Shown: piece by piece, positions 1 through 64,000 of the stretch | How positions within the stretch are numbered: position 1 is the stretch's first letter | Layout: each line of letters opens with the position of its first letter | Assembly: GCF_001447355.1 (NCBI RefSeq) | Contig: NZ_JXBW01000005.1 | Location: 1-64,000, forward strand | Length of the DNA stretch: 64,000 bases | DNA from: Alicyclobacillus tolerans | GTDB taxonomy: Bacteria; Bacillota; Bacilli; Alicyclobacillales; Alicyclobacillaceae | Reading direction: 5' to 3' | The notes under the pieces: model-generated | Seen by the model: only the letters and a program-made list of their open reading frames with translations | Databases searched by the model: none | Told to the model about the DNA's origin: nothing | Made by a program: the position numbers and the translations under genes

Positions 1-1
1 G

Positions 2-739
2 GCGGGGGCTGCCATCGCCGTTGCGCTCTGCGCTTGGTGGGATGTAAGCGGCGGAACGCCACGGGCGGAGAACATGGGAACGACAGTTGCCGTGACCACG
101 GCCACAACGCCGGTTCATCTCGTGCCAACCAATGAACCTGCTTGGTCTCCGAATGAACAGGTGACAAACGCGGCTACCAATCCTCTGTTGACACAGCCGA
201 ATGTGTCAACAACGTCGCAAACGGCCAGTTCAGGCGGTTCCTCGAGCTCACAAGCCAGTGTTGGGACAAGCTCAAGCGGTGGCTCTGTCAGCGTGAGCTC
301 GCCGACAAACACGACCGCAACAACCAACACGACAAATGTGACGAGTACAAGCAATATAACCGGGACGAATACAACCGCCACAAATAATACAGTTGGTACC
401 CCGCCTGCGAACAATTCGAGTTCGACCAACGCGACGGGAAATGGTACGTCCAGCACCGCGCCTGCACCGACGAATGGCTCGTCTGGATCGAACTCCGGTG
501 CTGCGGGATCGTCGAATGGCACGGCGTTAGGCGGATCCACGGGCGCAACAACGGGTGGATCTGCGGCGAATACCAATACAACCAGTGCCACTCCTCCGGC
601 AACCGGCGTGCAGACAAGCACTTCGGCAACTGGCAATAGGAGCGGATCCGCAGAAACCCCGATGGTGACATCGGGGTCCACCGCAGTCACCACAAGCAAT
701 ACGACGGCTTCTGGGCAAGCGCTTTCGCCCGCGAGTTAA
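2..739 (+). CDS. Ser/Thr/Asn-rich exported or membrane-anchored protein, 5' end missing
   Basis: The frame is open from the first bases of the window, so the true start lies upstream. The first residues seen form a hydrophobic stretch (AGAAIAVALCAWW) that looks like a transmembrane anchor or signal sequence. About 220 residues of low-complexity sequence follow, dominated by Thr, Ser, Asn, Gly, Ala and Pro with almost no charged residues. No catalytic motif is visible. The composition resembles mucin-like or cell-wall-spanning regions of surface proteins, and the low charge suits an acidophile. The missing N-terminal part may hold a folded domain, for example an anti-sigma or wall-binding domain, but nothing here shows which. 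A hairpin terminator follows. The function is unknown; the coding call rests on frame, composition and terminator. Confidence 0.7.
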   Translation, partial: AGAAIAVALCAWWDVSGGTPRAENMGTTVAVTTATTPVHLVPTNEPAWSPNEQVTNAATNPLLTQPNVSTTSQTASSGGSSSSQASVGTSSSGGSVSVSSPTNTTATTNTTNVTSTSNITGTNTTATNNTVGTPPANNSSSTNATGNGTSSTAPAPTNGSSGSNSGAAGSSNGTALGGSTGATTGGSAANTNTTSATPPATGVQTSTSATGNRSGSAETPMVTSGSTAVTTSNTTASGQALSPAS

Positions 740-789
740 CCTGGAAACTCCATGACATGCCAAAAGGGATGAATGCCCCACCAAATACA

Positions 790-825
790 AAAACCCAGTG
801 CGACTAACCACGCGCGCTGGGTTTT
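790..825 (+). terminator. Intrinsic terminator after the Ser/Thr-rich gene
   Basis: A 13-bp inverted repeat (AAAACCCAGTGCG / CGCGCTGGGTTTT, with one G-U pair) has a 10-nt loop and is followed by a T-rich stretch on the + strand, about 50 nt after the stop codon. Confidence 0.75.
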
Positions 826-909
826 ATGCTTTCTTTTGAAACACATCAACACATCCAGACAATCTATATCAATGCAAACCGAATGATGAAGGCCGAATAA
901 CTCAACAGG

Positions 910-1074
910 TTAAGCAGATGTGCGCTGGCCTTTTGCGGCTGCTTGAGCCAACAACGCTTCTGCTTCCTCGGAATCCTTGTGCACCATCTTGTCGACGAGT
1001 TTGTTTCCAATCAACAAGGCTGTACCCACAACCACAATCAACGCAACAGTGATGACCGTCAAAACGATCTGCAT
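910..1074 (-). CDS. Small single-pass membrane protein, 54 aa
   Basis: This short reading frame encodes MQIVLTVITVALIVVV, then a few small residues and a charged tail (NKLVDKMVHKDSEEAEALL...) ending in TSA. That is one transmembrane helix at the N-terminus followed by an amphipathic, probably cytoplasmic tail rich in Glu, Lys and Ala. A GGGAG ribosome binding site lies 9 nt before the chosen ATG; a second in-frame ATG at 1083 overlaps that site and is less likely. A TATAAT box lies about 40 nt upstream. It sits alone between the surface-protein gene and ywlC. I do not recognise a family. The coding call rests on the RBS, the hydrophobic pattern and the promoter. Confidence 0.6.
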   Translation of the reverse strand: MQIVLTVITVALIVVVGTALLIGNKLVDKMVHKDSEEAEALLAQAAAKGQRTSA

Positions 1075-1116
1075 TCTTCTCATCTCCCGTTTGCATCTTT
1101 CCTGCTTTGCAAGGCC

Positions 1117-1145
1117 ATTATATCGGCTGTTCTTGCGCTAGTCAG
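1117..1145 (-). promoter_or_regulatory. Candidate sigma-A promoter for the 54-aa membrane protein
   Basis: On the minus strand a perfect TATAAT is preceded, after 17 nt, by CTGACT as a partial -35 box. Transcription would start about 35-40 nt before the small gene's start codon. Confidence 0.4.
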
Positions 1146-1285
1146 TCGATGAAAACGGATTCAAACCACTTGTCGCACTTTGTTCGAATCGGTGCCGAAG
1201 TTTCGCCACACATATGGAATATATTATATCAAAATCCCTAAACATCCACTTCACAAACACAGACACCGGACGCGCGAGCGGGAGC

Positions 1286-2374
1286 TCATTCGACTCGCCG
1301 CACGCGGCCCGATGCAGCTTTTTGCAAGCGATTCATGACGGCTGTGCTGATCCCATGCGCGGGATCGACCCCATATACCAAAATATCCGTTGCCCCGACC
1401 TTATCGAACCTGCGCAACAAATCGTAAAGTGCATGTGCCAAGTTTGCCGCATAGTCGTCGGCGGGAAGCGCGGCCATGCGCGCTGGCGGCAGGTGCCATT
1501 CAAAGCGGCTGACGAAGTCCTGTGGCGCGATGAGCGCCGGAATCGTCGTTGCCGCATCCGCCCCATCGCCTTCCCCCTCGAGAAATGCCCGCATGGCAGA
1601 CGCGATTGCCGCCTCCTCACCCCACCATACATGAACCCGCGCATTGGGCGCATAATGGCGATACTTCATGCCAGGCGAAAGCGGGGCGGCGTCGAGATCA
1701 AACACGTCGGCCGCAAACAGAACGGGACGCTGTATGGTTTTGGCGATCATCTCTTGCGTGATGCCACCTGGGCGCAGTATGCGTGCATAGTCTGGCTCAA
1801 GCAACAACACGGTCGACTCGACACCGATGGCGCTCGGCCCGGCATCGATCAGCCAATCGATGACGCCCCCCAAGTCTGCGGCCACTGCGTCGGCAACAGT
1901 CGGACTGGGACGGCCGGAGATGTTGGCGCTGGGCGCGGCAACGGGGACGCCGGCCTCGGCGATGAGCGCGCGCGCAACCGGGTGGTTTGGCATGCGCACG
2001 CCAACGAGTTCTTGTCCAGGTCGCACCGCTGGCGCAATCTGCGGCCCCGCCGGCAGGAGCAGGGTCAAGGGTCCAGGCCAAAAGGTCTGCATCAACTTGC
2101 GTTCGTCCGTACGCAGCTGATAGCCAGCTGGTAAACAAGCTTCAAGTTGGTCTTCGTTCGCAATATGGACAATCAGCGGGTTGTCGACGGGCCTTTGTTT
2201 GGCCGCAAAAATACGGCGCACCGCCGTGTCGTCAAGCGCGTTGGCGCCAAGGCCGTACACCGTCTCCGTCGGAAATGCAACCAAGCCACCCGCCCGCAAG
2301 CTCGCCGCCGGCTCCGCTACGCGTCGACGCAGTTGGGCAACGTCGCGCAAATCGTCGATTGCACACCTGTTCAT
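1286..2374 (-). CDS. ywlC: Threonylcarbamoyl-AMP synthase (Sua5/YwlC)
   Basis: The enzyme makes L-threonylcarbamoyl-adenylate from threonine, bicarbonate and ATP, the first step of the t6A modification of ANN-decoding tRNAs. The protein has 362 residues and two domains. The N-terminal Sua5/YciO/YrdC domain (about residues 25-205) shows AFPTETVYGLGANA and the nucleotide-site segment AKQRPVDNPL. A C-terminal Sua5 domain (about 235-345) distinguishes the long Sua5 form from short TsaC. The ATG at 2374 was chosen because AGGAGG lies 6 nt before it. The gene is the last of the conserved block prfA-prmC-spoIIR-ywlC, as in Bacillus, about 60 bp after spoIIR. Assignment is secure from motifs, length and synteny. 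Confidence 0.95.
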   Translation of the reverse strand: MNRCAIDDLRDVAQLRRRVAEPAASLRAGGLVAFPTETVYGLGANALDDTAVRRIFAAKQRPVDNPLIVHIANEDQLEACLPAGYQLRTDERKLMQTFWPGPLTLLLPAGPQIAPAVRPGQELVGVRMPNHPVARALIAEAGVPVAAPSANISGRPSPTVADAVAADLGGVIDWLIDAGPSAIGVESTVLLLEPDYARILRPGGITQEMIAKTIQRPVLFAADVFDLDAAPLSPGMKYRHYAPNARVHVWWGEEAAIASAMRAFLEGEGDGADAATTIPALIAPQDFVSRFEWHLPPARMAALPADDYAANLAHALYDLLRRFDKVGATDILVYGVDPAHGISTAVMNRLQKAASGRVRRVE

Positions 2375-2431
2375 GGCCAACCTCCTCTACCCTTCAAAGC
2401 CTGTCATACGCGATGAGCCATTGATGAGATC

Positions 2432-3124
2432 TTAGTGAAACATGTGGGTCAATGCATGGTAGATTTCTTCACCGTGATCGACCGTCCACAACCGCACCTG
2501 TACAGGTTGCTTTTTGCCCGAAGCCGTCGGCACATCAATGGTCTCCAGCGGCGGCAGGTCCGGGAACGATCCGGTATTCGGAACGGCATCCCCCTCGGTG
2601 ATGTCGACGAAGCACAGCGGCGGATAGAGCACACACCACCAGTTGGCACCCTGCCCTTTGCCAATGATGATCCGCAAGGCGTCATAATTGCCCGCAGGGT
2701 ACACGTCGTTGCCGTAGATTTTGGTCGGAAACGGCACCTCACCAACATTCGCCGAGATGGGCTCGTACACGCCATGCTGGTGCTCCACCGCAACGGCAGT
2801 CGCCCGAATCTGATCCAAATGCGCCTCGACGATTTGCTTCGCCTCGGCGGCAGATGTCGCATGCTGCACGAGCTGGCCGACTTCTTCCACGACTGCGTTG
2901 CGAATCTCCAGCTTCAATGTCTGGTCTGCTGCACTGTCGCTGTTTGCAATGATGCGCAAGCGCAACGCGTCCTGCGGAATGGTCGTAGCATGCGGCGTCG
3001 CGATGCCGTGCAACAGGTTGTCGCTTGCCTCGCTGCCTGCTGTGTGTGCCATCACCGTCCGCCCTGCTCCGATACACAACGCCGCCGCCATCAAGAACCC
3101 AACCCAGCGCTTCGCGACTCCCAT
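2432..3124 (-). CDS. spoIIR: Stage II sporulation protein R (SpoIIR)
   Basis: SpoIIR is the forespore-made secreted signal that triggers SpoIIGA to process pro-sigma-E in the mother cell. This 230-residue protein has an N-terminal signal or anchor segment (WVGFLMAAALCIGAG) and the SpoIIR domain with DALRLRIIANSDSAADQTLK and the Trp/Cys-rich stretch GANWWCVLYPPLCFVDI. The start at 3124 was chosen because AGGAGGG ends 7 nt upstream; the longer frame would translate through the ribosome binding site. It lies between prmC and ywlC as in Bacillus. Sigma-F control is expected from the family, but I saw no convincing sigma-F box. It confirms an endospore former. Confidence 0.95.
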   Translation of the reverse strand: MGVAKRWVGFLMAAALCIGAGRTVMAHTAGSEASDNLLHGIATPHATTIPQDALRLRIIANSDSAADQTLKLEIRNAVVEEVGQLVQHATSAAEAKQIVEAHLDQIRATAVAVEHQHGVYEPISANVGEVPFPTKIYGNDVYPAGNYDALRIIIGKGQGANWWCVLYPPLCFVDITEGDAVPNTGSFPDLPPLETIDVPTASGKKQPVQVRLWTVDHGEEIYHALTHMFH

Positions 3125-3241
3125 CTGCCATCCCTCCTGCATTCTCTAGCAGTCAGTATGGTCAGAGGCTAGCGAAGTTAAACAAGCTGGTAGAAAAAAT
3201 GCTAGATTCGCCGAAGGCCGTGCCAGGCCCCGCTCCCCGCC

Positions 3242-4156
3242 TTAGGTCGCGTGGCGGACAATCGTCACCACGCGTTCGATCCCGCGGAGATCGCGAATCA
3301 CTTCGATGGCAAAGCCATCTGCCCGCCAATGCGCAAACAGATCTGCGACCTCGGGCGCTTGTCCGCAACCGACCTCAAGGAACAATCCTGCCTTGCCGGT
3401 AGCAAACACGCTTTGCGGCAAGGCGGCAAACTGCCTGTAGAACATCAACCCATCTGCGCCGCCATCAAGCGCGAGGCGCGGTTCATATGCGGACACGGAA
3501 GGCTCCAGGCCAGCGATGTCGGCACTTGGTATGTACGGCGGATTCGAGACGATGGCGTGCCATCGACGCCCTGTTGCGGCCTGTACAATCAACCATTCTA
3601 GTCCATCAGACAGCACCCATTCGACGTCTGCCCCTAGGCGTTCCCCATTTTCTCCCGCGATGGCAAGCGCGTCTGCAGCGAGATCGACCCCAGTCACGCG
3701 CGCCTGCGGGCACGCGAGCTGCATGGAGATGGCGATGCAACCAGAGCCCGTGCCGATGTCCGCAACCTGTGCGCCCGCGGGTAACGCGCGTAAAAAGCGC
3801 ACGGCAGCGTCCACCAGGATCTCGGTATCCGGGCGCGGGATGAGGCAACCCGGACGGACGGCGAACGTGTGGCCGTAAAAGTCGGCACGGCCAAGGATAT
3901 AGGCGATAGGCTCGCCGTCTGCCCGGTGCGCCGCCATCTCGGCCACCAACCGGGCAAGCTTGGGCTCGACATCTTCCTGCAACGATTGAAGCAGTTGTAG
4001 ACGCGTCCAACCTGCAGCGCTGCGCAGGATTTGCTCCGCCTCGCTCTGCGCCTGGTGGACCCGCTCGTCAGGGGCGAGATCGACATAGGCGGGTGACCGG
4101 GACAACTGCTCCGCCAACCTGCGCAACAACGCCGCGACCTGCACGGACTTCGTCAT
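3242..4156 (-). CDS. prmC: Release factor glutamine N5-methyltransferase PrmC
   Basis: PrmC methylates the Gln of the GGQ motif in peptide-chain release factors, using S-adenosylmethionine. The 304-residue protein has a helical N-terminal domain (about 1-95) that contacts the release factor, then a Rossmann-type methyltransferase with the SAM loop [13 protein letters not shown] and the hallmark catalytic motif SNPPYIP. Its ATG overlaps the TGA of prfA (ATGA), so the enzyme and its substrate factor are translationally coupled. The length is normal. About 115 bp separate it from spoIIR. Confidence 0.96.
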
Positions 4157-5223
4157 GCCTCTTCCGCCTGCAACATGGCGGCCCGATCCGCGACGATGAG
4201 CCCTTGAATAATTTCGTCCAAGTCGCCGTCGAGGACGGCCTCCAATCTGTGCAGCGTTAGGCCAATCCGGTGATCCGTGACGCGACTTTGCGGGAAGTTG
4301 TACGTGCGGATGCGTTCGCTCCGGTCCCCTGTCCCGACCTGGCTCCGGCGCGCCGCCGCCTGCTCCTCCTGCTGCTCGCGCATCGCCTTTTCGTAGAGCC
4401 GGGCACGCAGGACGCGCATCGCCTTCTCGCGGTTTTTCAACTGCGACTTCTCATCCTGGCACGAGACGACGATGCCCGTAGGCAAGTGCGTGATCCGCAC
4501 GGCCGATTGCGTCGTGTTCACGCTTTGGCCACCAGGCCCCGTGGAGCAAAACGTGTCGATGCGAATGTCTTTCTCTTGGACGTCGATCTCGACCTCTTCC
4601 ACCTCGGGCAAGACAGCGACCGTCGCCGTCGACGTGTGGATGCGACCGCCCGACTCCGTAACGGGAACCCGTTGCACGCGATGCGTCCCGCTCTCAAACT
4701 TCAATTTGGAAAACGCGCCCTTGCCATGAATGGCCATCGTCACTTCGCGAAAGCCGCCCATGTCGGTGTAGTTAGCGTCGATGACTTCCACCTTCCAGCC
4801 GTTTGCTTCCGCATAACGCTGGTACATGCGCAACAACGTGCCAGCGAACAAAGCTGCCTCTTCGCCGCCAGCCGCCGCCCGAATTTCGAGAAACACGTCC
4901 TTATCGTCATTTGGGTCTTTCGGCAAAAGCAAGATTTGCAGTTGTTCCTCGAGTCTCGCCCGCTCGGTCTGCAAGTCGTCGAGTTCTGCGCGCACAAATT
5001 CGCGCATCTCCTCGTCCAGCTTCTCCTGCAGCATCGCCTTCGCCTCTTCGATCGCGCCGCCAACCTGCTTCCACTGGCGATACGCCGCAACAGTCTCCGC
5101 TAAATCCGCCTGTTCCTTCGCGTATATGCGCAACTCGGCGGGGTTGTTCATCACCTCAGGGCGACAGAGCAAATCGCTCAGGTGCTCATAGCGCTCCTCC
5201 ATGCTTGCCAGACGTTCGAACAT
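4153..5223 (-). CDS. prfA: Peptide chain release factor 1 (RF1)
   Basis: RF1 reads UAA and UAG stop codons and releases the finished peptide. At 356 residues from the chosen start ([15 protein letters not shown]) it matches the usual Bacillus length. Visible are the catalytic loop [16 protein letters not shown] with the GGQ tripeptide and, in the anticodon-like region, the RF1 tripeptide within [18 protein letters not shown] (a PxT form, PVT). The upstream in-frame ATG at 5244 is rejected because GGGAGG lies between it and the ATG at 5223, 8 nt from the latter. It overlaps prmC by 4 bp. In Bacillus tdk lies between rpmE and prfA; here there is only a short gap. Confidence 0.97.
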
Positions 5224-5363
5224 CGCCATCACCTCCCGCCTCATGCCTCATCAAAATAACGAAAATGCGTGCACGACAAAAAAGCCAAAGTCAACTCCGC
5301 CAAACGCCGCGCCGTCGCCGGGCGGCCATGGGAGCCAACCATGGCTTTTTCGCTGCACGCTCA

Positions 5364-5573
5364 TTACCGCTGTGTTTGCAAACCGTACTTCTTGTTGAAC
5401 TTGTCCACACGGCCGCCCGCGTCGATCAACTTCTGCTTGCCCGTGAAAAACGGATGGCACTTCGAGCAAATTTCTACGCGAATCGCCTCTTTGGTCGAAC
5501 CCGTTTCAAACGTTTCGCCGCAAGCACACGTCACGGTGACTGTATGGTAGGACGGATGAATACCCGTTTTCAT
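5364..5573 (-). CDS. rpmE: Ribosomal protein L31, zinc-binding type
   Basis: This is a 69-residue component of the large ribosomal subunit. It carries the zinc-ribbon cysteines of the C+ form of L31: CAC near residue 16 and CSKC near residue 37, followed by HPFFTGKQK. Zinc-independent paralogs lack these, so zinc-dependent storage and exchange by the L31 pair is possible. It lies downstream of rho as in Bacillus and has its own well-formed sigma-A promoter (5613-5641). Confidence 0.97.
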
Positions 5574-5612
5574 ATTTGTTCACCCCTATCTCGTTAAAAC
5601 ACACTGCAATGA

Positions 5613-5641
5613 ATTATAACAAAGATGCAGTGATATGTCAC
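5613..5641 (-). promoter_or_regulatory. Sigma-A promoter of rpmE
   Basis: Minus-strand GTGACA (one mismatch to TTGACA), a 17-nt spacer and a perfect TATAAT lie 40 nt before the rpmE start codon. This is one of the best promoter matches in the window. Confidence 0.7.
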
Positions 5642-5821
5642 GCAATATGGCCATCTGCTTTTTGGAATATACATGCACACCATTTTACAGATGGCGATCA
5701 CGCATATAACTTTGGAGAACTTTTCAATATGAATCAAATGTTTTCTGTCCGTTATGGAGACAAACTTGGCTGCCCGATATCCTGAACTTGCAGCACAACA
5801 CAATGCAAAGGATGGATGCAG

Positions 5822-6007
5822 ATGAAGAACAAATTCATGATTTCCTGTCTGGGCGTCATCGGTTCATTGTTTGTCATGGCGAGCCCAGCGTACGCCGCCG
5901 TTGCCAACCACAATGCACCTGGCGCCGTAACCGCTGCAACCACAACGTCTACAGCCACTCCGTCATTTGGCTTCCTGCCCGATTGGCCGGATGACGATTG
6001 GGAGTAA
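5822..6007 (+). CDS. Small secreted peptide with signal sequence, 61 aa
   Basis: The product starts MKNKFMISCLGVIGSLFVM and continues with SPAYAAV, a textbook signal peptide with probable cleavage after AYA. The mature part is only about 35 residues: a Thr/Ala-rich linker and an acidic, aromatic tail (FGFLPDWPDDDWE). There are no Cys pairs or lantibiotic-like features. The ATG at 5822 is preferred over 5816 because of the AAGGA-like sequence about 8 nt upstream. A strong terminator follows at 6033. It lies alone, convergent with rho. I do not know the family; the signal peptide and terminator support a real gene. Confidence 0.6.
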   Translation: MKNKFMISCLGVIGSLFVMASPAYAAVANHNAPGAVTAATTTSTATPSFGFLPDWPDDDWE

Positions 6008-6032
6008 GCCGTGTATGACACCCGCCAGAATT

Positions 6033-6064
6033 GCCCACGGGCCTGCCCGCCTGTGGGCTTTTTT
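6033..6064 (+). terminator. Intrinsic terminator of the small secreted peptide gene
   Basis: A GC-rich 9-bp stem (GCCCACGGG / CCTGTGGGC, one G-U pair) is followed directly by six T on the + strand, 26 nt after the stop codon. Confidence 0.85.
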
Positions 6065-6125
6065 GCGGCATACGTTCGACCGTACTGGTCACGTAACAGG
6101 ATATCATCGGAACAAATACGCGAAA

Positions 6126-7421
6126 TCAGCTTTGCGCTCCGACCGCTGGATTTGCTGGTGCAACGGATTTGCGCTCCGCAGGACGATTGAGAGATAAGCT
6201 ATCGAGAAACTCTTTGTTCGTCTTGTAATGCTTAAACTTGCGCAAAAACATTTCTGTAAAGTCTTGGTTGTCACCCATCGACTTGCGAATTGCCCAAACC
6301 TTTTCCAACTCATCTTTCGGCATCAAAGCTTCCTCGCGGCGCGTGCCCGAGCGGCGGATATCGAGCGACGGGAAGACACGTTTTTCAGCCAGCTTCCGGT
6401 CAAGATGCAACTCCATATTGCCGGTACCTTTAAATTCCTCATAAATGACGTCGTCCATGCGCGACCCGGTATCGATCAAGGCGGTCGCCAGAATGGTCAG
6501 GCTGCCACCCTCCTCGACATTGCGGGCTGCACCGAAGAATCGCTTTGGTCTGTGAAATGCAGCGGGATCAATACCACCAGAAAGCGTGCGTCCAGACGGC
6601 GGCACGACAAGGTTGTATGCGCGTGCAAGTCTAGTCAAGCTGTCGAGGAGATTAACCACATTTTGCTTGTGTTCGACGAGGCGAAGGGCTCGTTCAAGTA
6701 CCAGTTCGGAGACCTTAATGTGATTTTCAGGAAGTTCATCAAACGTGGACGCCACAACTTCACCTTTCACGGACCTTTGCATATCTGTGACTTCTTCCGG
6801 GCGCTCATCAATCAAAAGGACAAACAAGTGCGCTTCCGGGTAGTTGGCCGCAATACTGTTTGCAATCTCCTTGAGAAGTACCGTCTTGCCCGCCTTTGGC
6901 GGAGCCACGATAAGTCCGCGTTGCCCAAATCCAATAGGCGCAAACAAGTCAATCACGCGCGTCGCAAGTTTTTCGGAGGTCGTCTCCATGATGATGCGCT
7001 CACTTGGGAAGAGTGGCGTGAGTGCCGGGAAGTGCAGGCGTTCGGCAGCGGCTTCCGGACTATAGCCGTTGACAGCTTCGACGTGAAGCAGACCAAAGTA
7101 CCGTTCATTCTCCTTGGGCGGGCGCACCTTGCCACTGACGAGGTCACCGGTGCGCAGGTCAAAACGGCGAATTTGTGACGCCGCCACATAGATGTCTTCC
7201 TGACTCGGAAGGTATCCAACCGGCCGCAAAAAGCCGTAACCATCCGGCATGATTTCAAGCACGCCAGCGGCAAACATCAGACCGTCGCGCTCCGCTTGTG
7301 CCTTAAGAATGGCAAAAATGAGTTCTTTTTTCTTCATGGTTCCGTAATACGGGATTTGAAACTCTTTCGCGTACTTGTATAACTCCGTCAGCTTTTTCTC
7401 TTCGAGTTCACGGATATCCAA
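6126..7421 (-). CDS. rho: Transcription termination factor Rho
   Basis: Rho is a hexameric RNA-dependent ATPase that terminates untranslated transcripts. The 431 residues show the Rho N-terminal domain, the cold-shock-like RNA-binding domain with the RNP motif DGYGFLR (about residues 60-66), the Walker A loop APPKAGKT, Walker B with [13 protein letters not shown] and the Q-loop region. The first codon is TTG (MDIRELEEK...) with GAGGG 6 nt upstream; there is no ATG nearby. The C-terminus carries a short extension ([18 protein letters not shown]). The order rho then rpmE is as in Bacillus. About 400 bp of non-coding sequence separates it from the transaldolase gene. Confidence 0.97.
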
Positions 7422-7818
7422 AATCGTCCCTCACATTCTTTTTACGCTGATAGCAACCTCGGATCTGCATTTGCACATCTATATCAAACAAACCGACTGC
7501 CCTGTTCACAGCCGTTTGCATGCAAGCGTTTGTATCCATGTACTTCTGGGGACCGGATTGGCTTTTCGTATGTTTGAGGCGTTCTAGCTACACTCTTTCA
7601 TTGTCCGATTCAGCACATCAGGAAACGAGATGAGAGAGGTGTACGTGTGCGCCAGTGATGAGGTGCACGGAAGATGAAGCGTATCCCCCCACGGAATCGA
7701 ATGATTCTGCGGCTATATGTAGTATAAACAGCTGCGGGCCGTTTCACAAGCGGTGGACGTGTATCGTCGCCGAAGAGTACACAAAATCGGGCACCGGTGA
7801 ACCCGGCGCCCATCAGCC
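7422..7818. other. 397-bp gap upstream of rho, no convincing gene
   Basis: No frame here has both a ribosome binding site and protein-like composition. Bacillus has murA2 and glpX at this point. The gap holds the transaldolase terminator (7783-7811) and a 16-bp near-palindrome, CGTTTGCATGCAAGCG, at 7513-7528, about 90 nt before the rho start. The palindrome could be an operator or an RNA stem in the rho leader. I could not pin down the rho promoter. Confidence 0.5.
7783..7811 (-). terminator. Terminator of the transaldolase gene
   Basis: On the minus strand a 9-bp stem (GGGCGCCGG / CCGGTGCCC, one G-U pair) with a 5-nt loop is followed by GATTTT, 8 nt after the transaldolase stop codon. Confidence 0.6.
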
Positions 7819-8466
7819 TTACTTCTTTTGGAGTTTGCTCCAGTCTGCCAGGAAGCGTTCGATACCGCGATCCGTCAGTGGGTGTTTGACCATTTGGTCG
7901 TACACGGCAAACGGAATCGTCGCGATATGAGCGCCTGCTTTTGCAGCCTGCGTGACGTGCATCGGATGGCGAACGCTCGCAGCGATAATTTCGGTCTCAA
8001 TGCCATGAATATCGAAAATTTGAGCGATGTCCGCAATCAACTCGACGCCGTCGACACTGATATCGTCCAAACGGCCAATGAACGGGCTGACAAATGCCGC
8101 ACCTGCACGTGCTGCCATCAGCGCTTGGTTCGCACTGAAAATCAGGGTGACGTTCGTGCGAATGCCGCGTTGAGCCAATTGATGCACGGCCTTCAAGCCC
8201 TCGACCGTCATCGGCACCTTGATGACAATATTTTTATGAATCTCCGCGAGTGGGAGCGCTTCTTCCACCATGCCCTTCGCATCGAGGCTGACAACCTCTG
8301 CGCTGATGGGCCCGTCGACGATCTCGACGATTTCCTTCAACACTTGAACGAAATCGCGACCTTCTTTCGCCACGAGGCTCGGGTTGGTCGTGACGCCGCT
8401 CAAAATCCCCATCTCCGCCGCGCGACGGATTTCGTCGACATTCGCGGTGTCAATGAAAAACTTCAT
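7819..8466 (-). CDS. fsa: Transaldolase / fructose-6-phosphate aldolase family protein (TalC type)
   Basis: The 215-residue protein belongs to the short transaldolase subfamily, which transfers dihydroxyacetone units in the pentose phosphate pathway through a Schiff-base lysine. Key pieces are [26 protein letters not shown] and NIVIKVPMT, where the Lys of IKVP is the catalytic one. Members annotated as transaldolase or fructose-6-phosphate aldolase are hard to tell apart by sequence; the Firmicute gene at this position is usually a transaldolase. GAGGAG precedes the ATG. In Bacillus fbaA lies between spo0F and this gene; here it is absent. Confidence 0.92.
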
Positions 8467-8569
8467 TGCTCCTCATCCTCTCCTAGACTGTTTATGGAGC
8501 CGCCCGCAGGGTTCTTGCGGCCGCCCCCTTCATGCGAGATGAACCGCCGGACGACTTCTTTACGGATAT

Positions 8570-8578
8570 ATCATACCA
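8570..8578 (-). promoter_or_regulatory. Candidate extended -10 promoter for the transaldolase gene
   Basis: The minus strand reads TGGTATGAT, an extended -10 element (TGN plus a five-of-six TATAAT match), about 105 nt before the start codon and after the spo0F stop. Confidence 0.35.
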
Positions 8579-8634
8579 TGTTCACGCGGGATCATCTCTC
8601 CGAAGCAGCCTTGTCCATTGTAAAACTCGCCTGG

Positions 8635-8997
8635 CTAACTGTCCAATTGCGATCGAACAGCACGGCGCAATTCATCAATGTCAAATGGCTTCGTAAAATG
8701 CGCGACAGCCCCCATTTCCATCGCTTCGTGAATCAAATCCAATTCGCCGTACGCCGTCATCATGATGACCTTGGAGTCCAGCTCGAGCTTCCGGATGTTG
8801 CGCAAAATTTCGAGCCCATCCATGCCGGGAATCTTCATGTCCAGCAGGATCAGGTCAGGCTTCTCTTGCTCCGCGATTTGCAGCGCAGTTACCCCGTTTG
8901 GCGCCTGGAAAATTTCATATCCTTCCCGCTGCAACACTTCTTGAAGAAGGACTCGGATGCCAAACTGGTCGTCGACAACCAGTACCTTGTACGCCAT
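8635..8997 (-). CDS. spo0F: Sporulation phosphorelay response regulator Spo0F
   Basis: Spo0F carries phosphate from sporulation histidine kinases to Spo0B. It is a single receiver domain of 120 residues with no output domain. The acidic pair is DD at residues 9-10, the phospho-acceptor Asp lies in [11 protein letters not shown] near residue 53, the switch Thr in MTAYGE near 81 and the invariant Lys in FTKPFD near 103. The position directly after pyrG is diagnostic for Spo0F rather than another CheY-like protein. A candidate sigma-H/sigma-A control region lies upstream. A probable partner kinase is encoded at 51665-52942. Confidence 0.93.
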
Positions 8998-9034
8998 GCA
9001 AACACCCTCTTCGTTAGCTCAACTCGTCACGAGT

Positions 9035-9068
9035 AATGTTCGGCACGCCTGAAAAGAACTCCTGTCAA
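9035..9068 (-). promoter_or_regulatory. Candidate sigma-H / sigma-A control region of spo0F
   Basis: On the minus strand a perfect TTGACA overlaps AGGAGTT, a sigma-H-like -35. About 12 nt later GCCGAACAT resembles the sigma-H -10 (RNNGAAT). Bacillus spo0F is known to have sigma-A and sigma-H promoters; the match here is partial. Confidence 0.4.
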
Positions 9069-9109
9069 GCCTGTTCAAGGCATTGACCGTCGTCCTGCGG
9101 CCGTCTGCG

Positions 9110-10825
<1,716 letters not shown>

Positions 10826-11347
10826 TCAGTCCTCCTCTTCCTCCTCGTCATCCTCATCCTCGTCGAACAGCGGTGATTCTTCATAGTCTTCATCTTCTGC
10901 CAGTACTTCTTCCTCGTCTTCGTCGACCGTTTCGTCGAACCCAACTTCCTCGTCAACCGGCATCTCTTCGTACTCGCTCTCTTCATCGAGCACGCTATCT
11001 TCAAATTCTTCTTCGTCTTCGTCCTCGTCACCGAAGGCGTCGCCCGTCTTGCGGATGAACTTCTTGCCGCCGAGGCGTTCTGCCGTTCTGTCGGTCGGAT
11101 ACCAGCGGTTAAGCCCCCAAATGTTCTGACCGATGCAGACAAACCGCCCATCGATGTTGATCTCCGTAAAGACTCGCGCAATGACCTCTTTGACTTCATC
11201 GTCCGACATGTGGCGCAAGTCCTGAATTTCCTTCATGATTTCACGAAAATAGATTGGCTCCTTGCGGGCCTTGAGAATCTCGTACACGAGTTCGACCAAA
11301 GGCATTTGCTGAATCTCGTGATCCGGCCGCGCCAACGCAATTGCCAT
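10826..11347 (-). CDS. rpoE: RNA polymerase delta subunit
   Basis: Delta is a Gram-positive RNA polymerase subunit that speeds polymerase recycling and makes transcription sensitive to initiating nucleotide levels. The 173-residue protein has an N-terminal HARE-type winged helix (about residues 1-85, with PLVELVYEILKARKEPIYF and WGLNRWYP) and a C-terminal disordered tail made almost wholly of Asp and Glu. The ATG at 11347 starts MAIALARPDHEI; the longer frame is an artefact. An extended -10 promoter lies upstream. The adjacent argS of Bacillus is absent. Confidence 0.95.
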   Translation of the reverse strand: MAIALARPDHEIQQMPLVELVYEILKARKEPIYFREIMKEIQDLRHMSDDEVKEVIARVFTEINIDGRFVCIGQNIWGLNRWYPTDRTAERLGGKKFIRKTGDAFGDEDEDEEEFEDSVLDEESEYEEMPVDEEVGFDETVDEDEEEVLAEDEDYEESPLFDEDEDDEEEEED

Positions 11348-11411
11348 GTTACGACCTTCCCTTCTCACCGGGCTGCTACACCAACCACGCCTACCCATCA
11401 CAAATACATGG

Positions 11412-11420
11412 ATTATAGCA
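11412..11420 (-). promoter_or_regulatory. Extended -10 promoter of rpoE
   Basis: The minus strand reads TGCTATAAT, a perfect -10 with the TGN extension, about 65 nt before the rpoE start codon. No clear -35 box is seen, as is common for extended -10 promoters. Confidence 0.5.
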
Positions 11421-11567
11421 CAGCCAAAGTGGTGACGCTATGTGTTTAGACCACCAAATCGGCGTCTGAAATCGGTTCACCCGTCAGTTTCTGCAACCAT
11501 TTTACCCAACTATAGGTACATCCACACAATGACCTTGTCTGCACAGAGCTACGCGATAGACAACGGC

Positions 11568-12356
11568 TCACATCGGCTTCGATCCGCCGAACTCTGGTTT
11601 GCGCTTCTCGCGAAACGCCGCCATGCCTTCACGGGCATCGGGCGTCGCAAAACAAAGGCCAAACTGCGCAGCCTCCAGGGTCTGTGCCCGCTGCGGATCG
11701 CTACCTACACCTGCGTAAGCGAGGCGCTTGATGGCCGCGACCGCCGACGCCGACTGGCCTGCAAGTCGCTTCGCCAGTTCCATGCCCGCCGCAACGAGTT
11801 CTTCTTCCGGCACGACCCGCGACACAAGGCCATAAGCCAGCGCCTCGTCGGCAGCGATGCGCTCTCCGAGCAGCATCATCGGAAGTGCGCGGCCAAGTCC
11901 AATCGTGCGCGGCAGGCGGAACGTGCCACCAAAGCCGGGATTGATGCCAAGTCCGACCTCAGGCAGCGCAAACTGTGTACCCGTCGCGGCGAATCGGATA
12001 TCACACGCGAGTGCCAACTCCAGTCCACCGCCGAAGGCCCCACCGTGCACCAGCGCGACAACCGGAATGGGCAATTGCTCAAGTGCGGAAAAAATCCGTT
12101 GGCCGAGCCGCGCAAACGACTCTGCCTCCGCAGGAGAGAGCCCTTGCATCTCTGCGATGTCCGCCCCCGCGCAAAACATTTTTCCCTCGCCGCGAATGAC
12201 CAGAGCGCGGACTTCCGAATGGCCGACCAACATCGCGAGGTGTGCGCCAAGCTCCGACAACACAGCCCGACTCAAGGCATTGCGCGACTGCGGCCGGTTA
12301 AGCGTCAAAACGCCGACTTCACCTTCGACACGCCAACTGATAAACGATGCTTCCAT
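11568..12356 (-). CDS. Enoyl-CoA hydratase/isomerase family protein
   Basis: This 262-residue crotonase-fold protein probably hydrates an enoyl-CoA in fatty-acid or amino-acid breakdown. It shows NRPQSRNALS, the oxyanion-hole segment FCAGADIAEM and the second one in GGAFGGGLELALACDIR, followed by LPEVGLGINPGFGGT. The Glu and Asp-containing loops fit a hydratase, but the substrate cannot be read from the sequence. The ATG at 12356 follows GGGGAAGAG. It lies 20 bp after pxpA on the same strand and probably belongs to that operon. Confidence 0.85.
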   Translation of the reverse strand: MEASFISWRVEGEVGVLTLNRPQSRNALSRAVLSELGAHLAMLVGHSEVRALVIRGEGKMFCAGADIAEMQGLSPAEAESFARLGQRIFSALEQLPIPVVALVHGGAFGGGLELALACDIRFAATGTQFALPEVGLGINPGFGGTFRLPRTIGLGRALPMMLLGERIAADEALAYGLVSRVVPEEELVAAGMELAKRLAGQSASAVAAIKRLAYAGVGSDPQRAQTLEAAQFGLCFATPDAREGMAAFREKRKPEFGGSKPM

Positions 12357-12376
12357 CTCTTCCCCAATCCCTTCGT

Positions 12377-13156
12377 TTACGCGTTTGTGTATGTTGCTAC
12401 GCGCACGCCTGCTGCCGCAAGGCGGTCGCGAATGCGTTTGGCAAAGGCCAATGCCTCCGCCCCATCGCCGTGAAGACAAACCGTGTCTGCCCGCACCTCG
12501 ACCCATTCGCCGGTTCGCGCACGCACTTTCCCGTCACAAATCATGGTTAGTACCTGTTCACAGGCTTCCTCCGGATCCGCAATGAGCGCATCTGGGTGCC
12601 GGCGCGGTGTCAGTCGTCCGTCCGCCTCATAGCGACGATCCGCAAACACTTCGTGGCAGACGGTCAGGCCGAACTCCACCCCCGCATTTGCCAGACAACT
12701 GGCAAATGGCGCGTACAAGGCCAGCCCCGGATCAAAATCGGCGACCGCCTGCGCAATGGCGTGGGCGATCTCCGCATCGACAGCCGCGCGATTGTATAAG
12801 GCGCCGTGCGGCTTCACATGGTGCAAGGTCGTGCCTGCGGAGCGCAGAAAGCCCGAGAGGGCCCCGATTTGGTAGAGCACATAGACGTACACTTCATTGG
12901 CCGAAAGTCCCATGTCTCGGCGCCCGAAGCCTTGTAAATCAGGGTATCCAGGATGAGCGCCGATGGCGACCCCTGCATCGATGGCGAGGTTGACGCTCGT
13001 CCACATGACATGCGGATCTCCTGCATGCAAGCCACAGGCAAGATTCACCGAGGTCACATATGGAAGCAACTGTTCGTCCGCACCTAAGACGTAAATGCCA
13101 TAACCTTCGCCGAGATCGGCATTTAAATCGACCGTAAGCAAAGCTCCTTCCCCCAC
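12377..13156 (-). CDS. pxpA: 5-oxoprolinase subunit A (PxpA, LamB/YcsF family)
   Basis: PxpA, with PxpB and PxpC, opens 5-oxoproline (pyroglutamate) to glutamate using ATP. The 259-residue protein begins near VDLNADLGEGYG and shows SVNLACGLHAGDP, IGAHPGYPDLQGFGRR and VKPHGALYN, all hallmarks of the LamB/YcsF family. The start is uncertain: the GTG at 13156 is the longest option, while a TTG five codons later has GGAAGGAG just before it, rather close. It follows pxpC by 7 bp and precedes the enoyl-CoA hydratase gene by 20 bp. Confidence 0.92.
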   Translation of the reverse strand: MGEGALLTVDLNADLGEGYGIYVLGADEQLLPYVTSVNLACGLHAGDPHVMWTSVNLAIDAGVAIGAHPGYPDLQGFGRRDMGLSANEVYVYVLYQIGALSGFLRSAGTTLHHVKPHGALYNRAAVDAEIAHAIAQAVADFDPGLALYAPFASCLANAGVEFGLTVCHEVFADRRYEADGRLTPRRHPDALIADPEEACEQVLTMICDGKVRARTGEWVEVRADTVCLHGDGAEALAFAKRIRDRLAAAGVRVATYTNA

Positions 13157-13163
13157 TTTCCTT

Positions 13164-14201
13164 TCACGCCTCGATCAAGGCCGTAGCATGCGCGCGTATT
13201 TGTCCCAGCCAGGCGCGCAGCATGCGACGGTGACGGCGATAGAGTGTGATGGCGTCGCCAAACGAAATCTGGCTAAACCGCAGTTGCGCACCTGGCCGAA
13301 TTTGCGCTAAACGGTCGAGATCGACATTGATGACGGTCGCGATTTTGGGATAGCCGCCTACGGTTTGGCACTCTCGCAACAAGACGATGGGCTCCCCGGA
13401 AGAGGGCACCTGCACCGATCCCGGCAACACGGGTTCGGACGTCATCTCGCCGGCAGGCACTGCGATGGTTTGTCCAAGCAAGCGCACGCCCATGCGATCG
13501 GACTTGGCATCCACACGAAAGGGCGCACTCCAGAAGGTCTTTTTGGCCGCAGACGAAAAGGCGCTCGCCTGCTCGCCGGCAACCGCACGTAGCCAAACGG
13601 GATCGTCCCTATCCCCGGCCTGCGCCCAGGCTCCCGCGGACCATTTCGCGACATAGGCATCCGTCGTCACCGCTCGCCAGGGACCATCTGGCCGATTGCG
13701 CGCGACAGGCCGATAGACAAGCCTGTCGCCCGCCGAAAGCGGCTTGCCGATGCCATAGCGGGCAAGCGTACTGCGGCTCCCTAATATCTTCTCTGTCTGC
13801 CAGCCGCCGTGAACGGCCAGATAGGCGCGGTAACCGCTTGCGGCCGCGCCAATGCGCAACCTGCTGCCTGCACACAGCCAAATGGGTCGCGCGGTCGGCA
13901 ATGGCGTGCCATCTGCGGCAAACAGCGCAAACGCTCCGCCGCATACTGCAACGACGGCGCTCTCCGGAAAATCGATCTCCGGTCCCACTGCCGTGCATTC
14001 GATCACGGCCGCATCCGCCGCGTTGCCCACCAATGCGTTAGCCAACGCGGCAGACGTCGCGTCGAGCACACCGCCCAGGGGTACGCCATAGCGCATGAAA
14101 CCAACGCGCCCTTCGTCTTGCACCGTGCTGTACAGCCCTGGCTGTGCCACGCTTGCCTCAGCCAGCGACCGTTCCTCATGTGTACGCTCGACGGATCCCA
14201 T
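13164..14201 (-). CDS. pxpC: 5-oxoprolinase subunit C (PxpC, biotin-dependent carboxyltransferase family)
   Basis: This is the 345-residue subunit related to KipA and the allophanate hydrolase AHS2 domain. It shows PGLYSTVQDEGRVGFMRYGVPLGGVLD near the N-terminus in two recognisable blocks, GSRSTLARYGIG in the middle and the late block LLRECQTVGGYPKIATV. With PxpB it forms the kinase/hydrolase part of 5-oxoprolinase. It overlaps the end of pxpB by 26 bp, so the two are translationally coupled. Confidence 0.92.
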   Translation of the reverse strand: MGSVERTHEERSLAEASVAQPGLYSTVQDEGRVGFMRYGVPLGGVLDATSAALANALVGNAADAAVIECTAVGPEIDFPESAVVAVCGGAFALFAADGTPLPTARPIWLCAGSRLRIGAAASGYRAYLAVHGGWQTEKILGSRSTLARYGIGKPLSAGDRLVYRPVARNRPDGPWRAVTTDAYVAKWSAGAWAQAGDRDDPVWLRAVAGEQASAFSSAAKKTFWSAPFRVDAKSDRMGVRLLGQTIAVPAGEMTSEPVLPGSVQVPSSGEPIVLLRECQTVGGYPKIATVINVDLDRLAQIRPGAQLRFSQISFGDAITLYRRHRRMLRAWLGQIRAHATALIEA

Positions 14202-14931
14202 CGTATTCCTCCTCGTCGATGGCCCGAAACGTCACACGCATGCCCGGCTCCAGCCATGTCGGCGGCCAGCGCGCCGGATTGAACAAAGGCAATGGCGTGC
14301 GGCCGATAATTTGCCATCCCCCAGGCGTCGCAAACGAGTAGATGCCCGTCTGCCCTCCGGCAATGCCGACAGATCCCGCTTCAACCCGTGCCCGCGGTGT
14401 CGGCTTGCGCGGGGCGGCAATGCGCGGATCAAGCCCTGTCAAATATGGAAACCCAGGTGCAAAGCCAATCATTGCCACGTCGTACGATCCCGCCGTGTGC
14501 AGACGGACGACTTCGTCTGGTGCAAGCTTGGCGTGCCGCGCGACTTCCTCCAAATCCGGGCCGAACGATCCGCCATAGCACACGGGGATGGTGATGGCAC
14601 CCGGCCTTTCTGCGTTTGCACTGGCTGCGGTGGCGTCATCGAGCGCGGCGTCCACACGAGCCCATAATGCATCGGGCGAGATTTGATCCGGATCGAAATA
14701 AATGGCGAGCGATCGGTAGGCGATCACGCAATCGCGCACACCGGGCACCTGTGCAAGATGCTTTCGCAAGATCTGGTCTATGGTCAACAAGACTGCCGTG
14801 GCTTTGCTGGACGCACTTGGCAAGGACTCTGGCAGGCGAAGCAGCAAGGCCGTATCGCCCATCCACGAGCGTTCGATGCTCCATGTTTTTGTCACCGGCG
14901 GCACGCCCCTGTCTCCATCGTTTACACTCAT
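14176..14931 (-). CDS. pxpB: 5-oxoprolinase subunit B (PxpB, KipI family)
   Basis: PxpB is the AHS1-type subunit of 5-oxoprolinase; its Bacillus homologue KipI also inhibits the sporulation kinase KinA. The protein (about 251 residues) has ERSWMGDTALLLRLPE near the start, the block IPVCYGGSFGPDLEEVA and the signature GFAPGFPYLTGLD followed by GGQTGIYSFATPGGW. The ATG at 14931 has no clear ribosome binding site; a GTG at 14904 has GGAG 8 nt upstream and may be the true start. It heads the operon pxpB-pxpC-pxpA-hydratase and is divergent from the glycosyltransferase gene only 36 bp away. Confidence 0.9.
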   Translation of the reverse strand: MSVNDGDRGVPPVTKTWSIERSWMGDTALLLRLPESLPSASSKATAVLLTIDQILRKHLAQVPGVRDCVIAYRSLAIYFDPDQISPDALWARVDAALDDATAASANAERPGAITIPVCYGGSFGPDLEEVARHAKLAPDEVVRLHTAGSYDVAMIGFAPGFPYLTGLDPRIAAPRKPTPRARVEAGSVGIAGGQTGIYSFATPGGWQIIGRTPLPLFNPARWPPTWLEPGMRVTFRAIDEEEYDGIRRAYT

Positions 14932-14966
14932 TCTAGCGAATTCAAGTCGCAGAAGGGTGGAGAACG

Positions 14967-15818
14967 ATGTCGCAGATGCAAAGAAACATCGCAAATGGCG
15001 GCACAGTGGATGGCGGCTCACCGCGCGTGACAGTGCTGATTCCGGCGTATAACCGGGCGGATTTGTTGCCGACGGCAGTGGCAAGTGTACAAGCGCAGAC
15101 AGAAGCGCGCTGGCGATGCATCGGGATCGACGACGGGTCGACGGACGATACACGCGAGGTGGCAACGAGCTTTGCCCACGCGGACGAGCGGATAGAGGTA
15201 TTGGCGCTGTCGGAAAACCGCGGCCTTGGCAACGCTTTACAAGCAGGCTTAGAGCGTGTGAAGACGCCCTATTTTGTCATTCTCGACAGCGATGACTGGT
15301 TTTCGCCAGAGGCCATTTCCCGCTGCCTAAACATGATGGAACAGGCAGATGAGGACGTATCACTCGTCTGTGCAGACGGTGTGTATTGGGTTCAGGCGGA
15401 AGACGGCAGTTTGCACCGGGATCGCGTGCAAAAGGGGCAGGCGTTTGCGGATAAGTACGAGTTTTTCTGTTATGGGCCGAATCTCGTGCCGCGCTTTTTG
15501 CGCACCGAGGCCGTACGCGCCGTAGGCGGCTTTGAGAACGATCCCGCGGGCCATGGCCGCTACCTGGAAGATAAACTGCTGTTGCTCAAACTGATTGCAC
15601 ATGGTCGGTTCGCGTATGTCGAGCAGGAGTTGTACAACATCCGCCAGCATGCACACAACATGACGCACCCAAGTGATCGCGCGCGGTTTCAGGCCATTAA
15701 GCGCCAAATGTATGAGCGCATGATGCGCGAATGGGGAGACGAATACGAGATTGAATGGGAGGAGCATCCGGAGGGTTGGTTGGATGTCAAAAGGTTGCAC
15801 CCGCGGCGCAGATCGTAA
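14967..15818 (+). CDS. Family 2 glycosyltransferase
   Basis: The 283-residue protein has a GT-A fold: VTVLIPAYNRADLLPTAVAS at the start of the domain, DDGSTDDT for nucleotide binding and LDSDDWF as the metal-binding DXD-type motif. No transmembrane segments are seen, so it is a cytoplasmic enzyme moving a sugar from a nucleotide donor to an unknown acceptor, perhaps for wall or spore polysaccharide. GGTGGAG precedes the ATG. It stands alone between divergent pxpB and convergent ywiB. The C-terminus is basic (RLHPRRRS). Confidence 0.85.
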   Translation: MSQMQRNIANGGTVDGGSPRVTVLIPAYNRADLLPTAVASVQAQTEARWRCIGIDDGSTDDTREVATSFAHADERIEVLALSENRGLGNALQAGLERVKTPYFVILDSDDWFSPEAISRCLNMMEQADEDVSLVCADGVYWVQAEDGSLHRDRVQKGQAFADKYEFFCYGPNLVPRFLRTEAVRAVGGFENDPAGHGRYLEDKLLLLKLIAHGRFAYVEQELYNIRQHAHNMTHPSDRARFQAIKRQMYERMMREWGDEYEIEWEEHPEGWLDVKRLHPRRRS

Positions 15819-15837
15819 GCGACCGGCTGGGAGCGGA

Positions 15838-16296
15838 TCAACGCGGCCGTTCCCAGCGGATCGTGAGCTCGATGCGTTCCGGCTGTTCGCCCTGCCCTGC
15901 CATGCGCATGCGATAGGCGAGCTCAATGGCGCCGCCAACGGGGGAGATGTCGACCGCGAGGCGCTCTGTACACGTCTCGACGGCGAGGGCGCCGTGGCCG
16001 ACGGCCATCCGCGATGTCGCGATGTCGCCGGCACGAAACGTGTGGGTCCAATCGACGGCACCACGGCGCATCCAGGTGACGCAGTTGGGCTCAATGCGCA
16101 AGGTGATGGATGCGCCCGCATCGGCGGGCTCCTGCCAGCGTAAGAAGTGCACACCCCGGCGCTGGTACCAGACGGCCGCTTCGACCACCTCGCGCTCTGC
16201 GCCGCTCTCTCCCTGCGCCTTGGCCCCGGTTTGGCGATGCCACGTCACGGTACAATCCCACTTTGCCGCATCCTCGCGGTCAGCTAACCAAAACAT
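15838..16296 (-). CDS. YwiB-like protein (DUF1934)
   Basis: This 152-residue protein resembles the YwiB/DUF1934 family, a small lipocalin-like beta barrel of unknown function. The sequence is a series of beta-strand-like stretches (CTVTWHRQT, VVEAAVWYQRRGVHFLRW, ITLRIEPNCVTWMRRG, IELAYRMRM). It starts 6 bp after speB stops, on the same strand, and Bacillus has ywiB in the same neighbourhood near speB and argS. The family call leans on length, beta pattern and context. Confidence 0.7.
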   Translation of the reverse strand: MFWLADREDAAKWDCTVTWHRQTGAKAQGESGAEREVVEAAVWYQRRGVHFLRWQEPADAGASITLRIEPNCVTWMRRGAVDWTHTFRAGDIATSRMAVGHGALAVETCTERLAVDISPVGGAIELAYRMRMAGQGEQPERIELTIRWERPR

Positions 16297-16302
16297 CGGC
16301 CA

Positions 16303-17190
16303 TCAGGGCACAAACGCGAGCAAGGCCTCGTGAATCAGCTTGGCGGCGAGAATCTGCGTCTGCTCGGTGGGATCGATCTGCGGCGCGACCTCGACGAGAT
16401 CAAAACCAACGACGTTGAGCGACTTCATGTATTGAATGGCGCGAAAACCTTCGGGCGCGAAGATGCCACCGTGCTCTGCGGTGCCTGTGCCAGGGGCCGT
16501 CGCGGGATCGAACACGTCGATGTCCCATGTCACATACACCGGCTTGCCATTGAGTTCAGGCAGCACAGAACGCAGAGGCGCGGCCAACTCGAATGGCGCA
16601 AAATGCGTATTTGCCCGCGCCCAAGCAAACTCTTCCCGGGTACCGCTGCGAATCCCAAACTGATAAACGCGATCCGGCCCGATGGCGTCGCAAACTTTCT
16701 TGATTACGGTCGCGTGCGAAAAAGGCTCGCCTTCGTAGTGATCGCGCAGGTCTGTGTGCGCGTCGATATGAATGACGCGCAAGTCGGGATGCCGCTCGAT
16801 GGCAGCTTGAATGGCGCCCCACGAGACGAGGTGCTCGCCACCAAGGCCGATGGGCAGCTTGTCCGCCTCGTACAGCGCCTTGACGTAGGCGTAAATGCGC
16901 TCGATGCTCGCTTGTGGGTTGCCAAATGGCAACGGGATATCCCCCGCGTCAAAGTAGCGGATATCGCTTAAGTCCCGATCGAGATACGGGCTGTATTCCT
17001 CAAGGCCCAGGCTGACTTCACGAATGCGCGCAGGCCCAAGCCGCGCGCCGCTGCGAAACGACACCGTCCAGTCCATGGGCATGCCGTAAATGACGGCCTG
17101 CGCTTCGTCGAAATCATGCGTCGCGCCGATAAAGACGTTGCCGCTGTATGCGGGAAGAAACGGCTGTTTAATGTCAAATGGGAAACTCAT
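16303..17190 (-). CDS. speB: Agmatinase
   Basis: Agmatinase hydrolyses agmatine to putrescine and urea, feeding spermidine synthesis. The 295-residue ureohydrolase has all manganese-binding motifs: GGEHLVSWG, HIDAHTDLRD and DIDVFDPATAPGTGTAEHGG. Its ATG overlaps the stop of speE (ATGA), as in Bacillus where speE and speB form an operon. The gene is intact although the upstream speE is not, so polarity on speB translation is possible. Confidence 0.94.
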   Translation of the reverse strand: MSFPFDIKQPFLPAYSGNVFIGATHDFDEAQAVIYGMPMDWTVSFRSGARLGPARIREVSLGLEEYSPYLDRDLSDIRYFDAGDIPLPFGNPQASIERIYAYVKALYEADKLPIGLGGEHLVSWGAIQAAIERHPDLRVIHIDAHTDLRDHYEGEPFSHATVIKKVCDAIGPDRVYQFGIRSGTREEFAWARANTHFAPFELAAPLRSVLPELNGKPVYVTWDIDVFDPATAPGTGTAEHGGIFAPEGFRAIQYMKSLNVVGFDLVEVAPQIDPTEQTQILAAKLIHEALLAFVP

Positions 17191-18057
17191 TCACCGACAA
17201 GCTCCTTCGCAAAATTCGGCAATGCCAATGACGCGTGGTGGATGCCCAGGTTGTAGTACTTCGTGTTTTCGACACGCACAGCCTTGACGTCTTCCGGGCG
17301 GTACTGCTTGCTGCCCATCGTGAAGCTCCACATGCCTGTTGGATAGGTCGGTACAAACGCCACGTACAACTTGGCAATCGGGAACGTACGCGCGACGTCG
17401 CCGTAAACCCGGCGAATAAGCTCCTGGTTGACAAACGGCGATTCCGTCTGCGCTGCCATCAAGCCATCTGGCTTTAAGGCCGCATGTACGGACTCATAAA
17501 ACGACTTGCTGAACAAGCCCACCGCAGGCCCGACCGGATCGGTGGAGTCCCAAGCCCCCCGCAGGCCCGACCGGATCGGTGGAGTCAATGAGGATGACGT
17601 CGAATTCACCAGGATGTTCTTCCACGTAACGAATGCCGTCGCCCACCTGTACGTCGACGCGCGGATCCGACAAGCCAGCGGCGATTTGCGGAAAATACGT
17701 CTTGGATGCCTCGATGACACGGCCATCGATTTCCGCTAGCACCGCCCGCTCGACAGATGGATGCTTGATGACCTCGCGAATAATGCCGCCGTCACCCCCG
17801 CCCACGACCAATACGCTTTTCGGATTCGGGTGCGTGTGCAAGGGTACGTGCGCCAGCATCTCGTGATAGACGAACTCGTCTTTATCGGTCGTCATCACGC
17901 AACCGTCGAGCACCAGAAGATTGCCATACTGTGCCGTCTGGTAGACGTCGAGCTGCTGAAATTCGGTGCGCTCGCTGTGAATCGTCTTTTCTATCCGCAA
18001 ACCAATCGAAAGATTTTCGTTTTGAAGCTCTGTAAACCATAAATTCGATTGCGCCAT
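17187..18057 (-). pseudogene. speE: Spermidine synthase, frameshifted by a 37-bp tandem duplication
   Basis: Spermidine synthase transfers aminopropyl from decarboxylated SAM to putrescine. The N-terminal part is normal ([19 protein letters not shown], the SAM loop, and [12 protein letters not shown] with the catalytic Asp). Directly after DSTDPVGPA the frame is lost: a 37-bp unit is present twice (17514-17550 and 17551-17587), adding 37 nt, which is not a multiple of three. Translation from the start ends at 17494 after 187 residues. The rest ([19 protein letters not shown]... to NFAKELVGE) remains intact in the next frame down to 17187. Removing one copy restores a full-length protein. It is either a recent mutation or an assembly error. 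Confidence 0.85.
17514..17587. repeat. 37-bp tandem duplication inside speE
   Basis: Bases 17514-17549 recur at 17551-17586, offset 37 nt, with one mismatch (A at 17521, C at 17558). The repeated part covers the codons for the spermidine synthase motif DSTDPVGPA and puts the gene out of frame. Confidence 0.95.
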
Positions 18058-18083
18058 ATGTATCCACCCTTTCTCGCGACGGT

Positions 18084-18111
18084 ATTATACCAAACTCACA
18101 GTCTTGGTAAA
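18084..18111 (-). promoter_or_regulatory. Sigma-A promoter of the speE-speB operon
   Basis: Minus-strand TTTACC, a 16-nt spacer and a perfect TATAAT lie about 30 nt before the speE start. Confidence 0.5.
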
Positions 18112-18207
18112 CGAACGAGCGCGATCGAGGAAATATGGAATAGTATTCCTATCCATGATGCACAATACCGGGAAACGGTACCCTTTCCTATCGCAGGAGG
18201 TGGCAGC

Positions 18208-20256
18208 ATGGACCGATCCTGGCCTTCGTTCGCGGCGGACAAGCGCGAGGCAACCAAAGTGTTCCGCCGCCGCAAGTCGACGGCGCGGATTTTGCTGTCG
18301 GCCTTCTTTATCCCGCTTGGCGTCGGCTTTGGCGGCATGTCCTTGCTTTTGCTTGGGCTGCGGCTGATGCCTTTGCCCGCGGGTGGCAGTGCGATGCCCA
18401 CAGAAATTGAGAGCGCCGATGGCACGCGGATTGCAAACTGGACGACAACGGGTGAAGCGCCCCAGAACATTCCACTGGCGAAGATCCCAGAACCGCTCAT
18501 CGCCGCAACCATCGCCGTCGAAGATCAAAACTTCTACCACGATCACGCCATCAGCCTCAAGTCGACCGCCCGTGCGCTGGTCGTAAACCTACGCCACGGC
18601 GGCGTGGTTGAAGGCGGATCGACTATTACCCAACAACTCGCCAAAAACCTGTATCTGTCACAAGATCGAACGCTATCGCGCAAACTTCGCGAAGCTTTGT
18701 TTGCCATCCAGCTCGAATTGCACAAATCCAAAAACTGGATCTTGGGCCGCTACCTGAATGTCGTGTATTACGGCCACGGCGCATACGGCGTGCAGGCGGC
18801 AGCGAAGCTGTATTTCAACAAACCCGTCCAGGATCTCGATCTCGCGGAGTGTGCCATGCTCGCCGGACTGCCAAAAGGCCCGTCCATCTACTCTCCCATC
18901 GATCACTTCGAGCGGGCCAAACAGCGCCAACGCGTGGTGCTCCAACGGATGGTTGCCACGGGTTACCTGACGCAGGCACAGGCACAGGCGGCGGCAGCCG
19001 AGCCGATCCACGTCGCCGTGCATCACACACCTGTCGTCACGGCGCCGTATTTCACCGATCTCGCCGTCCGCGAAGCCAAACGCGTCGCCCATTTAAGCGA
19101 CGCTGATCTCGATGCGGGTGCGGTGCGCATTAAAACGACGCTCGATCCGCTCTTGCAACGAGCCGCCGAGCGCGCCATTGCATCGACACTGCCTGCAAAC
19201 AGCGGCATTCAGGTGGCACTGGTTGCGATGGATCCGAAGACTGGCGCGATTCGCGCCCTGGTGGGCGGACGCGATTTCCGGACGAGTCCGTTTAACCGGG
19301 CGTTGGCGCCGCGGCAACCGGGATCGACTTTTAAGGCGATCGTCTACAGCGCGGCGCTCGAACACGGCTGGACGCCGGCCAAGCAAGTCGACAGCAAATT
19401 GACGACCTTTGTCTATGGAACGTCGCCCGCCGACAGGTACACGGTGCACGACTATGCAGACGTGTACGCCGGAAGGCCTTTAACATTGCGCGAAGCGATT
19501 GCGCGATCCGACAACGTGTACGCGGTGCACACCAACCTCGCCATCGGACCGCAAAACGTCGTCGAGATGGCACACCGCTTGGGCATCTCCGATCAGATGA
19601 AGCCATATCCATCGCTTGCTCTGGGCGTTTTCCCTGTATCGCCCGTCGAAATGGCAGGTGCGTATGCGGCATTGGCCAACGGTGGACTGCGGGTGAGGCC
19701 GCACGTTGTCAACGAGATCGACACGCCGGAAGGCCGGACGGTGGTCGACGCACCCAGCGAACGCGTTCTGTCTTCGGATGTGGCATTTCAGATGTCCGAT
19801 CTGATGCAAAGCGTATTGGGTGACGCGGGGACGGGCTATGGAGCTCGGCCGTACTTACACGCGCCGGCGGCCGCCAAGACAGGTACTACAGACACCGACG
19901 CCTGGATGGTAGGCTATACGCCAAACCTCGTCTGCGCCGTGTGGGTAGGCTATGACTCGAACCGCCCGTTGTCGGTGCCTGAATCGCATTTGGCAGCGCC
20001 GATTTGGGGGAAGTTCATGGGGACGGCGCAAGCGCACATGCCCGGCGGTTGGTTTACGGCACCTGCCGATTTGAAAGCTGTGCGGATCGATCCGCTGTCG
20101 GGCGGCGTGGCGACGCCGGAATGCCGGATCGCAGAAACCGACTACTTCCGCCCAGGTACGGAACCGACCGAGCCGTGCCCGTTGCACAGCCCGTCGACGC
20201 CGCAAGAGACAAAGCCCAAGTCCGGTTTGTTTGGTTGGTTGCGCAAGCTGTTCTAA
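18208..20256 (+). CDS. Class A penicillin-binding protein (bifunctional transglycosylase/transpeptidase)
   Basis: The 682-residue protein polymerises and cross-links peptidoglycan. A basic N-terminus and one transmembrane helix (about 27-53) are followed by a GT51 transglycosylase domain with the catalytic Glu in VEDQNFYHDHAIS (E105) and GGSTITQQLAKNL, then a transpeptidase domain with SxxK in PGSTFKA (S373), SDN at 434-436 and KTGT at 557. The ATG at 18208 follows GCAGGAGGTGG. Bacillus has pbpG (PBP 2d, forespore-expressed) next to speE, so this is probably its counterpart and may act in sporulation. The C-terminus is short and basic. Confidence 0.92.
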   Translation: MDRSWPSFAADKREATKVFRRRKSTARILLSAFFIPLGVGFGGMSLLLLGLRLMPLPAGGSAMPTEIESADGTRIANWTTTGEAPQNIPLAKIPEPLIAATIAVEDQNFYHDHAISLKSTARALVVNLRHGGVVEGGSTITQQLAKNLYLSQDRTLSRKLREALFAIQLELHKSKNWILGRYLNVVYYGHGAYGVQAAAKLYFNKPVQDLDLAECAMLAGLPKGPSIYSPIDHFERAKQRQRVVLQRMVATGYLTQAQAQAAAAEPIHVAVHHTPVVTAPYFTDLAVREAKRVAHLSDADLDAGAVRIKTTLDPLLQRAAERAIASTLPANSGIQVALVAMDPKTGAIRALVGGRDFRTSPFNRALAPRQPGSTFKAIVYSAALEHGWTPAKQVDSKLTTFVYGTSPADRYTVHDYADVYAGRPLTLREAIARSDNVYAVHTNLAIGPQNVVEMAHRLGISDQMKPYPSLALGVFPVSPVEMAGAYAALANGGLRVRPHVVNEIDTPEGRTVVDAPSERVLSSDVAFQMSDLMQSVLGDAGTGYGARPYLHAPAAAKTGTTDTDAWMVGYTPNLVCAVWVGYDSNRPLSVPESHLAAPIWGKFMGTAQAHMPGGWFTAPADLKAVRIDPLSGGVATPECRIAETDYFRPGTEPTEPCPLHSPSTPQETKPKSGLFGWLRKLF

Positions 20257-20278
20257 GCGCGCCGGAGCCGAAATTGTG

Positions 20279-20287
20279 TGCTACAAT
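20279..20287 (+). promoter_or_regulatory. Extended -10 promoter of the aminotransferase gene
   Basis: TGCTACAAT, a TGN-extended -10 element, lies 30 nt before the GTG start of the aminotransferase. Confidence 0.45.
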
Positions 20288-20316
20288 GGCGGCAACACAT
20301 GTAGGGGGCGTGTCTT

Positions 20317-21507
20317 GTGGAACAACGTTTGTCCGCGCGAGTACGAAATATTCGACCTTCGGCGACGATGGCCGTCGACAGCAAGACCAAGCAATTGCTG
20401 GCAAAAGGACAGCCGGTTATCAACATGAGTGTCGGCGAACCCGACTTCGATACACCCGTGCCTGCGGCGTTTGCCGGTGTACGCGCCATCGTCAATGGCC
20501 AAACGCGCTATACCGAAGCAGCCGGTACCATCGCATTGCGCAAAGCGATTGCGCAAAAACTAGCGGCGGAAAATGGCCTATCGTACGCACCTGAGCAAAT
20601 CATTGTCTCCAATGGCGCAAAACATACACTTTACAACATCTTCGCAAGCATTCTCGACGAAGGCGACGAAGTGGTTTTACCTGCGCCATATTGGACGTCA
20701 TACCCCGAGCAGATCAGCGTCGCTGGCGGCAAGCCGGTCATTGTGCAGTGCGGTGCACAAGCGGGCTTCAAAATGACCGCAGAAGCCCTGGAGAAGGCCA
20801 TTACAACTAGGACGAAAGCCGTTCTCCTCAACTCGCCGTCCAACCCGACGGGCGCCGTTTATCACGAAGAAGAATTGGCGGCGCTCGGCGAAGTGTTGCG
20901 CCAACATGACGTGTATATCGTCCTTGACGAGATTTACGAACGCCTGGTTTACGGCGTCAAACAGGTCAGTTTGGCGGCCGTTTGCCCAGACTTGCACGAC
21001 CGCGTACTCGTGGTCAACGGCTTCTCCAAGGCGTTTGCGATGACCGGTTGGCGGCTTGGTTACGTCGCGGCGCCAGCTGATGTGGCGAAGGCCATCGCCA
21101 GCTTTCAAAGTCATTCGACTGGCAGCCCAGCGACGATGTCACAGTACGCCGGACTGGAAGCGCTCAAACATTTCGATATCAGCGTCGTCGAAGTCTTTCG
21201 ACGTCGGCGCGACACCTTGGTCTCCGGCCTCAACAGCCTGGATGGCGTCCATTGTCTGATGCCAGAAGGTGCATTCTATGCCTTCCCGGATGTCACGGGT
21301 GTGTTCGGCTCGAAGTACGATGGTCAAACCATCGAATCGAGTAGTGATTATTGTGAGTTGCTGCTTGAACATGCACTCGTGGCCAGCGTACCTGGCGAAG
21401 CGTTCGGCGCCCCGGGTTACGTGCGCTTTTCCTATGCCGTCGCCGACGGCGATGTCGTCGAAGCCATCGACCGGATGCGAGCCTTCCATCAAAAGTTGAC
21501 GCGCTGA
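20317..21507 (+). CDS. Class I pyridoxal-phosphate aminotransferase (AspB-like)
   Basis: The 396-residue enzyme is a class I/II aminotransferase, most like aspartate aminotransferases of the AspB type. Motifs are SVGEPDFDTP near residue 38, NSPSNPTGAVYHEEE, the PLP-binding DEIYERLVY segment and the Schiff-base Lys in GFSKAFAMTGWRLGY, ending with VRFSYAVADGDVVEAIDRM. It starts with GTG after AGGGGGCG. It is monocistronic, with an extended -10 promoter and a strong terminator. Aspartate is the likely amino donor, but related enzymes use other substrates. Confidence 0.88.
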   Translation: MEQRLSARVRNIRPSATMAVDSKTKQLLAKGQPVINMSVGEPDFDTPVPAAFAGVRAIVNGQTRYTEAAGTIALRKAIAQKLAAENGLSYAPEQIIVSNGAKHTLYNIFASILDEGDEVVLPAPYWTSYPEQISVAGGKPVIVQCGAQAGFKMTAEALEKAITTRTKAVLLNSPSNPTGAVYHEEELAALGEVLRQHDVYIVLDEIYERLVYGVKQVSLAAVCPDLHDRVLVVNGFSKAFAMTGWRLGYVAAPADVAKAIASFQSHSTGSPATMSQYAGLEALKHFDISVVEVFRRRRDTLVSGLNSLDGVHCLMPEGAFYAFPDVTGVFGSKYDGQTIESSSDYCELLLEHALVASVPGEAFGAPGYVRFSYAVADGDVVEAIDRMRAFHQKLTR

Positions 21508-21533
21508 GCGACCTTCGTCTTCAAATATGCATG

Positions 21534-21556
21534 AGCCGCCCAACGGGCGGCTTTTT
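21534..21556 (+). terminator. Terminator of the aminotransferase gene
   Basis: AGCCGCCC / GGGCGGCT with a 3-nt AAC loop is followed by a run of T, 27 nt after the stop. Confidence 0.9.
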
Positions 21557-21595
21557 GCGTATTGATGAAGAATGCGGCTACTTGGTCGGGCAAAC

Positions 21596-21838
21596 TCATC
21601 TTGGCTCGCTCGATGAGCCCGGCTCTGCCGGATGAATTTCTCCTTCGTGATCGAGAATTTGATGATCATTTTGAATGGCAATCAGCCCAGCTTGGTCAAG
21701 CTCATGCAGGACTTCGAACAGACTGTCGCGTTTTGCCTCCGGAAGCGATCTGACAAATTTGTTGATATCCTGCCCCGGCGCCAATTGTACAAAATGAACG
21801 CCGCCGTACTTCGCGTATAGGTCTCTGCGATATGTCAA
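21596..21838 (-). CDS. Hypothetical protein, 80 aa
   Basis: The frame encodes MTYRRDLYAKYGGVHFVQL, then a helical, charged middle (INKFVRSLPEAKRDSLFEVLHELDQAGL) and an acidic, Pro/Ser-rich end. There is no signal peptide or membrane segment. The start would be TTG at 21838 with AAAGGAG 9 nt upstream. Codon composition and alternating hydrophobic helices look protein-like, but I do not recognise the family. It is divergent from the next gene. Confidence 0.55.
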   Translation of the reverse strand: MTYRRDLYAKYGGVHFVQLAPGQDINKFVRSLPEAKRDSLFEVLHELDQAGLIAIQNDHQILDHEGEIHPAEPGSSSEPR

Positions 21839-21993
21839 TCAGGCCAGCTCCTTTCCCCACTACACACTTCGTCCGTAGTCTGTGCGCCAAGGCATGGGCT
21901 ATGCACGCGCGATGGACGCCGGTCTGCTGGCACAGAGTCGTGGCGACCGCCATACGATGTAGGAGCATCGATGGGGAAGCGAGGTGTACCCCG

Positions 21994-22797
21994 ATGAATT
22001 CGAAACGCCCTGCGGGGAAAACGACACAAACGCGAAAGGCGGCGACGAGGCCTGAGCGCGGCCAATCGGCGCCAGGGCCCGCTCTGCGGCTTCCTGACGC
22101 GGTGCTGACCAAAAGCAGAAGTCCACGTTCGGCCGCAGGTCCAAAAGGGCGAAGCAGTGGCCCTCGTAAAACACAACAGCGATCAAGCCAAGGCGCATCG
22201 TCATCCGTCGCTACCCCGAGCAAAAAGTCTCCCTCACTCTCGCAGTTGCTGTCGCCGAAAAACATGCAGGACACCTTAAAAACGGTGGGCAATCTGCGGA
22301 ATATGGTGAAGAATTGGCTGAACTATTTGCAACAGGCGGACAAAATGCTTGATACGGTCTATGTCACTACAGGCACGCTCAAAGAGAGCGGCGTTCTCGA
22401 TAAACTGCTTAAACACCGTGGCAAAAATTTGACCACCGAGGATTTCACCAGCATTTTAGCAGCCTTGATGGCGTCTCCACTGGGCGCTGGTTTGCTGGGC
22501 GGATCGAACGACAATGAAAGCAACCAAGCGACAAAGGCGAATCAGCAGCCTGTTCAAGCACAGCCGCAGCAACAGCCACCACAGCAACCTGGGCAGATGT
22601 ATGCGGGAGCACAGCCGTACCAGACACCGCCGCCTGCACCTATGTATCCACCACAGAATGCGGCACCCGGCTATCCAAACGCCTACGCGCCGCCCGGCGG
22701 TTATCAGGCACCGGTGTACGGCCCTGCACAGCCCTATACGCCGCCGCCCCTGCCCCCTGGAAACGGGCAGCAAAGACCACAGCCTGAGGGCGAATAG
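21994..22797 (+). CDS. Hypothetical protein with Pro/Gln-rich tail, 267 aa
   Basis: The chosen ATG (MNSKRPAGKTTQ...) follows GAGGTG. The first 90 residues are basic, Ser/Pro/Ala-rich and probably disordered. A conserved-looking helical core follows (NMQDTLKTVGNLRNMVKNWL, then LDTVYVTTGTLKESGVLDKLL and TEDFTSILAALMASPLGAG). The last 80 residues are Pro, Gln, Tyr and Gly-rich with PPPAPMYPPQ-type repeats, like some spore coat proteins such as VrrA/YqfQ types. A coat role is only a guess from composition. A strong terminator follows. Confidence 0.7.
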   Translation: MNSKRPAGKTTQTRKAATRPERGQSAPGPALRLPDAVLTKSRSPRSAAGPKGRSSGPRKTQQRSSQGASSSVATPSKKSPSLSQLLSPKNMQDTLKTVGNLRNMVKNWLNYLQQADKMLDTVYVTTGTLKESGVLDKLLKHRGKNLTTEDFTSILAALMASPLGAGLLGGSNDNESNQATKANQQPVQAQPQQQPPQQPGQMYAGAQPYQTPPPAPMYPPQNAAPGYPNAYAPPGGYQAPVYGPAQPYTPPPLPPGNGQQRPQPEGE

Positions 22798-22827
22798 GCG
22801 CGTGCGACAATCGGTTTTGGGGGAATT

Positions 22828-22865
22828 TAGCTGCCCTTGCCTCTATGGCAGGCAGCTATTTTTTT
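22828..22865 (+). terminator. Terminator after the Pro/Gln-rich protein gene
   Basis: TAGCTGCC and GGCAGCTA form the stem (with an inner GCC/GGC pair) and seven T follow on the + strand. Confidence 0.85.
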
Positions 22866-22912
22866 GACTGGACTCAAGAGCAAAAGAATGCATGGGATGC
22901 CCTGGCTGACGA

Positions 22913-22968
22913 TGGTCAGCGTTTGGCCAGAAGGGTTGGCACGAAAAGCCAACCGCACGCGCTGACCA
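22913..22968. other. Nested inverted repeats, possible structured RNA or element
   Basis: A 9-bp outer stem (TGGTCAGCG at 22913-22921 with CGCTGACCA at 22960-22968) encloses a 7-bp inner stem (GGTTGGC at 22934-22940 with GCCAACC at 22948-22954). An alternative hairpin GCTGAC/GTCAGC (22904-22919) competes with the outer stem. No T-run follows on either strand, so it is not a simple terminator. It lies after the end of the DoxX-like gene on the minus strand. Confidence 0.45.
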
Positions 22969-23031
22969 ACAGGTTTTAATTTAGGACTCCATTGTGCAAA
23001 GAGAGCCGTGCATGCATCAGCGGCCCAGTTG

Positions 23032-23892
23032 TTACGGTGTCCTCTGCCGCATCATCTGACGCCCAACCAGCCATGGAGCGAAATGAGGTCTCGCACAAAC
23101 GCCCAACAACGCCATCAACAACCCTGAGTTAAAGTCAGTCGCAAATGGCTCGAAAATTTGGCCGAATGATTGACCGAACCACCAGAACAGAATAGACAGG
23201 ATGATGGAGAGCGAGGCAGCGAGCCGAGTTCTGTATTTGAAGAGCAGCATGCTTCCTAGGGCCAGTTCAATGAGCCCTAGCACAACCGATACAACGGCTC
23301 CCGCTTTGCCGATGGCCGCTGCCAGCCAAGGCGTTGCGATAACCCGCGTCAAGCCGGTTGGTGTTAAAAAGCTAGGCTGCAACTGCATGACAAATCCGGC
23401 GAACATTAAAATCGCCAGTGAAATTTGCGCAAAACGGATGCCTCCGGCTCGCCACTGACGCGAATAACCGTCGTCTGTTGGCCAAATGGATATGCCAATC
23501 AATGCGTAGATGAAAACCGCTCCAGGTGCACCTGACAAAAGCAACGTTTGGCCGGTAAATATTTGTCCAACGCCTTCGCCAAATACCCACACAATGCTAC
23601 TCCAAATCACTGACGCGATGATGGCTGGCTTCAGGCAGTAGTTCAACATCATGGCGACGCCCAGTGCCAGTTGCACCAGTGCAAACAGCGTGTCCCATAC
23701 AACGATGTGCCCAGTCACAACGTGGGCACCCCAATTCACCAAGGTTGAAATCCAACGGGGCTGACCTTCGGCTGTGGGTAAAATGACTTGTTGAACGAAG
23801 GAAGGGCTGAACATCTGCGGTTTCAGTTGAAAAAACCCGTCAAGAAACCAGATGCCTCCCAAGATGGACTGCACCGCACGACGTGAAAACAT
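23032..23892 (-). CDS. DoxX-like integral membrane protein with internal duplication
   Basis: The 286-residue protein has about eight hydrophobic segments and resembles DoxX/MauE-type four-helix membrane proteins in duplicate. The two halves carry matching motifs: IVWVFGEGVGQIFTG in the first and LFWWFGQSFGQIFEP in the second, each followed by a similar Gly/Ala-rich helix. The ATG at 23892 follows GAGGAGGGG. DoxX proteins are linked to quinone or thiol redox processes, but nothing shows the substrate here. It lies alone on the minus strand. Confidence 0.75.
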   Translation of the reverse strand: MFSRRAVQSILGGIWFLDGFFQLKPQMFSPSFVQQVILPTAEGQPRWISTLVNWGAHVVTGHIVVWDTLFALVQLALGVAMMLNYCLKPAIIASVIWSSIVWVFGEGVGQIFTGQTLLLSGAPGAVFIYALIGISIWPTDDGYSRQWRAGGIRFAQISLAILMFAGFVMQLQPSFLTPTGLTRVIATPWLAAAIGKAGAVVSVVLGLIELALGSMLLFKYRTRLAASLSIILSILFWWFGQSFGQIFEPFATDFNSGLLMALLGVCARPHFAPWLVGRQMMRQRTP

Positions 23893-24113
23893 CGACTTTC
23901 CCCTCCTCGCCGCCTTACTTTGATTTTCTCTCCACAAGTCATCCCGACACAAGCCGTTTCCATGAACAATTTTGCACGTTTTGTCGATCCGCCATGGCAG
24001 CGTCTTAACATCTCTTATCCGCATCGGATGCTCAAGCTCTAGATAGGCAAATGGACCTACCAAAGCATTCCGTGCCAAATCGAACTCAGGAACGCTGACG
24101 AAGATAGCAAAGC

Positions 24114-24135
24114 GCCCGGGGCTATATCCCCGGGC
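24114..24135 (-). terminator. GC-rich hairpin after the 144-aa gene
   Basis: GCCCGGGG / CCCCGGGC with a 6-nt ATATAG-type loop lies 9 nt after the stop codon of the 144-aa gene. Only GCTTTGC follows on the minus strand, so termination may be inefficient or Rho-assisted. Confidence 0.5.
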
Positions 24136-24144
24136 GGCTCTAGT

Positions 24145-24579
24145 TCAGTCCTTTGTATTTTTCGGAACGAACTTCTTGATTTCCTTGAGCGTCTTATCGT
24201 CGACATTCTTGCCATACTTCTTGACAATCTCGTCGACGCTTGCGTTCGGCCCGTTCTTTGTGGCATCTGAGTATGCCTTGACGAACTGCTTGATGCGTTG
24301 TTCGGGAACCGGCAAGCCAAGTTTATCTGCGAAATTTTTCGCCAGCGACTCGACCTGATTCGGGTCACGCCATTGATCTGGCGTCACCTTTTTGACGTCG
24401 TCGAGAATTTGAAAAATCGCTTTGCGCTTGCCAGCGAGGTTGTTTTTCAACGTGTCTAGCGATCCCGACGGAGCCGCCGCCACTTGCTGCGCTTCCGGCG
24501 CCGGCGACGCAGGAGCCGCAGTCTGCCGCTTGGGCCGCGATGAGCCTTTGCGGTTTCGTTTATTTGATGAAGCCGCCAT
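24145..24579 (-). CDS. Hypothetical protein, 144 aa, possibly sporulation-related
   Basis: A basic N-terminus (MAASSNKRNRKGSSRPKRQ) and an Ala/Pro linker precede a helical domain (about 45-144) with ILDDVKKVTPDQWRDPNQVE, LAKNFADKLGLPVPEQRIKQ and DEIVKKYGKNVDDKTLKEI. GAAGGAGG precedes the ATG. The segment about loss of Lys-rich helices vaguely recalls SpoVIF-like proteins, but the likeness is weak and I do not assign it. No membrane segments. Confidence 0.7.
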   Translation of the reverse strand: MAASSNKRNRKGSSRPKRQTAAPASPAPEAQQVAAAPSGSLDTLKNNLAGKRKAIFQILDDVKKVTPDQWRDPNQVESLAKNFADKLGLPVPEQRIKQFVKAYSDATKNGPNASVDEIVKKYGKNVDDKTLKEIKKFVPKNTKD

Positions 24580-24736
24580 GTCGCATCCTCCTTCTCCGTT
24601 TCGCTCCTAGCGGAGCCTCTCCTCAACGTATGTTGAAAGGCCGCAGGATGTCTCAGCGAAACGCCCGAAAGCGACAAAAATCAACGACTTCCGTCAACTG
24701 GTGAACCAACAACTGGCGAAGCAAGGTTGGATGCCG

Positions 24737-24946
24737 TTATTGCACCTTGCGCACATGCGGGCTACGCAGCCGAATATCGACTGCCGCGGCGAGAATCATC
24801 GCGAGCACCATCAAGGCCCCACCGGCACAAGCGAGAACGCCTTTGCTCGACGCCGCAAGGACAAGCATGAAGCCCACAATCATCAGTAAGCTAAGTCCTA
24901 CGAACGCCAACACAAACGTCCGTACTGCACGTTGAACCGCCTTCAT
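24737..24946 (-). CDS. Small two-helix membrane protein, 69 aa
   Basis: The product has an amphipathic start (MKAVQRAVRTFV), two transmembrane helices (VLAFVGLSLLMIVGFMLVL and GVLACAGGALMVLAMILAA) and a basic tail (DIRLRSPHVRKVQ). A strong ribosome binding site (GGAGGG, 9 nt upstream) marks the ATG at 24946. It lies 56 bp downstream of moaA on the same strand and may be cotranscribed with it. Family unknown; the RBS and membrane pattern support a real gene. Confidence 0.75.
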   Translation of the reverse strand: MKAVQRAVRTFVLAFVGLSLLMIVGFMLVLAASSKGVLACAGGALMVLAMILAAAVDIRLRSPHVRKVQ

Positions 24947-25002
24947 TGCAGAGTCCCTCCATCGCAAGTGCAATCGTTCACATCCTCGTTTATACAGGAT
25001 CT

Positions 25003-26037
25003 TCAGCCACCAACGCGAGACATTTCGACTTTGCCCATCCGCTTCGTCTCTTGCGTGCGCAGGGCCGAGTATGCATCGCGGCGTCGACGCCAAAGGTTGG
25101 CAACAAACTCCCGCACCTCGTCGTCGGAAGCGCCGGATCGCAATAACGGCCGAAGTGGCTTCCCACTGGTGGCGAACAGACAGGTGTACAGTTCGCCGTC
25201 GGCCGTCAGGCGCAGGCGGGTGCAACCCCCGCAAAACGGATGACTGACCGAGTGAATGACGCCGATCTCGCCCATGCCATCGAGATATCGGTAGCGCGTC
25301 GCCACCTCGCCGGGCACGCGCGGCGGCACGGCCTCCAGCGGATGAACCTCGCCAATTGCGCGCAGGATTTCCTCCGCTGGCACCACGTCCTCCAAACGCC
25401 ACCCATTACTTGTACCGACATCCATGTATTCAATAAATCGCACGATTACGCTTGTACCGCGAAAGCGCTCTGCGATGGGTACAATCTCCGACTCATTCCA
25501 GCCGCGGCGGACGACCACGTTGACCTTCACTGGTGTCAAACCTGCTGCAAGCGCCGCATCAACGGCTTTGAGGACACGTTGGACGGGAAAACCAACACCG
25601 TTCATACGCGCGGAAATGTGCGGTTGGAGTGCATCCAGGCTCACGGTCACCCTGTGCAAACCTGCGTCAGCCAATGCCTTTGCACGGGCCGGTGTCAGTA
25701 AACTCCCATTTGTCGTCAGCGCGATATCTTGAACGCCTTTGATCTCCCGAATGGCGCCCACGATGTCGACAATCTCTTTTCGCAACAACGGCTCCCCGCC
25801 AGTCAGGCGAATCTTCTCGACGCCAAGTTCCACAAGAAGGCGCGCAGTGCGTACCAGTTCTTGCGTGGTTAGCAACTCATCGCGCTGGAGAAATGGGTGG
25901 TTGGGACCAAACTGATCGATTGGCATGCAGTAGGGGCAGCGGAAATTGCAGCGATCCGTCAAGGAAATTCGTAGATCGCGCAAGGGACGTGACAGTGCAT
26001 CAAGCAACTTGTGCTGATCTTCCCTCGTGTCGGCCAT
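25003..26037 (-). CDS. moaA: GTP 3',8-cyclase MoaA (molybdenum cofactor biosynthesis)
   Basis: MoaA is a radical-SAM enzyme that rearranges GTP in the first step of molybdopterin synthesis, together with MoaC. The 344-residue protein has the N-terminal 4Fe-4S motif CNFRCPYC with the Cx3Cx2C spacing, GGEPLLR, and the C-terminal cluster segment [21 protein letters not shown]. It ends in the usual C-terminal Gly-Gly (RVGG). The ATG at 26037 (MADTRED) was chosen because GGGGG lies 8 nt upstream. No other Mo-cofactor gene is in the window. It is divergent from mgsA, 121 bp away. Confidence 0.95.
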
Positions 26038-26158
26038 CGGCCAATCCCCCATTTCTATCGCCATTAGTGTACCACGCAATACGCAATCCTCCATCATTCC
26101 CCCAATGTGCTGTTTGCGGTACACTGATAGCGTGAAACATCGCCGAGGAGGCAAGACG

Positions 26159-26566
26159 ATGAACGTAGCATTGATAGCGCATGACAACAAGAAAGACGAC
26201 ATTGTAAACTTGGCCATCGCGTACCAGAACATTTTGAAGAACGTCAATCTCTTTGCAACCGGAACCACGGGACGTCGCATCCACGAGGCAACAGGACTGC
26301 CCGTCCACCGCTTTCAATCCGGCCCGTATGGCGGCGACCAACAGATTGGCGCGATGATTGCGAACGACGAGATGGATCTCGTCATCTTCTTGCGCGATCC
26401 ACTCACCGCGCAGCCGCACGATCCCGACATTACGGCCCTGCTGCGCATCTGCGACGTACATAACGTGCCAGTGGCAACGAACCTGGCGACGGCAGAGGCA
26501 CTGGTGCGCGCGATGGAACAGGGACTGGTTGATTTCAAGCCGTGCGGCCCTGAAACCGACCGTTGA
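26159..26566 (+). CDS. mgsA: Methylglyoxal synthase
   Basis: The enzyme converts dihydroxyacetone phosphate to methylglyoxal and phosphate, a glycolytic bypass under phosphate limitation. The 135-residue protein has [11 protein letters not shown] at the N-terminus, the phosphate loop [22 protein letters not shown] and the catalytic region [15 protein letters not shown]. The start follows GAGGAGG. The dhaKLM operon about 1.5 kb downstream makes its substrate, dihydroxyacetone phosphate. Confidence 0.95.
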
Positions 26567-26595
26567 GTCCACTCGCGAAAAAGGAGTGAAAAACC

Positions 26596-27846
26596 ATGAC
26601 AGAATCGCAGGCCTATGCTGAGCGCCGCCGGCGGTTATTCGAACTTTTGCCCGAGCGGTCGTTGGCCCTGCTATTTGCCGGTCAAGCGCCTTACATGTCA
26701 GGAGATCACCCATATAGTCCGTTTCACGTCAATCGCAATTTTTTGTATTTGAGTGGCATTGCGCAGGAGCACTCCATCCTGTTGCTAGCAAAATTGGACG
26801 GACAGGAACAAACCCTGCTCTTTACCGAGCACGTCTCACCTACCGAAGAAAAGTGGACAGGAAAGCGCTTGTCCGACGATCAAGCAAGCTCCATCTCCGG
26901 CATCGAGACGATTCAGGACGTCGCCCAGTTTGAAGGGACACTCGGCAGACTTCTGCGCACGGGAGAATACGAACAACTTTATCTGGATGTCGAACAAGAC
27001 AACTGGGCGCAGACAGAGACGCCGGCACACCGCTTTGCCCGCACGTTCCGCGACAAGTACCCGGCCGTGCCGATTCGCAACCCTTATCCCCTCATCTGTC
27101 GGTTGCGCAGCGTGAAGGATGAGGGCGAGATTGCCCAGATTCGCGAAGCTTTGCGCATTACAAAGGACGGCATTGTGCGCATGATGCAGCATGCCAAACC
27201 GGGTATGAAAGAATATGAGTTAGAGGCGCATTTCGATTATGCTCTGCGTTCGCAAGGAGTGCGCGAGCACGCGTTCCCAAGCATCATCGCAGGAGGCGAA
27301 CGCGCAACGGTATTGCACTATGTGACCAACGACCAGACCATTGCGGAAGGCGACTTGGTGCTTTGCGATCTCGGTGCGGCCGTCGGCGGTTATTCAGCGG
27401 ACATCACGCGAACATTTCCGATTACCGGGAAATTCACCGACCGCCAGCGCCAGTTGTACGAAATCGTGTTAAAGGCGATGGAGGCGACTTTTGCGGCCAT
27501 CCGACCAGGGGCTACGCTCGCTGAACTCAATGATGTGACGAAGTCTACATACGCACGGGAACTGAAGGCCATTGGCCTCATTCAAGAGGACAGCGAGGTT
27601 TCTCGTTATTACTACCATAGCGTCAGTCACCGCCTGGGCCTCGACACGCATGACGTCGGATCGCCCAAATGGCCGTTGCAGCCGGGCGATGTCATCACGG
27701 TCGAACCAGGCTTGTATGTCGCAGAAGAAGGCATTGGTATCCGCATTGAAGACGATGTCGTGGTGACAGCAGAAGGATATATCAATTTATCAGAGGATAT
27801 CCCGAAGAGCGTGGATGATATCGAACGGCTGATGGCGAACCGCTAA
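26596..27846 (+). CDS. Xaa-Pro aminopeptidase (M24B, PepP type)
   Basis: The 416-residue enzyme removes N-terminal residues before proline. It has an N-terminal creatinase-like domain (about 1-165) and a pita-bread catalytic domain with the five metal ligands in DLGAAVGGYSADITRTF, HRLGLDTHDVG, VEPGLY and IRIEDDVVVT. AAAAAGGAG precedes the ATG, 30 bp after mgsA, so the two may be cotranscribed. No signal peptide; a cytoplasmic peptidase. Confidence 0.92.
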   Translation: MTESQAYAERRRRLFELLPERSLALLFAGQAPYMSGDHPYSPFHVNRNFLYLSGIAQEHSILLLAKLDGQEQTLLFTEHVSPTEEKWTGKRLSDDQASSISGIETIQDVAQFEGTLGRLLRTGEYEQLYLDVEQDNWAQTETPAHRFARTFRDKYPAVPIRNPYPLICRLRSVKDEGEIAQIREALRITKDGIVRMMQHAKPGMKEYELEAHFDYALRSQGVREHAFPSIIAGGERATVLHYVTNDQTIAEGDLVLCDLGAAVGGYSADITRTFPITGKFTDRQRQLYEIVLKAMEATFAAIRPGATLAELNDVTKSTYARELKAIGLIQEDSEVSRYYYHSVSHRLGLDTHDVGSPKWPLQPGDVITVEPGLYVAEEGIGIRIEDDVVVTAEGYINLSEDIPKSVDDIERLMANR

Positions 27847-27899
27847 GGTTACATGGGGTGGGTTCCGCCCACCTCATGCCCCTCCACTCATCCTATGGG

Positions 27900-27928
27900 T
27901 TGCATCTTCTAGCGCGCCAGTTTAGACT
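27900..27928 (+). promoter_or_regulatory. Candidate promoter of dhaKLM
   Basis: TTGCAT, a 17-nt spacer and TAGACT lie 155 nt before dhaK. The same TTGCAT-N17-TAGATT pattern is found before the gluconate transporter gene. Confidence 0.4.
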
Positions 27929-27939
27929 TGAGATAGTCA

Positions 27940-27953
27940 TGAAAGCGCATCCA
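27940..27953 (+). promoter_or_regulatory. Candidate cre (CcpA site) of dhaKLM
   Basis: TGAAAGCGCATCCA matches 12 of 14 positions of the cre consensus TGWAANCGNTNWCA and lies just downstream of the predicted transcription start, a usual position for CcpA repression. Confidence 0.45.
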
Positions 27954-28082
27954 CACAAGTTCATTCGCGTATGGCTTGAGCACGGGAATGGCCACACTGC
28001 TTCGCCTTATCAAATTGGGGGCGGATGCTCTGTGGCCATTGTTGTCCCATCGCGATGGACGTTGCCAAGGGAGGCTTGTCTT

Positions 28083-29072
28083 ATGAAGAAACTGATGAAC
28101 CAGCCAGATCAATACGTCGATCAGATGCTGGAGGGCATCGTCGCGGCTCATCCAAAACTCAAACGCATTGCTGGCACACAGGTGATTGTCCGCGCACATC
28201 CAAAGGCCAAGGTGGCGTTGGTCAGTGGCGGTGGCAGCGGCCATGAGCCCGCACACGCAGGCTATGTCGGTGAGGGCATGCTCGACGCGGCTGTCTCCGG
28301 CTCTGTCTTCACATCTCCGACGCCGGATCAGGTGCTTTCGGCCATCCGCGCGGTGGATCAAGGGCAAGGCGTGCTGCTTGTCATCAAGAACTACACAGGC
28401 GACGTCATGAACTTTGAAATGGCGGCTGATTTGGCGAGCATGGAAGGTATCGCGATTGAAAAGGTCATCGTCGCCGACGACGTCGCTGTCGAAAACAGCA
28501 CCTATACGGTCGGCCAACGCGGCATCGCGGGAACGGTCTTCGTACACAAAATAGCCGGTGCGGCGGCGGAAGCGGGAATGGATCTGGCGACAGTGAAACG
28601 GATTGCCGAGAAGGTGATTGCAAACGTACACAGCATGGGCATGGCCCTGTCACCGTGCACCGTGCCCGCGAGCGGCAAACCCAGTTTCGTCCTCGGCGAA
28701 GACGAAGTGGAGATTGGCATCGGCATTCACGGCGAGCCAGGGACACATCGCGAAAACCTGCGTCTCGCCGACGAGATCGTCGACACGTTGCTGGATCGCA
28801 TTCTCGCGCACAGTGGCGTGGTGACGGGAGATCAGGTCGCCGTCATGCTCAATGGCCTCGGCGCGACGCCGCAAAGTGAACTCTACATCGCGTATCGCCG
28901 CGTGGCTGAGCGCCTGGGAGCCCACAATATCGCAGTACACAAGGCGTTGGTTGGGGAATATATGACGTCTCTCGAAATGGCCGGGTTCTCCATCTCGCTG
29001 CTCAAACTGGACGACGAATTGATGAGTCTGCTGGATGCCCCGGCCGACACGCCTGCCTATCGGCAGCGTTGA
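28083..29072 (+). CDS. dhaK: Dihydroxyacetone kinase subunit DhaK, PTS-dependent
   Basis: DhaK binds dihydroxyacetone covalently and accepts phosphate from ADP held by DhaL. The 329-residue protein has VSGGGSGHEPAHAG, GVLLVIKNYTGDVMNF and GIGIHGEPG, where the His forms the hemiaminal bond with substrate. The ATG at 28083 follows GGGAGG. It begins the operon dhaK-dhaL-dhaM. The frame upstream of the ATG is not part of the protein. A promoter and cre-like site lie in the 236-bp leader. Confidence 0.94.
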   Translation: MKKLMNQPDQYVDQMLEGIVAAHPKLKRIAGTQVIVRAHPKAKVALVSGGGSGHEPAHAGYVGEGMLDAAVSGSVFTSPTPDQVLSAIRAVDQGQGVLLVIKNYTGDVMNFEMAADLASMEGIAIEKVIVADDVAVENSTYTVGQRGIAGTVFVHKIAGAAAEAGMDLATVKRIAEKVIANVHSMGMALSPCTVPASGKPSFVLGEDEVEIGIGIHGEPGTHRENLRLADEIVDTLLDRILAHSGVVTGDQVAVMLNGLGATPQSELYIAYRRVAERLGAHNIAVHKALVGEYMTSLEMAGFSISLLKLDDELMSLLDAPADTPAYRQR

Positions 29073-29089
29073 CGAAGGAAGTGGCACAG

Positions 29090-29731
29090 ATGCTGACGTT
29101 GGAGACTTTGCAGGCGTTTATTCAAGCCTATGCCGCCCGTCTCGCAGAACTTTGTACCGTTTTGGACGATCTCGATAACCGCATCGGCGATGGCGATCAC
29201 GGCACGAACATGGCCCGCGGGTTCCGCACAGCGGCGGATCGCATCACAGGCGAAACGTTTGCGGACCTTGGTGCGCTGTGTCAGGCTGTCGCGATGGCTT
29301 TGCTCGCAAGCGTCGGCGGCGCCTCGGGACCGCTTTATGCGACAGTGTTTATGCGGTTCGCACAAAGCTGGAAGGATTGCACGAATGTCGACTTTGAGCA
29401 GGTGGCCAGAGGCCTCGCCAGTGCCTGCGAAGGCCTGCGGGCGCGCGGCAAGGCCGAAGTCGGCGAAAAGACATTGCTGGACGTATGGACGCCTGCGTCC
29501 GAGGCACTCGCGGCACAACCCGACGAAAACGGCATGCGCGCGGCAGTTGCAAGTGCAACAAAAGCCGCCCTGGCCTCGCGCGACATTCCAGCCACAAAGG
29601 GCCGCGCCGCGTACTTGGGTGAGCGCAGCGTGGGTACGTGCGACCCCGGAAGTATCTCTAGTGCCGTGTTCTTCGAAGAACTGGCCGATGCCACCGTAGG
29701 AGGTGTGACGAAAACGTCATGGCAAACGTGA
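29090..29731 (+). CDS. dhaL: Dihydroxyacetone kinase ADP-binding subunit DhaL
   Basis: DhaL holds an ADP that is rephosphorylated by DhaM. The 213-residue helical barrel shows NRIGDGDHGTNMARGF with the metal-binding Asp residues, GGASGPLYATVF and YLGERSVGTCDPGS. In the last motif a Thr stands where His is usual (GHxDPG). The ATG at 29090 follows GAAGGAAG; the upstream TTG at 29069 is less likely. It overlaps dhaM by 13 bp. Confidence 0.92.
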   Translation: MLTLETLQAFIQAYAARLAELCTVLDDLDNRIGDGDHGTNMARGFRTAADRITGETFADLGALCQAVAMALLASVGGASGPLYATVFMRFAQSWKDCTNVDFEQVARGLASACEGLRARGKAEVGEKTLLDVWTPASEALAAQPDENGMRAAVASATKAALASRDIPATKGRAAYLGERSVGTCDPGSISSAVFFEELADATVGGVTKTSWQT

Positions 29732-30117
29732 GCCTGGTAATCGTGTCACACAGCAAGCAGCTCGGGGAAGGACTCGTGAAATTATTGCGCCAGTTGGCGC
29801 CTGGGGTCGACATTCACGAGGCAGCTGGCCTCGGTGACGAACTTGGCACCGACGCGACGGCCATCATGGCTGCGTTGCAACAGTGCCCAAACACCCATGA
29901 CATCCTCGTCTTTTTCGATCTCGGCAGCGCCGCAATGAACGCGGAGATGGCGTTGGAATTGGCACCTCCATCTGTCGCCGTACGCACGCGCATCGTCGAT
30001 GCCCCGCTCGTGGAAGGGGCCGTCGCCGCCGCGGTCGCAGCCAGAAGCCAGTTGCCGCTCGATGACGTGATTCAGCAAGCCGAAGCAGCGCGAACCATGC
30101 ACAAAATGCTGGGCTGA
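29719..30117 (+). CDS. dhaM: Dihydroxyacetone kinase phosphotransferase subunit DhaM (EIIA domain only)
   Basis: DhaM passes phosphate from PTS HPr to the ADP in DhaL. This 132-residue form contains only the EIIA-mannose-like domain: LVIVSHSKQLGEG with the phosphorylated His near residue 11 and DILVFFDLGSAAMNAEMALE. It lacks the HPr and EI domains found in enterobacterial DhaM, so it depends on general PTS proteins encoded elsewhere. The start overlaps dhaL. Confidence 0.92.
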   Translation: MANVSLVIVSHSKQLGEGLVKLLRQLAPGVDIHEAAGLGDELGTDATAIMAALQQCPNTHDILVFFDLGSAAMNAEMALELAPPSVAVRTRIVDAPLVEGAVAAAVAARSQLPLDDVIQQAEAARTMHKMLG

Positions 30118-30247
30118 GCCGCCAGACTCATGCATGAAGAATGTGTCCACTCGGCCGCTCGCCATTGCCTAGCGGCATGATTGCCCGGGCATGGCGCCGA
30201 GCGCGGTCGAGTGGCGAATAGGATCTGTCCATTAGGTGGTGACATTT

Positions 30248-31165
30248 GTGCGAAGGGCGATTCGCATCTCGGCGATGGTTGTTCTCCTATTGGCATTCGT
30301 CGCATGGATTGCAACGCTGGCTGTTTCCTACGTCGTCTGTAAACAATTGACACACCCCACGCGCAAACCGGTAACCGAAACGCCTGCGATCGATGGATTG
30401 GCCTATCAAAACATCCGTTTCCCATCCCGCATCGATCACCTATCGCTTTCCGGATGGCTCATTCCGGCCGCGACAAAGACGGATCGCATCGTGATTGAGG
30501 CACACGGATACAGGCAGAACCGCATCCTGGATCACCCTGCACTGCCCGTCGCCAAGGCGTTGCATGATGCAGGCTTCGCGGTGCTCATGTTCGACTTTCG
30601 CGATGAAGGCGATTCACCCGGCAACGAAGTGAGCGTTGGCGAGTACGAGGTGCGCGATTTGCTGGGCGCGATCGACTACGCGCACGCCCACGGGTACGCT
30701 GAGATTGGTATCATCGGCTATTCGATGGGTGCTTCGACGGCGCTCGAGGCGACCGCGCTCGATCCAAGTGTCGGTGCAACGATTGCCGACAGCCCCTTCG
30801 CCGATCTGCAAACCTATTTGCAACAAAATATGGGGACGTGGACGCACCTCCCTGCCTTTCCGTTTGACGCGGAGATTTTTTGGGAGGCCAAACACATATT
30901 TCACCTCGATCCGACTGCGGTCGATCCGTTGCGCGATCTCGCCTCGGCCAAGCCGCGCCCGATTCTGCTGATTGCAGGTGAGGCCGATACGACGATCCCG
31001 ATGCAAAATAGCGAGGAAATCTACGCAGAATTGAAGCACAATCCAGAAGACAGATTGTGGCTCGTACCCAAGGCCGTGCACGTCGGCGCTTATGACGTCG
31101 AGCCGGGCCCCTATCTCCACCGAGTTGTACAATTCTTCTCCACTTACCTACCTCGCGCACGTTGA
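30248..31165 (+). CDS. Membrane-anchored alpha/beta hydrolase
   Basis: An N-terminal transmembrane helix (ISAMVVLLLAFVAWIATLAV) precedes an alpha/beta-hydrolase domain. The nucleophile elbow is GYSMGAS, the acid is in GEADTTIP and the His in KAVHVGAY, so the triad is complete. It resembles the BAAT/YqkD-like hydrolases of Firmicutes, whose substrates are unknown. The GTG at 30248 was chosen with AGGTGG 8 nt upstream; an in-frame GTG at 30236 overlaps that site. It follows dhaM by 130 bp. Confidence 0.82.
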   Translation: MRRAIRISAMVVLLLAFVAWIATLAVSYVVCKQLTHPTRKPVTETPAIDGLAYQNIRFPSRIDHLSLSGWLIPAATKTDRIVIEAHGYRQNRILDHPALPVAKALHDAGFAVLMFDFRDEGDSPGNEVSVGEYEVRDLLGAIDYAHAHGYAEIGIIGYSMGASTALEATALDPSVGATIADSPFADLQTYLQQNMGTWTHLPAFPFDAEIFWEAKHIFHLDPTAVDPLRDLASAKPRPILLIAGEADTTIPMQNSEEIYAELKHNPEDRLWLVPKAVHVGAYDVEPGPYLHRVVQFFSTYLPRAR

Positions 31166-31320
31166 ATTGTGCGTGCCTGACGCAGACGACTTCCTGGATC
31201 GGCGGCATTGGTTGGAATACCGTAACTTCCCCTTCAGTTCTTCGGAATACCACCAGGCCGCCCGCAGCCACCCGCATTTGTATAACAGCATCCCGAGAAA
31301 GCCCTTTCCACGAAATCTCA

Positions 31321-31349
31321 TTGCATCTGTGCGCAAACTGTCGTAGATT
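31321..31349 (+). promoter_or_regulatory. Candidate promoter of the gluconate operon
   Basis: TTGCAT, 17-nt spacer, TAGATT. The predicted start falls at about 31356, inside the operator palindrome. Confidence 0.4.
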
Positions 31350-31355
31350 ATGTAT

Positions 31356-31376
31356 AACGTTTTCGTAAAACGTTTT
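31356..31376 (+). promoter_or_regulatory. LacI-family operator of the gluconate operon
   Basis: AACGTTTT-CGT-AAAACGTT is a perfect 8-bp inverted repeat, and the right arm continues as the self-palindrome AAAACGTTTT. A central CG flanked by A/T runs is typical of LacI-family operators. The LacI-type gene at 34245-35273 is the obvious regulator. Confidence 0.6.
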
Positions 31377-31500
31377 CCTTATTTGTGCATGCCGCTCACT
31401 TGCGCTTTCGTCGGATGCCATCCACGCTGGCGGATGTTGCAGCGGCCTCGAGGAAATTGTAAAAAAAGCGCCCATGGCGCAACGAAAGAGGGGGAACATC

Positions 31501-32760
31501 ATGAAAAGGTGGGGCATTGGCCTGTTAATCGGCATTGGCGTCCTCATCAACTACTTTGACAGGACAAACCTGTCTGTCGCGCAACAGCCGCTATCCAATC
31601 TATACCACTTAAATGATGCACAGATGGGCATTATTCTTTCTGCATTTGGCTGGTCCTACGCGGCGTTTCAGTTGCCAGTCGGCGCCTTGCTCGACAAGGT
31701 CGGCGTCAAATGGCTCAATCGAATTGGCGGTATCATTTGGTCCATCGCCACATTTATGACCGCGCTTGTCAGCGGCATGGGACTCATCATTCTATCGCGC
31801 GTACTGCTCGGTGTCGCCGAAGCGCCGGTCTTTCCCGCGGCGTCTAAAGCGACAGGTTACTGGTTTCCTGTGCGTGAACGCGGACTCGCAACATCGCTCT
31901 TCGATGCTGCAGCGAAGTTCTCCAACGTCATTGGCACGCCGCTCATCGCCTGGGCTGTTACACAGTGGGGTTGGAAAGGCGGCTTTTGGTTCACCGGCAT
32001 CCTCAGCGTTCTCTACCTGATTGCGTATTGGATCTTTTATCGCGATCCAAAAGAGGCGCGCCTGTCTCCTGAAGAAGCGCAATTGCTGCGCGAAGGTGGC
32101 GCCCAAGAGATCGGCGAGGCGGAAGGCGGCGTTGGCCGTAACTTGGCCTACCTGCTTCGCCAGCGCAAAGTTTGGGGCTTAACACTGGGTTTTGCCGCTT
32201 ACGGATATTCGTTTTACCTGTTCCTGACCTGGCTGCCGGGCTACCTTGAGAAGCAGATGCATATGTCCATTCTTAAGTCCGGCTGGTACACAGCGGGTCC
32301 GTGGCTCGTCGCGACCATCACCGACTTGCTCATTGGCGGTTGGCTCGTCGACAAGCTGATTCAGCGCGGCCATGATGTTACGCGCGTGCGGAAAACGGTG
32401 CTCGTCATCGGTATGATTTTGGGGCTCGCCGTCATCCCAGCAGCCTTCACGTCGAATCCGAATGTCGCTGTCATTTGGATTGCCATTGCGCTTGGCGGAC
32501 TCGCATTCTCCGCACCCATCGGTTGGAGTATTCCATCGCTGATCGCGCCGAAAGGGACGGTCGGTACAGTCGGTAGCATCATGAACTTTATCAACAACCT
32601 GATGAGCATCATCGCGCCAATCGTCACTGGCTTCGTCGTGCAGCGCACCGGTTCTTTTGAATCGGCGTTTGTTATCGCGGGTATCGTGCTTGTCCTTGGT
32701 ATCTTGTGTTACGTATTCATGCTCGGTAAAATTGACCAGATCCCAGAACAAAGGGTGTGA
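31501..32760 (+). CDS. MFS sugar-acid transporter (anion:cation symporter family)
   Basis: The 419-residue protein has about 12 transmembrane helices and the MFS signature LPVGALLDKVGVKWLNR between helices 2 and 3. The N-terminal NYFDRTNLSVAQQPL segment is characteristic of the anion:cation symporters that import hexuronates, glucarate and galactonate. GAGGGGG precedes the ATG. The gene for a gluconate-kinase-like enzyme follows 27 bp later, so gluconate or a related sugar acid is the likely substrate. An operator lies upstream. Confidence 0.88.
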   Translation: MKRWGIGLLIGIGVLINYFDRTNLSVAQQPLSNLYHLNDAQMGIILSAFGWSYAAFQLPVGALLDKVGVKWLNRIGGIIWSIATFMTALVSGMGLIILSRVLLGVAEAPVFPAASKATGYWFPVRERGLATSLFDAAAKFSNVIGTPLIAWAVTQWGWKGGFWFTGILSVLYLIAYWIFYRDPKEARLSPEEAQLLREGGAQEIGEAEGGVGRNLAYLLRQRKVWGLTLGFAAYGYSFYLFLTWLPGYLEKQMHMSILKSGWYTAGPWLVATITDLLIGGWLVDKLIQRGHDVTRVRKTVLVIGMILGLAVIPAAFTSNPNVAVIWIAIALGGLAFSAPIGWSIPSLIAPKGTVGTVGSIMNFINNLMSIIAPIVTGFVVQRTGSFESAFVIAGIVLVLGILCYVFMLGKIDQIPEQRV

Positions 32761-32787
32761 CCCAAACTGAACAGCAACCTGTGTATC

Positions 32788-34233
32788 GTGGGGCTCGACA
32801 TGGGCACCACGTCGCTCAAAGTTGTCGCATATACGCTGGCTGGCGAGGAACTCGCCAGCCGTTCGACGTTGATGGAGACGCATACCGATACGCACGGGCA
32901 GGCCGTGCAGGACCCCGAGGCCATCGTGCGCGCAGCAACCTCAACACTGACGGAGTTGGCTGCCGATCTCGCCGCACAAGGCGCCGCCATTGCGGCGATT
33001 GGCATCAGTGCCGCGATGCACAGCCTGATTGCGCTCGATGACCGCGATATCCCCCTCACCCCGGCCATGACGTGGATGGACGCGCGCCCACACGCACAGG
33101 CACAAGCCTTGTGGCAAACCGAGTTGGGCAAGGATGTGTACCGACACACTGGCACGCCCGTCCACGCCATGGCACCGGTCGTGAAGCTGGCCTGGCTACA
33201 CGCGGACCAGCCTGAGCTGTTTGCAAAGGCCAGGCGCTTCGTGTCCATTAAGGAATACGTTTGGCACAGTTGGTTTGGCACCTGGGAGGTCGACTACGCC
33301 ATGGCCTCTGCCACCGGCTTGCTCGACATCCAAACGCGCACATGGTACGATCCCGCACTCGCATACGCGGGCATTCGCAGCAGCGCGTTGTCGACCTTGG
33401 TTCCGGTCGACTTCGCCCGGCCCGCTTCGGCTTTGCCTTTTGCGGATCAATTGCCGCTTTCCGATGAGGCCCTATGTGTCATCGGCGGATCAGATGGAGT
33501 CCTCGCTTCGTTGGCCGCTGGCGCCACCGACGGCCGCGTCATGGTATTGACACTTGGCACCAGCATGGCTCTGCGCACGGGACACGACGAGCCGTCGACA
33601 GATTTGGAGAGCCGGTCATTCTGTTACATCTTGGATGATCATCGCTTCATTCTGGGCGGGCCGAGCAACAGCGGCGGGGTCGTTCTCGATTGGCTGTACC
33701 GCAACGTGTTTTCCGAAAGTGGAGAGGGATTTGCGGAAAAGTTCCCCGCCCTCTGTGCAGAGGCCGGAACGACAGAGGTCGACGACCTCTATTGCATTCC
33801 TTACATCACAGGCGAACGAGCGCCGATTTGGGACGAGACGACGAGCGCCGCGTTCGTCGGGCTCAAAGTCTACCATCGCCAACCGCACCTCATGCGAGCC
33901 GCCATCGAGGGCATTCTCTTTAATGCGTACTGGATTGCGCAACAACTGGTGAAACAGCGAGGAAAGCCAGAACTGCTGCTGGTGTCGGGGAAACTGTTTC
34001 AACAACCGTGGGTTTTGTCATGGATTGCCAACTTATTCGAGTTGCCACTTGCCACGCAAGCTGAAATCGATGGTGCGACCTATGGCGCAGCCATGGTGGC
34101 CGCCCGCCGCGCCGGATTGGCCTTGGCCGCTCCACCGCTCCAACTGCTACCGACAAAGGTGGATGCAAAGGCTTCACAACAGGTGCACCGCCGTTACAAA
34201 CGGTGGCGCGAACTGGTGCAAAAGTTGCTCTGA
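32788..34233 (+). CDS. gntK: FGGY-family gluconate kinase
   Basis: The enzyme phosphorylates gluconate to 6-phosphogluconate. It is a 481-residue FGGY kinase with the phosphate loop LDMGTTSLKV, TWMDARPHAQA, GGSDGVLASLAAGATD, ITGERAPIWDE and the late LLLVSGKLFQQPW. The gluconate assignment comes from its partner genes (transporter, gnd) and overall likeness to Bacillus GntK. The GTG at 32788 leaves out part of the first beta strand; CTG codons at 32767 and 32779 in the same frame would restore it (LNSNLCIVGLDMG), so the true start may be a CTG. It is convergent with the LacI gene. Confidence 0.85.
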   Translation: MGLDMGTTSLKVVAYTLAGEELASRSTLMETHTDTHGQAVQDPEAIVRAATSTLTELAADLAAQGAAIAAIGISAAMHSLIALDDRDIPLTPAMTWMDARPHAQAQALWQTELGKDVYRHTGTPVHAMAPVVKLAWLHADQPELFAKARRFVSIKEYVWHSWFGTWEVDYAMASATGLLDIQTRTWYDPALAYAGIRSSALSTLVPVDFARPASALPFADQLPLSDEALCVIGGSDGVLASLAAGATDGRVMVLTLGTSMALRTGHDEPSTDLESRSFCYILDDHRFILGGPSNSGGVVLDWLYRNVFSESGEGFAEKFPALCAEAGTTEVDDLYCIPYITGERAPIWDETTSAAFVGLKVYHRQPHLMRAAIEGILFNAYWIAQQLVKQRGKPELLLVSGKLFQQPWVLSWIANLFELPLATQAEIDGATYGAAMVAARRAGLALAAPPLQLLPTKVDAKASQQVHRRYKRWRELVQKLL

Positions 34234-34244
34234 AAAGGCCGTAA

Positions 34245-35273
34245 CTACAGGGTCGATCCGCCCTGTACGATGCGCGATGGAAGGATGATTTGGGCGGCTT
34301 CTGCCTGTTCGTCACTGGCCGCTTCGCCGCCATGGACGCGCGCAAGGAGAAGGCGCCCAGCCTCTGCCCCCATCTCTTCAACAGGTTGGCGCACACACGT
34401 CAGGGTCGGGTCGACGAGTTGCGCCCAATCCGGTTCGTCGAACGTGGCCATCCCTAACTTCCCCGGTACCGCCAAGGGCAATTGGCGCAACAACCGATAT
34501 AACTGCATCATAATGAGGCCGTTTGCCGTATAGACGGCAATCGACTCACCCTTATAGGCTTCTGCCATCTCACGTACGGCGCGTGCGGCCCGCTCCATCG
34601 TGCCAACATTCTGCCGATTGACATGAATCACTGTCGCGTTGGCTTTTCGCGCCACACAGGCGTCCTCATAACCGTGCAGGCGCTCGACGCGAGTGGGAAT
34701 CCCAGCTTCATCTTCGGTGACGTAGACCACATGGCGATAACCTCTGTCGAACAAGTGTAAAGCCATTTCACAAGAGGCCTCGCGATTGTTGGTCGCGATG
34801 GTATGTGTACCCGCAATCGCAAAAGCCCGATCCACCAAGACAACTGGCATCTGCTCGGCCGTCGCCGCGAGCAAATCGCCGTTCTCTCCCCCAGTCTGCA
34901 ACACCATCGCCTCGACGCGCTGCGCCAGCAACGACTGCACGACGTCTCGCTCAATCGCCGCGTCACCGCCCGTTTCACTGACGATGAGATGGTACCCACT
35001 TTGTGTCAGGATGAGGCTGAGAGAACGCAAGAAACCTACACAAAACGGATAGCTCATGTTCACCACGACAGCTGCAATCGATTTTGTGCGACTCGCCTTC
35101 AAGCCTTGCGCGAGCGCATTCGGCCGGTATCCCAACTCTTCGATCACCCTGCGAATGCGTTCCCGCGTCTTCTCGCTCATCGATTCATAACGCCCATTTA
35201 CGTAGCGAGAAACCGTCGTGATCGACACACCAGCGCGATCCGCCACATCTTGAATGGTCACCCGTTTTCCCAC
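34245..35273 (-). CDS. LacI-family transcriptional regulator
   Basis: The 342-residue protein has an N-terminal helix-turn-helix (TIQDVADRAGVSITTVSRYVN, split at residues 6-26), the hinge NALAQGLKASRTKSI, and a periplasmic-binding-protein-like effector domain. It starts with GTG. It sits between gntK (convergent, 11 bp) and gnd (same strand, upstream). The perfect palindrome at 31356 before the transporter is the probable operator, and gluconate or 6-phosphogluconate the probable effector; both are inferred. Confidence 0.9.
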   Translation of the reverse strand: MGKRVTIQDVADRAGVSITTVSRYVNGRYESMSEKTRERIRRVIEELGYRPNALAQGLKASRTKSIAAVVVNMSYPFCVGFLRSLSLILTQSGYHLIVSETGGDAAIERDVVQSLLAQRVEAMVLQTGGENGDLLAATAEQMPVVLVDRAFAIAGTHTIATNNREASCEMALHLFDRGYRHVVYVTEDEAGIPTRVERLHGYEDACVARKANATVIHVNRQNVGTMERAARAVREMAEAYKGESIAVYTANGLIMMQLYRLLRQLPLAVPGKLGMATFDEPDWAQLVDPTLTCVRQPVEEMGAEAGRLLLARVHGGEAASDEQAEAAQIILPSRIVQGGSTL

Positions 35274-35413
35274 AATCCTGTTCCCCCATCGCCAGACCCT
35301 ATGACAATAGGCGGTAGAATAGATCCACCGCCTGCATGTCCTTTATCCGGGCCGTTTGAACAAGTGGCTCATCCCCCGTTTCAAACGCCCATCTATCGAT
35401 CTCGCCGCAGGTC

Positions 35414-36310
35414 TTACACCTTTTCGACCGCGTGGCCGCCGAACTGGTTGCGCAACGCCGCCTGCACTTTGCCCGTAAACGTATCGTCCTCCTGCGAACG
35501 ATAGCGCATCAGCAAAGACATCGCGATAATGGGCGTCGCCGCCTGAATGTCGAGGGCCTCCTGCACCGTCCATTGACCTTCGCCAGACGAGTGCACGACA
35601 CCCCTGATTTGATCCAAGCGCGGATCGGCACGGAACGCTTTTTCGGTGAGTTCCATCAGCCAGCCGCGAATGACGGAACCGTTCGACCAGCAGCGTGCGA
35701 CTTCCGCAAAGTCGTAATCAAATGGGCCCTTTCCGAGCACCTCAAAACCTTCGCCAATGGCGGCCATCATGCCGTATTCGACGCCGTTGTGCACCATTTT
35801 GCAGTAGTGGCCACTGCCAGCACGTCCTGTGTACACATAGCCGTTTGGCACTGCCGTATCGCGGAACAGCGGCTCGATGGTCTTGAAGACTTCGGCGTCG
35901 CCGCCAATCATATAACAAGCGCCGTGACGGGCACCTTCCATACCGCCCGACGTCCCGACGTCGAAAAAGTAAATCCCCTGCTTGGACAATTCCTCAGCGT
36001 GGCGGACGCTCTCTTTGTAGTACGAGTTCCCGCCCTCGATGATGATGTCGCCTTTGCTGAGCAGTGGCGTCAGTTGATCAATCAAGTTGTCGACCGGCTT
36101 GCCGTGCGGTACCATCAACCAAACGATACGCGGAGACTCCAGTTTGGACACCAAATCGGAAATCGATTCGGCTGGCGTCGCCCCCGCCTCGGCCAAGCGC
36201 GCAACGGCGTTCTTGTCGAGGTCGAACGCAACCACCTTATGATTGTGATCCATCATGTTGAGGGCCAAGTTATGCCCCATCTTGCCAAGCCCAATAAGCC
36301 CGACTTGCAT
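35414..36310 (-). CDS. gnd: 6-phosphogluconate dehydrogenase, decarboxylating (short form)
   Basis: The enzyme oxidises 6-phosphogluconate to ribulose-5-phosphate and CO2. At 298 residues it is the short type (GntZ/YqeC class). It shows the NAD(P) loop GLIGLGKMGHNLALNM, VWLMVPHG, IIIEGGNSYY, the substrate motif GTSGGMEGARHG and the catalytic Lys in HYCKMVHNGVEYGMM. After the first beta strand VVAFDLD carries Asp, which usually favours NAD. The ATG at 36310 follows GGAAAGGG. It completes the gluconate route with gntK. Confidence 0.93.
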   Translation of the reverse strand: MQVGLIGLGKMGHNLALNMMDHNHKVVAFDLDKNAVARLAEAGATPAESISDLVSKLESPRIVWLMVPHGKPVDNLIDQLTPLLSKGDIIIEGGNSYYKESVRHAEELSKQGIYFFDVGTSGGMEGARHGACYMIGGDAEVFKTIEPLFRDTAVPNGYVYTGRAGSGHYCKMVHNGVEYGMMAAIGEGFEVLGKGPFDYDFAEVARCWSNGSVIRGWLMELTEKAFRADPRLDQIRGVVHSSGEGQWTVQEALDIQAATPIIAMSLLMRYRSQEDDTFTGKVQAALRNQFGGHAVEKV

Positions 36311-36642
36311 AGAGAACACCCTTTCCTACTCCTAGTCAGCTGTCTTTCTGATTTCAGTGTCCCGGCCGCGTCCTCTCCCTATACCAACGGCCGACTGGAC
36401 AGAAGCGCCGATTTGCGATCACGCAGATATGTACCTTGCAACAAACGCTGTTCCACAAGCAGGTTTGCGCGATATACTTGGCACGTGGCGAACCCTACAA
36501 CGAGTGCATTTGGCCCGCGTCTTTCTTTGTGCCGTTGCGAACGCCCTTGGCGCTTCCTCCTGCACACAACTTCTATCATACCACATGCTGCGCACGGCTA
36601 CTTCCGCGCACAGCAGCAGAAGCTGACAAAGGAGTTCAAACC
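36311..36642. other. 332-bp gap between divergent gnd and dapH
   Basis: No gene is seen. TATACT at 36473-36478 could be a -10 box for dapH, but its -35 is poor. I found no copy of the AAAACGTTTT operator before gnd. Confidence 0.4.
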
Positions 36643-37347
36643 ATGCAAACAGCTGAAGAGATCATTCGCTTTATCGCAGAAAGCAAGAAGAAGACACCTG
36701 TGAAAGTATATCTTCGTGGCCAATTGGAACACATTCAATTCCCCGCCTCCGTGCGGCCGTTCGTCGACGGGAAAGCAGGGGTGGTATTCGGTGAGTGGAG
36801 TGACATCGCAGCACTGCTCGAAGCGAACCGCGAAGTGATTGAGGATTTTGAAATCGAGGCGGATCGCCGCAATAGCGCCATTCCACTTCTCGATACCAAG
36901 GACATTCCGGCGCGCATCGAGCCTGGCGCCATCATCCGCGACAAAGTGAAAATCGGCGAGAATGCGGTCATCATGATGGGGGCCATTCTGAACATCGGCG
37001 CAGAAGTCGGGCCTGGCACGATGATCGACATGGGTGCCATCCTCGGTGGGCGCGCTACGGTTGGGGCCAACTGCCACATCGGTGCCGGCGCGGTGTTGGC
37101 AGGCGTGATCGAACCACCATCGGCACAGCCGGTCATTGTCGAAGATGGCGTGCTCATCGGCGCCAATGCGGTCGTTTTGGAGGGCGTGCGCATTGGCAAG
37201 GGCTCCGTCGTGGCGGCAGGCGCCGTCGTCATCGAGGATGTGGCGCCAGGCACGGTGGTTGCTGGCGTTCCCGCACGGGTCATCAAGCGGATTGAAGACG
37301 TCGACAGCAAAAAAATCGAGCTGAAAGAGGAACTGCGGCGCCTATGA
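36643..37347 (+). CDS. dapH: Tetrahydrodipicolinate N-acetyltransferase
   Basis: DapH acetylates tetrahydrodipicolinate in the acetylase branch of diaminopimelate and lysine synthesis. The 234-residue protein has a helical N-terminal part and a left-handed beta helix of hexapeptide repeats (about 90-215: [20 protein letters not shown] and [19 protein letters not shown]). AAAGGAG precedes the ATG at 36643; the longer frame is non-coding. Its stop overlaps the ATG of dapL. Diaminopimelate also feeds peptidoglycan and spore dipicolinate. Confidence 0.95.
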
Positions 37348-38471
37348 GCCAAATTGACGTTTACGCGGCGCGGCGGGCCCTTCATCGCATTCCAGAACTC
37401 GGTTTTCAAGAGTACGAGACGCAGGCGTATTTGCTGTCGTTGTTGAACGGGCTGCCGAAGGAACATCTATCGATTGCGACTTGGCGCACGGGGATCATCG
37501 TCCATATCCGCGGCTCTGAGCCCACAGCGCGCATTGGTTACCGCTGTGACATCGACGGCCTGCCAATTCGCGAAGAAACAGGCTGCGACTTCGCCTCGAC
37601 ACATGAGGGGATGATGCACGCCTGCGGGCATGACGTACACATGGCGATTGCACTTGGCTTGGTCGATCACTTTGCGCACGTACAGCCTAAGGACGACTTG
37701 GTCGTTGTCTTTCAACCAGCGGAAGAAGGCCCTGGCGGTGCACAGCCGATGCTCGCAAGTACGGCGTTGCAAGCTGTGCGCCCGGAGAAGATCTTTGCTC
37801 TACATGTGCAGCCGGATTTGCCAGTCGGCGAGATCGGCATCCGGCCGGGCATCCTGTTTGCCAACACGTCGGAGCTCTTTATCGATCTCGTTGGCCAAGG
37901 TGGCCATGCGGCGTACCCGCACCGAGCCAACGACATGGTGGTTGCCGGAGCTCATCTGGTTACGGCGTTGCAATCGATTGTGGCACGCAATGTCGATCCG
38001 CTCGATGCGGCGGTCATCACGATTGGCCGCCTCGAGTCTGGCACGAAGCAGAATATCATCGCCGGCAAGGCGCGGCTTGAGGGGACGATTCGCACACTGG
38101 CGGCGGCTACAATGCCACGCATCAAACAGCGGATTGAGGCCTTGGTGGCGGGTATCGGTGAAATGTTTGGCTGCGCGACCGAAATCGACTACGGTGCAAA
38201 TTATTATCAGGTCTTTAACGATGAGGAACTGACGCAATCGTTTATGGACTTTGTCAGCAGACGAGATTTAGCCGTCGTGCGCGAGGTGCCGGCGGCGATG
38301 ACCGGCGAGGACTTTGGGTATTTCTTGAAGGAGATTCCCGGTTTCTTGTTTTGGTTGGGCGCGTCGACGCCGTACGGACTGCACCATGAAAAAATGCTGC
38401 CCGACGAACGGTGCATCGATACGGCGCTGCGCGTCCTTATCCCGTATTTCAGCGAGCGCGGCTACCGCTGA
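37344..38471 (+). CDS. dapL: N-acetyldiaminopimelate deacetylase
   Basis: This M20 metallopeptidase-family enzyme (375 residues) releases acetate from N-acetyl-diaminopimelate. It carries [14 protein letters not shown], the metal-binding [33 protein letters not shown] in the dimerisation lid and a late [11 protein letters not shown]. The start overlaps dapH by 4 bp. With DapH and the nearby PatA-like aminotransferase the branch is complete. A strong terminator lies 190 bp downstream. Confidence 0.94.
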
Positions 38472-38505
38472 TTCGATGAATGCATACTCGTCGCGGGCGT
38501 TGCAC

Positions 38506-38622
38506 TCACATCCAATGTTCGATGAAGTACCGGTGCACGCTCGACAGCATGACGAGGATGGCAAGCAGGGCAAAAATCACGGCGCCAACGGCGACTTGCG
38601 TTTTTCTCGACTTGGATCGCAT
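38506..38622 (-). CDS. Very small membrane protein, 38 aa
   Basis: The frame reads a basic start (MRSKSRKTQ), one transmembrane helix (VAVGAVIFALLAILVMLSS) and the tail VHRYFIEHWM, a clear positive-inside arrangement. GGGGGCGAAG precedes the ATG at 38622. It lies between the convergent dapL and the aminotransferase gene, downstream of the latter on the same strand. The family is unknown; it may be a regulator peptide or a spore-specific membrane protein. Confidence 0.6.
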   Translation of the reverse strand: MRSKSRKTQVAVGAVIFALLAILVMLSSVHRYFIEHWM

Positions 38623-38662
38623 CGCTTCGCCCCCAACCGGATCGGAATTCGGGCTTAGCTTG

Positions 38663-38703
38663 AGCCAACCCCACGCGTTTCATACGCAGGGGTTGGCTTT
38701 TTT
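38663..38703 (+). terminator. Terminator of dapH-dapL
   Basis: AGCCAACCCC / GGGGTTGGCT, with ACGCG/CGC pairs possible in the loop region, is followed by six T on the + strand. The stem could also stop transcription from the minus strand, though without a T-run. Confidence 0.85.
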
Positions 38704-38707
38704 GCGG

Positions 38708-39868
38708 TCACGCCCGGCGTTCTTTGGCGACAAAGGCCTCGATGCGGCGAAGCGCTTCGCGCAGCACTTCGGGATCACATGCGTACGAAAGGCGGACATG
38801 CCCCTCGCCATACGGACTGAAAGCGTCGCCTGGAACGACGGCGACACCTGCCTCGGCGAGCAATCGGTGTGCGATGTTCTCTGACGTGTCGCCCAGCGCA
38901 AGGGCGAAGGCGGGAAATGCGTAAAACGCACCGTCCGGGCACACGAGTGGGATCTCCATGGCGGTACACGCGGCGACGACGAGATCGCGATTGTTGCGAT
39001 ACAACTCGCGCATCGGACGGGCGTCGTCTTCCCCTTCGGTCAGCGCGGCGAGCGCAGCGCGTTGGCTGATGGAGGACGCACAACTGACGCCATATTGGAC
39101 AACCTTAGCCATCTCCGCGGCCACGTGTGCGGGTGCAAACGCGAAGCCAATGCGCCAGCCGGTCATACTGTGTGATTTGGACAAGCCGTGGATGACGATG
39201 GTGCGCTCGCGCATGCCGGGAAGCAAAGCGACGCTTTGCAGATGGCCGGCAAATTGCAGTTCGCAGTATATCTCGTCCGATATCACCCACACCTTGGTGT
39301 CGGCCAGCACCTCTGCCAGGGCCTGCAACCGCTCAAAGGGATAAACGACGCCGGTCGGGTTGACCGGGGACGCGAGGATGACCATCCGCGTGCGCGGCGA
39401 TATAGCCCGCCGCAGCGCTTCTGGTGTGAGCAACAGCCCGTCTTGTCGCGTATCGACGTAGACCACCTGGGCACCGAGCAGTTTGACGATACCCTCATAG
39501 CCCGGATAGGCAGGTGCGGGAATGATGACTTCGTCGCCCGGCTGCACAAGCGTGCGCATGGCGACATCCAGCGCGTGCGTCGCCCCGACAGTGACGAGTA
39601 TTTCCGTTGCGGGATCGTAATCGAGACCCACGAGACGGCGATAATAAGCCGCGGCGGCTTCGCGCAACGCCAGTGTGCCGCGATTTGGCGTATAGCCCGT
39701 ATCGCCCTCTGCGATGGCCTCTTGCGCGGCAATCCGAATGTGTTCGGGAGTCGGCAAGTGCGGCTGGCCAATGGTCAGCGACAAGGCATTGGGGTACTTG
39801 GCGACGAGCTCAGAAAACTTGCGAATCCCCGAAATCTGAATGGCTTGTGTGCGCGATTGAAACTCCAC
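38708..39868 (-). CDS. patA: PLP aminotransferase, probably N-acetyl-diaminopimelate aminotransferase (PatA-like)
   Basis: This class I aminotransferase (386 residues) shows LTIGQPHLPTPEHI, GYTPNRGTLALREA, SPVNPTGVVYP, DEIYCEL and the PLP Lys in HGLSKSHSMTGWR. It is of the PatA/AAT subfamily. Adjacency to dapH and dapL, which flank its substrate, argues for N-acetyl-L,L-2-amino-6-oxopimelate transamination. The GTG at 39868 (MEFQSRTQAI) was chosen for the GAAGGAGG before it. It is convergent with dapHL. Confidence 0.85.
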   Translation of the reverse strand: MEFQSRTQAIQISGIRKFSELVAKYPNALSLTIGQPHLPTPEHIRIAAQEAIAEGDTGYTPNRGTLALREAAAAYYRRLVGLDYDPATEILVTVGATHALDVAMRTLVQPGDEVIIPAPAYPGYEGIVKLLGAQVVYVDTRQDGLLLTPEALRRAISPRTRMVILASPVNPTGVVYPFERLQALAEVLADTKVWVISDEIYCELQFAGHLQSVALLPGMRERTIVIHGLSKSHSMTGWRIGFAFAPAHVAAEMAKVVQYGVSCASSISQRAALAALTEGEDDARPMRELYRNNRDLVVAACTAMEIPLVCPDGAFYAFPAFALALGDTSENIAHRLLAEAGVAVVPGDAFSPYGEGHVRLSYACDPEVLREALRRIEAFVAKERRA

Positions 39869-39919
39869 GTCAAATCCTCCTTCGCGGCAGTTGTGCCGGC
39901 ATCTGGCCGTGCGGGGCGC

Positions 39920-39948
39920 TTGCAGGCCGCCGCGATCGCTGTTATATT
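39920..39948 (+). promoter_or_regulatory. Promoter of the riboswitch-folD transcript
   Basis: TTGCAG, a 17-nt spacer and TATATT (five of six) place the transcription start about 30 nt before the ZTP riboswitch. Confidence 0.55.
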
Positions 39949-39983
39949 CACTGTGGATAGCGTAACACGAAACGACAATCACA

Positions 39984-40054
39984 GCGCTGTGTAACTGGCG
40001 GCTTTGCGTGGAGCACCACGAGGAAGCACAGCGAAAACAGTCGACCGCCTGGGC
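39984..40054 (+). ncRNA. ZTP riboswitch (pfl motif) upstream of folD
   Basis: All conserved elements of the ZMP/ZTP-sensing pfl RNA are visible. P1 is CGCTGTG (39985-39991) with CACAGCG (40027-40033). The conserved ACTGGCG is at 39994-40000. P2 is CGTGG / CCACG with an AGCA loop (40007-40020), followed by GAGGAAGC. After a short linker comes the conserved 3' segment CCGCCTGGGC (40045-40054). That segment is also the 5' arm of the terminator at 40044-40078, so ligand binding would block terminator formation and turn folD on when the folate-shortage signal ZTP rises. Confidence 0.9.
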
Positions 40055-40078
40055 AGAACGTTACCCAGGCGGTCTTTT
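40044..40078 (+). terminator. Riboswitch-controlled terminator before folD
   Basis: ACCGCCTGGG / CCCAGGCGGT with a 10-nt loop is followed by CTTTT. Its 5' arm is the conserved third element of the ZTP aptamer. folD starts 61 nt later. Confidence 0.9.
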
Positions 40079-40138
40079 GCGTATATACAGGCATACTGAA
40101 CATAGACAAACGCGGATACGTTTGCAGGAGGGGTAGAC

Positions 40139-40996
40139 ATGGCAGAACAGTTACTTGGTCGGCCGGTCGCATTGGCGCTCAGTGAGGACATTGCCGCTGA
40201 GGCCGCGATTTGGCAAGCTCGTGGCATTCAACCGAAGCTGGTTACGCTGCTCGTCGGCGATGATCCCGCGTCCAGCGTCTATGCTGCACAAAAGCGGCGC
40301 ACGGCAGAGCGCCTTGGCGTCGAATTCGAGATTGTTCGACTGCCACAAACGTGCGACACACATGAGCTCATTCGCCGCATCGAGGCGTTGAACGCCGATC
40401 CGCTGGTCCACGGCATCATGATTGAGATGCCCTTGCCTGGTGATGTCGATGTGCAACGGGTCGTCAGCGCGATCGACGCCTTGAAAGACGTCGATGGCCT
40501 CTCTCCATGCCACTCCATTGCCAAACCCACACCGGAGGCCGCCCTGTACCCGGCCACGCCACTCGCCTGCATTCGCCTATTGAAGCACTATGGTTACAAG
40601 CTTCAAGGTGCCGACGTCACGCTGGTCGGCTGCGGCCAGACAGTTGGCTTGCCGCTGTTGCACCTGCTCATCGCCGAAGGTGCAACCGTCGCTGCATGTC
40701 ACGAATTCACACGCGATGTCAAAAGTCACTTGCAAAATAGCGAGATCGCCATCGTGGCTGTCGGTAAAGGTGGCTTGTTGCATGGGGAGATGGTTCACGG
40801 AGGCCTGACTGTCGTTGACGTCGGCATTTCGCAGGGCGAGGACGGCGAGGTACAGGGCGATCTCGCTCCCGAAGCGGCGCCCTTGACCAAGGCCTACACA
40901 CCCACGCCTGGCGGCGTCGGAACTGTAACAACCGTGCAGATCTTTGCCAACCTCATGCATGGCATGAAGCTACAGCACGATGCTGGCATGCTATAA
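40139..40996 (+). CDS. folD: FolD-type methylenetetrahydrofolate dehydrogenase/cyclohydrolase, divergent
   Basis: FolD interconverts methylene-, methenyl- and formyl-tetrahydrofolate. The 285-residue protein keeps the fold and the catalytic Tyr/Lys (SSVYAAQKRR), DVDGL and PTPGGVG. It departs from the usual motifs elsewhere: the QLPLP motif reads EMPLP (Gln to Glu), PCTP reads PATP, the cofactor loop GRSxxVG reads GCGQTVG and HSRT reads HEFT. The last two normally bind NADP, so cofactor use may differ. GGAGGGG precedes the ATG. It is under a ZTP riboswitch. Confidence 0.9.
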   Translation: MAEQLLGRPVALALSEDIAAEAAIWQARGIQPKLVTLLVGDDPASSVYAAQKRRTAERLGVEFEIVRLPQTCDTHELIRRIEALNADPLVHGIMIEMPLPGDVDVQRVVSAIDALKDVDGLSPCHSIAKPTPEAALYPATPLACIRLLKHYGYKLQGADVTLVGCGQTVGLPLLHLLIAEGATVAACHEFTRDVKSHLQNSEIAIVAVGKGGLLHGEMVHGGLTVVDVGISQGEDGEVQGDLAPEAAPLTKAYTPTPGGVGTVTTVQIFANLMHGMKLQHDAGML

Positions 40997-41014
40997 ACGA
41001 TGGCACAGGTTTTT

Positions 41015-42151
41015 TCACGGTCGGCCAGTTGACCCAAGCAACCGCCGCCACAGCAGACGACCGGCCATCGGCGCCGCAATTCGGAACAGGCCGTTTCGCA
41101 TATGAATCATGCCTTGATTTTGCCACTGCATGACATCACCAAACTGCCGTGTCACATAAGCCATCTCGCGAACCCTCCTTCGTCGCTGGGCTGCATAGAT
41201 GCGAAACGCTGCCGGGGAGACACCGACATTTCGTACGGCGCGCAACCACGTCGCAGCGTCCTCCACCGCCAACGCGCCACCAAATCCCAGATTCGGCGTG
41301 ATGGCGTGTGCCGCATCACCCATGAGCACGATGCGTCCCTGGGCCAGCGGGCAGCCTGGTGGGAGGTCCTGCACACGGTGGCGCAAGACATCTGCGTCCG
41401 GCGTTGCCGCGATGCATGCGCGCACGGGCGGCGGGAAACCAGCGAAAAGCCGCCGCGCAACGTCCCAACCGGCATCCTGACCGCCGAGGAGCCGATCATT
41501 CACCGTCGCGAACCAGTAGGTTGCATGCGGTGAAATGGATGCATAGCCAAAGCGCACACCCTCTCCCCAGTACTCCCACATGGTTGCCGGATCGACCACA
41601 GGTCCCTGGGCAATCCCACGCCATGCCGTATAGCGCGTCGGCCGCGGTTGTACGGGACAAATATCGTGTCGGGCTTGCGAATGAATGCCATCCGCGATAA
41701 CAGCCGCATCATACGCGAGCCTTCCGTGCGATCCCTCGACCATCGCACCATCTGTCTGCGCAAAGACCCTTTGCACACGTGCGCGAGCGATTGTCGGCCG
41801 CAAAAGCGCTTTATACATGGCAAAGAGCAAAACATCGCGCCTGACACAGACCGGAAAGTATCCATACTGTTTGCGCATCCAAACAAGCGGCAACTCGTAC
41901 AACACCGCCGCCCGCTCCGTTGCAATTCCCCCGTGGGTAATGGCGTTCGCTGCAAGTCCGCTACCCAAATCGCGCATGCCAAGCTCGCTCAAGGCGCGAA
42001 GAGCGTTTGGCCAGAGCGTGATCGCCGCGCCACCAGCCAATGGATCTGCGGCTGCATCGAAAAGTTGAAACTCGACATCAAGCTGCCGACACGCAAGTCC
42101 CGCGGCGAAGCCCGCAATGCCCGCCCCGATAATTGCCACGCGAGCCCTCAA
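41015..42151 (-). CDS. FAD-dependent monooxygenase
   Basis: The 378-residue flavoprotein belongs to the aromatic-hydroxylase (PHBH-like) family: VAIIGAGIAGFAAGLA binds FAD at the N-terminus, AVIADGIHSQAR is the DG motif region and VLMGDAAHAITPNLGFGGALAVEDA is the second FAD motif. The substrate is not evident; ubiquinone- or salicylate-type hydroxylases are related. It starts with TTG, with GGGAGGGG 8 nt upstream, and only 3 bp after fetB, so it is in that operon. Confidence 0.85.
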   Translation of the reverse strand: MRARVAIIGAGIAGFAAGLACRQLDVEFQLFDAAADPLAGGAAITLWPNALRALSELGMRDLGSGLAANAITHGGIATERAAVLYELPLVWMRKQYGYFPVCVRRDVLLFAMYKALLRPTIARARVQRVFAQTDGAMVEGSHGRLAYDAAVIADGIHSQARHDICPVQPRPTRYTAWRGIAQGPVVDPATMWEYWGEGVRFGYASISPHATYWFATVNDRLLGGQDAGWDVARRLFAGFPPPVRACIAATPDADVLRHRVQDLPPGCPLAQGRIVLMGDAAHAITPNLGFGGALAVEDAATWLRAVRNVGVSPAAFRIYAAQRRRRVREMAYVTRQFGDVMQWQNQGMIHMRNGLFRIAAPMAGRLLWRRLLGSTGRP

Positions 42152-42154
42152 GTT

Positions 42155-42904
42155 TCACCCCTCCCGCAATTGCTGATGGGCCGTAAATAGCTTTGGGTAC
42201 GTTAAGAAGCCGATGACAATACTCGTCATGGCCGATCCCGCCAAAATACAGAAGAGGATCATCAATTGATAGCGAACGGCTTGCACCGGATCGGCCCCCG
42301 CGATGATTTGGCCAGTCATCATGCCAGGCAACTGGACGAGGCCTGTCGTTTTCGTCGAGTCGATAGTCGGAATCATACCCGCGCGAATGGCCTGTTTCAG
42401 TCGAGGGTATATGGCCTGTTTAGGACTGCCGCCAAGTGCCAGGACAGCCGTAATCTCAGCGCGGCCATTCTCCACTTCGCGCTGCAACCGATTGAGCAAG
42501 AGACCTGCGGCGACCATCGAGTTGCCGATGATCATCCCCGTGATGGTGATGACGTATCGCGCTTGAAACGGCACAACGCCAATCCCCAGCAACAGCCCTT
42601 GGGTGACGATCTCGGTGACGACGAGGCCTATGAGAATGGACCAGATGACACCGGGGATGCCCTTCGCGCGGCCGCGCGCATTCCATGCCGCCACTGCGAT
42701 GATCAGTGCGACCATGAGCAGGATAAAAACTGTCTGATGCGACGCAAAGACAAACTTCAGTATGTATCCGACCACCAGCAACTGAATGGCCGCACGCACC
42801 GCTGCGATCACGATGTCGCGCTCGACGCCAAGGCGCAACCACACCGAAAGCACGAGTGACACGACGACAAACAGCAGCGTGAATGAGAGTGATAGATAAC
42901 TCAC
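42155..42904 (-). CDS. fetB: FetB-type ABC exporter permease (UPF0014)
   Basis: The 249-residue protein has about seven transmembrane helices and the UPF0014 signatures: ERDIVIAAVRAAIQLLVVGY, GMIIGNSMVAAGL, ALGGSPKQAIYPRLKQAIR and TTGLVQLPGMMTGQIIAGADP. Homologues work with an ATPase in iron export (FetAB) or metal/aluminium tolerance (STAR2). The GTG start at 42904 overlaps the stop of the ATPase gene and follows AGGAGGGGG. Confidence 0.9.
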   Translation of the reverse strand: MSYLSLSFTLLFVVVSLVLSVWLRLGVERDIVIAAVRAAIQLLVVGYILKFVFASHQTVFILLMVALIIAVAAWNARGRAKGIPGVIWSILIGLVVTEIVTQGLLLGIGVVPFQARYVITITGMIIGNSMVAAGLLLNRLQREVENGRAEITAVLALGGSPKQAIYPRLKQAIRAGMIPTIDSTKTTGLVQLPGMMTGQIIAGADPVQAVRYQLMILFCILAGSAMTSIVIGFLTYPKLFTAHQQLREG

Positions 42905-43629
42905 GCTTCCCCCTCCTCTGCTTGGGCAAGAAACGATCGCAATTGCGCAGTCGCAGGTTCCACCAACAGGCGCTCGGCAGGCCCTTCCTCGACCAAACGC
43001 CCGGCTGTCAAGAACCATATATCGTCCGCCACACGCCGAGCCTGGCGCAAATCATGTGTCACCCAAAGCATCGTGGTATGCAAGCGGGATCGGATTTCAA
43101 GCAGCGTTTCTTCGACCTCCCGCTTTGCATGCACATCCAGCGCCGAGGTGACTTCGTCAAGCAGCAGCACGTCCGGTTCCATCGCGAGCGTCCTCGCTAA
43201 AGCGACACGCTGTTGCTGGCCACCGGAGAGATCGCTCGCAGACTTCGGCAGTAATTCTCGTGGGAGATCGACCAGTTCGAGAAGCCGCCCGGCATCTGTC
43301 AAGGGACGATTGTGCAGTTTCAGCCCAAACAACACGTTGTCTTCGACACTGCCCGGAAACATCGTGGCGGCTTGAAACACCATGCCGACCTTTTGCCGCA
43401 ACCGTTGCACCGGCCAATCGCGAATGTCCTGCCCGTCCACCTCAATCCGCCCTGCAGTCGGCGTGCGCAACAGATTGCAAAGTGACAACAGTGTACTCTT
43501 GCCCGCACCTGACGGGCCAATAACGGCCGCGGTACGGCCTCTTGCCAAGGTTGCGGTGACACCTTGCAGCAACCACTTATCGCCGCTTTGATATCCGACA
43601 TCTGCCATGTGTATCGCCACTTCATTCAC
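42901..43629 (-). CDS. fetA: FetA-type ABC exporter ATPase
   Basis: The 242-residue ATPase has Walker A GPSGAGKST, a Q-loop in GMVFQAATMFPGSV, the signature [13 protein letters not shown] and Walker B VLLLDEVTSALD, then the switch His in WVTHDLRQA. It pairs with the overlapping UPF0014 permease, so export of iron or another metal is likely. The GTG at 43629 was chosen for GGAGGAG 8 nt upstream. It is divergent from the oxidoreductase gene at 43724. Confidence 0.9.
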   Translation of the reverse strand: MNEVAIHMADVGYQSGDKWLLQGVTATLARGRTAAVIGPSGAGKSTLLSLCNLLRTPTAGRIEVDGQDIRDWPVQRLRQKVGMVFQAATMFPGSVEDNVLFGLKLHNRPLTDAGRLLELVDLPRELLPKSASDLSGGQQQRVALARTLAMEPDVLLLDEVTSALDVHAKREVEETLLEIRSRLHTTMLWVTHDLRQARRVADDIWFLTAGRLVEEGPAERLLVEPATAQLRSFLAQAEEGEA

Positions 43630-43723
43630 AGATTTCTCCTCCGTCCTCCGTATGTTGTATACTGGCTCGGTGCAAGACTGTTGCAAACAACTTGGTCGTG
43701 CACGACAAATGGAGGTGTTCCTG

Positions 43724-44731
43724 ATGTCTGACACACAAGCCGCTCGTATTGTGTTGGCGAAGCGCCCTACCGGTACGCCAGCCCCAGATTGTTTCCGCAC
43801 GGAAACGGTCGCCCTCGGTGAGCCTGCCGACGGCCAGGTACTGGTCAAAACGCGTTATCTCTCTGTCGATCCCTATATGCGCGGGCGCATGAATGACGTC
43901 AAATCGTATGTGCCGCCCTATCGCCTCGATGAGCCGATTTCCGGAGGTGCCATCTGCGAAGTTATCGCCTCGCGCGCTTCTCACTTACAGCCTGGAGACC
44001 TCGTGCTCACGCAGACGGGCTGGCAGACACACGCCCTCCTTGCAGCTGAAAAGGTTCGCAAGCTCGATCCTGTGCCACAACCTGTGACACTTGCCCTTGG
44101 CTTGCTCGGCATGACCGGTTTGACGGCGTATTTCGGCCTCATCGATATTTGCGATCCGAAGCCAGGCGAGACCATCGTCGTCTCGGGTGCCGCTGGCGCC
44201 GTGGGCATGGTCGTCGGGCAAATCGGAAAAATCCTTGGCTGCCGTGTGGTCGGGATCGCCGGATCGGACGCCAAAAACCGATATCTGACCGACGAACTTG
44301 GCTTTGATGCGGCCGTCAATTATAAATCGCCCACGTTCTATGAAGACATGAAGAAGGCATGTCCCAACGGAGTCGATGTGTATTTCGACAACGTGGGTGG
44401 CCCGGTCACGGACGCGGTGATGAAACAAATCAACGACTTTGCACGCATCTCAGTATGCGGTCAGATCTCATTGTACAATCTTTCCGAGCCTGACGTTGGT
44501 CCCCGTATCGCGCCCATCTTGCTCACACGCAAGGCAAAGATGCAAGGGTTTATCGTGGGAGATTACCACACCCGCTTTCCGGAGGGCATGGCTCAGCTAT
44601 CGAAATGGTACAACGATGGCAAATTGAAGTCCCAAGAGACCATTATCAAGGGTTTCGACAGAACCATCGAAGCATTTTTGGGGCTGTTTACCGGTATCAA
44701 TACCGGGAAGCTCATTGTGGAAGTCGAATAA
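43724..44731 (+). CDS. NADP-dependent oxidoreductase, MDR family (YfmJ/CurA type)
   Basis: The 335-residue zinc-independent medium-chain reductase acts on alkenals or quinones in this subfamily. It shows VKTRYLSVDPYMRGRMND, GGAICEVIASR, GLLGMTGLTAYFGL and the NADP loop SGAAGAVGMVVGQIGK, then VDVYFDNVGG. GGAGGTG precedes the ATG at 43724. It is single, with a strong terminator, divergent from fetAB. Detoxification of reactive carbonyls is a fair guess. Confidence 0.9.
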   Translation: MSDTQAARIVLAKRPTGTPAPDCFRTETVALGEPADGQVLVKTRYLSVDPYMRGRMNDVKSYVPPYRLDEPISGGAICEVIASRASHLQPGDLVLTQTGWQTHALLAAEKVRKLDPVPQPVTLALGLLGMTGLTAYFGLIDICDPKPGETIVVSGAAGAVGMVVGQIGKILGCRVVGIAGSDAKNRYLTDELGFDAAVNYKSPTFYEDMKKACPNGVDVYFDNVGGPVTDAVMKQINDFARISVCGQISLYNLSEPDVGPRIAPILLTRKAKMQGFIVGDYHTRFPEGMAQLSKWYNDGKLKSQETIIKGFDRTIEAFLGLFTGINTGKLIVEVE

Positions 44732-44760
44732 GCTCAATGCGAAGGGTTTCGTCAAAACAG

Positions 44761-44796
44761 AGGGCAAGCCGCATGTCTAACGGCTTGCCCTTTTTT
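44761..44796 (+). terminator. Terminator of the MDR oxidoreductase gene
   Basis: AGGGCAAGCCG / CGGCTTGCCCT, a perfect 11-bp stem, is followed by a run of T on the + strand. It may also serve the convergent small membrane gene, since CTGTTTT follows on the other strand. Confidence 0.92.
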
Positions 44797-44800
44797 CGCT

Positions 44801-45055
44801 TCAAACCTGTAATCCAGATGACCCGTGCCTTTTGTTAGAGCCGTACCAAAGATGATCATGAAAAAACTGACGATACATCCAAAGGGTAAGTACCCCGCCA
44901 AGTGCACAATGAAGCGCGAAAAACACGTATTTCCCAAGGAAAGGATGCGGCGAGTACAAATAGCGAAACGCAACGACGCCAACCAATTCGAAGTTGAACG
45001 CAAACAGAATACCGACCGTCAGTAGCGTCAACAGAACCTTGGTAACTCCGGACAT
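44801..45055 (-). CDS. Small membrane protein, 84 aa
   Basis: The product has two transmembrane helices (VLLTLLTVGILFAFNFELVG and YVFFALHCALGGVLTLWMY) joined by YLYSPHPFLGK, and a His/Lys-rich tail (FFHDHLWYGSNKRHG). The ATG at 45055 has only a G-rich stretch upstream, and a perfect extended -10 promoter lies 50 nt before it. Family unknown. Confidence 0.6.
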   Translation of the reverse strand: MSGVTKVLLTLLTVGILFAFNFELVGVVAFRYLYSPHPFLGKYVFFALHCALGGVLTLWMYRQFFHDHLWYGSNKRHGSSGLQV

Positions 45056-45107
45056 GGTGCGAATCGCAAATGCCCCCCAAACTGCGACACGTTCTTTCGA
45101 GGATATG

Positions 45108-45116
45108 ATTATAGCA
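45108..45116 (-). promoter_or_regulatory. Extended -10 promoter of the 84-aa membrane protein
   Basis: The minus strand reads TGCTATAAT, a perfect extended -10 element, as in front of rpoE. Confidence 0.5.
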
Positions 45117-45288
45117 CGCAAATGGCCGAGCGTCACTGAATAGAAATAAGCGTTGATGACGCGGCGTTCGACAGCATGTGACGCACAGTCCTTGTTAGAC
45201 TGAAAGCCGCAGTATTCGCGACATGAACAATACGTCACAACATACAGTTGTTTCCGGTCAGATCGGACGCAGGATGGAGAGATGGCAG

Positions 45289-46245
45289 ATGCGCAAAACA
45301 TGGTGGACACGTTGTTTGTCAGCGGTGATTGCCGCTACGGTGTGGCTCACGCCTTGGGGCATGTCGGGAGACGACAGCGCCTCCTTACAACCCGTCCTTG
45401 CAGCCCAGACGACATCGACAAAGAGCGCATCAAGTGTCACGACCCACGCGACAAGTCACACAACCACCAAGCTCAAACAGGCAAACGTACCGCAACCGCC
45501 AAAACCAGTTGTTATTGCCATCGGATCGACAGGCAATGCGGCTCTTTGGATGAACGAAGCGATGGCGGAGTTAAATCTGCTGCCTTTGACGTTCAAACCA
45601 GCAAATGGCGAAGGCCCGCAAGCCGCGTGCAAGCAGCTCGAGCTTGCGCTTGCCGCCGGCACGTTGGCGCCAATAGCCGGCTCATGGTCATGGAAGACCG
45701 CCGAACCACAGAGCCTGGTGCAACTGTGGAACCCGAACCTTGCGTCAGCGATCACAGAAGGCGCCATCATGGCGTTTGAGTCCGCACATGGGCTCGCGGT
45801 GGACGGCATTGCAGGCCCACAGGTGGACAGCGCGTTGAAGCAGGCGTTGATCTCGGATCAGGCGGTTTCATTCCACCCCTATACGTATATCACAGTCAGT
45901 GAGGCACGACCGGAGACGCTGCGCGTCTGGCAAAACGGAAAAGTGGTCTTGACGACGCTCGCCAACACGGGTATTGCTGCTTCGCCAACTCCTATCGGAA
46001 CGTTCCCGGTATTTGCGCAATATCTTTCACAAGACATGCGCGGTAAGGATCCAAACGGCGTTCCCTACAATGACCCAGGTGTACCCTATGTGAGCTACTT
46101 TAATGGAGGCTGCGCCATCCACGGCTTCGTTCGCGCTGACTATGGCTATCCGCAAAGCCTTGGCTGTGTCGAATTGCCGCTCAGCATTGCAGGAAAGGTG
46201 TTCTCATACATCCATATTGGTACGCTCGTCACCATCCAAAGCTAG
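45289..46245 (+). CDS. L,D-transpeptidase (YkuD family), exported
   Basis: The 318-residue protein forms or remodels 3-3 peptidoglycan cross-links. A signal sequence (WTRCLSAVIAATVWLTPWG) is followed by a Thr/Ser-rich linker, a peptidoglycan-binding region (about 110-190: LWNPNLASAITEGAIMAF and GLAVDGIAGPQVDSALKQ) and the YkuD domain with the catalytic His and Cys in CAIHGF and SLGCVELP. The ATG at 45289 follows GGAGAG; earlier ATGs lack a good RBS. It sits beside a membrane glycosyltransferase. Peptide cross-linking in wall or cortex is likely. Confidence 0.88.
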   Translation: MRKTWWTRCLSAVIAATVWLTPWGMSGDDSASLQPVLAAQTTSTKSASSVTTHATSHTTTKLKQANVPQPPKPVVIAIGSTGNAALWMNEAMAELNLLPLTFKPANGEGPQAACKQLELALAAGTLAPIAGSWSWKTAEPQSLVQLWNPNLASAITEGAIMAFESAHGLAVDGIAGPQVDSALKQALISDQAVSFHPYTYITVSEARPETLRVWQNGKVVLTTLANTGIAASPTPIGTFPVFAQYLSQDMRGKDPNGVPYNDPGVPYVSYFNGGCAIHGFVRADYGYPQSLGCVELPLSIAGKVFSYIHIGTLVTIQS

Positions 46246-46272
46246 ATAGGTTAGCTCGATAACAGGTTGATT

Positions 46273-46281
46273 TGGTAGAAT
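46273..46281 (+). promoter_or_regulatory. Candidate extended -10 promoter of the membrane glycosyltransferase
   Basis: TGGTAGAAT, a TGN-extended -10 box, lies about 60 nt before the start codon. Confidence 0.4.
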
Positions 46282-46341
46282 GGGCACAATCTCTTTCAAG
46301 ATTTGCAACGTAAAGGTGTCTATACGTTCAAGGAGCTCATG

Positions 46342-47844
46342 ATGACCAAAACGACCCTTGCCTACGGCCAGCCGAGCAATGAGATAGATCATCAAAAACG
46401 TCTCGACTGGCCGTTGTCTGCATTACTTTTCATCTCTATCTTGATACATCTGCCCACTCTTAACATGCCGCTTATTTCTATTGACGCCTGGCGGCAAACG
46501 GACGAAGAGAGTATTGTCTACCACTTTGTACATAACTCGATGAACATCCTCCATCCTGCTGTCTTTTACGATGGTCTGGGCCCTCAGCGCGTACAACTCG
46601 AACTACAAATCATACCTTGGCTCACAGCCTGCTTGGTGCACGTTCTCGGTTGGCATATATGGCTTCTCCACCTCATTCCAGACGCCTGTTTTAGCTGCAA
46701 CGTATGGTTATGCTATCGAGTGGCCCGCGCCTTCTCTGCACCCATCGGCATTGCCCGCACGGCAGCGGCCGTGTACCTGCTGATTCCCTATGACATCTAC
46801 TATGGACAAGCCCTCATGCCAGAAGTGGTGATGACCACGGGCATGTTGCTTGCCGTGTGGTCCACACTCTGCTACGCAAAAAAGCCCACCTGGGGAAGAG
46901 CAATTCTAACTGGACTCGCCATCTGCCTGATGTTGCTTGCGAAACTCCCATCCGCGACCGTTCTTCCAGCCTTAGCGGTTGTCGTCATCGGACAACAAGG
47001 TTTCAGCATCCTTGCCCGCGCACGGACTTGGGTACCCGTCTTCTTCGCCATTGCCATCACCTGGCTGTACACCGCGTACGAAGGCAAGCAGGCCGCACAC
47101 GCATTCATCACAGGCGATACACATGCCTATTTGCTACAACACCTTGGCGACGTCTTTCATCCACAAACGTATCTGCACGCAGGTTGGTTTGGGGCGACGA
47201 CAGCCGTCGGCCTCGCCGTCGCGGCAGCCGCTTTATATGGCTGTTTTTGTGCATGCCCCAACGCCCTTGCCCCGTTTCGCCAAGCCTTTGTAGCCTGGCT
47301 GAGCGGCGCTTTTCTCTTCACCGCCTGGGTCGCTACACACAATGCCTTGCATTACTACTACATCGTTCTCACCGTGCCGGCCGCGATGCTCGCCAGCTTG
47401 GGTATATGGCAATTGTGGCGATCCCGCCGCCTGCCATTGCGCGCGATGGCTGCTGCCATCGTCTGTGGCGCTGTGACGATAAGCGTTGTGGCAACTCCGA
47501 CTTACTATCAGCCTGCAGAAGCGCCCGCGTATCGGCTTGGAAGACAGTTGCAGGCCGAGCTTCCCGCCAACGAAGGCATTGCGCTCGCCGCATCAAGTCC
47601 CATTCTGTTTGACTATGCGAAACGGGGCGGTTGGCGCTGGTACGGCGGCGACAAAACCGCCGCCTATGCACAGTGGCTGCAGCAGAAGTGGAAAATCGGT
47701 GCGGGTGTCGCCGTGATCGAAGACCCTAGGTCATATCCGGACTTATCCGAGTGGCTCAAGAAGCAATACGGCACGCAAATCCGCGATGGCCATCTGCTGG
47801 CTTGGCTGCCGCCGCGTGGAATGACGAAGGACGGCCACGCTTAA
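46342..47844 (+). CDS. Polytopic membrane glycosyltransferase (PMT/ArnT-like, GT-C fold)
   Basis: The 500-residue protein has about ten transmembrane helices and the GT-C pattern: an acidic pair in the first extracytoplasmic loop (SIDAWRQTDEESIVYHF) and IPYDIYYGQALMPEV further on. Such enzymes transfer a sugar from a polyprenyl-phosphate donor to an extracytoplasmic acceptor. The acceptor is unknown. AAGGAG 6 nt before the ATG at 46342 sets the start. The C-terminal soluble part (about 400-500) is periplasmic-like. It follows the L,D-transpeptidase gene. Confidence 0.8.
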   Translation: MTKTTLAYGQPSNEIDHQKRLDWPLSALLFISILIHLPTLNMPLISIDAWRQTDEESIVYHFVHNSMNILHPAVFYDGLGPQRVQLELQIIPWLTACLVHVLGWHIWLLHLIPDACFSCNVWLCYRVARAFSAPIGIARTAAAVYLLIPYDIYYGQALMPEVVMTTGMLLAVWSTLCYAKKPTWGRAILTGLAICLMLLAKLPSATVLPALAVVVIGQQGFSILARARTWVPVFFAIAITWLYTAYEGKQAAHAFITGDTHAYLLQHLGDVFHPQTYLHAGWFGATTAVGLAVAAAALYGCFCACPNALAPFRQAFVAWLSGAFLFTAWVATHNALHYYYIVLTVPAAMLASLGIWQLWRSRRLPLRAMAAAIVCGAVTISVVATPTYYQPAEAPAYRLGRQLQAELPANEGIALAASSPILFDYAKRGGWRWYGGDKTAAYAQWLQQKWKIGAGVAVIEDPRSYPDLSEWLKKQYGTQIRDGHLLAWLPPRGMTKDGHA

Positions 47845-47919
47845 AATACATTCCAAATCCGTGAGGACTTTGGCTCCTTTACATGCACGAGCAATCCATT
47901 TGCCAATCGGAGGTACTGT

Positions 47920-49455
47920 ATGCCCAATCGCCACCGCCGCCCAGATCCAACAGAAGCCTTACAACGCCTTGGCGTCCCTCGCGAAGTCGCAGAACTGTGT
48001 GAGCTGCCCGGCGTCGGCCCGAAGATTGCCGCCGACTTATATCGCCGTCATCGCATTGCAACGCTCGAAGGTTTGGCGGAAGCTCTGAACCGTTCGCCGC
48101 GGACATTCCAGTCCTATGGTCACAACACCGTCGATCGCTGGCAACGAGATCTCCCTGTCCTACTCGAACGTCGCCACAGCTGGCCCATCGCCCTCGCCGC
48201 TCCGCAAGCAGACGCCATCTGTGCAGAATTGGCGAACCCCCCCGGTGTCACGGCTGTATCCGTCACCGGCAGCGTGCGACGCCTTGCGGCCATGAATCGG
48301 TGTATCGAACTCGTGGTTGCATGTGCGGATCGATCCGCCCTTGATGCGTGGTGCCAGAAGGCTGGAGCTGTGACACGCATGCCTGCCGATTATCCATCGG
48401 CCATCGCAACCATCCACTGCACGGCAGGCCGTGGTGCGGACGAATTGCCGGTACGGATCCACGTCGCATTGCCGGAGGCGTTTGCGGCGGCACTGTTGCA
48501 AAGCACCGGCGATCCGACTCACGTCGAAGTCGTCACGAAACTTTTGGCAGAGGCCGCTTTGACATGGAGCGAAGTGGGACTTATGCATCGCGAAACAGAA
48601 TCCATTCCGATTGCGTCTGAGGCGGAACTATACGCCCGCATTGGCTTGCCCTGGTTGCCGCCTGAGCTGCGAGAAGGCGAAAGCATGCTGCAATCGCCGT
48701 CCTTCCTCATACAGCAAACGGATATTCGCGGCGATTTGCACATGCACAGCACGTGGAGCGACGGCTCGCTGACCATTGCCGAATTGGCAGAGACCGCCGA
48801 ACGCATGGGCTACGAGTATATCGCTGTGACGGATCACTCGCAGTCGCTCACCATCGCCCATGGCTTGACACCGGATGATTTGCGGCGTCAACGCGGCGAG
48901 ATCGAACAAGTGCGCCGGCGCGCCAAAGTCCGTATCTTGCACGGCTCGGAAGTCGACATTCTGGCGGACGGAAGGCTCGACTTCCCTGATGAGGTGCTTG
49001 CCGATCTCGACATCGTGATCGCCTCCATCCACACCGTGTTCACGCAATCGCGCGATACGATGACGCGGCGCATCCTGCGCGCTTTGGCGAATCCATACGT
49101 GCACATCTTGGCCCACATGCATGGCCGGCTGATTGGCAAGCGGTCCGGCTACGCGGTCGACACGGAACAGGTGCTTGCATCTGCAGCGCGCCATGGCGTG
49201 ATGATTGAGCTAAATGCCAATCCAAATCGCCTTGACATCTGGGATGAATGGATTCGCAAGGCGGTGAAGCTTGGTATTGCTATCCCCATCGACACGGATG
49301 CGCACGAGCCCGGCGAGATGAATAACATCACTTATGGCGTCCGCATGGGTATCCGGGGGTGGCTACCCAAGGCCCAAGTGCCCAATACCTTGTCCTATGC
49401 AGAGCTTAAACAGCGACTCGACGCGCGACGGATGCAGGCATCGGTCAAAAGATAG
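47920..49455 (+). CDS. PolX-like protein with intact PHP domain and degenerate polymerase domain
   Basis: Bacterial PolX is a family X repair polymerase fused to a PHP exonuclease. Here the N-terminal 8-kDa domain is mostly missing; the 511-residue protein begins near the helix-hairpin-helix LPGVGPKIAADLY (about 29-41). The polymerase motif GSxRR is kept (117-121), but the GDxD that should follow reads RCIE (127-130) and the third carboxylate position reads RIHV (179-182), so the metal site is gone. The PHP domain is complete: DLHMHSTWSDG (273-282), TDHSQSL, HGSEVDI, SIHT, AHMHGR and DTDAHEPGEM. It may act as a nuclease or phosphoesterase only. GGAGGTA precedes the ATG. Confidence 0.85.
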   Translation: MPNRHRRPDPTEALQRLGVPREVAELCELPGVGPKIAADLYRRHRIATLEGLAEALNRSPRTFQSYGHNTVDRWQRDLPVLLERRHSWPIALAAPQADAICAELANPPGVTAVSVTGSVRRLAAMNRCIELVVACADRSALDAWCQKAGAVTRMPADYPSAIATIHCTAGRGADELPVRIHVALPEAFAAALLQSTGDPTHVEVVTKLLAEAALTWSEVGLMHRETESIPIASEAELYARIGLPWLPPELREGESMLQSPSFLIQQTDIRGDLHMHSTWSDGSLTIAELAETAERMGYEYIAVTDHSQSLTIAHGLTPDDLRRQRGEIEQVRRRAKVRILHGSEVDILADGRLDFPDEVLADLDIVIASIHTVFTQSRDTMTRRILRALANPYVHILAHMHGRLIGKRSGYAVDTEQVLASAARHGVMIELNANPNRLDIWDEWIRKAVKLGIAIPIDTDAHEPGEMNNITYGVRMGIRGWLPKAQVPNTLSYAELKQRLDARRMQASVKR

Positions 49456-49589
49456 ATGCAGTTGATCACAAAGGTGTGGCAGATGTCCGAATTTCGCATG
49501 ATAGCTCCTGACCTGCAGATGGAAAACCTGTAGACTAGCAGTTGTGAGCCGCCAACAGCGGATAGACAACGAAGCTAGGGGGCTTTGTG

Positions 49590-49871
49590 ATGAAGTTCGT
49601 ATACTGGGTGATTGCCGTTATCATCATCATCGGAGGTTGTCTGTGGCTATTTAACTGGTTGCGCAGGTCCGACAGGCCAAGCGATGACTATTTTGCATTA
49701 CTCGAAAAGTTGCAGGCTCGTCCCGACGACAATGCCTTACGAGAACAAATTTATGCAGTAGGCCGCAAGTTCTACAAAAACCGAATGAGTGGAATTGACG
49801 ATGCCATTCAAATGGATGTCGATCTCGCTTTGCGCGGGGAACTCAAAATGCCTGTCGACGACAGGTACTGA
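49590..49871 (+). CDS. Small membrane protein, 93 aa
   Basis: One N-terminal transmembrane helix (FVYWVIAVIIIIGGCLWLF) is followed by a soluble helical part (DDYFALLEKLQARPDDNALREQIYAVG) and KFYKNRMSGID. AGGGGG lies 7 nt before the ATG at 49590. It is monocistronic and convergent with the spore coat cluster. No family recognised; the C-terminal part looks like a short all-helical cytoplasmic domain. Confidence 0.72.
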   Translation: MKFVYWVIAVIIIIGGCLWLFNWLRRSDRPSDDYFALLEKLQARPDDNALREQIYAVGRKFYKNRMSGIDDAIQMDVDLALRGELKMPVDDRY

Positions 49872-49880
49872 GCCGCCGGA

Positions 49881-49910
49881 AATGGCCGCCACAGTATGGA
49901 GACGGCCATT
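49881..49910. terminator. Hairpin between convergent genes
   Basis: AATGGCCG / CGGCCATT with a 14-nt loop lies between the 93-aa gene and the first CotX-like gene. No clear T-run is present on either strand, so bidirectional termination is only possible. Confidence 0.4.
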
Positions 49911-49926
49911 GCCACGCGTCGAAATC

Positions 49927-50463
49927 TCAGGCCACTTCCAGTTTGGCGACAATAGCCGCCAACACTTGCAGCAGCAACTGTAGCTGGACGGCCAGCTCCG
50001 TTGCAACCACCTGAACGCGCACTGCATACGCGTTGTCGACGCGAATCACGCGGCGAATCCGCTGTGCTGTGCAGATCCGTGCGAGCAGGTCTTCCGTCAC
50101 CTGCGAAGCCGCGTTCCCATCAGCGACGGACACGCTGAGAACAATCGCCAAGGCTAATTCAAGAGCAGCTTGCAGCGATAGAGCCGCTTGCAAGTCGTGG
50201 CTGTTAATTTCGACGTTTGCCGAGTCTTTTACAATGATGTCTAGAATGGAAGACTCGTTGTCGTCGATTTCGAGAATCGCATTCTGTGCGATGCCGGGAT
50301 CCCCTAATGGCAATTCGGCCTGCGGCAACTCGCACGACTTGTCGACGTCGTAGTCAAAATCCGATGCCATAGGGCGAACCGTTGTGCGTCCTGCGTTAAG
50401 CAGCGGCATACGGTTGTCATGTCGCCGACGCCGGACATGCCGGTGTTTGTTTTTCCCCTTCAC
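49927..50463 (-). CDS. CotX/CotV-like spore coat protein
   Basis: The 178-residue protein has a very basic, His-rich N-terminus (MKGKNKHRHVRRRRHDN) and two copies of the CotX/CotV domain pattern: NVEINSHDLQAALSLQAALE-type and VRVQVVATELAVQLQLLLQV. In Bacillus these proteins build the outermost spore crust. The GTG at 50463 was chosen for AAGGAGG 9 nt upstream. It overlaps the end of the 78-aa gene (GTGA), so the pair is translationally coupled. Confidence 0.82.
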   Translation of the reverse strand: MKGKNKHRHVRRRRHDNRMPLLNAGRTTVRPMASDFDYDVDKSCELPQAELPLGDPGIAQNAILEIDDNESSILDIIVKDSANVEINSHDLQAALSLQAALELALAIVLSVSVADGNAASQVTEDLLARICTAQRIRRVIRVDNAYAVRVQVVATELAVQLQLLLQVLAAIVAKLEVA

Positions 50464-50696
50464 AGAACAATGCCTCCTTCTTGGCCGTTTGCGCGGCCCT
50501 CGACGAGGGTCTGCTTCTGGAACGCCCAAACAAGCCGCCTTCTAGGTTTCGTTTCGCTCCCCGCGGTGGACGCTGCAGGATCCGTTTCCTCTGCATTGGA
50601 CCCCTGCATTCCCATGCGTGCCATGGCGTCGCGATATGCCTCTTCCAATACAGCGCGGATGCGCTCCAGCCGCTGGTTGGGTTCCGCTTCGTGCAT
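50460..50696 (-). CDS. Hypothetical protein in the spore crust operon, 78 aa
   Basis: The protein starts MHEAEPNQRLERIRAVLEEA with a predicted helix, then an Ala/Thr/Ser/Gly linker, and a basic segment (ETKPRRRLVWAFQKQTLVEG) near the end. GGAGGGGAG precedes the ATG. It lies between the two CotX-like genes and overlaps the second one. No family recognised; a spore coat role is inferred from context. Confidence 0.65.
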   Translation of the reverse strand: MHEAEPNQRLERIRAVLEEAYRDAMARMGMQGSNAEETDPAASTAGSETKPRRRLVWAFQKQTLVEGRANGQEGGIVL

Positions 50697-50713
50697 ACGC
50701 TCCCCTCCGCCAA

Positions 50714-51151
50714 TCACAGGATTTCAAGCTTTGCAATGAGCGCCAAAAGCACTTGCAGCAGCACTTGGATATTGACACTTGCTTCCGTTGCCGTCGCTGT
50801 GACCGTTACATTGCGGGAATTCTCGATGACGGTGCGTTGTTTAATGCTCTGGCGAGTCCGGATTCGTTCAAGCAAGTCCTGCGCGATGTTGTTGGCTTCA
50901 TTGCCATCGGCGATCGCGATGCTCAACACGAGTGCAATAGCCAATTGAATGGCCACCTGGAGATTTACGGCCGCCTGTGTGTCGACCGTGGTGACGGTAA
51001 TTTCACACGAGTCCTTAATCAGAATGTGCTCATCGTTGAGCTGCTCTGTGCGAGCCGATTCCGTCGCTCCCTGTGAGACCCCGCCAAGTGTTGTAGCACA
51101 TGGATGTGCCTGTTGTGGATCGAGTGCAGACCAAGTTGTGTTGGTTGCCAA
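50714..51151 (-). CDS. CotX/CotV-like spore coat protein
   Basis: A 145-residue protein with two repeats of the CotX/CotV domain: ITVTTVDTQAAVNLQVAIQL and VTVTATATEASVNIQVLLQV, each followed by a Leu/Ala-rich helix. These proteins are insoluble crust components in Bacillus. The start is TTG, with AAGGAGTG 9 nt upstream. A sigma-K-like promoter lies 30 nt before it. Confidence 0.85.
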   Translation of the reverse strand: MATNTTWSALDPQQAHPCATTLGGVSQGATESARTEQLNDEHILIKDSCEITVTTVDTQAAVNLQVAIQLAIALVLSIAIADGNEANNIAQDLLERIRTRQSIKQRTVIENSRNVTVTATATEASVNIQVLLQVLLALIAKLEIL

Positions 51152-51180
51152 TGTTCCTCACTCCTTCTGTGGAATTACCA

Positions 51181-51208
51181 CACTGTATGGAGTTTCCTAA
51201 TAAGCCGT
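51181..51208 (-). promoter_or_regulatory. Candidate sigma-K promoter of the CotX-like operon
   Basis: The minus strand has ACG, 16 nt, then CATACAGTG (one mismatch to CATANNNTA), placed about 30 nt before the TTG start codon. Confidence 0.5.
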
Positions 51209-51256
51209 AAAGGACAGGTTCCCTAGGACAAACTCGCCAAATTCCCGTGCCGTGCG

Positions 51257-51478
51257 TCATTTCTTTCGCTTCGTCTCTACGTCCTCACTTGAGGATACCT
51301 TTTGCGATTGCAGAAAGTCCTCGACTTGTGCCTGCAGCGTATGAACGAGATCGCGCAGTTTGTCCCGCTCTTCGGGCGAGATGGGCTTGCGCTTTGCTTG
51401 CGAGATGTTGTGCTTACGAAATACATCCTCAATAAGTAAATCCGTCAGGTTTTTCGTCACATTGTCCATGTCATGCAT
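51257..51478 (-). CDS. CotW-like spore coat protein, 73 aa
   Basis: The sequence (NVTKNLTDLLIEDVFRKHNI, then SPEERDKLRDLVHTLQAQVE and FLQSQK) resembles Bacillus CotW in its order of an MTKxLVxxIFxKH-like helix, a short loop and an EExxxLxxLVxxLQ helix, followed by a Lys/Glu-rich tail (KVSSSEDVETKRKK). CotW is a crust protein encoded with CotVXYZ. AAGGAGG lies before the ATG at 51478. A near-perfect sigma-K promoter is upstream. Confidence 0.75.
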   Translation of the reverse strand: MHDMDNVTKNLTDLLIEDVFRKHNISQAKRKPISPEERDKLRDLVHTLQAQVEDFLQSQKVSSSEDVETKRKK

Positions 51479-51510
51479 GAGAGATGCCTCCTTAGACTCA
51501 GATGTCGAGC

Positions 51511-51537
51511 TACAGTATGCAGAGGTCGCCATCCTGT
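51511..51537 (-). promoter_or_regulatory. Sigma-K promoter of the CotW-like gene
   Basis: The minus strand reads ACA, 15 nt, then CATACTGTA, a perfect CATANNNTA -10 box of late mother-cell sigma-K promoters, about 35 nt before the start codon. Confidence 0.65.
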
Positions 51538-51614
51538 CCACGACGACCGTCCCACTGACCCGTTAAAATGGTTGATGGTGGAATTGCCAATGCGAGGCAC
51601 CGGCTCACCTATGC

Positions 51615-51648
51615 AAAAAAAAAGGTGCGGCCCTGTATAGAACCGCAC
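51615..51648 (-). terminator. Terminator of the panE-kinase operon
   Basis: Minus-strand GTGCGG / CCGCAC with a 12-nt loop is followed by nine T, 17 nt after the kinase stop codon. Confidence 0.85.
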
Positions 51649-51664
51649 GCTCACGCAATTTCAT

Positions 51665-52942
51665 TTATCTTGATTCTTCGGGTGGCACTGGCAGTCGGAT
51701 CACCACGGTCGTCCCTTTGCCGGGCTTGCTCGCGATTTCCAGCGACCCCTTGTGTTCTTCAAGAATGCGTCGGCAAATCAAAATGCCAAGTCCATTGCCG
51801 CTCGCCTTCGTCGAATAAAACGGACTGCCAATGCGCTCGAGTTGCTCAGATGTCATGCCTGGACCTTCATCGGTAAATTTGACGACCACCTGGCCATCGT
51901 GCCGAAACGCACGCACAAATAGACGCCCGCCCTGTTGCATCGCCTCAATCGCGTTTTTCATCACATTGATAAAAACGCGCTTTACTTGATTGGAGTCGCC
52001 TGTCGTCCATAAGGGTTCATCCCCGATTTGCCGGACGATCTCGACGCTATGCATGTTCGCTTGCGCATGCAACAGCGCGATCGACTCCTCCAAGCGTTTT
52101 CGGACGTCCAGTTGACCGTGCGTAATAGGCTGCGGCTTGCCGAACAACAGCATCTCTCCGACAACGGCCTGAATGGACTGAAGTTCAGACTCCATAATTT
52201 CGCAGTAACGTGCACGATCCTCAGGTGACGCCTGTGGCATCAACTTCGTGAAGCCAATGAGCGCCGTCAACGGATTGCGGATTTCGTGTGCGACGCTCGC
52301 CGCCAATTGGCCCAAAGCGGACAGCTTTTCCGCGTCGTAAAGCATCTGTTGCGCTTGCGCCAGTTGACTTTCGGCACGCTTGCGCTCGGTGACGTCAAGA
52401 TGCGCCGAAATGATGGCGGTCTGTCCGCGATAGCGAATGGTGCGCGCGAGCAACGCCGTGACAATCTCGCGCCCGTCGAACGTGCGCATGCGCCGTTCAA
52501 GCAAAGGTTTGCTGGCTGCTCCAGTTCGCATGATCCATTCGATCTCGCGACGAACCTCATCGACATCATCTGGGTGGATCACATCGAAAACCGGTTTGCC
52601 CAGGATTTGCTCGATGGAAGCGGCACCGAGCATCCATATCGCTTCCCGATTGGCATACACCCAGCGGCCAGCGACGTGCACGAAGATGGGAAATGGCGCA
52701 TCATCCAGAAACACTCGATATTCCAATTCAAGTCGGCGCGCTTGTCGCGATAAGCTGTACGTACAAGCGGCGCCTATCGCGAGCATTCCGACAAACCGAA
52801 GCCAAACCGAGAACGCTGGCAATTGCTTGCCGTAAATGCTAGATAGAATATAGTTTGCTCCAAAATGCCACACGAGCGCGGCCACGATAAAATACAAGGT
52901 GTACACCGCCGGCGCCATGCGGTCCACGCGTAATCGTCTCAC
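51665..52942 (-). CDS. PAS-containing sensor histidine kinase, sporulation-kinase type
   Basis: The 425-residue protein has two N-terminal transmembrane segments (about 10-32 and 44-64) with almost no external loop, a PAS domain (about 75-185) and HisKA with the phospho-His in VAHEIRNPLTALIGF (H219). The ATPase domain shows NVMKNAIEAM, DEGPGM and GNGLGILICRRIL. The HEIRNPLT box and the short sensor region match orphan sporulation kinases such as KinA-KinE, and no response regulator is adjacent, so it may phosphorylate Spo0F. It starts with GTG, overlapping the stop of the PanE-like gene. Confidence 0.88.
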   Translation of the reverse strand: MRRLRVDRMAPAVYTLYFIVAALVWHFGANYILSSIYGKQLPAFSVWLRFVGMLAIGAACTYSLSRQARRLELEYRVFLDDAPFPIFVHVAGRWVYANREAIWMLGAASIEQILGKPVFDVIHPDDVDEVRREIEWIMRTGAASKPLLERRMRTFDGREIVTALLARTIRYRGQTAIISAHLDVTERKRAESQLAQAQQMLYDAEKLSALGQLAASVAHEIRNPLTALIGFTKLMPQASPEDRARYCEIMESELQSIQAVVGEMLLFGKPQPITHGQLDVRKRLEESIALLHAQANMHSVEIVRQIGDEPLWTTGDSNQVKRVFINVMKNAIEAMQQGGRLFVRAFRHDGQVVVKFTDEGPGMTSEQLERIGSPFYSTKASGNGLGILICRRILEEHKGSLEIASKPGKGTTVVIRLPVPPEESR

Positions 52943-53856
52943 GGAGAAGCGGACGTGATTGCCCGAATTGCGTGATACAAAACCTCATTGACCGGTGTGG
53001 GTATGCCTAGCTGACGCCCAATCTGACATACCTTCCCGGCCAACTGTTCAACCTCGGTGCTTCTTTTGGCCTCGACATCTTGCAACATCGACGTTTTTCC
53101 GGTTGGTGCCATCGCATGTAGCACTTCATCAAAACGAGCGATATCATCTTCTGAAAGATCAATGCCAAGTCGTTGCGCGATGGCAATCACCTCGCGCATG
53201 GCCATCGCCATGACCGTATGCGCGTCTGTAGATTGTTGAAAAACCCCGTAGGGCGCTCGTAGAATCGCTGATGTTTGGTTAACGCCAACGTTCACCATAA
53301 ATTTCCACCAAATGGTACGCAAAATATCCTCGGGAATTTCATAGCCAATACCTGCGCGCTCAAACAGTTCTCGCACACGCTCGACCGCTTCCGCTTGTTC
53401 TCCCGACGCATCTCCAAAGCTGATATAGCCCAGGTTGCTAAACGTCACATCTCTGCCGTTGCGAACGGCATCGATGGCGATGCAGACGGCATGCAGGATG
53501 GGATTGCGCGGGTAGGCAGCGCGGATGTCGTCTTCACTTGCAATACCGTTTAACAGAGACATGAAAATGGTATTGGGCCCGACTTGCCTGCGTATATCGT
53601 GCAGTGCCTGCTCCAAACCATCATATTTAACCGCAATCAAAATCAGATCAGCCGGTTCCACATCTGCATCCGGGAGTACATAAGGAAATGCGATTTCTTG
53701 GCCGTTAACCACAACAGGACGCTCGCAGTATCGACTTTTGCGTGTTTGGTCAACAACCACGCTCAACTCTGTCTCTGGAGCCACGAGCAGTCGACTGCCG
53801 TAAGCAGCTCCAACCGCCCCCAGTCCAATCAGCGAAACGCGGCGAATTCGCTCCAT
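52939..53856 (-). CDS. 2-dehydropantoate 2-reductase family protein (PanE/ApbA-like)
   Basis: The 305-residue NAD(P)-dependent reductase shows VSLIGLGAVGAAYGSRL at the N-terminus, ILIAVKYDGLEQAL, LLNGIASED and the catalytic Lys region WWKFMVNVGVNQTSAIL, then KTSMLQDVEAKRSTEVEQLAG. True PanE makes pantoate for coenzyme A; many paralogs have other 2-keto acids as substrates, and no other panto genes are here. The ATG at 53856 follows AAGGTGAG. It is cotranscribed and coupled with a histidine kinase, an odd pairing. Confidence 0.85.
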   Translation of the reverse strand: MERIRRVSLIGLGAVGAAYGSRLLVAPETELSVVVDQTRKSRYCERPVVVNGQEIAFPYVLPDADVEPADLILIAVKYDGLEQALHDIRRQVGPNTIFMSLLNGIASEDDIRAAYPRNPILHAVCIAIDAVRNGRDVTFSNLGYISFGDASGEQAEAVERVRELFERAGIGYEIPEDILRTIWWKFMVNVGVNQTSAILRAPYGVFQQSTDAHTVMAMAMREVIAIAQRLGIDLSEDDIARFDEVLHAMAPTGKTSMLQDVEAKRSTEVEQLAGKVCQIGRQLGIPTPVNEVLYHAIRAITSASP

Positions 53857-53985
53857 TCTCAACTCACCTTTCTCCATCTCTAGCATACGACATGGTGCAA
53901 GCCCAAACATCTACAGATTAGGATACATGCGTCCTGTCACCGCATGTTTTTCTGCATTCTGTGTCAGGATAATGTACGTGGACAA

Positions 53986-54015
53986 TTGCATAAAACCGAA
54001 GTTTGTATTTATAAT
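53986..54015 (+). promoter_or_regulatory. Promoter of the amino acid ABC transporter operon
   Basis: TTGCAT, an 18-nt spacer and a perfect TATAAT lie 30 nt before the GTG start of the binding protein gene. Confidence 0.6.
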
Positions 54016-54046
54016 TTTGCAGACTAGAATTCATAGGGGTGAAAAT

Positions 54047-54931
54047 GTGAAAAAATCCATCATGTCTTTAACCGGTGCAGCTGCCCTCGTCTGTGCGCTT
54101 GTCACAGGTTGTGGAACTGCAGCTTCGTCCAACAATACGGTCAGTTCCACGAATACAACTTCCAACACCGCAAATGCGGGTGCCGCATCCATCTCGGGGA
54201 CCAAAACGTCGGCACTTGGCTTAAACGCTGTCGTCAATCCCAATGCCATGCCAAAGCCTGGACAGGTCGTGATTGCCGTTGACGATACCTATCCGCCGAT
54301 GGAGTATACCGATCCAAGCAACCCGAACAAACTGATTGGTTTCGATATCGATCTCGGTGACGCCTTGGCCAAGTACTTGCACGAAAAGGTCGTCTGGAAG
54401 CCGACGTCCTTTGACGGTATCGTCGAAGGCCTGAAGGCAGGCAAATACGACATGGTCATCTCGACCTTAAACGATACGCCGCAGCGCGAAAAGCAAATCG
54501 ACTTTGTCGATTACATGAGCTTCGGCCAAGTCATCGTCGTGAAAAAGGGACATGCAGGCAACATCAAGACCATTGCCGATTTGAAAGGAAAGAAAGTCGG
54601 CGTTGAAATTGGCACCACAAGTCAAGATGCCCTACAAAAAGAAGGTGGCATCGACGTCAAGGAGTACAACACCTTCCCAGACGCATTTCAGGACTTGGCT
54701 GATGGCCGGTTGGCTGCCTGTGTCGTCGATGAAGTTGTCGGTCGCTACTACGTGAATCTGCAGCCGAACAACTATCAAATTGCCGGTAGACCGTTCCTGT
54801 CCGAGCCTGTCGGCATCGGCATCAACAAAAAGAATGCCAGCCTCGACGCGAAGGTGAAAAAGGCCATTGCCCAAATGAAAAAGGACGGAACTTACAACAA
54901 GATCTATACGTACTGGTTTGGCGCTCAATAA
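54047..54931 (+). CDS. Polar amino acid ABC transporter substrate-binding lipoprotein
   Basis: The 294-residue protein starts at GTG (AGGGGTG just upstream) with a lipoprotein signal ending in the lipobox LVTGC. After an Asn/Thr/Ser linker comes the SBP family 3 domain: DDTYPPMEYTDPSNPNKLIG, GFDIDLGDALA, DMVISTLNDTPQREKQIDFV and VGVEIGTTSQDAL. It captures a polar amino acid outside the cell, perhaps glutamine, Arg or cystine. Permease and ATPase genes follow. Confidence 0.9.
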   Translation: MKKSIMSLTGAAALVCALVTGCGTAASSNNTVSSTNTTSNTANAGAASISGTKTSALGLNAVVNPNAMPKPGQVVIAVDDTYPPMEYTDPSNPNKLIGFDIDLGDALAKYLHEKVVWKPTSFDGIVEGLKAGKYDMVISTLNDTPQREKQIDFVDYMSFGQVIVVKKGHAGNIKTIADLKGKKVGVEIGTTSQDALQKEGGIDVKEYNTFPDAFQDLADGRLAACVVDEVVGRYYVNLQPNNYQIAGRPFLSEPVGIGINKKNASLDAKVKKAIAQMKKDGTYNKIYTYWFGAQ

Positions 54932-54988
54932 CGATAATCCATTCGCCCGCGTTCTGACGCGGGCGAGCGTTTGCTAAAGGAGTGTAGT

Positions 54989-55642
54989 ATGAACTTCTTT
55001 CAATTCTTAGCGACGTACGCCGGGACATTTGCGCAAGGTGCGCTTGTCACGGTTGAGTTAACCCTTTGCGGTCTTATTATTGGTCTTATACTCGGCGTCC
55101 TGGTTTCGTTGATGAATTTGTCACACATCTGGCCATTTCGCTGGTTCGCCCGGCTCTACACCTGGGTTGTCCGCGGCACGCCACTTCTGGTTCAGCTGTT
55201 CATTGTCTACTACGGCTTGCCACAAGTCGGGCTACAATTGACGCCATTTCTTTCGGCCATTATTGCGTTGGGACTGAACTCGGCAGGCTACGTCGCGGAA
55301 ATTATTCGCGCTGGCATTCAGTCCATTGATCCTGGCCAAATGGAGGCCGCCGAATCACTCGGCATGCGTTATGGTCAGGCCATGCGCAGAATCATCTTCC
55401 CGCAGGCCTATCGCCGCTTACTACCGCCTATTGTCAATGAATTCGTCGCCTTGCTCAAAGACTCGTCGCTCGTCTCGACCATCTCCATGACCGAGCTCAT
55501 GCGCATTGGACAAACGGTGAGTTCCTCCACCTTTCTACCCATGCAGAGCTACATCACGGCCGCTTTATTCTATCTGGCCATGACCAGTATTATCGTCTTC
55601 TTCTCAGGAAAACTCGAACGTTGGCTGGAGGTGCGCGGATAA
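54989..55642 (+). CDS. Polar amino acid ABC transporter permease
   Basis: The 217-residue protein has about five transmembrane helices and the HEAT-type signatures [19 protein letters not shown] and the cytoplasmic EAA loop [27 protein letters not shown] precedes the ATG at 54989. Its stop overlaps the ATPase start by one base. One permease forms a homodimer. Confidence 0.92.
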
Positions 55643-56400
55643 TGCCATCGGACGAATCAATCATCTTGCGCGGTCGCGCCGTGAGCAAGTCCTTCGGCCA
55701 GCTCGTTGTGCTTGACGGGATCGACATCGACGTGCGCCGAGGCGAGGTCGTCGCCATCATCGGCCCCAGTGGCTCCGGCAAATCGACGCTCCTGCGCTGC
55801 TTTAACGGCCTGGAGACGCCGACAAGCGGCAGCATCGAGGTGGCCGGTGAACCGCTTAGCCGCAACCGGCGTCAACTGGCCAAACAGCGCGAACATCTTG
55901 GCATGGTATTTCAGCGATTTCACCTGTTCCCGCACCTGACAGCTCTGCAAAATGTGATGGAAGGCCCGCTGACGGTCAAGAAAATGGATCGCCGCCAGGC
56001 CATGGACAGAGCCTACATGTTGCTTGAGAAGGTCGGTTTGCGCGACAAGGCCGACGCATACCCATCGAAATTGTCAGGAGGTCAACAGCAACGCGTCGCT
56101 ATCGCGCGGGCCCTGGCGATGGAACCGGCCGTGATGCTGCTCGATGAACCGACCTCAGCGCTCGATCCCGAACTGGTTGGCGAGGTCTTACAGGTCATTC
56201 AAAGCTTGGCCAGCGAAGGTATGACAATGCTTCTGGTCACCCATGAAATGGCGTTTGCTCGTCACGTAGCGGATCGTGTCATTTTCATGGCAGACGGGAA
56301 AATCGGCGAAGAAGGTCCGCCAGATGCGTTATTCGATCGGCCACAGTCGCCTCGCACACGACAATTTTTGCAAAACGTAGCTCGGCCCGCACAAATGTGA
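55642..56400 (+). CDS. Polar amino acid ABC transporter ATPase
   Basis: The 252-residue ATPase has Walker [10 protein letters not shown], the Q-loop [16 protein letters not shown], signature [15 protein letters not shown], Walker [16 protein letters not shown] and the switch His in [11 protein letters not shown], all typical of the PAAT family. The start (MPSDESI) follows GGAGGTG by 8 nt. The transcript ends in a hairpin that overlaps the stop codon. Confidence 0.94.
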
Positions 56401-56415
56401 CGGGCCGAACTTTTT
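56382..56415 (+). terminator. Terminator of the amino acid ABC operon
   Basis: TCGGCCCG / CGGGCCGA with an 11-nt loop is followed by CTTTTT; the stop codon of the ATPase gene lies in the loop. Confidence 0.85.
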
Positions 56416-56489
56416 ATGAACTTCTGACGCCCAAACTCATATTTCTGCGCCTTCTGGGGTATCCCTTACAGAAAAAGGAGGTTTTGCAG

Positions 56490-56627
56490 ATGGAAGAGGA
56501 TACCCCGAAATTCGTCATTGAGCAAACGGTACAGCGCGTGGAGGCGCGCGAACTTCCGTCAGACCCCCAGGTGGAGGGTAACCTCACGGCCGCTGCCGAA
56601 CGTCCTCGCGAGGAGGAAGAGGCATAG
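56490..56627 (+). CDS. Small acidic protein, 45 aa
   Basis: The frame reads MEEDTPKFVIEQTVQRVEAR, then a Pro/Val/Gly/Asn middle and an acidic end (REEEEA), with no hydrophobic segment. A perfect AAGGAGGT lies 8 nt before the ATG at 56490. It sits between the ABC operon terminator and the asparaginase gene. Family unknown; the strong ribosome binding site argues for expression. Confidence 0.65.
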   Translation: MEEDTPKFVIEQTVQRVEARELPSDPQVEGNLTAAAERPREEEEA

Positions 56628-56711
56628 TCCCAAGGACTCTGCCTCCTTGCACCTCTCCTTGTGGTACACTCATCACATCTTCATTTTGCGCTCTATATGG
56701 AGAGGAACGTG

Positions 56712-57716
56712 ATGAACATGTCCCACCTCGTTCGCGTAACCCGCGGTTCCATCGACGAAAGTTGGCATGACGCAGCCGTCGTCGTGACACATGCAGACGG
56801 TCGGCGTCTGGCACACGCTGGCGAGATCGACTTCGTGACCTTCGCCCGCAGTTCATGCAAGCCCATTCAAGCCATCCCCACCGTCGAGGCAGGTGCGCTT
56901 GCCCGCTATGGCCTCGATTTGGCCGATCTCGCTCTATTCTGTGCTTCGCACAGCAGCGAGCATATCCATACGGATCGCGTGCAATCCATCCTCGACCGAA
57001 TTGGCCTCGATGCTTCTCTGCTCGTCTGTGGGCCGCATCCACCGCACAGCCACGAGACATACGAGGAGATCATCCGCAAGGGTGGAGAATTGACCGCTAT
57101 ACATAGCAACTGCTCGGGAAAACATGCCGGCATGCTCACCTATTGCGCAGCCACGGGATCTGATCCGGCAACGTACGCCGATGTTTCACATCCTTTACAA
57201 CAAAAAATCCTGACAACGCTCGCCGAACTGGCCGAAGTCCCACAAGGCGACATCATCCTCGGCGTCGACGGCTGTGGCGTCCCTGTGCATGCCATACCGA
57301 TGCCCGCTTGGGGGCGCGCCTTTGCAAAGTTTGTTCGCGATGGCGAAGCACACGCTCCGGCGATGCGCGAAATTCTTCGGGCCATGGGGAGCCACCCGGA
57401 GTTGGTAGGAGGCACGAAAGACCGCTTCGATACCGACTTGATGCGGGCGACTTCGGGACGCATCGTCGCCAAAGGGGGAGCCGAGGGATTCCTCATGATC
57501 ATCGATACGGCGCAGCGTGCGTCCGTGGTCATCAAGGTGCGCGACGGCAATAGCCGGGCGATCCCGCCTATCGCGCTTCGCGTACTTATCTCCCTCGACG
57601 CCCTTACGCCGACGGAACGCACCCAGTTGGCGCCATACGAGAGGCCCAGCGTGCGCAACACACAAGGACGCGAAGTCGGCGAAATCATCGCGGACTTTGA
57701 GCTCGTACGCGCATAA
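56712..57716 (+). CDS. L-asparaginase II family protein (AsnA2-like)
   Basis: The 334-residue protein belongs to the Rhizobium-type L-asparaginase II family, unrelated to the classical threonine-nucleophile enzymes. It shows FARSSCKPIQAIPTVEAG with the Ser/Lys pair, ALFCASHSSEHIHTDRV, HSNCSGKHAGMLTYCAATG and GVDGCGVPVHAIP. Hydrolysis of asparagine to aspartate and ammonia is expected. GAGAGGA precedes the ATG at 56712. A 13-bp inverted repeat follows. Confidence 0.88.
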   Translation: MNMSHLVRVTRGSIDESWHDAAVVVTHADGRRLAHAGEIDFVTFARSSCKPIQAIPTVEAGALARYGLDLADLALFCASHSSEHIHTDRVQSILDRIGLDASLLVCGPHPPHSHETYEEIIRKGGELTAIHSNCSGKHAGMLTYCAATGSDPATYADVSHPLQQKILTTLAELAEVPQGDIILGVDGCGVPVHAIPMPAWGRAFAKFVRDGEAHAPAMREILRAMGSHPELVGGTKDRFDTDLMRATSGRIVAKGGAEGFLMIIDTAQRASVVIKVRDGNSRAIPPIALRVLISLDALTPTERTQLAPYERPSVRNTQGREVGEIIADFELVRA

Positions 57717-57738
57717 TTCGCGCATCATCGGTTTCGCC

Positions 57739-57773
57739 ACCTACAGCCGTGCCCCGTCGTCACGGCTGTAGGT
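57739..57773. repeat. Perfect 13-bp inverted repeat after the asparaginase gene
   Basis: ACCTACAGCCGTG and CACGGCTGTAGGT are separated by 9 nt, starting 22 nt after the asparaginase stop. No T-run follows, so it is either a weak terminator or a control element of the next gene. Confidence 0.6.
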
Positions 57774-57815
57774 GATTTGCTCAACCTTCCAACAGAAGCA
57801 GGAACTTGTCAATCG

Positions 57816-58949
57816 ATGTCGAACATCGTTGCCTTGGTGGTGATACGCGTGGCACTGGATCGTGACGATCAGCAAATGCGTCGATGGGAACGCAAAATTG
57901 CGATTGGGTATCGCATGTTCATCGGGCTATACGCCCTTGCGGGTGCAGGTACCTTGCCCGTCGCGTGGCTGACCGCACGCGCCAGCTTTTTTTCGTACGT
58001 GCAATCCCATCTGCTATACCCGCTTGTGTTGCTGGCTGTCGTGGAAGGCTGTGTGGAATGGAGCTTGCGTCGCCTGCGACGTGGTCGACAAACGCTCTTG
58101 ATTGTCACAGGAGTCCTGCTGGCAGGCATTGCAATCTATTTCAATCCGCGGCTTCATGCAATCGAGTCGATTCTCTTACTGCCTGTTTTGGCTTCTGTCT
58201 TTTTTCTAAGCCCTAAGAAAGTATGGCTCGCAGGCATTCTAGCCATGCTCGCAGAGTGTATTCTGTACTGGCTCAATCCGTTTCATGGCCATGAGTCGGG
58301 CACCACGCCGTACGACTTGATCACATTTATTGTGGAGCTTGTCGGCGAAACCGTCGTCTGCCATGGCATTATTGCGCGCGGGGCGGAAATTTGGGAGGAA
58401 CTGCGCAAGCGTGGCCGTTTGGAAACCGAGCTTCTGGTGCGGCAAATCGTCTCCGAGAAGGATGCCAAGACGGATGCTCTAACGGGTTTGTACAATCGCA
58501 AATCGTTTAACGAATATCTCGAATTTGCCCTGCGCATCAGTGCAGAGACGGATACGCCGTTGCATTTAGCCGTGATCGACATCGACAACTTCAAACAGGT
58601 CAACGACCGCCATGGCCATTTGGTGGGAGATGATATCCTCCGCCGCACCGCGCGAGCCATTGAAGAACACCTGGCGGCCGGAGATTTCCTTGCTCGCTAT
58701 GGCGGCGAAGAATTTGCACTCATCATCCCCGAAATGAGCCATGAAGAGGCGGTCGCCCATGTGGAGAAAATCCGCGAGTACATCGCGAACATTCATCATG
58801 CAGAACTGACTGCACAGCACGCGACCGTAAGCATCGGACTGAGCACGTATGTGCCGGGCGAAGATAGCCAGGCCCTGTTTCAGCGCGCTGATCAATGTCT
58901 TTACCAAGCCAAAAAGTCTGGGAAGAACCGAACCATTGCACACCCCTGA
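57816..58949 (+). CDS. Membrane-bound diguanylate cyclase (GGDEF)
   Basis: The protein makes cyclic di-GMP. About five transmembrane helices (roughly 32-190) form a sensor region and are followed by a GGDEF domain with TDALTGLYNRKSFNEYL, IDIDNFKQVNDRHGHLVGD and the active-site RYGGEEF. The product-inhibition I-site (RxxD five residues before GGEEF) reads AAGD, so that site is lost. The start is uncertain: ATG at 57816 or GTG at 57849, the latter with a GGTGGTG upstream. The target process (motility, biofilm, sporulation) is unknown. Confidence 0.88.
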   Translation: MSNIVALVVIRVALDRDDQQMRRWERKIAIGYRMFIGLYALAGAGTLPVAWLTARASFFSYVQSHLLYPLVLLAVVEGCVEWSLRRLRRGRQTLLIVTGVLLAGIAIYFNPRLHAIESILLLPVLASVFFLSPKKVWLAGILAMLAECILYWLNPFHGHESGTTPYDLITFIVELVGETVVCHGIIARGAEIWEELRKRGRLETELLVRQIVSEKDAKTDALTGLYNRKSFNEYLEFALRISAETDTPLHLAVIDIDNFKQVNDRHGHLVGDDILRRTARAIEEHLAAGDFLARYGGEEFALIIPEMSHEEAVAHVEKIREYIANIHHAELTAQHATVSIGLSTYVPGEDSQALFQRADQCLYQAKKSGKNRTIAHP

Positions 58950-58953
58950 CAGC

Positions 58954-59124
58954 TCAGTCTTGCAAAGGTCCAAATTCAATCTCGCTCCATTCCTCGGTCT
59001 CACCCGAATCCCACTCGATGACCAGCGTCCTTAATAGACAAGCTGGGTTTGTGATAATACCAACAACTTGGCCCGACTCGTCGCGCTCCGGATGCTTGAC
59101 GGTATCACCAACGCACTTTCGCAT
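58954..59124 (-). CDS. Hypothetical protein, 56 aa
   Basis: The frame reads MRKCVGDTVKHPERDESGQV, then a beta-strand-rich part ending in EWDSGETEEWSEIEFGPLQD, a pattern like a small SH3/KOW-type barrel. A run of six G lies 7 nt before the ATG at 59124. It is convergent with the diguanylate cyclase gene and divergent from the amylase gene. Family not recognised. Confidence 0.6.
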   Translation of the reverse strand: MRKCVGDTVKHPERDESGQVVGIITNPACLLRTLVIEWDSGETEEWSEIEFGPLQD

Positions 59125-59209
59125 CATACGTCCCCCCAACTTCTTTACGCCTGTAAACCTGAGCGCCACATATGTGCTGTCATGCCATCATACGCATCAA
59201 CAAAAGGGG

Positions 59210-59225
59210 TTGTAAGCACTTTCAA
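59210..59225 (+). promoter_or_regulatory. cre site (CcpA) of the amylase gene
   Basis: TTGTAAGCACTTTCAA matches 13 of 14 positions of the cre consensus TGWAANCGNTNWCA in its core and is nearly palindromic. It covers the -35 region of the amylase promoter, so CcpA binding would block transcription when preferred sugars are present. Confidence 0.65.
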
Positions 59226-59239
59226 CTCTATGCTATCTT
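59210..59239 (+). promoter_or_regulatory. Promoter of the amylase gene
   Basis: TTGTAA as -35, 18 nt, and the extended -10 TGCTATCTT lie about 135 nt before the GTG start of the amylase. The leader is long and has no clear structure. Confidence 0.45.
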
Positions 59240-59373
59240 CATGAATGATGCAATGTTCATACGCTTCTATGCTTCAGCCAATTGTGCAAACGATTGCACT
59301 GCAGACCACTCTCTTCACATCATTGCACACCCGCATTGACGCTTGTGACAAAACGACACAAAGGGGGATTTTT

Positions 59374-62300
59374 GTGGGCCAAATCAAGAAAACAACCATC
59401 GCGACGCTCATCGCCCTGTCCGCGGCTCTGCCAACAGCCGGTTCCGTAAAGCCAGTGTTCGCTGATGCAAACGGTTCGACACCGTCCATCCAAATTACGT
59501 CGGGAAACGACGCGAGAGCTGGCGTGGCGAGTGACACCCTCACCGTCGCCGTGAGTGGTATGGACATTGTCGGAACCACCCCAGACGTCACCTTGGCAGG
59601 CGCAGACGGCTCGACGCGCAATCTCACGACCGATACAACCGTCGCTGACAATTCGACACTGCATGTCGAATTGCCCATGGGGGACAGTGGTTTAGGTGCG
59701 GGCACGTATACCCTGACAGTCTCTGCTGGTGGCGCCAGCGCATCCGCGACGCTCACCATTGAGCCGTACACCAGCGCAAGCACCACTCAGTGGGACGGTG
59801 TCTACACGGACGATTCTGCAACCTACGTTTCGATCCCCAATCCAAGCCCGGGGCAAAACGTCACCATTCGCGTTCGCGCCTACAGCGGCAATTTGACCAA
59901 AGTCGTACTGAAGGCGTACGACACTGCACAGAGCAAATCGTTTGACGTCGAGATGACGCCGGCGTCGACGTTTGGCCCTTATCAGCTGTGGTCGGCGACT
60001 GTCCCGGCGTCGAATGGAGGTACCATCTATTATCGGTTTGACCTGTATGACGGCAATGACTTCGCTTGTCTTTCCGGCGATGGCCTGCACACAAGCGACG
60101 ACACGAATCAAAACTTCCCCCTCCCCGTAGGCGCTGTGACGCTGTCCACAACCGACGCAAATCCAGGAGACACGGTGACGGCCTCCGACCCCGTCGGGGA
60201 TTTCTCAGGCAGCGGCCAGAGCCAAACGACCGTCAACTTCCTCGACCAGAGCGGGAACATCGTCGCAACGACGACCGGATCAAACGCAAGTTGGTCGAGT
60301 GTCGATTTCACAGTGCCAAAAGATGTCCCCAACGGACTGTACACGGTCGATCTCGATACCACCGCGAAAGACGCGGATGGTGTGACAAACGTCTCGCTGG
60401 ATCGGCAGGTGCCACTTTTGATCGGTCCGGAACCAGCCTGGATGCAGAGCTTTTACCACGACTCGTACAGTTCGTTTTATCGCAGTCCGTTTGGTGCTGT
60501 GGCCACCGGCACACCCGTGACCCTACGCCTGCGTGGACCTGTAGATTTAAAATCGGCGCTCCTTCGGCTATGGGGTGCAAACGGAAGCGAGTCTGAGCTC
60601 GACTTGCCGATGCAGCCACTCGCGATGTCCGCGACGGAGATCGAACAGGCAACCGGCACGCCTGATGCTACACAATACAGTTGGTGGACCGTGACCATCC
60701 CCGCCTCCGATGTGACCACCGCGGGAACAATGTGGTATCAGTTCGCAGGACAATTGGCAAGTGGCCAAACCGTGTACTACGACGACAACGGAAACCAGCT
60801 GGAGGGCCCTGGCCAACCCAGCTTTTCTGCCAGTGGGCCCAGCTATCAGTTATCTGTCTACAACCAAGGATTTACGACACCCGACTGGTTGAAACACGCG
60901 GTTATCTACGAGATTATGCCGGATCGATTCTACAACGGCGACATCGCGAACGACGAAAATCCAAAGACGCAAAAGGGTATCTACACAGATGCCGCTGGTC
61001 AGGAAACGCTGGGCCCTATTCAATTTCATCAAGATTGGAATAGTCAACCGTACGATCCGAATATCCCGGCTTCCAGCGATCCAGCCATTCAGGCCCTGCG
61101 TGGCAACGGTCAGTGGAACATCGACTTTTTCGGGGGCGACCTGAAGGGAATTCAAGATAAGCTCGATTATCTGAAAAGCCTTGGCGTCAATACCCTTTAT
61201 CTCATGCCTGTGTTTGAGGCCGAGTCCAATCATAAATACGACACGGCCGATTACATGAAGATCGATCCGGGGTTTGGCACTGCCCAGGACTGGCTGAACC
61301 TTGCGAAGGCTGCCCATGCAGACGGATTTCACATCCTCCTGGACGGTGTGTTTGAAGACACCGGATCGGACAGCGTGTATTTCAACAAATTCGGCAACAT
61401 GGGCAGCCTTGGCGCCTGGCAGGCCTATATGCAGAATCAACCGAATCTCTCGCCCTACTATAGCTGGTACGAGTGGACCAACAACCCAGCGAATCCTTAC
61501 AACGGCTGGTGGAACAACGACACGTTGCCGCAGACGGATACGAATAACCCGTCATTTCAGCAATTTATTTACGGCGGCAAAGACGCCGTCGCGAAGCATT
61601 GGTTGGCACTTGGCGCTGATGGCTGGCGCCTTGATTCGGCGGACAACAGCAACTACAACGTCACATGGTGGAGCAATTTCCGCAACGCCGTAAAATCGAT
61701 TGATCCGAACGCCGCAATCGTCGGGGAAATATGGAACAACGCGACAAACGACAACGGCACGGACTGGCTCACCGGATCGACCTTCGACAGCGTGATGAAT
61801 TACTCATTTCGCAACGCCGTGATCGACTTTTTCCGTGGAACGTACAACGACGGAAGCGTCCAACATCACGCGGTCGACGCAGCGGGATTCAACCAGGAAC
61901 TGATGCGCCTGTACAGCGAGTATCCTTTGCAGTCGTTCTACGCGATGATGAACCTCGTCGACTCCCAAGATACGATGCGGATTTTGACGGTTCTCGAAAA
62001 CGCGCCCGAGCCAGGCTCCATGAGTGCCTTGCAACAGGCCACCTATCAACCCACGACAGCCGTTCAGCAACTGGGTATCAAGCGCCTAGAGCTCGTGTCT
62101 GACCTGCAGTTTGGCTTCCCGGGCGATCCGACCATCTGGTATGGTGACGAAGCGGGTGTTTCGGGTTACAGTGATCCACTGTCTCGTGACACGTACCCAT
62201 GGGGCCATGAAAATGAGACTCTGCTCAACCACTATCGCTTGCTTGGCGCGATTCGCGCGGCCAACCCTGTGCTGCAAACCGGCACGTTTACGCCCGTTTA

Positions 62301-63120
62301 CGCCCAGGGCGAGGTCTATGCTTTCGCACGCACCATCCAAGGCGGCCAAGACGTATTTGGCAAGCCCGCAGCCGACGCGTCGGCGATTGTGGCACTGAAC
62401 AACCAAGACCAAGCGCAAACCGTGAGCCTTCCGGTTGCGGGCGTGATCGCCAATGGGACGAAACTTCTGGACGAACTCAACGACCAATGGTACACCGTGG
62501 AGAATGGGGCTGTGCAACTGACGTTGGCGCCATACGAAGGTGCTATTCTGGTCACGCCCACAGCGAATCCTGTCGCATACCTGCAGACAATCAATGGGCA
62601 AACCTCGATTGCCTGGACGCCGGTGGCTGGGGCGAACGGATACATGTTGCTCCGACGCGAAGGCGATGTATGGGTGCCCGTGGGTCGCCCGCTTTCGGCG
62701 AACACGCTGTCTGCGCCGGTAACCCAAGGTGCAACCGCCGTCGACTATGCGGTTGTGGCCTTGCCACCCGTGGCACCAGGCGTCGGCCTTAGCTTTGGCC
62801 AAGCGCTACAGGCGGTTACGGTACCGGCAGCATCCCTCGGCCAGCCCCAAGTGCAAGCGGATGTACAGCAGAGCGGGATCGGCCTGCGCATCACACCGGT
62901 GCCAAACGCAACACAATATGTCGTCTATGTACAACAGCCCGATGGATCTTATCAGGCCGTCGCAACTATGGCGGCACATGGCGATGTCCACCTCAGGTTG
63001 CCTGTGGCGCCTGGAACACAGTCCATATCCGTGCGCGTCGCGGCACAAAATGAAGCCGGCCAGGCTGTGACCGATCCGATGGTGATTACGGTCAACCCAT
63101 CCGCCAAAGCACAGCGCTAA
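59374..63120 (+). CDS. Very large secreted GH13 amylase / amylopullulanase-like enzyme
   Basis: The 1248-residue protein starts at GTG after AAAGGGGGA and has a signal peptide cleaved after PVFA (about residue 30). An Ig-like domain, two beta-sandwich regions resembling CBM34/pullulanase modules, a GH13 barrel (about 500-980) and two fibronectin-III-like C-terminal domains follow. Nucleophile D754 lies in GWRLDSAD, acid/base E785 in VGEIWNN and the third carboxylate D866 in VDSQDTMR. The region I His is replaced (DGVFED at 657-662) and the region IV His is Gln (SQD at 864-866). It resembles the acidophilic alpha-amylase of Alicyclobacillus acidocaldarius in size and low charge. Confidence 0.9.
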   Translation: MGQIKKTTIATLIALSAALPTAGSVKPVFADANGSTPSIQITSGNDARAGVASDTLTVAVSGMDIVGTTPDVTLAGADGSTRNLTTDTTVADNSTLHVELPMGDSGLGAGTYTLTVSAGGASASATLTIEPYTSASTTQWDGVYTDDSATYVSIPNPSPGQNVTIRVRAYSGNLTKVVLKAYDTAQSKSFDVEMTPASTFGPYQLWSATVPASNGGTIYYRFDLYDGNDFACLSGDGLHTSDDTNQNFPLPVGAVTLSTTDANPGDTVTASDPVGDFSGSGQSQTTVNFLDQSGNIVATTTGSNASWSSVDFTVPKDVPNGLYTVDLDTTAKDADGVTNVSLDRQVPLLIGPEPAWMQSFYHDSYSSFYRSPFGAVATGTPVTLRLRGPVDLKSALLRLWGANGSESELDLPMQPLAMSATEIEQATGTPDATQYSWWTVTIPASDVTTAGTMWYQFAGQLASGQTVYYDDNGNQLEGPGQPSFSASGPSYQLSVYNQGFTTPDWLKHAVIYEIMPDRFYNGDIANDENPKTQKGIYTDAAGQETLGPIQFHQDWNSQPYDPNIPASSDPAIQALRGNGQWNIDFFGGDLKGIQDKLDYLKSLGVNTLYLMPVFEAESNHKYDTADYMKIDPGFGTAQDWLNLAKAAHADGFHILLDGVFEDTGSDSVYFNKFGNMGSLGAWQAYMQNQPNLSPYYSWYEWTNNPANPYNGWWNNDTLPQTDTNNPSFQQFIYGGKDAVAKHWLALGADGWRLDSADNSNYNVTWWSNFRNAVKSIDPNAAIVGEIWNNATNDNGTDWLTGSTFDSVMNYSFRNAVIDFFRGTYNDGSVQHHAVDAAGFNQELMRLYSEYPLQSFYAMMNLVDSQDTMRILTVLENAPEPGSMSALQQATYQPTTAVQQLGIKRLELVSDLQFGFPGDPTIWYGDEAGVSGYSDPLSRDTYPWGHENETLLNHYRLLGAIRAANPVLQTGTFTPVYAQGEVYAFARTIQGGQDVFGKPAADASAIVALNNQDQAQTVSLPVAGVIANGTKLLDELNDQWYTVENGAVQLTLAPYEGAILVTPTANPVAYLQTINGQTSIAWTPVAGANGYMLLRREGDVWVPVGRPLSANTLSAPVTQGATAVDYAVVALPPVAPGVGLSFGQALQAVTVPAASLGQPQVQADVQQSGIGLRITPVPNATQYVVYVQQPDGSYQAVATMAAHGDVHLRLPVAPGTQSISVRVAAQNEAGQAVTDPMVITVNPSAKAQR

Positions 63121-63133
63121 GCCACATAACAAA

Positions 63134-63172
63134 CAGGGCGCACCTGGTGGTTACTCTCCAGGTTACGCCCTG
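63134..63172. terminator. Bidirectional terminator between amylase and alpha-glucosidase genes
   Basis: CAGGGCG / CGCCCTG with an inner ACCTGG / CCAGGT stem forms a long hairpin. T-rich sequence follows on both strands (TTGTCTTGTCTT and TTTGTTATG), fitting the convergent genes. Confidence 0.85.
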
Positions 63173-63188
63173 TTGTCTTGTCTTCCTA

Positions 63189-64000
63189 TCATGCCAATCT
63201 GTTCAGGCTGACCTCGAAAGACGAGCCGCGGCCGATGGCTTCAGAAACCGTCCCATCGCGCCAGTGCATGCGAATCAGGCACTCCTCGTCCGCCTGCCCA
63301 TAACCATCGTGGGTTGCCTTCGCTCGCACGAGCACATGGTCTGGGTAAAATTCCGCAGTGAGTTTGCGATCCCGATAGCGCCCCTCGCGATAGGCAAACG
63401 TCAACCCGTCGTCCTCATAAAGGCGCCCTACCCCAACTTCGCCCGCCTTACCCTCGTATATTTCCAAGGCCAGTTGACCGGGGCGATTGCTTTCGCCGAG
63501 ATCGACCGGAATGATGGACCCTGCTCGGACAAAAAGCGGTAATGTGGCAAGCGGCGCATCGACCAAGACGTGCCGCCCCCCATCGAGGTGTTCACCCGTC
63601 CAGTAGTTCACCCACGTTCCCGCTGGCAGATAGACGGCTCGACAGCGCAGATCCGGACGACACACTGGCGCGACGAGGATGTCGCATCCGACAAGAAATT
63701 GATCGTCAAGGTTGTAGGTCGCGGGATCGTCAGGATATTCGAGCACCAGCGGCCGCATGATGGGAACGCCTGTTTCACTTGCCTCCCGGAACAACGTGTA
63801 CTGGTATGGCAGGAGTCGATAGCGAAGGCGAATATACTTGCGCACGATGTGCTCAATGTCTTCGCCAAACGACCAGGGCTCCTGACGCAGCGTCTCCAGC
63901 GCGCTGTGGTTGCGGAAAAACGGGAAGAACGCGCCCATCTGGGTCCACCTTGCCAGCAATTCCCCGGTCGTATGATGCGCGAATCCCCCGACGTCCGGGC
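63189..64000 (-). CDS. GH31 alpha-glucosidase, C-terminal part, 5' end beyond the window
   Basis: The frame stays open past the window end, so the catalytic nucleophile region lies outside. The visible 270 residues begin at DVGGF followed by ELLARWTQMGAFFPFFRNHS, the hallmark of GH31 after the acid/base Asp. Then come YRLLPYQYTLFREASETG, MRPLVLEYPDD, FLVGCDILVAPV, LPAGTWVNYWTGE and FVRAGSIIPV. A beta-sandwich C-terminal domain ends the protein. It probably cleaves glucose from maltose or similar sugars released by the neighbouring amylase. No signal peptide can be judged. Confidence 0.9.
   Translation of the reverse strand, partial: PDVGGFAHHTTGELLARWTQMGAFFPFFRNHSALETLRQEPWSFGEDIEHIVRKYIRLRYRLLPYQYTLFREASETGVPIMRPLVLEYPDDPATYNLDDQFLVGCDILVAPVCRPDLRCRAVYLPAGTWVNYWTGEHLDGGRHVLVDAPLATLPLFVRAGSIIPVDLGESNRPGQLALEIYEGKAGEVGVGRLYEDDGLTFAYREGRYRDRKLTAEFYPDHVLVRAKATHDGYGQADEECLIRMHWRDGTVSEAIGRGSSFEVSLNRLA

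Follow-up and report, generated by a model that had tools for sequence, protein, structure and literature searches.

In bacterial PolX, the PHP nuclease is known to be more strictly conserved than the polymerase, and for the main PolX group of a 2026 survey conservation was reported at 95% for the PHP site and at 75% for the polymerase site (PMC12926913). In the parts of Prostova et al. (2022, PMC9226535) drawn on here, 809 PolX sequences (27.5%) are classed as noncanonical, with palm or fingers deletions in many members although not in all, and the PolX proteins of Deinococcus radiodurans and D. gobiensis are described as having no polymerase activity and an active Mn2+-dependent 3′–5′ exonuclease; polymerase activity had earlier been reported for the D. 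radiodurans enzyme, whose triad is AEE, a claim that is disputed there. The same source mentions small noncanonical groups in Firmicutes, and gives a full-length 8-kDa domain for 95.3% of PolX, which makes this domain usual, not obligatory. A full-text search of the open-licence PMC literature returned no paper on Alicyclobacillus together with PolX, the genus is not named in the main text of PMC9226535, and no biochemical assay of any PolX from the order was found in the literature.

Here, a window of 64,000 nucleotides from Alicyclobacillus tolerans (order Alicyclobacillales, contig NZ_JXBW01000005.1) was analysed, in which a polX gene at 47920..49455 on the plus strand, the strand of all polX features below, was identified by its ORF and by profile and structure matches. 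Its 511-aa product consists of thumb, palm, fingers and PHP without an 8-kDa domain. PolX homology spans the palm, fingers and PHP by profile, sequence and fold comparison: the top NCBIfam match was the PolX model PRK08609 (E 9e-110, 368 bits, below its cut-off of 426), and the closest solved structures by both sequence and fold were T. thermophilus PolX (34% identity) and D. radiodurans PolX. An AlphaFold2 model, computed with the window protein and 30 relatives, reached a mean pLDDT of 89.1 and a pTM of 0.88. The protein has the same thumb–palm–fingers–PHP order and fold as canonical PolX (T. thermophilus, 3au2/3auo; B. subtilis) but is without the catalytic triad, the canonical dNTP contacts and the 8-kDa domain, whereas with noncanonical PolX such as that of D. 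radiodurans (PDB 2w9m) it shares an altered triad, a degenerate dNTP site and an intact HHHEHHEDH. The polymerase-region-free PolX-like proteins described in PMC12926913 have likewise kept the PHP nuclease and lost polymerase function; unlike them, the window protein is predicted by the model to retain folded thumb, palm and fingers.

Taken together, the loss of triad and dNTP residues, the kept PHP ligands and DNA path, the confident fold, the purifying selection and the order-wide loss make it very probable that the window protein is a noncanonical PolX, which would be incapable of polymerising DNA and would work through its PHP domain as a Mn2+-dependent 3′–5′ exonuclease or 3′-end processing enzyme; the absent polymerase and present exonuclease activities are what we infer from the named homologues. 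The nuclease-only repair factor proposed in the initial annotation is therefore well supported, in agreement with the sequence tests and with the Deinococcus biochemistry (PMC9226535), although, given the 809 altered sequences, it is not peculiar to this lineage. Indeed, the idea of a nuclease-only PolX was published in 2022, and the window protein is a fresh example with a shortened form and an order-specific motif. What it adds is an order in which every scored PolX has lost the polymerase site, including a short form without the 8-kDa domain, and which may serve as a natural test of what the nuclease owes to the dead core and to the 8-kDa domain; the known picture of PHP conservation is left unchanged.

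Residue counts below refer to 27 order rows (palm-bearing, window included), from which L065–L067, repeat genomes of L002, L004 and L014, were omitted, and the triad and PHP tables do not include the partial L045. They are compared with 96 outside rows, namely 19 from the class sample and 77 from the best 80 of 590 matches, among which L051 equals L071 in sequence and some MAG rows were assigned outside the order on the basis of tree position or of a label other than Alicyclobacillaceae.

The shortened N-terminus, possible gene decay and selection

The alignment to T. thermophilus PolX starts at residue 84 of the latter, with 13 residues of the window protein preceding the aligned part, so that the 8-kDa domain, initially annotated as mostly missing, is indeed lost, but wholly. 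The ORF starts at the earliest in-frame ATG, GTG or TTG, and since the stop-to-stop frame is only 536 aa, there is no room for the domain upstream. A hidden domain, in this frame or another, was rejected: only 25 codons are added upstream, with no start codon among them, and a gene for a PMT_2 membrane protein (46303-47844) ends 75 bases upstream. With N-terminal queries from relatives, the window was matched only at the helix-hairpin-helix at the extreme start of the ORF, except for one weak match (E 0.02) in the downstream coat-gene region; the same queries detected this domain in A. acidiphilus (L066), whereas the window, L003 and L065 gave none, and the residues added by a longer frame of L003 were unlike an 8-kDa domain. 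The protein therefore begins, after the first residues, with a thumb region at about aa 14–84 (47959..48171), whose helix-hairpin-helix was indicated by the Pfam HHH profile at aa 19–39, below cut-off (19.4 bits versus 24), and by the model helices. The PolX sequences of PMC9226535 are described as mostly having a full-length 8-kDa domain, in contrast to the window protein, and because of its absence DNA binding may differ from that of other PolX. In the sister family, the PolX proteins L040 (435 aa) and L041 (427 aa) had no recognisable 8-kDa domain and thumb and kept the PHP ligands.

In the family, 21 of the 41 genomes searched had a polX match; a full or near-full gene was counted in 17 of the 41 and not in the other 24. 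The 17 include G029 with a frame change, and exclude the fragments of G004 and G013 and the short stretches within other genes in G016 and G024. Including short PHP-only matches, polX was matched in 33/59 genomes of the order and 259/398 of the class sample. In two genomes of the same genus, only C-terminal polX stretches of 37 and 48 aa were left (L021 of G004 and L018 of G013, respectively; 62–65% identity to L005), suggesting gene decay within the genus. In A. tolerans BL-1 (L014; L067 5592-7320, same genome), polX appears broken in two by a change of frame around aa 142, which may be a sequencing error; a truncation of the A. tolerans gene was rejected, as the N-terminus is present in a different frame.

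Selection was gauged with dN/dS (Nei-Gojobori). For the window gene compared with L003, its 87% homologue, the ratios were 0.14 in the thumb, 0.10 in the palm, 0.10 in fingers and linker and 0.06 in the PHP domain (dS 0.7–1.2), and the palm value of about 0.10 implies that the dead palm is still held by selection. Five further order pairs gave palm ratios from 0.07 to 0.33 and a sixth pair 0.47, with PHP ratios of 0.06 to 0.12 where defined, compared with palm ratios of 0.17 and 0.30 (the two defined among three) and PHP ratios of 0.05–0.12 in canonical pairs. The dead palm is thus under constraint, strong in the window lineage, while two further order pairs show it more weakly than canonical pairs do. 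These data bear on the possibility that polX, having lost the polymerase and the 8-kDa domain, is losing all importance. The full gene in only 17 of 41 family genomes, the same-genus remnants, the BL-1 parts in different frames, the two sister-family genera with shortened proteins and a palm ratio of 1.4 in the 99% pair L001/L002, which comes from just 5 changes, too few to read, would all agree with such decay; however, the window gene has an open frame with none of the nine PHP ligands lost, the order rows all show a complete PHP motif, and the ratios against the 87% homologue are low in both PHP domain and dead palm, making decay quite unlikely.

The polymerase site and the PHP nuclease

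In a phmmer alignment with T. thermophilus PolX, GDLD and VDL of the latter stood opposite RCIE and VRI, and the catalytic Asp positions were occupied by C128, E130 and R179 (triad positions 1 and 2, aa 128–130, C-I-E versus D-x-D, 48301..48309; position 3, R replacing D, 48454..48456). The loss of the polymerase carboxylates and the intact GSVRR motif at aa 117–121 (48268..48282; aligned in the order rows), both noted in the initial annotation, were thereby corroborated, with the nuance that, position 2 being Glu, one carboxylate of three is retained, with which some residual metal binding might conceivably persist. Rather than the three acidic residues by which canonical PolX is recognised, the protein carries an altered triad of the noncanonical kind. 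In two further genomes, copies of 99% and 87% identity read C, E and L at positions 1, 2 and 3, so the altered triad is not an error of a single assembly; the nearest named genome among the matches listed was Alicyclobacillus hesperidum DSM 12489, with a 99% identical polX. A second, intact polX, raised in the initial annotation, did not appear, the genome (99.79% complete) giving one polX match only.

Across the order, an all-acidic triad was found in 0/27 rows versus 88/96 outside rows (77 of these 96 from the best 80 of 590 matches). Position 128 was Asp in none and Glu in 3/27, position 130 was E or D in 23/27, and position 179 was never acidic, while G117 and R121 were present in all 27 rows and R120 in 25. 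The dNTP pocket at aa 194–202 (48499..48525) reads QSTGDPTHV (HFTGSKEHN in 14 of the 19 class loci that lie outside the order), and its steric gate, Gly-Ser, Lys and Asn are all changed: the canonical contacts K199 and N202 are P and V in the window protein, and were retained in only 1/27 and 3/27 order rows, respectively. At the former Gly-Ser site, position 198 was Asp in 26/27 order rows and Ser in 95/96 outside rows (77 from the best 80 of 590 matches), and the resulting GD of 26/27 order rows differs from the GN, AS and AA named in PMC9226535. A scan of aa 85–210 in the 27 order rows for alignment columns with at least 60% D/E within the order revealed no conserved new acid in the palm (conserved Asp residues there would, according to the initial annotation, have refuted its reading) and D198 alone in the fingers.

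The conserved acid 130 and D198, together with the near-invariant G117, R120 and R121, point to a constrained site, and it might be supposed that E130 and D198 or other acids bind metal and that the palm performs a residual or new nucleotidyl transfer. Yet position 179 is acidic nowhere in the order and position 128 in just three rows, the dNTP contacts have been replaced, and a structural role of E130 and D198 would explain their conservation more simply, so we regard such a reaction as extremely unlikely. An E130–R179 pair cannot be essential, since the closest relatives have L179.

The PHP nuclease domain extends over about aa 267–505 (48718..49434) by profile, alignment and model; the Pfam matches were PHP at aa 272–406 and, at aa 191–252, DNA_pol_B_thumb, a segment that goes by the name of fingers in the PolX literature and in this text. 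All nine metal ligands are kept (H274, H276, H306, E344, H371, H399, E430, D460 and H462), as the initial annotation had stated, and HHHEHHEDH is complete in 27/27 order rows. The nuclease activities of B. subtilis PolX are reported to require R469, R474, N498, R503, K545 and F440 (PMC6616362), which, mapped by motif and a constant offset of 66 rather than on an aligned B. subtilis sequence, correspond to R403, R408, N432, R437, R479 and F374. The first four were kept in all 27 order rows and position 479 was R or K in 26, while position 374 was F in 7, including the window protein, and M or L in 20. By sequence, then, the PHP ligands and DNA-path residues match those of PolX exonucleases. That the domain might instead be a small-molecule phosphoesterase resembling histidinol phosphatase, the "new phosphoesterase" suggested at first, is barely conceivable, for although stand-alone PHP families appeared among the NCBIfam matches, all below cut-offs, and YcdX was the next structural match behind PolX, the PolX matches were by far the best (PRK08609, albeit under its cut-off; PolX of T. 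thermophilus and D. radiodurans), and the residues along the DNA path are retained.

As a noncanonical PolX, the window protein would have a catalytically dead palm and a C-terminal PHP domain trimming 3′ ends in the 3′–5′ direction with Mn2+, possibly processing AP sites too, while the remaining thumb, palm and fingers would form a folded scaffold, most likely for DNA or partner binding.

Phylogeny and age of the loss

All trees were quick and midpoint-rooted. In the full-length trees, the order rows formed one side of a branch with SH-aLRT of 100 (70 sequences, L002 omitted) and 99 (53 sequences, with alphaproteobacterial PolX added); 23 of the 27 order rows were used in the latter and in the PHP-only trees. 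In the PHP-only tree, built to exclude the altered palm, each of the two families was one clade (99 and 96), but the order was not one clade in the free quick search. In the full-length tree, the noncanonical alphaproteobacterial PolX proteins L149 and L150 were separate from the order; in the PHP-only tree they lay beside it, without support (fork 92, open), and because they sit there beside its families, that tree needs two changes for the order. A PHP-only topology with an undivided order improved on the free search by 17.8 log units and was not rejected (p-AU 0.83). The simplest reading is therefore one triad loss at or before the order ancestor, followed by many gene losses. This loss may be shared with other noncanonical PolX; as Bacteroidota and Deinococcus, the main noncanonical cluster, are absent from the trees, a common origin with that cluster may still hold.

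Two further proteins fetched as noncanonical alphaproteobacterial PolX (L147 and L148) proved to be canonical, with DDD. Among the matches listed, altered triads outside the order were seen in L062 (NND), L076 (QEE), L077 (KDE), L117 (KEE), L112 (NSD), L143 (NDD) and L105 and L141 (both DDQ), and those present in the tree sit on branches separate from the order.

Gene neighbourhood and repair context

Upstream of the window polX and the PMT_2 gene lies a YkuD L,D-transpeptidase gene (45223-46245), and downstream are a 94-aa ORF (49587-49871) and two spore coat X genes (49930-50529 and 50717-51151). In A. acidiphilus, polX likewise has transpeptidase, 94-aa ORF and coat X genes at its flanks, and in L005 and L008 coat X is found close to it. 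Canonical polX adjoins mutS2 in many Bacilli, and mutS2 started at most 1 kb downstream of polX in 48 of 96 outside loci (77 from the best 80 of 590 matches); in contrast, it was beside polX in 0/31 order loci (28 genomes; two loci with less than 1 kb downstream). The zapA, cvpA and mutS2 genes of the window's genome form a group without polX (L145 3885-5180), in which a holin superfamily IV gene on the other strand separates cvpA from mutS2.

A wider reading would join these observations: the core was rebuilt once, at or before the order ancestor, into a locked scaffold, marked by the mostly kept acid 130 and by D198, newly fixed where dNTP was once bound, which enabled the exit from the mutS2 operon and the 8-kDa loss, and polX resettled in Alicyclobacillus by spore-coat and L,D-transpeptidase genes as a spore-linked DNA end trimmer. 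As a whole we consider this improbable.

As for repair partners, Ku was detected in 37/41 family genomes and the LigD polymerase domain in 35/41, while the LigD nuclease domain was found in 0/41. The window's genome likewise has Ku, encoded on a different contig from polX, and the LigD polymerase domain, with no match to the LigD nuclease domain. According to PMC9226535, 11 of 12 genomes with Firmicutes noncanonical PolX have NHEJ without the LigD nuclease, and the window family matches this type, as its genome matches the NHEJ genes minus LigD nuclease that accompany noncanonical PolX. The noncanonical PolX of the window might accordingly be thought of, more tentatively than its nuclease function, as cleaning double-strand-break ends beside a Ku/LigD system that lacks the nuclease domain. 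Ku was present in 17/17 polX genomes versus 20/24 others (Fisher one-sided p = 0.105), and because 24 of 41 genomes have no full polX while 37 have Ku, co-occurrence does not indicate a strict end-joining tie; 20 of the 37 Ku-positive genomes are without full polX.

In Alphaproteobacteria, LigD is given as the commonest polX neighbour (PMC9226535), and on a plasmid of Bradyrhizobium sp. 195, typed as conjugative, an altered polX was observed two genes upstream of ligD (L150 1746-4951).
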